Part shown: positions 1 to 16,932 of the stretch, one piece after another
Numbering within the stretch: position 1 is the first letter of the stretch
Layout: the number at the start of each line of letters is the position of its first letter
DNA from: Porticoccus sp.
GTDB taxonomy: Bacteria > Pseudomonadota > Gammaproteobacteria > Pseudomonadales > Porticoccaceae
NCBI GenBank assembly: GCA_011049795.1
Contig: DRHD01000219.1
Coordinates: 1-16,932 of the forward strand
DNA length: 16,932 nucleotides
Direction: 5' to 3'
The notes under the pieces: model-generated
The model's input: only the letters and a program-made list of their open reading frames with translations
The model's database searches: none
Told to the model about the DNA's origin: nothing
Program-made: the position numbers and the translations under genes

Positions 1-675
1 GAAGATGCAGCTCAAGCACAGGGGGCTCGCTACAAAAACCAGCGTGTAGGGTCGTTAGGCCATGCTGCCGCCACCAGCTTCTACCCAGGAAAGAACCTGG
101 GTGCACTGGGTGACGGAGGTGCAGTACTTACAAATGACGGAACAATTGCCAACAAAGTTAGACAACTTCGTAATTACGGGTCGACCGTCAAATATCAGCA
201 TGACCTCGCCGGTTACAACAGTCGCCTTGATGAACTCCAGGCAGCATTTCTTCGGGTTAAATTAGCTAAATTAGATACATGGAATGTTCTTCGTAGAGAG
301 GTCGCCTGTCAGTACTCAAAACTATTAGCAGATACAAGTGTTGACTTACCATTTGTACCCGAATTTGCAGAACCTGTTTGGCATCTTTATGTTATTCGCA
401 ACAAACAACGTGATACATTAAAAGAGCACCTGGAACAACAAGGGGTATCCACCGTTATTCATTACCCCACCCCGCCCCATCTGCAAGCCTGTTATCAGGA
501 TTTCCGGGGGCAACATTTACCCATTGCGGAGATGTTAGCAAATGAGGTGTTAAGTTTGCCTATGTTTCCTGGTCTGGGCGCAGCAGGACTTGAACAAGTC
601 GTGAGGGCTATAGAAGGCTTCGATAATATCTACTCGAATCGGGATTTTTTTCCTCCACCATTTCAAACTAAATAG
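1..675 (+). CDS. Sugar-nucleotide aminotransferase, DegT/DnrJ/EryC1/StrS family, FdtB/QdtB-like (5' end cut off by the window)
   Basis: Frame 1 is open from the first base to the TAG at 673-675, giving the last 224 residues of a protein that is normally about 365-375 residues. The fragment opens with EDAAQAQG, whose Asp contacts the pyridine nitrogen of PLP in this family. It continues with [16 protein letters not shown], in which Lys31 of the fragment is the expected PLP Schiff-base lysine. RNYGS and [16 protein letters not shown] follow, a wording typical of FdtB/QdtB, which aminate C-3 of dTDP-3-keto-6-deoxyhexoses to give Fuc3N or Qui3N. By family knowledge the substrate needs RmlA, RmlB and a 3,4-ketoisomerase, none of which is in view. 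Family membership is very secure. The exact sugar is an inference. Confidence 0.9.
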
Positions 676-701
676 ATTTTTAGTAGTATTATGCTGGTGT
701 A

Positions 702-734
702 GATTCTTTCTTCAGACGAAAGAGTTGTTTTTTT
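702..734 (+). terminator. Probable rho-independent terminator after the aminotransferase gene
   Basis: The hexamer TCTTTC (705-710) pairs with GAAAGA (718-723) around a 7-base loop. Outer A-T and G-T pairs extend the stem slightly. A run of seven T follows at 728-734. The stem is short and AT-rich, so termination may be weak. It lies 27 bases past the stop codon, where a terminator would be expected. Confidence 0.5.
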
Positions 735-1030
735 CTGTAACAATATTTTTTCGTTGAGCTTGATCCGGTAATCTATAAACTCAGGATATGATGGCAGTAT
801 ATATTTCAACAAACATGAGTGGTATTACAGCTTCTTCCATTAACTACAGCGGCTAGCGGGAAACTACCAGTCGATGCTCAACTTGGCGTCTACATTGATA
901 TGGTTGGCTTAGTTGAGAACACTTCCTAGCCAGAGGCTACGCTTCATCAAATACGTACATAGTAACGTGTTTTCATTTTACAGGTTCGAATTCGCTGTAA
1001 CGGTAGAGAAATGACTCAAAGGCACTCCAA
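735..1030. other. Gap without a recognisable gene
   Basis: No gene is recognised. One short open stretch (819-929, + strand, GTG start, 36 residues) has a protein-like composition containing GKLPVDAQLGVYIDMVG, but it has no good ribosome binding site and I recognise no family. The same frame opens again after stops and ends in a 7-codon ORF at 1011-1034 whose TGA overlaps the next gene's start as ATGA. A TATAAA at 774-779 could be a -10 element, but the nearest TTGAGC (754-759) is only 14 bases away, so no promoter is called. The region could be decayed coding sequence or a leader. Confidence 0.4.
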
Positions 1031-2782
1031 ATGAACGTTCTTCCTAGTCATGGCATTGTAAAAGATGCCTTGAAAGATAGGTATGCAGTTTTTTTTGTAA
1101 TTTCTCTGTATGTATGCATGTATAGCGTCTCTTTGTTGGCACGAATCTCTGACGTAGAATTTATGGGAGTTGATGAGAGGTCCATCATCAACTCACTACA
1201 CGGCCTGTTCAGCGGCCCTCTATATAACATGAATGAGCAGTATCACTCGAAAGTATACGGCTGGACATACTTTTCGATTAACTTCATGGTTATTTCACCC
1301 TTAAAGTTATTACAGGTCGAAAGTTCGCTTGTTTATAATATTGTGATCCGGGGTGTTTTGTTTTTGATAGGAATGGCAGCTTCTATAACTTTTTACGTGA
1401 TATCAAGAAAGTTTTTTAATCGCATTATTGCACTACTTATCACGGTATATTTTTTGACCCATCCTGTCATTTCATACTTTTTTTTAAATATACACCCTGA
1501 AAGTACCGGTCTATTGTTCTATTTTTTTGGTTTGTATTGCTTGCTAGAATATTTTTCAACAAGCAATAAGCAGCTGTGTTTGTATATCTTTGGACTAATA
1601 TTTTTTTGGCTGTCTGCGTTGTCAAAACAACCGTTCGCAGTGCTTACAGTGTTTACATTTATTTTGTTTCCTGTTCACTACCTGAAATCAAGAAGATTGA
1701 CAATCAGTGCGTGCATAGGTCAGAAATCAACTTGGGTATTGTTAGCTCTGTCGATTGCTATAGCCTTTCTTATCCTACTCGTAGTGCATCCGTATTCAAT
1801 TCTGGATTTCCCGTCTTTCTTAGAGGGTCAGTTAAGGCCGCTCAGTCATTCGACTGCGCGCACACTTGAAGATGCGGCAGCTCTTTGGTATAGCCAACTC
1901 AAAAATCATCCAATAGTCTTAATTAATTTTTCTTTGGTAATTTTGTTACCCTTCGGCAGAATCTTGCGATTTCAGCCCCTTTTTATATATAGCCTTGTTG
2001 CCTCATGTGCAAGTACTTTGTTATTCATGTATATGCAAAAGCGGTTTGTCAATGTGAACTATTTATACCCTATTTATCCCTTATTTATATGGAATATTGC
2101 CTACGTTTTACAAGCACTTTTTTTGCGCCGTTTCTCTGAAAATCAGAGGCTTGTGGTTGGGTTTCTTGCCTTGCCTCTCGTTCTTTTATGTGGCCAAAAT
2201 ATAGTATTGAATACACTCGAGTCAGCTTACTCTGCCTATGCGAGATACCAAATGGACGGGAGCTCTACGAAAAACCAGAGCTATACTTTTATAAACTTCT
2301 TGCCGTCTGAGACCCGATTATTATACATGCCAACTGTTGCTGTCCCCGATAAGTATAAAGCGAACAGCTGTCACGTCTGGAGGAACTGCAACTCTGTTTC
2401 AGGAATGGCGGAGTTTGCACCAGAATACATATTTGTCAGCTGGGGGTATCAGCACTTCAATCCGGAAGTTTTGGACAACTACATGACGACTGAAAAGTAC
2501 GAATTGGTCCATGAATATCGTGGTGGTTCAACGCTGAATGATAAATGCGGCTTGCCCAAGTATAAGTTAAAACGACAGTTAGAAAAGAGGCAAAACAAGG
2601 ATCGAATGGATCATCGAAAAGAATTGCAGCGCAGTGAATATAGTGTTTTTGAGAACCTTTCATACCAAAGTAATCATCGCAGAATAGAGGATTGTCTGTC
2701 GCGGTTCGACGAGGTCTCCCGCATCAAAGGCTCAGGTAAGTATGTCGGACATGATATAGAAGTATGGAAGAGAGTTAATTGA
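1031..2782 (+). CDS. Membrane glycosyltransferase of the GT-C fold (ArnT/PMT-like)
   Basis: This 583-residue protein has roughly 12 predicted hydrophobic segments between residues 19 and 394, followed by a soluble tail of about 185 residues. An acidic pair sits just after the first membrane segment (GVDER, Asp48-Glu49). That is where GT-C enzymes such as ArnT and the PMTs carry their catalytic Asp or Glu in the first periplasmic loop. HPESTG at 155-160 is also loop-like. GT-C enzymes use polyprenyl-phosphate sugars and act on the periplasmic face. The ArnC/GtrB-like enzyme encoded next would be the natural donor-maker. The gene is AT-rich with many T-runs and its sequence is divergent, which suggests transfer. 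The ATG is preceded by AAAGG about 9 bases upstream. The last 40 residues are highly charged and unassigned. The acceptor is unknown. Confidence 0.72.
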   Translation: MNVLPSHGIVKDALKDRYAVFFVISLYVCMYSVSLLARISDVEFMGVDERSIINSLHGLFSGPLYNMNEQYHSKVYGWTYFSINFMVISPLKLLQVESSLVYNIVIRGVLFLIGMAASITFYVISRKFFNRIIALLITVYFLTHPVISYFFLNIHPESTGLLFYFFGLYCLLEYFSTSNKQLCLYIFGLIFFWLSALSKQPFAVLTVFTFILFPVHYLKSRRLTISACIGQKSTWVLLALSIAIAFLILLVVHPYSILDFPSFLEGQLRPLSHSTARTLEDAAALWYSQLKNHPIVLINFSLVILLPFGRILRFQPLFIYSLVASCASTLLFMYMQKRFVNVNYLYPIYPLFIWNIAYVLQALFLRRFSENQRLVVGFLALPLVLLCGQNIVLNTLESAYSAYARYQMDGSSTKNQSYTFINFLPSETRLLYMPTVAVPDKYKANSCHVWRNCNSVSGMAEFAPEYIFVSWGYQHFNPEVLDNYMTTEKYELVHEYRGGSTLNDKCGLPKYKLKRQLEKRQNKDRMDHRKELQRSEYSVFENLSYQSNHRRIEDCLSRFDEVSRIKGSGKYVGHDIEVWKRVN

Positions 2783-2855
2783 TAATAGTATCAGTCGGAA
2801 ATGCTTGTTTCTGTCTCGATCAATCGAACCCGGCAACTAGTGTTTGAGTAAAATT

Positions 2856-3776
2856 ATGAAAAAATACAGTGTAGTCATCCCCGTTTATAACAGTGAAGAA
2901 GTCATCTCCGAGACTGCCAGGCAAGTTCGTGACTTTTTTCTAGAAAAGGGCATGCAGTACGAAATCATTCTTGTTAATGACGGTAGTAGTGATAATAGTT
3001 GGGGCGTCATTTCAAAACTGGCAGCAGCGCACGCTGAGGTGGTAGCAATATCACTATTGAAAAACTATGGGCAGCACAATGCGAATCTCTGTGGCTTTAG
3101 GAAAGCTACTGGAGATTACATAATTACGATGGATGACGACTTACAGAATCCGCCTAATGAAATAGAAAAACTAATCGATACTGTGGGGGCGGAATACGAT
3201 CTTGTGATTGGACGCTTTAAAAGCAAACAACATTCTTTTTTTCGGCGTATAGGTAGCCGTTTTGTTGGATGGATTAATAGGAAGGTTTTTGATGTTGAAG
3301 ACAGTCTTGTTTTAACCAATTTCCGTATAATTCGACGAGATGTTGTGGATCGCGTTTGCCGTGATCATTCAGCTGCACCATATATTCCTGGACTAGTACT
3401 CAAATTTTCTTCGAATCGTTGCAATGTGTTAGTAAATCATCAGCCAAGGGGTTACGGTACTAGTAATTACACGTTGCGCAAAATTCTACGATTGGTCGCA
3501 ACAATTCTATTTAATCACTCTACAATTCCTTTGCGCTTCGGTGCGGTGTTTGGGTTTTCAGTTGCGGGGGTAAGTTTTTTTCTTGGCTTGTACTATTTAA
3601 TGCTCGCATTAGTCGATATTAGAAGCACTCCGGGGTGGTCAACTTTGGTGGTGTTGATTTCATTTTTCAACGGCATTCTAATCATGTTGCTGAGTATCAT
3701 TGGTGAGTATCTTGTTCGCGTACTGCGCGAGCAAGGGGCGGGGCAAAGCTATGAGATTAGTGAGATTGTGGAGTAG
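2856..3776 (+). CDS. Polyprenyl-phosphate glycosyltransferase, GT2 (ArnC/GtrB/DPM1-like)
   Basis: This GT2 enzyme probably transfers a sugar from a nucleotide donor to undecaprenyl phosphate on the cytoplasmic face. From the ATG at 2856 it is 306 residues. It shows VVIPVYN at the N-terminus, NDGSSDNSW at 41-49, the metal-binding MDDDLQNPP with Asp93-Asp95, and the GtrB/ArnC-type region RGYGTSNYTLRKIL at 198-211. Two C-terminal membrane segments follow (about 227-250 and 262-285), ending in GEYLVRVL as in this subfamily. A TTG at 2844 would add four residues. I prefer 2856 because a GAG lies 7 bases upstream and the family motif starts right after MKKYS. The stop overlaps the next GTG by one base, so the two are probably translationally coupled. 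Confidence 0.88.
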   Translation: MKKYSVVIPVYNSEEVISETARQVRDFFLEKGMQYEIILVNDGSSDNSWGVISKLAAAHAEVVAISLLKNYGQHNANLCGFRKATGDYIITMDDDLQNPPNEIEKLIDTVGAEYDLVIGRFKSKQHSFFRRIGSRFVGWINRKVFDVEDSLVLTNFRIIRRDVVDRVCRDHSAAPYIPGLVLKFSSNRCNVLVNHQPRGYGTSNYTLRKILRLVATILFNHSTIPLRFGAVFGFSVAGVSFFLGLYYLMLALVDIRSTPGWSTLVVLISFFNGILIMLLSIIGEYLVRVLREQGAGQSYEISEIVE

Positions 3777-4534
3777 TGAATAATATCTTCATTGTCGGCG
3801 CTCAGCGCTCCGGCACCACCTATCTCTATCATATTCTCAATAGCCATCCCCAGGTGACTATGGCTCAGCCTATTCGGCCCGAACCTAAGTTTTTTCTGGA
3901 TGAAAAGCAGTATGGCAATGGACGATCCTTCTATGAGGATAAATATTTTTCAAGTTATCCGCTAGAAACACGTTATCTTGGAGAAAAAAGCACTTCTTAT
4001 ATAGAGAGTTCTGCGGCGGCGCAGCGGATTCACGATTTTTATCCCGATGCTCGCGTGGTGATTATTCTGCGCGACCCAGTGCTGCGGGCATGGTCTAACT
4101 ATCGTTTCAGTGTTCAGAACGGCCTGGAATCGCTGGATTTTGAGAGCGCCATCGCAGCAGAGCGGGAGCGTATAAAAGACGCTGCTTTTGGCTCATCAGT
4201 TAACCCCTATGCTTATCGCCGCCGAGGCCAGTACATGGATTTCATAGAGGACTACCTCAAGGTTTTCGATAGCGGCCAGTTATATGTCGTGATTTTTGAG
4301 GAAATTGTCGGCAGTTTGACCGGTGTGCAAAGTTTGTATCGCTGGTTAGGCGTTGATAATGATTTTTCCCCAGCGGCGCTGGGCGAAGTTTTTAACCCCG
4401 CCGACAAGGAAGAGGTGGCACCCACTGCCGTTTTGCGCGACCTGGCCTTTGGTTATCAGCAATCATTGGAAAGGCTAGAAAAACATCTTGGTCGCCCTAT
4501 CAGTAACTGGCGCCGTAGCTGGGAGGCTCTGTGA
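3776..4534 (+). CDS. PAPS-dependent sulfotransferase (first of two)
   Basis: This 252-residue cytosolic sulfotransferase would move a sulfuryl group from PAPS to an acceptor, here probably a sugar or glycolipid intermediate. The 5'-phosphosulfate loop is GAQRSGTTYL at residues 8-17. PKFF follows (Lys38, a position often catalytic in heparan-type sulfotransferases). The 3'-phosphate site is IILRDPVLRAWSNYR, with Arg99 and Ser107. A GQYMDFIEDYL stretch further on is common in bacterial polysaccharide sulfotransferases. The GTG start overlaps the preceding stop (TAGTG) and has TGGAG just upstream. The stop overlaps the next GTG start. Substrate and position of sulfation cannot be read from the sequence. 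Confidence 0.88.
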   Translation: MNNIFIVGAQRSGTTYLYHILNSHPQVTMAQPIRPEPKFFLDEKQYGNGRSFYEDKYFSSYPLETRYLGEKSTSYIESSAAAQRIHDFYPDARVVIILRDPVLRAWSNYRFSVQNGLESLDFESAIAAERERIKDAAFGSSVNPYAYRRRGQYMDFIEDYLKVFDSGQLYVVIFEEIVGSLTGVQSLYRWLGVDNDFSPAALGEVFNPADKEEVAPTAVLRDLAFGYQQSLERLEKHLGRPISNWRRSWEAL

Positions 4535-4890
4535 TATCGAACCCTATTTTTGCTGTCACAGTCACGGTGATATTGGGGCTGATGAGTGCGGTTTCGCTGA
4601 AGACTGCATCATCTCAGCCAGAAGATTCATGGCAAATTATAAGCTTGCTTTTCTTTGCTGTACTGTTTGTAAACGGCTTGAGGTTTGTCATTTGGGGTTA
4701 TGTGCACAAACGACACCCGGTTAGCCTGAGCTATCCGCTCGGCAGTACCTTTTTTCCACTGGTTCTTCTGATAGGACATTTTATTTACGGTGAGCCGGTT
4801 AGCGCGCAAAAGCTGGTTGGAGCTGCCATCATTATGCTGGGTGTTGCAATGCTGGTTCTCAGCGAGAGGGGGGGGCATGTTTCGACTTAA
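4531..4890 (+). CDS. Small DMT/SMR-type membrane protein, ArnE/ArnF-like flippase subunit A
   Basis: This protein of 119 residues has four predicted membrane segments (about 5-24, 35-57, 67-87 and 92-111). A GEP motif at 87-89, before the last helix, is typical of half-size EamA/SMR proteins such as ArnE and ArnF. Those work as pairs to flip an undecaprenyl-phosphate amino sugar. The GTG start is supported by a strong GGGAGG at 4521-4526 and overlaps the upstream stop as GTGA. A second four-helix protein is encoded at 5437-5742, so a heterodimer is plausible. The 3' end contains a G8 tract and overlaps the acyltransferase gene by 14 bases. A drug-efflux role is possible from the family alone, but the context argues for lipid-linked sugar transport. 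Confidence 0.75.
   Translation: MISNPIFAVTVTVILGLMSAVSLKTASSQPEDSWQIISLLFFAVLFVNGLRFVIWGYVHKRHPVSLSYPLGSTFFPLVLLIGHFIYGEPVSAQKLVGAAIIMLGVAMLVLSERGGHVST
4868..4875 (+). repeat. G8 tract at the transporter/acyltransferase overlap
   Basis: Eight consecutive G lie inside the last codons of the transporter gene (Arg-Gly-Gly) and one base before the acyltransferase ATG at 4877, so they also fall in its ribosome-binding region. Removing one G would put the transporter frame directly into the acyltransferase frame at its Met. Confidence 0.9.
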
Positions 4891-5440
4891 ACAATTTTTG
4901 TACCGAAATCATTACGCTAAGAGCATGGCAAACAGTCTCTATGTCTACCTGATTTTTTTGTTTCATGCAGTTGTGAACTGGCTGCCGGGAGGGGTACGTG
5001 TTGCTTTTTTTAGGATCCTTTTACAACAATGTGGGAGGCACGTTTTTTTTGATCACAACATTTATATAAAGCTTCCTTGGTTAGTCTCGATTGGAGATTC
5101 AGTAGTACTTAATCGTGGTGTTGAGATATATAGTGACTTCTTTAGTAAATCGATGGTTCGAATTGGTTCTGGAGTCAGGCTGGCACCCAACGTTCAGATC
5201 CACGCATCTGGACATGAGCTTGATTCGGGAGAATACCTGCATCAAGGGGCAGAGGTGGTTATCGGCTCTGACGTTTGGGTTGGGGCTAGCGCAATTATTC
5301 TTTCAGGCGTTACCATCGGCGAGGGCTGTGTCGTTGCAGCCGGGAGTGTGGTGACTGAAAGTATTCCTCCCTATTCCTTAGCAGCGGGTGTGCCAGCGGT
5401 GGTCAAAAAATCCATTTCTGTTGTTGGCAATGAACTATGA
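4877..5440 (+). CDS. Hexapeptide-repeat (left-handed beta-helix) acyltransferase, WbbJ/WcaF-like
   Basis: This 187-residue enzyme probably transfers an acetyl or other acyl group from acyl-CoA to a sugar. After an N-terminal part with a hydrophobic stretch (about 22-36) come imperfect hexapeptide turns. These include IGSGVRLAPNVQIHASGHE (about 97-114, His109 and His113 being catalytic candidates), VIGSDVWVGASAIILSGV and IGEGCVVAAGSVVT. The closing IPPYSLAAGVPAVVKK is the usual end of this family. The frame is open back to 4790, but that would run through the transporter gene. The ATG at 4877 matches family length and has a G-rich leader. Next to wecE it could N-acylate the 4-amino group. WbbJ/WcaF-like relatives are O-acetyltransferases, so the site is open. 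Its stop overlaps the next ATG as ATGA. Confidence 0.85.
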   Translation: MFRLKQFLYRNHYAKSMANSLYVYLIFLFHAVVNWLPGGVRVAFFRILLQQCGRHVFFDHNIYIKLPWLVSIGDSVVLNRGVEIYSDFFSKSMVRIGSGVRLAPNVQIHASGHELDSGEYLHQGAEVVIGSDVWVGASAIILSGVTIGEGCVVAAGSVVTESIPPYSLAAGVPAVVKKSISVVGNEL

Positions 5441-5742
5441 CGATGCTTCCTTTGGCGCTGGCGATTGCTTCAACGGCAGGCGCGCAGATCCTATATAAAC
5501 TGTTTTTTTTGCGGAAGGGGAAAATCTATCTCGTAGGGGCTTTGGTATTATTTTGTTTAGCGCCGTTTATGAGTTACATAGCACTAAAACAATGGCCCTT
5601 GAGTACAGTCTACATGGCCACCGCACTGACCTATGTGTTGACGCTTATTTTAGCAAAATTTGTATTGGGTGAATCGATCAATCGCCGCAAGGCTCTGGCA
5701 ATTATTCTGATAGTTAGTGGCGTCGTCATCTTTAATTTTTAA
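5437..5742 (+). CDS. Small DMT/SMR-type membrane protein, ArnE/ArnF-like flippase subunit B
   Basis: This 101-residue protein has four predicted membrane segments (about 3-24, 30-49, 56-76 and 83-100). A GES motif at 78-80, before the last helix, occupies the same position as the GEP of the protein at 4531-4890. Helix 1 contains AGAQILYKLFF, reminiscent of the start of ArnE/SMR proteins. By family knowledge such proteins dimerise, and the pairing of two different short members suggests a heterodimeric flippase as in ArnE-ArnF. The pair is split by the acyltransferase gene, with coupled ATGA and overlapping junctions. The ATG at 5437 is preceded only by weak ribosome-binding sequence, so translation may depend on coupling to the acyltransferase. 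Confidence 0.75.
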   Translation: MTMLPLALAIASTAGAQILYKLFFLRKGKIYLVGALVLFCLAPFMSYIALKQWPLSTVYMATALTYVLTLILAKFVLGESINRRKALAIILIVSGVVIFNF

Positions 5743-5759
5743 GGGTTTACTGAATATTT

Positions 5760-6896
5760 ATGGATATCCGCTTTAATTTTCCTTATCAAGTTGGCTCCGA
5801 GGCTGACTATATCCGCGATGCTCTTGCGTGCGGGCGACTTGCCGGAGACGGCGCTTACACGAAAAAGTGTTCTGAGTTACTTGAGTCCTATTTGGGGACT
5901 GGCAAGGTATTATTGACGCACTCTTGCACAGCTGCGCTGGAAATGGCTGCTATCCTGGCCGATATCCAGCCCGGTGACGAAGTGATCATGCCTTCCTACA
6001 CTTTCGTCTCCACGGCAAATGCATTTGTGCTTAGGGGGGGGGTTCCTGTTTTCATTGATATTCGCCCTGACACCTTAAATATAAATGAACGCTTGATTGA
6101 GGCTGCAATCACACCGCGAACCAAAGCTATCGTGCCAGTTCACTATGCGGGAGTCGCCTGTGAGATGGATATCATCCTGGATATAGCGCAACGCCATGAT
6201 TTGCTTGTCATTGAGGATGCCGCTCAGGCCCTTGGCAGCAGTTATAACGGGCGCATGCTCGGTACTCTAGGGGACTTGGCAACCTTCAGTTTTCATGAGA
6301 CCAAGAACATTGTTTCTGGCGAGGGGGGGGCACTGGTTATTAACAATCCCCGCTTTGTCGAACGAGCAGAGATCATCCGCGAGAAGGGGACAAATCGATC
6401 TCAGTTTTTCCGCGGTGCGGTAGATAAATACACCTGGGTTGATGTGGGGTCATCCTATCTTCCCAGTGAGCTTGTGGCTGCATTTCTCTATGCTCAACTG
6501 CAGCATATTGACGAGATAAACGGTAAGCGAATGACGATTTGGCAGCAATATGCAGCCACCTTAAAAGGTTTGGCCAGTGAAGGGCTGATAACGCTCTCTT
6601 CTCTTCCGGTTGGCTGCACGCACAATGCCCATATGTTTTATCTTCTTGCGCGTACGAAAACAGAGCAAATTGAGTTGCTTGCCTATTTGAAGCAGCATGG
6701 GATCAATGCCGTTTTTCACTATATCCCCCTTCATGCCACCGACGCGGGATTGAGGTTTGGCAGAGTTGGTTCCGCAATGCCGGTGACTGAAGATCTGCCC
6801 TGGCGGTTGATCAGGCTACCAATTTATCCGGATCTGAGTAGCGCGGATGTCGTGAAAGTGTGTGGAAATCTCATTGGGGCGCTGAAGGGTGATTGA
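5760..6896 (+). CDS. wecE: dTDP-4-amino-4,6-dideoxygalactose transaminase (WecE/RffA)
   Basis: This PLP enzyme converts dTDP-4-keto-6-deoxy-D-glucose to dTDP-4-amino-4,6-dideoxy-D-galactose (dTDP-Fuc4N) with glutamate as amino donor. It has 378 residues, against about 376 in E. coli WecE. Visible motifs are THSCTAALEMAA (53-64), DEVIMPSYTFVSTANAF (73-89), VHYAGVACEMD (127-137), IEDAAQALGSSYNGR with Asp153 (151-165), and FHETKNIVSGEGGAL with Lys182 as the Schiff-base lysine. SSYLPSELVAAFLYAQL follows at 231-247. All are close to the WecE subfamily and unlike the FdtB-type enzyme at the left edge. Two long G tracts lie in the coding sequence. In other bacteria the product feeds enterobacterial common antigen. 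Here no wecD-type GNAT or wecF is seen, so another use of Fuc4N is likely. Confidence 0.9.
   Translation: MDIRFNFPYQVGSEADYIRDALACGRLAGDGAYTKKCSELLESYLGTGKVLLTHSCTAALEMAAILADIQPGDEVIMPSYTFVSTANAFVLRGGVPVFIDIRPDTLNINERLIEAAITPRTKAIVPVHYAGVACEMDIILDIAQRHDLLVIEDAAQALGSSYNGRMLGTLGDLATFSFHETKNIVSGEGGALVINNPRFVERAEIIREKGTNRSQFFRGAVDKYTWVDVGSSYLPSELVAAFLYAQLQHIDEINGKRMTIWQQYAATLKGLASEGLITLSSLPVGCTHNAHMFYLLARTKTEQIELLAYLKQHGINAVFHYIPLHATDAGLRFGRVGSAMPVTEDLPWRLIRLPIYPDLSSADVVKVCGNLIGALKGD
6034..6042 (+). repeat. G9 tract inside wecE
   Basis: Nine consecutive G encode part of Arg92-Gly93-Gly94-Val95. Any change of length not divisible by three would truncate the aminotransferase shortly afterwards. 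In the copy shown the frame is intact. Confidence 0.9.
6323..6330 (+). repeat. G8 tract inside wecE
   Basis: Eight consecutive G encode the end of Glu188, Gly189-Gly190 and the first base of Ala191, a few residues after the catalytic Lys182. It is the second long G tract in this gene and the third within about 1.5 kb. Confidence 0.9.
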
Positions 6897-7028
6897 AAGT
6901 TCAGGTAGGCGCTACGAGTTGTAAGTTTCATGTGCACGTGCGGACGTGTTTGTTTGTAATTGACATTGTGAAGGCCTGCGTGCAGATTTTGAATATTGGT
7001 GCCGGGTTATCTTAAGGGTCGTAAAGTT

Positions 7029-7874
7029 ATGAAGAATAATACCAATATATTGGTTATCGGTGCCCCACGCAGTGGTACTACTTTGCTAGCGGGGATATTG
7101 TCGGCGGGAGAGGCGGCGTCCCCGATGCTTCCCGAATGTACTTATATAACGCAAATCATCCAGCATTTTCATGATTTCTTACACTACTCCGATCCCCAGC
7201 GTTTTGCGGCCTATGCAATTGATGAAGAAACACTTACACGTATGTATCGCGGAATGGTTGATTCCATGCAGGCTACTGTGCAACAGCATTTTAAAGAGAT
7301 TGATTATCGCTACTTGATTTTGAAAGACCCTGAACTTACCCAGTTAATTGATTTGATTCCGCGCTTCTTTGGTGAAGATAGTAAAACGGTTTGTGTCGTC
7401 AGAGATCCACGTGCAGTGATCGCATCAATGCTGGAAGTTGAGCGAAAGAAGAAAAAAGGAGTTTTGTCCAGCTGGATAAAAACGCCTAGCAAGGTCACAA
7501 TTAATGAGCTTGTAAACCTGATATTTTATGAACGCAGGATAATTTCGGATTTTTTTGTATATTATTGGAGGGTTTTAGAGTCCCAACTTTATGCAAATGG
7601 ATCGGTTCACATCGTACATTTTGAAAAGATTGTTGCGCGTGATGAAGACGAATTCAGGCGATTGGAAGAATATTTGGGGTTTGCCGTAGGGCGTGAGGGG
7701 TTTGGTAAGATACATTTTGGTTTTGACCAGACTGATCCGACATATTCGCCTGGTTATGGAGGTAAGATCCAGGTAACAAAATCCGATTTCAGGAAAACAT
7801 TGACACGTCGGCAAATAAAGAATATAGAAGCGATATTTTCCGGGGTTAATGCAGTTTACGGATGGTGGAAATGA
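7029..7874 (+). CDS. PAPS-dependent sulfotransferase (second of two, different subfamily)
   Basis: This 281-residue predicted sulfotransferase has the 5'-phosphosulfate loop IGAPRSGTTLLAGIL at residues 10-24 and a 3'-phosphate site VCVVRDPRAVIASM at 121-134, with Arg125 and Ser133. YLILKDPELTQLIDLIPRFF at 95-114 is typical of the Sulfotransfer_3-type group. Beyond these loops it shows little resemblance to the sulfotransferase at 3776-4534, so I read it as a separately acquired enzyme rather than a tandem duplicate. The frame is open to a TTG at 6996, but the ATG at 7029 has TAAGGG about 10 bases upstream and begins just before the first strand, so I use it. It lies 132 bases after wecE and 46 before the next gene. 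The acceptor is unknown but is likely another position of the same glycan. Confidence 0.82.
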   Translation: MKNNTNILVIGAPRSGTTLLAGILSAGEAASPMLPECTYITQIIQHFHDFLHYSDPQRFAAYAIDEETLTRMYRGMVDSMQATVQQHFKEIDYRYLILKDPELTQLIDLIPRFFGEDSKTVCVVRDPRAVIASMLEVERKKKKGVLSSWIKTPSKVTINELVNLIFYERRIISDFFVYYWRVLESQLYANGSVHIVHFEKIVARDEDEFRRLEEYLGFAVGREGFGKIHFGFDQTDPTYSPGYGGKIQVTKSDFRKTLTRRQIKNIEAIFSGVNAVYGWWK

Positions 7875-7920
7875 TTCTTTGGATGTCGTGTTGGTTGTTA
7901 GATATGGCTAGAGCTATTAA

Positions 7921-9378
7921 ATGAGATTTGTAAAATATAGCTCCATGCGGTCAATGAGTGAGGCTGTTTCTGTCGCAGTAGATAAAGGTGATGTGGATTT
8001 ACCGTTACGATTAATCCACGATTTTGTAGAGCGTATCTTTACTGAGCCTCTCTGTGTCTCACAGGTTTTCGGTTCTAAAACGTTAGATGGTTTATGTCAG
8101 CGCATAGGTGAAGTTAATCTTGCAAAAATTAAACGAGAAATTGGAGATGCGGAATACAGTCAACCGGATGAGCTAATCTTTGTTTATATTGTCACTAAAC
8201 TGCAGAAGTCTGGGGGGCACACGCGAGTTATTGAAGACTTTATCAAGGCCCGGCCAGAGGGACAGCATGTCATATTATCGACAGAATTGGCTGGGAGATC
8301 AGATTCTAACTATCTGTTGGAAGGATTTGAAAAAAAAACCAACATAGTCTTCGAGCAAGCGCCGAAGGTAAATTTTCAAAAACGACTAACGTGGCTGCAA
8401 AAGCGTCTACTTAAACTCCATCCGGGAAGAGTCTACCTGTTCAATCACCATCAAGATAGCGTTGCTGTGGCTGCAATCCGGCCCGAAATGAAACTCAATG
8501 CCAGCTTTTATCATCATGGTGACCACCATTTGTGTTTGGGGGTGTATTTGTCGCATCTTGAACATATTGACCCCCATCCCATGGGATATCACAATTGCCG
8601 AGATGAGTTAGGTATCAAAAATATTTATATACCGCTTATGGTTGACGATAAAGGAGATCGCCCTGCCGATTTGGGTTTTTTTCACGATGGAAAGCTCACC
8701 ACCTGTACGGCAGCAAGATCAAACAAGGTCGAAATACCTTATTTCGTAAGCTACTGTGAGATGGTACCTAAACTTTTGAAGGCTACGGGCGGAAAACATA
8801 TCCATATTGGGCGGCTATCGCCTTGGGCGCGTTTAAAAATTCGGCGGGGGCTGAAACATTACGGTATACAGGATGATCGGTTCATTTATACACCTTGGGT
8901 TCCCAGCGTCTGGAAGGCTCTGCACGATTATCGAGTTGACTTGTATGTCGCATCTTTTCCGTATGGAGGTGGGCTTACCTTGATTGAAGCAATGGGCGCA
9001 GGTATCTCGGTAGCCCTACATAGGCATATTTTTTCTCGTATTCTAAGTGGGGTAGATCTTGCCTATCCGGGGGCTTTTAGCTGGCGGCAGCCTGGTGAGC
9101 TGTTGAATTATTGTGTTTCGTTAACTTCTGAAGATCTTGAAAAATCTGGCAAACTAGCCCGTATTCAATATGAAAAATTTCATTCTGGGGAGAATCTACA
9201 AAGCATACTTAATGATACAGACCATGGTGGCTCTAGCCCCAATGATTCAGAAGATACGTTCTCTATAGAAAGTGATGAATGGGCTCTTTGGGTAGAGAGC
9301 CAATTAAATATTAGAAGGCTGCTGTCAAAAGCAGCCTACCGTACATTCCGTAAGCTAAGGTCTCGATTGCGGGCCTGA
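7921..9378 (+). CDS. GT-B fold glycosyltransferase, GT4-like, with an unusual N-terminal extension
   Basis: This 485-residue protein appears to be a cytosolic retaining glycosyltransferase. The first Rossmann half starts with LIFVYIVTKLQKSGGHTRVI (85-104), where the SGGHTR loop is the donor or acceptor loop of GT-B enzymes. The second half carries IHIGRLSPWARLKI (294-307), FIYTPWVPS (321-329) and FPYGGGLTLIEAMGAGISV (346-364), in which Glu356 fits the EX7E-type nucleotide-sugar motif region. About 84 residues precede the fold and about 55 follow it without a recognised domain. It is AT-rich like the genes around it. The ATG at 7921 has AGAG about 8 bases upstream. A second ATG at 7945 is possible. 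The transferred sugar is not predictable. Confidence 0.65.
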   Translation: MRFVKYSSMRSMSEAVSVAVDKGDVDLPLRLIHDFVERIFTEPLCVSQVFGSKTLDGLCQRIGEVNLAKIKREIGDAEYSQPDELIFVYIVTKLQKSGGHTRVIEDFIKARPEGQHVILSTELAGRSDSNYLLEGFEKKTNIVFEQAPKVNFQKRLTWLQKRLLKLHPGRVYLFNHHQDSVAVAAIRPEMKLNASFYHHGDHHLCLGVYLSHLEHIDPHPMGYHNCRDELGIKNIYIPLMVDDKGDRPADLGFFHDGKLTTCTAARSNKVEIPYFVSYCEMVPKLLKATGGKHIHIGRLSPWARLKIRRGLKHYGIQDDRFIYTPWVPSVWKALHDYRVDLYVASFPYGGGLTLIEAMGAGISVALHRHIFSRILSGVDLAYPGAFSWRQPGELLNYCVSLTSEDLEKSGKLARIQYEKFHSGENLQSILNDTDHGGSSPNDSEDTFSIESDEWALWVESQLNIRRLLSKAAYRTFRKLRSRLRA

Positions 9379-9532
9379 AAGTTCTCCTTATTTAATAGAA
9401 ATGAGGACAAATATAGCAGTACTTCATTAAGTTTAAAGCAATGTCGTGCCGACATAGCTCTATCGGGGCAAGACCTATTCCCTATAAAAAAGAATTTTGG
9501 ATGAAAAATGAATGAAAAGGTAGAAAGTAGAA

Positions 9533-10426
9533 ATGAGCACTGATATTTCAACAATTATTGTTAATTACAACGCAGGTACATTTTTACGTAAATGTGTTGA
9601 TTCTGTGCTGGCCTCTCCTTTAGAAATTGAAATTATTGTTGTTGATAATGCATCTACAGACAAAAGCCTTGAAACTCTACCCTCATCACCTCATTTAACA
9701 GTTATTAAGAATAGCTTAAATGTAGGTTTCTCAGCTGGGTGTAATGTTGGTTTAAAAGTTGCCAGAGCAGATCGTGTTTTATTTTTGAATCCAGATTGTA
9801 GCTTTTCATCTGAAACCATCACGTATTTGACAAGTTATTTGGACACTCATGACCACGTTGGAATGGTTGGAGGACTACTAGTTAACCCAGATGGAACTGA
9901 GCAAGGTGGTGGGCGCAGAGCTATACCAACCCCCGGGAGAACATTGGTAAGGGCATTGGGTTTAACTCGATTTTCGAACCGCTGGCCGAACTTGTTCAAA
10001 GACTTCCATTTACACAAACAGCCGTTACCCACTGAACCTATTGAGGTTGAAGCTATCTCAGGGGCATGCATGCTGATAAAACGGAAGGCTTTAGACGATG
10101 TAGGGCTTTGGGATGAAGGGTATTTTTTACATTGTGAGGATTTAGACTATTGCATGCGTTTTCGCAAAAATGGTTGGAAAATAGTCTTTGTACCCACAGC
10201 AAGGATCATGCATGAACACGGGGCTTGTAGCAAAAGTCGCCCTATATTTGTTGAATGGCACAAGCATAAAGGAATGGTACGATTTTACCGGAAGTTTTTT
10301 CGTCGTCAGTACTCAACTTTAACGTGGGGAGCAGTCATCTTTGGCATATGGTTCCGGTTTTCGTTGGTTTCAACCTACCATACAGCTAAACTTGCCCTAG
10401 CCAAGATTGGGGTAAGGCGTGACTGA
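9533..10426 (+). CDS. GT2 glycosyltransferase, WbbL/rhamnosyltransferase-like
   Basis: This 297-residue GT-A enzyme is of the WbbL type. These typically transfer rhamnose or another deoxy sugar onto a lipid-linked O-antigen intermediate on the cytoplasmic face. Motifs are STIIVNYNAGTFL at the N-terminus, VVDNASTDKSL (36-46), NVGFSAGCNVGL (63-74) and FLNPDC (84-89, the DXD-equivalent). GACMLIKRKALDDVGLWDE and FLHCEDLDYCMRFRKNGW follow, with the catalytic acidic cluster EDLDY. A hydrophobic stretch near the C-terminus (WGAVIFGIWFRF) may anchor it to the membrane. The ATG is preceded by AAAGGTAGAAAGTAG. The gene ends with an 8-base overlap with the next gene, so the two are co-translated. The donor sugar is an inference. 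Confidence 0.85.
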   Translation: MSTDISTIIVNYNAGTFLRKCVDSVLASPLEIEIIVVDNASTDKSLETLPSSPHLTVIKNSLNVGFSAGCNVGLKVARADRVLFLNPDCSFSSETITYLTSYLDTHDHVGMVGGLLVNPDGTEQGGGRRAIPTPGRTLVRALGLTRFSNRWPNLFKDFHLHKQPLPTEPIEVEAISGACMLIKRKALDDVGLWDEGYFLHCEDLDYCMRFRKNGWKIVFVPTARIMHEHGACSKSRPIFVEWHKHKGMVRFYRKFFRRQYSTLTWGAVIFGIWFRFSLVSTYHTAKLALAKIGVRRD

Positions 10427-11315
10427 TCGCCATGTTGGTATTCTAGGTGCTACCAGCCTGGTAGGACATTTATTATTGCCCCCATTGGTTCAGGCTCAGT
10501 ACCATGTTGTGGCCTATACTAGGCAGGCATGCCTGGGTAAAGATGACACTGTGGAATGGCGGCAGTTACCCCCATCAGTGGATAATGCTTCATTTCAGCC
10601 TACGGTCCCTCCAGTAGAAGACAAATTACCGCTTTGGATTTGTGCTGCGCCAATTTGGGTATTACCTGAATACTTTTCTATGATGGAGGCTCAGGGTGTT
10701 CGTCGCGTAGTCGTGCTGTCTTCCACCAGTCGTTACACCAAGGGTGACTCATCAAATGCTGAAGAGCAATCTGTTGCAAATCGTTTGGCAGAAGCTGAAA
10801 CACTCGTAAAAGTTTGGGCTGAAAAACACGGTGTAGAATGGATTATTTTACGACCCACCTTAATTTATGGTCTTGGACGCGATAAAAATATTGCCGAGAT
10901 AGCACGTTTTATTAGGAAATTTGGTTTTTTTCCATTATTTGGTAAAGCTCTAGGCTTACGACAACCTGTCCATGCTAATGATGTTGCCTATGCATGTGTT
11001 TCTGCGCTCAATACGACCAATGGAATAAATCGTTCATATAATATATCTGGAGGCGAAACGCTTGCTTACCGCGAGATGGTATTGAGAATATTTAAGGTGC
11101 TTGGTAAGCGCCCTTGCGTTATTTCAGTCCCATTAACTTTTTTCAGATTGGCTGTTATGTGTTTGAGGTTATTACCTAGATATAGGCATTGGTCGGTTGC
11201 GATGGCTGAACGAATGAACCAGGATCTTGCTTTTGACCATACTGAAGCAGCTCAGGACATCGCCTATAACGCTAGAACATTTGCTCCGACTAAAACAGAT
11301 GTGGGAGCGCCTTAA
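10419..11315 (+). CDS. Atypical SDR / NAD-dependent epimerase-like protein
   Basis: This 298-residue protein has an N-terminal nucleotide-binding Rossmann motif, VGILGATSLVGHLLL (6-20). The core strand VVVLSSTSRYTKGD follows (97-110), then WIILRPTLIYGLGRDKNI (141-158) and PVHANDVAYACV (183-194), the layout of extended or atypical SDRs. The active-site YXXXK is not seen where expected: the corresponding helix reads SVANRLAEAETLV. It may therefore bind NAD(P) without classical SDR chemistry, or use another residue. Relatives annotated as nucleotide-sugar epimerases often sit beside WbbL- and WbpL-like genes in O-antigen loci, and the overlap with the GT2 gene fits this. The GTG at 10419 has GGGGTAAGG upstream with somewhat tight spacing. 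Its function is not established. Confidence 0.72.
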   Translation: MTDRHVGILGATSLVGHLLLPPLVQAQYHVVAYTRQACLGKDDTVEWRQLPPSVDNASFQPTVPPVEDKLPLWICAAPIWVLPEYFSMMEAQGVRRVVVLSSTSRYTKGDSSNAEEQSVANRLAEAETLVKVWAEKHGVEWIILRPTLIYGLGRDKNIAEIARFIRKFGFFPLFGKALGLRQPVHANDVAYACVSALNTTNGINRSYNISGGETLAYREMVLRIFKVLGKRPCVISVPLTFFRLAVMCLRLLPRYRHWSVAMAERMNQDLAFDHTEAAQDIAYNARTFAPTKTDVGAP

Positions 11316-11473
11316 AATTGACCTACATATTTATAGTAGATAGTCACCCTTTCTTCTGGAAGCTTAGCTGGGTTTAGGCTTGAGCAATTGAAATCGGGAA
11401 CTTATTGAACAATAAATATTCACCGAATAATAAGAGTTCTGATATAACGGAATTCTTGGATGGATACAAGACA

Positions 11474-13093
11474 ATGGAATTAAAGGACTCAGTTGATGAG
11501 CGGCCTGAATGGCAATCGCTACAACGACATAAGCAATCACTGGCTGATATGAATTTACAGAATCTCTTTGCAGAGGATGATGGGAGATTTGAAAAATTTT
11601 CATTCAGATTTAATGACTTACTCTATGATTTTTCAAAAAATCTGATCGACAGTCATACCTTAAAATTGTTAGTAGATTTGGCTGAATCAACCGGCCTGAA
11701 TGATCGTATCAATGCATTGTTTTCCGGTGAACCTGTCAATGTCACCGAAAATCGTCCTGCTCTACACACCGCATTACGCATGTCTTCTGGGCAGGTGATG
11801 GTTAATGGCAATAATGTAGTACCTGAAATTATTGCCATTCGTGAAAAAATGAGGGATATATCGGAACGCTTAAGAGCGGGACTGTGGCTGGGTAGTACGG
11901 GGAAGCCGATTACAACCGTTGTTAATTTAGGTGTTGGGGGGTCTGATTTGGGGCCGAGAATGGTGTGCCAGGCCTTTAAACACGAAGCTTCAGTAAATGT
12001 GAAAGTGCTTTTTGTATCTAGTATTGACGGTAATGAAGTAGTGGATACTCTTAAGAAGCTAAATCCTGAAACTACCTTATTTATTGTTTGCTCCAAATCT
12101 TTTACTACGGTTGACACACTAGTTAATGCTGAGACGGCAAAACAGTGGCTTATAAAGTCTTTAGGTAAGAACCGATCCTTATCTAATCATTTTATTGGTG
12201 TATCAGGAAACCCTGAAAAAATGCTTGATTTTGGGGTTGATCCTGAACACCAGTTACCTATATGGGACTGGGTTGGTGGCCGCTATTCAGTATGGTCAAC
12301 TGTAGGCTTATCCATTGCTATTAGCCTCGGAATGCACCAATTTGAAAAGTTTTTATTAGGTGCCGCTGAAGCCGATAAACATTTTTGTGAAACACACTTG
12401 ACAAGAAACATTCCTGTTATCCAGGCACTTATCAGCATTTGGTATAATAATTTTCACGGTGCATCCACTCAAGTCATTCTGCCTTATGATCATCGATTGC
12501 ATGTCTTACCTGCTTTTCTGCAACAACTTGAAATGGAAAGTAACGGGAAGGGTGTAACACTTAACGGGAATCAGGTTTCATGTGACACAGCACCTATTAT
12601 TTGGGGAGAGTTTGGCCCAAATGCCCAGCATGCTTTTTATCAACTCTTGCATCAAGGAACACGTTTTGTGCCAGTTGAATTTATTGCAGTAGCTTGCAAC
12701 ACAGCTGTACCTGAAAATCATCAGGAATTGGCATTGACGAATTGTTTTGCCCAATCAAGGGCATTAATGCAAGGTCAAACTGCTACAAAAAATGATCATA
12801 GTCATAGAGAAATGCCACACTATCACCCTGGCAATAAACCCAGCACGACTATTTTATTACGTGAATTAACACCTGAAAATTTAGGCAGTTTAATCGCTTT
12901 CTATGAACACAAAGTTTTTGTTCAGAGTGTCATCTGGAACATAAACCCCTTCGATCAGTGGGGTGTTGAGCTTGGAAAAAAATTAGCGGGGCAATTACAA
13001 AGTGATCAGTTAGACCCGGCCTTCCATCTTCAACCGAGCTATGATGATTCTACCTTAGGACTTATTGCGTTTGTCCGAAAAGCATCTACTTAA
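11474..13093 (+). CDS. pgi: Glucose-6-phosphate isomerase
   Basis: This enzyme interconverts glucose-6-phosphate and fructose-6-phosphate in the cytoplasm, linking glycolysis to nucleotide-sugar supply. From the ATG at 11474 it has 539 residues (E. coli about 549). The catalytic positions fall in register: Glu355 in LEMESNGK, His386 in NAQHAFYQ, and Lys502 in WGVELGKK, equivalent to E. coli Lys514. The PGI signature DWVGGRYSVWSTVGLSI is present. The frame is open to a TTG at 11405, which has GGGAA 4 bases upstream and would add 23 residues. The family N-terminus and the exact numbering of Glu355 and His386 favour 11474. A 158-base gap separates it from the SDR gene. pgi at the edge of capsule or O-antigen loci is common and does not by itself imply a locus-specific role. 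Confidence 0.96.
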   Translation: MELKDSVDERPEWQSLQRHKQSLADMNLQNLFAEDDGRFEKFSFRFNDLLYDFSKNLIDSHTLKLLVDLAESTGLNDRINALFSGEPVNVTENRPALHTALRMSSGQVMVNGNNVVPEIIAIREKMRDISERLRAGLWLGSTGKPITTVVNLGVGGSDLGPRMVCQAFKHEASVNVKVLFVSSIDGNEVVDTLKKLNPETTLFIVCSKSFTTVDTLVNAETAKQWLIKSLGKNRSLSNHFIGVSGNPEKMLDFGVDPEHQLPIWDWVGGRYSVWSTVGLSIAISLGMHQFEKFLLGAAEADKHFCETHLTRNIPVIQALISIWYNNFHGASTQVILPYDHRLHVLPAFLQQLEMESNGKGVTLNGNQVSCDTAPIIWGEFGPNAQHAFYQLLHQGTRFVPVEFIAVACNTAVPENHQELALTNCFAQSRALMQGQTATKNDHSHREMPHYHPGNKPSTTILLRELTPENLGSLIAFYEHKVFVQSVIWNINPFDQWGVELGKKLAGQLQSDQLDPAFHLQPSYDDSTLGLIAFVRKAST

Positions 13094-13374
13094 TAGCATT
13101 ATCACCAAAACAATGATTGCAAAGGTATCGAGTCAGCCTTGATGATCAAAAAAGCTGGGCTTACGTAATAATTTATCGCAGTCGTTATCTGTGAAGCTAC
13201 TATTGCTTATTTGAGGAGGTATTTATAGGCTCCCTATTTTAGCAGACACTTTCCGGTACGAAGTAGATGACCACATTATAACAAAGTACTGTGTAACAGA
13301 ATTAATCCCACCCCTTGCTTTCTGCCACCCACTTGACCATCATTTCCCGTTTGCCTTCTGGATCTCCCTTCTCT
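13094..13374. other. Gap between pgi and uvrA
   Basis: No gene is recognised. There is no convincing terminator after pgi: the only short stem, AAGC/GCTT around 13151-13161, has no T-run. A GAGGAGG near 13214 looks like a strong ribosome binding site, but no ORF of useful length starts after it. No clear sigma-70 promoter for uvrA was found by eye. Confidence 0.4.
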
Positions 13375-16242
13375 ATGAAAAACATCTCCATACGCGGTGC
13401 AAAAACCCACAATTTGAAGTCTGTGGATCTGGATCTCCCTCGTGACAAATTGATTGTCATAACGGGCCTATCGGGCTCAGGTAAATCCTCCCTCGCTTTT
13501 GATACGCTGTATGCCGAGGGGCAACGCCGTTATGTGGAGTCACTTTCCGCCTACGCCCGCCAGTTTCTCTCTATAATGGAGAAACCTGATGTGGAGCACA
13601 TTGAGGGGCTTTCTCCCGCCATATCTATTGAGCAAAAGTCCACATCACACAATCCACGTTCCACGGTGGGGACGATCACAGAAATACACGATTATCTGCG
13701 GCTACTTTATGCCCGTGTGGGTGAGCCACGCTGCCCAGAACACAGTGAGCCACTGAAGGCTCAAACCATTGGTCAAATGGTCGACCAGGTACTCGCCCTA
13801 CCTGAAGATTCTAAGTTGATGTTGCTGGCACCTGTCGTTCGCGGCCGTAAGGGTGAACATGCTCATATTTTTCAGAATCTATTGGCGCAGGGCTTTATCC
13901 GAGCACGTATTGATGGCTTGGTGGTGGATTTGGATGATGCCCCAGAACTGGAAAAAAATAAGAAACATGATATTGAGGTGGTGGTTGACCGCTTTAAGGT
14001 TAAACCTGAGCTACAACTCAGATTGTCCGAATCCTTTGAGGCGGCACTCAATCTTTCTGAAGGCTTGGCAATCATAACCACCATGGATGGCACGCCAATT
14101 CTTACTTCATCAGTAAATAACGGCTCGTCAATCCATAGCAATCCATCAGAGATACTCTTTTCTGCTCGCTTTGCCTGCCCTGTGTGCAATTACAGTATTG
14201 ATGAACTTGAGCCCCGAATGTTCTCCTTTAATAACCCGGCGGGGGCTTGCCCCGGTTGTGACGGCCTAGGGGTTAAGCAGTATTTTGATATTGACCGTGT
14301 GGTGCAATATCCGGAATGCTCCATTTCAGAGGGCGCCATTCGCAGCTGGGATAGAAAAAATCTGTTTTACTTCAATATGTTGACATCCCTTGCGGGACAT
14401 TATGGCTTTAATATAGACGCCCCCTTCCAGGATCTTACCCAGCAACATCAACAAGTCATTCTGTTTGGCAGTGGCAAAGAGGTGATTGATTTTAATTATG
14501 TGAATGACAAAGGCACGGTGTTCAAACGCTCCCACCAGTTTGAGGGGATCATCCCCAATATGGAGCGGCGCTTCCGTGAGACCGATTCTCAAGGTGTACG
14601 AGAAGATCTCACCAAATACATGAACACCCAACACTGCCCGGATTGTAATGGTGCTCGGTTACGAAAATCGGCACGGCATGTGTTTATCGATGAAAAACCT
14701 CTAACTGAGGTAGGCAATATTCCGGTGGGAGAGCTCGCCGACTATTACGAGGGCCTTCATCTAGATGGCAGCCGAGGCGAAATCGCCGAAAAAATCCTCA
14801 AGGAAATTAGAGATAGACTCAGATTTCTTGTGGATGTTGGTCTCAATTATCTCAATCTGAATCGCAGTGCTGAAACTCTTTCGGGCGGTGAAGCACAGCG
14901 TATTCGTCTGGCCAGTCAAATTGGCGCTGGATTAGTGGGTGTCATGTATATTCTCGATGAGCCCTCCATTGGCTTGCACCAGAGAGATAATGCGCGGTTA
15001 CTCGCCACCTTGACCCGCCTACGCGACTTGGGCAATACCGTTATTATCGTAGAGCACGATGAGGAGGCTATTCGAGAAGCTGACTACATTGTGGACATTG
15101 GCCCTGGCGCTGGTGTTCACGGGGGAGAAATCATTGCTACCGGTTCCTTCGAAAATATCCTCAATGAACCTCGCTCCCTCACTGGCGATTATCTCTCCGG
15201 TCGAAAATCCATTGTCATACCTGAAAAGCGCACCGAACCGACCAGTAAACGACTAAAACTTAGCGGTGCCACCGGTAACAATTTACAAGAAGTGGACCTG
15301 GATCTCCCCATTGGGTTATTCACCTGTATTACCGGTGTGTCTGGCTCAGGAAAATCCACTCTAATTAACGAAACACTCTATCCCCTTGCTGCAACAGAAC
15401 TAAACAAAGCAACAACACTAAAACCTGCTGCACATCAGCACATTGACGGCATGGACCACCTCGATAAGTGTGTCGATATTGACCAAAGCCCTATTGGGCG
15501 TACACCACGCTCAAACCCGGCTACGTATACAGGCATATTCACCCCCATCCGTGAAATGTTTGCCGGTACACAAGAGTCACGTTCCCGAGGCTATAAGCCC
15601 GGCCGGTTCAGTTTTAATGTCAAAGGTGGCCGATGCGAAGCCTGTCAGGGCGATGGCGTCACCAAGGTGGAGATGCACTTCCTACCAGACATTTATGTGC
15701 CCTGCGATGTTTGTAAAAGCAAGCGCTATAACCGGGAAACTCTGGAGATTCGTTACAAAGGTAAAAACATTCATGAAGTATTGGAAATGACTGTAGAGGA
15801 TGCCCGGAAGTTTTTTGATGCCGTGCCCTCTATCTCAAGAAAACTGCAAACCCTGATGGATGTAGGGCTTTCCTACATTAAGCTGGGACAATCTGCCACC
15901 ACACTTTCTGGTGGCGAAGCCCAGCGGGTCAAGCTCTCAAAAGAACTCTCCAAACGGGATACAGGGAATACCCTCTATATTCTCGATGAACCCACCACGG
16001 GCTTGCATTTCCACGATATTCAGCAATTGCTAAACGTATTGCACCGCCTGCGCGATCACGGCAATACCGTGGTGGTCATTGAACACAATCTCGACGTGAT
16101 CAAAACTGCTGACTGGGTAGTGGATCTGGGGCCCGAAGGCGGCTCCGGTGGAGGGCAAATTATTGCTACCGGCACCCCAGAAGATGTTGCCGCAACCAAA
16201 CATTCTTATACGGGACATTTTTTGAAAAAACTGCTGGAGTAA
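13375..16242 (+). CDS. uvrA: UvrABC excision nuclease subunit A
   Basis: UvrA is the damage-recognition ATPase of nucleotide excision repair. It works as a dimer with UvrB. From the ATG at 13375 it has 955 residues (usual about 940). Both ATPase halves are complete: Walker [10 protein letters not shown] at 31-39 and GVSGSGKST starting at 654, with LSGGEAQR signatures at about 502 and 844. [10 protein letters not shown] and [10 protein letters not shown] are the Walker B and following residues. Two zinc modules are visible: Cys268/271 with Cys292/295, and Cys754/757 with Cys777/780. The frame is open back to a GTG at 13315, but that adds 20 residues not seen in the family, so 13375 is chosen although its ribosome binding site is weak. 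I see no CTGT-N8-ACAG LexA site in the 281 bases upstream. Confidence 0.97.
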
Positions 16243-16494
16243 ATTTCCAGTACGGGTCGCTACAGGGCCTGAGTTCAAGCAATAAGTGCAACGCTCAGCC
16301 TGCTGCGCACCCGTCTAGCCCTCGCGCTAAACACAAATACCTTCCTGATAATGCTGGCGCACAACTTAAAAACAACCACCGCTAATAACAAAAAAATTTA
16401 AGACTCATATCGCTTGTTGTTCAAGAATAGAGCACTACTGCTACACGGAATCCATTCCTTCAAACCACGCAAGTAACAGAATAACTAAAACTCA
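16243..16494. other. Gap after uvrA, no gene seen
   Basis: I see no coding region, no RNA gene and no clear terminator for uvrA here. The stretch becomes AT-rich towards the C10 tract. The open frame on the minus strand that reaches into it is mostly antisense to uvrA and is not supported. Confidence 0.45.
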
Positions 16495-16504
16495 CCCCCC
16501 CCCC
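16495..16504 (+). repeat. C10 tract upstream of the small-ORF promoter
   Basis: Ten consecutive C end two bases before the predicted -35 element (16507-16512). Slippage here would alter the sequence just upstream of the promoter but not the -35/-10 spacing. Confidence 0.9.
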
Positions 16505-16506
16505 TG

Positions 16507-16534
16507 TTGCCATTTAAATAAACTCTGATAGAAT
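16507..16534 (+). promoter_or_regulatory. Predicted sigma-70 promoter of the small ORF
   Basis: TTGCCA (16507-16512) and TAGAAT (16529-16534) are separated by 16 bases, and both are good matches to the -35 and -10 consensus. Transcription would start near 16541, giving a leader of about 26 bases that contains the GGAG ribosome binding site at 16555-16558. Confidence 0.6.
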
Positions 16535-16553
16535 ACTGTATATAAACACATAC
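16534..16553 (+). promoter_or_regulatory. LexA-like (SOS) operator candidate
   Basis: The 20-base site begins TACTGTATATA, identical to the left half of the E. coli LexA consensus. The core is CTGT-N8-ACAT where the consensus is CTGT-N8-ACAG, one mismatch. By hand, 15 of 20 positions match TACTGTATATATATACAGTA. The site overlaps the end of the -10 and the predicted start of transcription, the position expected for a repressor. The right half-site is the weak one. Confidence 0.45.
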
Positions 16554-16566
16554 TGGAGAAATAACC

Positions 16567-16743
16567 ATGTCTCTTACAAAATCACTATACAGCCTTCGCT
16601 CACGTATTCGTTTCGCCCGTTACAATTCCCGCTACAACCATAAAAGCATCAACCTGTTCCAAGATAACCCGCACCCTGTCACTCTTGGACCAGAGCAACT
16701 TAGCCGTTTCTTCACCTTTGTTGCGAATACAGAACGCGTCTGA
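16567..16743 (+). CDS. Small basic protein of 58 residues, unknown function
   Basis: The ORF starts at ATG with GGAG 8 bases upstream (16555-16558) and ends at TGA 16741-16743. The N-terminal half is rich in Arg, Lys, Tyr and Ser (SLRSRIRFARYNSRYNHKS), suggesting nucleic-acid or membrane-surface binding or an amphipathic helix. The C-terminal half, with LGPEQLSRFFTFVANTE, looks like a short folded helix. There is no signal peptide or membrane segment. I do not recognise the family. A good promoter and a LexA-like site precede it, and it lies directly downstream of uvrA, so DNA-damage induction is a reasonable guess. It is too short for SulA. The promoter, ribosome binding site and balanced composition make it likely to be a real gene. 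Confidence 0.6.
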   Translation: MSLTKSLYSLRSRIRFARYNSRYNHKSINLFQDNPHPVTLGPEQLSRFFTFVANTERV

Positions 16744-16932
16744 ATCCGACAAAAATAATTAGTTAGCTCAAACACCCCCAGGTACACGTTGTGTTACAGG
16801 AAAAGGATTTCAGTACTGTAACCTGCATCACCAGCCATCTCATTTCCTCTACAATGACGCCCGTTTAATTACCACCAGTATTAAATTACCGCCCTAATCA
16901 GGAAAAATAACGGACCTGTTTTGATACCACCC

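Follow-up and report, generated by a model that had tools for sequence, protein, structure and literature searches.

Gene content of the locus

The window, i.e., the whole stretch of 16,932 nucleotides analysed here (Porticoccus sp., contig DRHD01000219.1), resembles a surface polysaccharide locus, with further glycosyltransferases and a second sulfotransferase (6996-7874). Since it is a fragment of a genome, rmlA, rmlB and the PAPS genes lie outside view. A phosphoglucose isomerase search gave no close relative with a name; the first named entry among the 120 matches listed is from Motiliproteus sp., at 56%. Positions 1031-6896 hold seven genes, all on the plus strand:

1031..2782, +, GT-C-fold glycosyltransferase (AlphaFold model and Foldseek), predicted to pass the completed sugar from its lipid phosphate carrier to an acceptor outside the membrane
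2844..3776, +, GT2, ArnC/GtrB-like with C-terminal hydrophobic segments, predicted undecaprenyl-phosphate-Fuc4N synthase; start at TTG 2844 or ATG 2856
3776..4534, +, ST1, PAPS-type sulfotransferase of the heparan N-/3-O-sulfotransferase fold group (Sulfotransfer_3, 78.4 bits; cut-off, 27)
4531..4890, +, SMR1, four-helix EamA/ArnE-like small transporter (EamA, 33.7 bits; cut-off, 28.2)
4877..5440, +, LbH, left-handed beta-helix (hexapeptide) acetyltransferase, probably O-acetylating (Hexapep above cut-off)
5437..5742, +, SMR2, second small transporter, proposed partner of SMR1 (EamA, 34.7 bits; cut-off, 28.2)
5760..6896, +, WecE, dTDP-4-amino-4,6-dideoxygalactose transaminase (NF008687, 588 bits, cut-off 375; TIGR02379, 562.6 bits, cut-off 434.85)

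These seven genes, head to tail and in this order, had been listed in an earlier note on this DNA, and that observation is confirmed. GT2, ST1, SMR1, LbH and SMR2 are joined by overlaps of 1, 4, 14 and 4 bases, followed by 17 bases to wecE. The ORF list starts the hexapeptide gene at 4790; we prefer ATG 4877 because the relative in a Marinobacter metagenome-assembled genome (L001) also has 187 amino acids. We located neighbouring genes across loci by six-frame profile hits. L001 shows the same order, GT2-ST1-SMR1-LbH-SMR2-WecE, and L002, L014, L017, L026 and L065 show variants of it, so that the arrangement is more than chance. Among these loci, a GT-C gene of the same family was found only in L002, and the GT-C families differ elsewhere. 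No published description of this gene set was found in the searchable literature.

GT2 and the sulfotransferase form the signature of the cassette

GT2 matches Glycos_transf_2 (107.8 bits), and its best NCBIfam model is ArnC (NF007986, 190.7 bits, below the cut-off of 529). A profile search of solved structures returned ArnC (9hwj, 9bhc and 8vxh) and GtrB (5ekp) first; the GT2 query alignment comprised the window protein and 21 of 120 listed homologues. Three hydrophobic segments were found in the window protein by hydropathy scan, and mostly two to three in its relatives. In sequence, then, GT2 has the features of a GT-A polyprenyl-phosphate sugar synthase with membrane helices, its predicted role.

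The locus search yielded at least 80 GT2 loci, which we divided into subfamilies at a 400-bit line that was set after the scores were seen; two loci just above it (L025, 404 bits; L028, 402 bits) group with the sister subfamily in the tree. With loci L081-L110 omitted, identical GT2 proteins counted once and the profiles built partly from the same loci, ST1 lies directly downstream of GT2 in 43 of 49 subfamily loci from five phyla (the other six lack it), versus 0 of 52 sister-subfamily loci. Since actinobacteria make up 28 of the 45 ST1 rows, we also give counts after thinning, which are 17/23 versus 0/49 at 70% identity and 11/17 versus 0/24 at 60%. GT2 and ST1 distances co-vary among 17 nonactinobacterial loci (rho 0.52; none of 2,000 permutations as high), and the pair recurs in otherwise unlike loci. 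The tightest partner of GT2 is therefore the sulfotransferase rather than the GT-C gene or the SMR pair. A signature built on the GT-C and SMR genes was rejected, as the GT-C families vary and the SMR pair is present in just six loci; the signature of the system is the GT2-ST1 pair. GT2 homologues always standing in unrelated contexts would, according to the earlier note, have spoken against its idea; instead, GT2, ST1 and WecE recur together, and the recurrence of ST1 behind GT2 backs sulfation as part of the system.

The cassette core recurs in distant bacterial phyla, including Nocardioides and Chloroflexi. GT2 was found in 26 of 149 Nocardioidaceae genomes and is rare in class and phylum draws (3/369, 1/395 and 2/251 genomes, seed genomes included). 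Viral contigs contributed 30 loci with weak or partial matches, except for one 36% relative (L081). All 569 plasmid records with a GT2 match stay below 60% identity, and arnC is the annotation in 18 of the 20 listed.

Predicted supply of the amino sugar

The window WecE is, by family model and by its ETKN region, a true member of its family: it matches the WecE structure 4piw with an E value of 5e-139, and its ETKN aligns with that of 4piw and holds the lysine that we take to bind PLP. A wecE gene lies within 6.5 kb of GT2 in 32/39 loci of the ST1-linked subfamily and 36/45 sister loci. All nine WecE proteins tested passed NF008687 (window, L001, L003, L014, L017, L023, L026, L065 and L151), the one from L151 remaining below the second model, TIGR02379 (395.5 bits; cut-off, 434.85). 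Among 20 genomes with GT2 loci, 17 encode a WecE of at least 42% identity; a close WecE is absent from G1462 (best, 35%), G1463 (33%) and G1468 (no match). For Chloroflexota, WecE is present in 6 of 7 genomes with GT2, in two of them encoded within the locus itself, versus 13 of 199 others (Fisher, 1.8e-6). Presence of wecE in the locus was rejected as a requirement, given that the gene lies at another place in the genome for the Chloroflexota loci L019 (whose contig ends 1.6 kb downstream), L020, L024 and L140. These comparisons back the earlier suggestion of a Fuc4N-type sugar, for which linkage to lipid phosphate is predicted.

In two loci of the Nocardioides family (L150 and L153), a dTDP-glucose 4,6-dehydratase follows the cassette (TIGR01181, 430.7 and 434 bits; cut-off, 365.1). 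RmlB-like genes beside cassettes were rarer than expected (6 of the 34 ST1 rows whose downstream sequence is long enough, versus 7 of 51 rows without ST1).

Predicted modification of the sugar

The ST1 model (pLDDT 90.8) matches the folds of 3rnl, NDST1 and 3-OST, and the GAQR, PEP (Glu36), EK and RxPxxRAxSNY positions, some of whose PAPS-related roles we take as given, are invariant in 13 aligned sequences. Motifs and modelled fold together argue for a PAPS sulfotransferase as the predicted role of ST1. Among solved structures, its nearest characterised relative by sequence is NDST1; by fold, it is about equally near 3-O- and N-sulfotransferases.

The best NCBIfam match of the hexapeptide enzyme is the WcaF family (81.1 bits), followed by galactoside and maltose O-acetyltransferases (LacA and Maa), none above cut-off, and its best PDB match is a maltose O-acetyltransferase. 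Because its closest relatives are O-acetyltransferases, the product probably bears an O-acetyl group, not the N-acetyl group of Fuc4NAc in the enterobacterial common antigen (ECA). The earlier claim of an acylated and/or sulfated Fuc4N is thus retained, with the acyl group now more narrowly read as a probable O-acetyl.

It is tempting to speculate that ST1 acts as an N-sulfotransferase in place of the N-acyltransferase of the sister systems, converting undecaprenyl-phosphate-Fuc4N to a sulfamate. If this was the case, N-sulfated sugars, assembled on a lipid carrier and in some of these bacteria flipped by an SMR pair, would occur in several phyla. We regard this as a tentative proposal. Suggestive of it are the kinship to NDST1, the O-acetylating look of the hexapeptide enzyme and a scarcity of N-acylating enzymes. 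GNAT, WbqC or ATP-grasp profiles, sought on the same strand between 4 kb upstream and 4.5 kb downstream and counted for rows that reach 2.5 kb or more downstream, matched in 1 of 36 ST1 loci versus 35 of 54 sister loci (p 4.8e-10), in 1/16 versus 33/51 others after thinning at 70% (p 3e-5) and in 0/10 versus 15/28 at 60% (p 0.003). The lone exception among ST1 loci, a GNAT in L151, is encoded upstream of GT2 and matches in two stretches. Against N-sulfation, 3-O-sulfotransferases are almost as near, and the ST1 rows may stem from few replacement events.

Alternatively, the same system might use the hexapeptide enzyme to N-acetylate the sugar, yielding Fuc4NAc, with ST1 adding an O-sulfate. In ECA, Fuc4N is known to end up as Fuc4NAc, the fold of ST1 is about as near to 3-O-sulfotransferases as to N-sulfotransferases, and the hexapeptide gene lies inside the operon, which leaves this a reading of some, if minor, likelihood. 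It is at odds with the relationship of the enzyme to O-acetyltransferases and with the presence of its gene in just 4 of 36 ST1 loci, so that in most of them N-acylating enzymes of the kinds searched for would be missing from the locus. Moreover, an ST1-less locus (L015) instead carries a NeuD/PglB/VioB-type sugar acetyltransferase, above cut-off, adjoining wecE.

Predicted membrane transfer

SMR1 is nearest to ArnE among NCBIfam models (35.4 bits, cut-off 92), with ArnF at 25.9 (cut-off 99), and SMR2 scores 22.0 for ArnF and 20.5 for ArnE, likewise below cut-offs. At 14% identity to each other they belong to distinct subfamilies kept as a pair, SMR2 being present in all six loci with SMR1 (the window and five others). 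This bears out the paired small transporters of the earlier note, for which transport is the predicted function. The pair occurs in just 6 of 45 ST1 rows, some of which end early; a different flippase has to serve the cassettes of Nocardioides and Chloroflexi.

The GT-C protein scores just 16.8 bits for PMT_2 (Pfam; cut-off, 26.1) and reaches the threshold of none of the Pfam or NCBIfam models for ArnT. Its AlphaFold model (pLDDT 81.3) gave 19 Foldseek matches at E <= 0.1, all GT-C enzymes or complexes holding one, among them STT3, ALG9, ArnT (5f15, E 1.5e-3), Pmt4, AftD, AftA, AglB and PglB. The model thus displays the GT-C fold that three-component periplasmic glycosylation calls for. Asp48 is invariant in 21/21 aligned sequences (P0006, a chimaera-like homologue, left out), within a stretch of low model confidence (residues 40-48). 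Some cassette neighbours belong to the PMT_2 family above cut-off (L003 and L026). Comparative genomics supports the earlier idea of GT-C transfer outside the membrane as the predicted function.

Proposed system and alternatives

Taken together, the best reading, which we consider probable for a glycan and enzyme picture drawn from genes, is a periplasmic glycosylation system of the three-component type for a sulfated amino sugar. WecE, its family membership established, would make dTDP-Fuc4N. GT2, given its kinship to ArnC and GtrB, would transfer Fuc4N to undecaprenyl phosphate at the cytoplasmic face. Because of its near-fixed position behind GT2, ST1 is expected to use cytosolic PAPS to sulfate either the sugar on its lipid carrier or the nucleotide-activated precursor, at a hydroxyl or at the amino group. 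The hexapeptide enzyme may O-acetylate the sugar, with O-methylation in other loci. ArnE/ArnF are held to flip undecaprenyl-phosphate-Ara4N, and the SMR1/SMR2 pair would flip the modified lipid-linked sugar. Finally, the exchangeable GT-C enzyme would hand it on to an acceptor outside, such as a surface glycan, for which the polysaccharide of the surrounding locus is a candidate; no conserved acceptor is visible among the cassette loci.

The acceptor might also be protein, with a PMT-like GT-C enzyme attaching the sugar to exported proteins, as the STT3 and Pmt4 matches and the PMT_2 neighbours in L003 and L026 would allow. However, GT-C folds are common to enzymes with lipid, polysaccharide and protein acceptors, and the window neighbours resemble polysaccharide genes, which makes protein O-glycosylation improbable. 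Slightly more doubtful still is an ordinary Wzx/Wzy locus, where GT2 would extend an undecaprenyl-PP oligosaccharide by Fuc4N and the repeat unit would be the target of the sulfotransferase. The polysaccharide-like surroundings, the second sulfotransferase and a Wzx-type gene (Polysacc_synt_3) in two Chloroflexota loci (L003 and L006) fit such a scheme, yet it would render the SMR pair and GT-C gene superfluous, and it agrees poorly with the polyprenyl-phosphate sugar synthases that GT2 matches best and with the unlike surroundings of the GT2-ST1 pair. Least probable, in our view, is an Arn-like modification of lipid A conferring resistance to cationic peptides. Although the parts are of Arn type, the GT-C protein is not recognised as ArnT, and, contrary to Ara4N, a sulfate brings in negative charge. 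To our knowledge, Nocardioidaceae and Chloroflexota, both of which carry GT2, are without lipid A; with the core in such phyla, lipid A is unlikely as a general acceptor.

Relation to known systems

With the Arn pathway (ArnBCADTEF) the cassette shares a PLP aminotransferase, an ArnC-like GT2, two small transporters and a GT-C transferase; it differs in having WecE for ArnB and an added sulfotransferase, and in not being confined to bacteria with lipid A. Strict membership was rejected, as the ArnB, ArnC and ArnE/F family cut-offs were not reached (WecE scores 214.3 bits for the ArnB model NF008658; cut-off, 631); models of ArnA and ArnD had no match among the genes scanned. What stands of the Arn-like system around Fuc4N that the earlier note proposed is thus the kinds of parts and the WecE-type sugar, but not the Arn families themselves. 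With ECA wecE/wecD the cassette has in common a true WecE, which would supply dTDP-Fuc4N, whereas the predicted route takes the sugar to undecaprenyl phosphate via an ArnC-like enzyme and not into lipid III; no profile match to a WecD-type GNAT was found near GT2 in the window.

ST1 is like the heparan sulfate N-/3-O-sulfotransferases and bacterial 3rnl in fold, PAPS motifs and a glutamate in the aligned active-site loop; PMC11625862 gives a glutamate as the base in NST1 and HS3ST1. It differs in lacking a deacetylase domain and in its genetic link to a predicted lipid-sugar synthase. Three-component systems (GtrABC, and the GT136 pentofuranose systems in the main text of PMC11127046) share with the cassette a predicted polyprenyl-phosphate sugar synthase and a GT-C enzyme predicted to act outside; for the flippase of such systems, the SMR pair is a candidate in the six loci that have it. 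The cassette differs in its donor, predicted to be a sulfated amino sugar, and in its built-in dedicated sulfotransferase and acetyl- or methyltransferase; that main text contains no word starting with "sulf".

If the proposed system is true, three-component glycosylation extends to sulfated amino sugars, by a transferable donor cassette for sulfated 4-amino-4,6-dideoxygalactose on a lipid carrier whose GT-C enzyme is exchanged per acceptor. Sulfation, of the lipid-bound monosaccharide or of the precursor to it, would then come before the flip. The GT2-ST1 pair would be a genetic marker by which a sulfated glycan so far unrecognised could be traced in cultured bacteria, e.g., Nocardioides, Flammeovirga and Colwellia, and, should ST1 be an N-sulfotransferase, it would offer a compact bacterial source of N-sulfation chemistry.

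Family and fold of the cassette proteins

Family and fold tests bore out WecE, the sulfotransferase, the GT-C protein and the ArnC/GtrB kinship of the GT2. The WecE of the window, which by its sequence is a true member of that family, scored 588 bits with NF008687 (cut-off 375) and aligned with the WecE structure 4piw across almost its entire length, and a profile search of structures with the GT2 returned ArnC and GtrB first. In the PAPS-type sulfotransferase ST1, the PAPS-binding positions and the Glu of the PEP motif were invariant among 13 aligned sequences; its model (pLDDT 90.8) matched the bacterial structure 3rnl, NDST1 and 3-OST, and its profile aligned the PEP Glu region with the NDST1 loop. 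Passages of PMC11625862 describe a loop Glu acting as the base in NST1 and HS3ST1. For the GT-C model (pLDDT 81.3), all 19 Foldseek matches to E 0.1 were GT-C enzymes or complexes holding one, among them ArnT bound to undecaprenyl phosphate (5f15), and a protein search found 21 homologues among 7996 scored candidates. The small transporters SMR1 and SMR2 are both of EamA type, from two distinct subfamilies. The top models for the hexapeptide enzymes of the window and of L001, L026 and L065 (L-numbers denote GT2 loci in other genomes, G-numbers genomes) were WcaF and the galactoside and maltose O-acetyltransferases, none of them above cut-off.

A GT2-ST1 core across genomes

A GT2 scan of one genome per species gave at least 80 loci, and with genome searches around some of these and longer stretches the set came to at least 107 distinct rows, window included. 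Among the rows listed, 52 scored at least 400 bits (the subfamily; lower-scoring rows form the sister group), 49 of them with at least 900 bases downstream. A same-strand ST1 followed in 43 of these 49, 11 to 87 bases downstream by profile match, the six without being L010, L015, L021, L022, L025 and L028; none was found in the 52 of 55 listed sister rows with enough sequence. Thinning the listed rows at 70% identity left ST1 in 17/23 subfamily versus 0/49 sister rows, and at 60% in 11/17 versus 0/24. Where the downstream sequence ran to 5 kb or more, WecE lay within 6.5 kb in 32/39 subfamily and 36/45 sister rows; the SMR pair was present in just six loci, again among rows listed.

In the GT2 tree of the listed rows, one group of 48 rows took in 44 of the 45 ST1 rows, and the remaining one, L138, stood next to L022; the sister group of 56 rows contained no ST1 row. 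Several deep forks are moderately supported (80/77, 84/99), and the ST1 label changes six times. The GT2 is rare: it occurred in 3/369 genomes of a Gammaproteobacteria draw, one of the three (G256, L139) being a sister type without ST1, and in 1/395, 1/151, 2/251 and 1/147 genomes of four other draws, seeds included throughout. In the Chloroflexota loci L019, L020, L024 and L140, a protein of 318 to 331 residues precedes GT2-ST1 and WecE lies elsewhere in the genome; the L019, L020 and L024 proteins form one cluster (that of L020 belongs to the glyoxalase family), and L140 is grouped by size alone.

ST1 and N-acylating enzymes

Between GT2 and wecE, sister loci often carry a GNAT acetyltransferase (L039, L055, L051) or a WbqC protein (L042, L040); in the same place, L028 has an ATP-grasp ligase, L048 a methyltransferase and L034 an EamA-type protein, below cut-off. 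Among listed rows that extend 2.5 kb or more downstream, enzymes of N-acylating type were found in 35/54 rows without ST1 versus 1/36 with it, methyltransferases in 18/54 versus 19/36, and the hexapeptide enzyme in 1/54 versus 4/36. In L015, a subfamily member without ST1, an NeuD/PglB/VioB-type sugar acetyltransferase adjoins wecE (TIGR03570, 179.4; cut-off 160.8). Together, these counts and the L015 enzyme indicate that ST1 and N-acylating enzymes tend to be mutually exclusive, and that methyl- or O-acetyl-type enzymes accompany ST1. Such exclusion would fit, as indirect evidence, N-sulfation or sulfation of a free-amine sugar; a small number of replacement events may lie behind the ST1 rows.

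We infer the amino group to be the target of both the WbqC and the ATP-grasp proteins. ATP-grasp profile matches lay near the sister-group GT2 in L028 (LAL_C2 type), L139, L074 and L063. WecE was nearby in all of these but L063, where a distance of 6.5 kb gave none; amino-acid-linked Fuc4N is suggested at these loci. WbqC profile matches occurred near sister-type GT2 and WecE in L042, L040, L036, L037, L069, L073 and L079, with a Pfam check covering L042 and L040, and WbqC may have a role in Fuc4N tailoring.

WecE and the sugar source

WecE of at least 42% identity was present in 17 of the 20 genomes searched and missing from G1462 (L006), G1463 (L012) and G1468 (L021). The genomes of L018, L019, L020, L024, L140 and L022 hold WecE with none seen in the locus; the L018 and L019 contigs end early, and L022 is without ST1. 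A Chloroflexota draw held such a WecE in 15/201 genomes, and it was found in 6/7 Chloroflexota GT2 genomes (inside the locus in two of the six) versus 13/199 others, two genomes common to both sets being left out of the latter (Fisher 1.8e-6). In Nocardioidaceae, 26/149 genomes have the GT2; the fetched loci read GT2-ST1-WecE, many with a methyltransferase nearby and some with a dTDP-glucose 4,6-dehydratase. RmlB adjoins few cassettes. This co-occurrence of WecE with GT2 across genomes, Nocardioidaceae loci included, supports dTDP-Fuc4N as the probable sugar source.

Layout of the locus

The window appears to be part of a surface-polysaccharide-type locus, with these features around the seven-gene block:

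1-675: partial DegT-type aminotransferase, upstream of the block
6996-7874: second sulfotransferase (Sulfotransfer_3, 69 bits), directly after wecE
7921-9378: 485-residue protein, weak glycosyltransferase match, no family above cut-off
9533-10426: second GT2
10419-11315: putative nucleotide-sugar SDR, named from our reading of the sequence and presumably of that kind
after the SDR-like gene: pgi, name borne out by a phosphoglucose isomerase protein search

A further gene we take to be uvrA.

Genes overlap by 1, 4, 14 and 4 bases along GT2-ST1-SMR1-hexapeptide-SMR2 and wecE follows after 17 bases, so that the stretch from GT2 to wecE appears to be translationally coupled as a whole. The end of the GT-C gene and the start of GT2 are 61 bases apart. 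The partial aminotransferase scored highest with PseC, below cut-off, and by score is not WecE, which suggests a possible second amino sugar. The second sulfotransferase scored just 19 bits with the ST1 profile; more than one sulfate may sit on the surrounding glycan. The 485-residue protein is 51% identical to one at 1830-3275 of L002, and since that homologue adjoins the same GT-C and GT2, it may help build the acceptor for this GT-C family.

Proposed pathway and acceptors

The product would be undecaprenyl-phosphate-Fuc4N, probably O-acetylated. Since PAPS is cytosolic, sulfation would precede the flip, for which SMR1 and SMR2 may work as a pair, and the GT-C protein would carry out the transfer outside. 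Counting against this scheme are the three of 20 genomes without a close WecE, the restriction of the SMR pair to six loci, the six of 49 subfamily loci that have no ST1, the small number of cassettes adjoined by RmlB, and the rarity of the GT2. The cassette has the same kinds of parts as Arn but does not reach the Arn family cut-offs. It would work in like manner to the three-component systems of PMC11127046.

In the open-access literature, with subscription literature mostly outside, we found no paper combining a sulfotransferase with undecaprenyl phosphate and Fuc4NAc, with ArnC, with undecaprenyl and WecE, or with ArnE and ArnF; among the papers listed, titles and abstract openings on Fuc4NAc sulfate, N-sulfated amino sugars, Fuc4N with GT-C, and Nocardioides sulfated polymers described no such system. 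This outcome falls short of proof of novelty.

GT-C types above cut-off near the core were PMT_2 (L003, L026), GT87 (L012) and PIG-U-like (L017), and Pfam gave no match for the large membrane proteins of L001 (a Marinobacter MAG), L014, L010, L011 and L154. Such variety among the GT-C types suggests that one shared donor cassette is matched to acceptors of different kinds.
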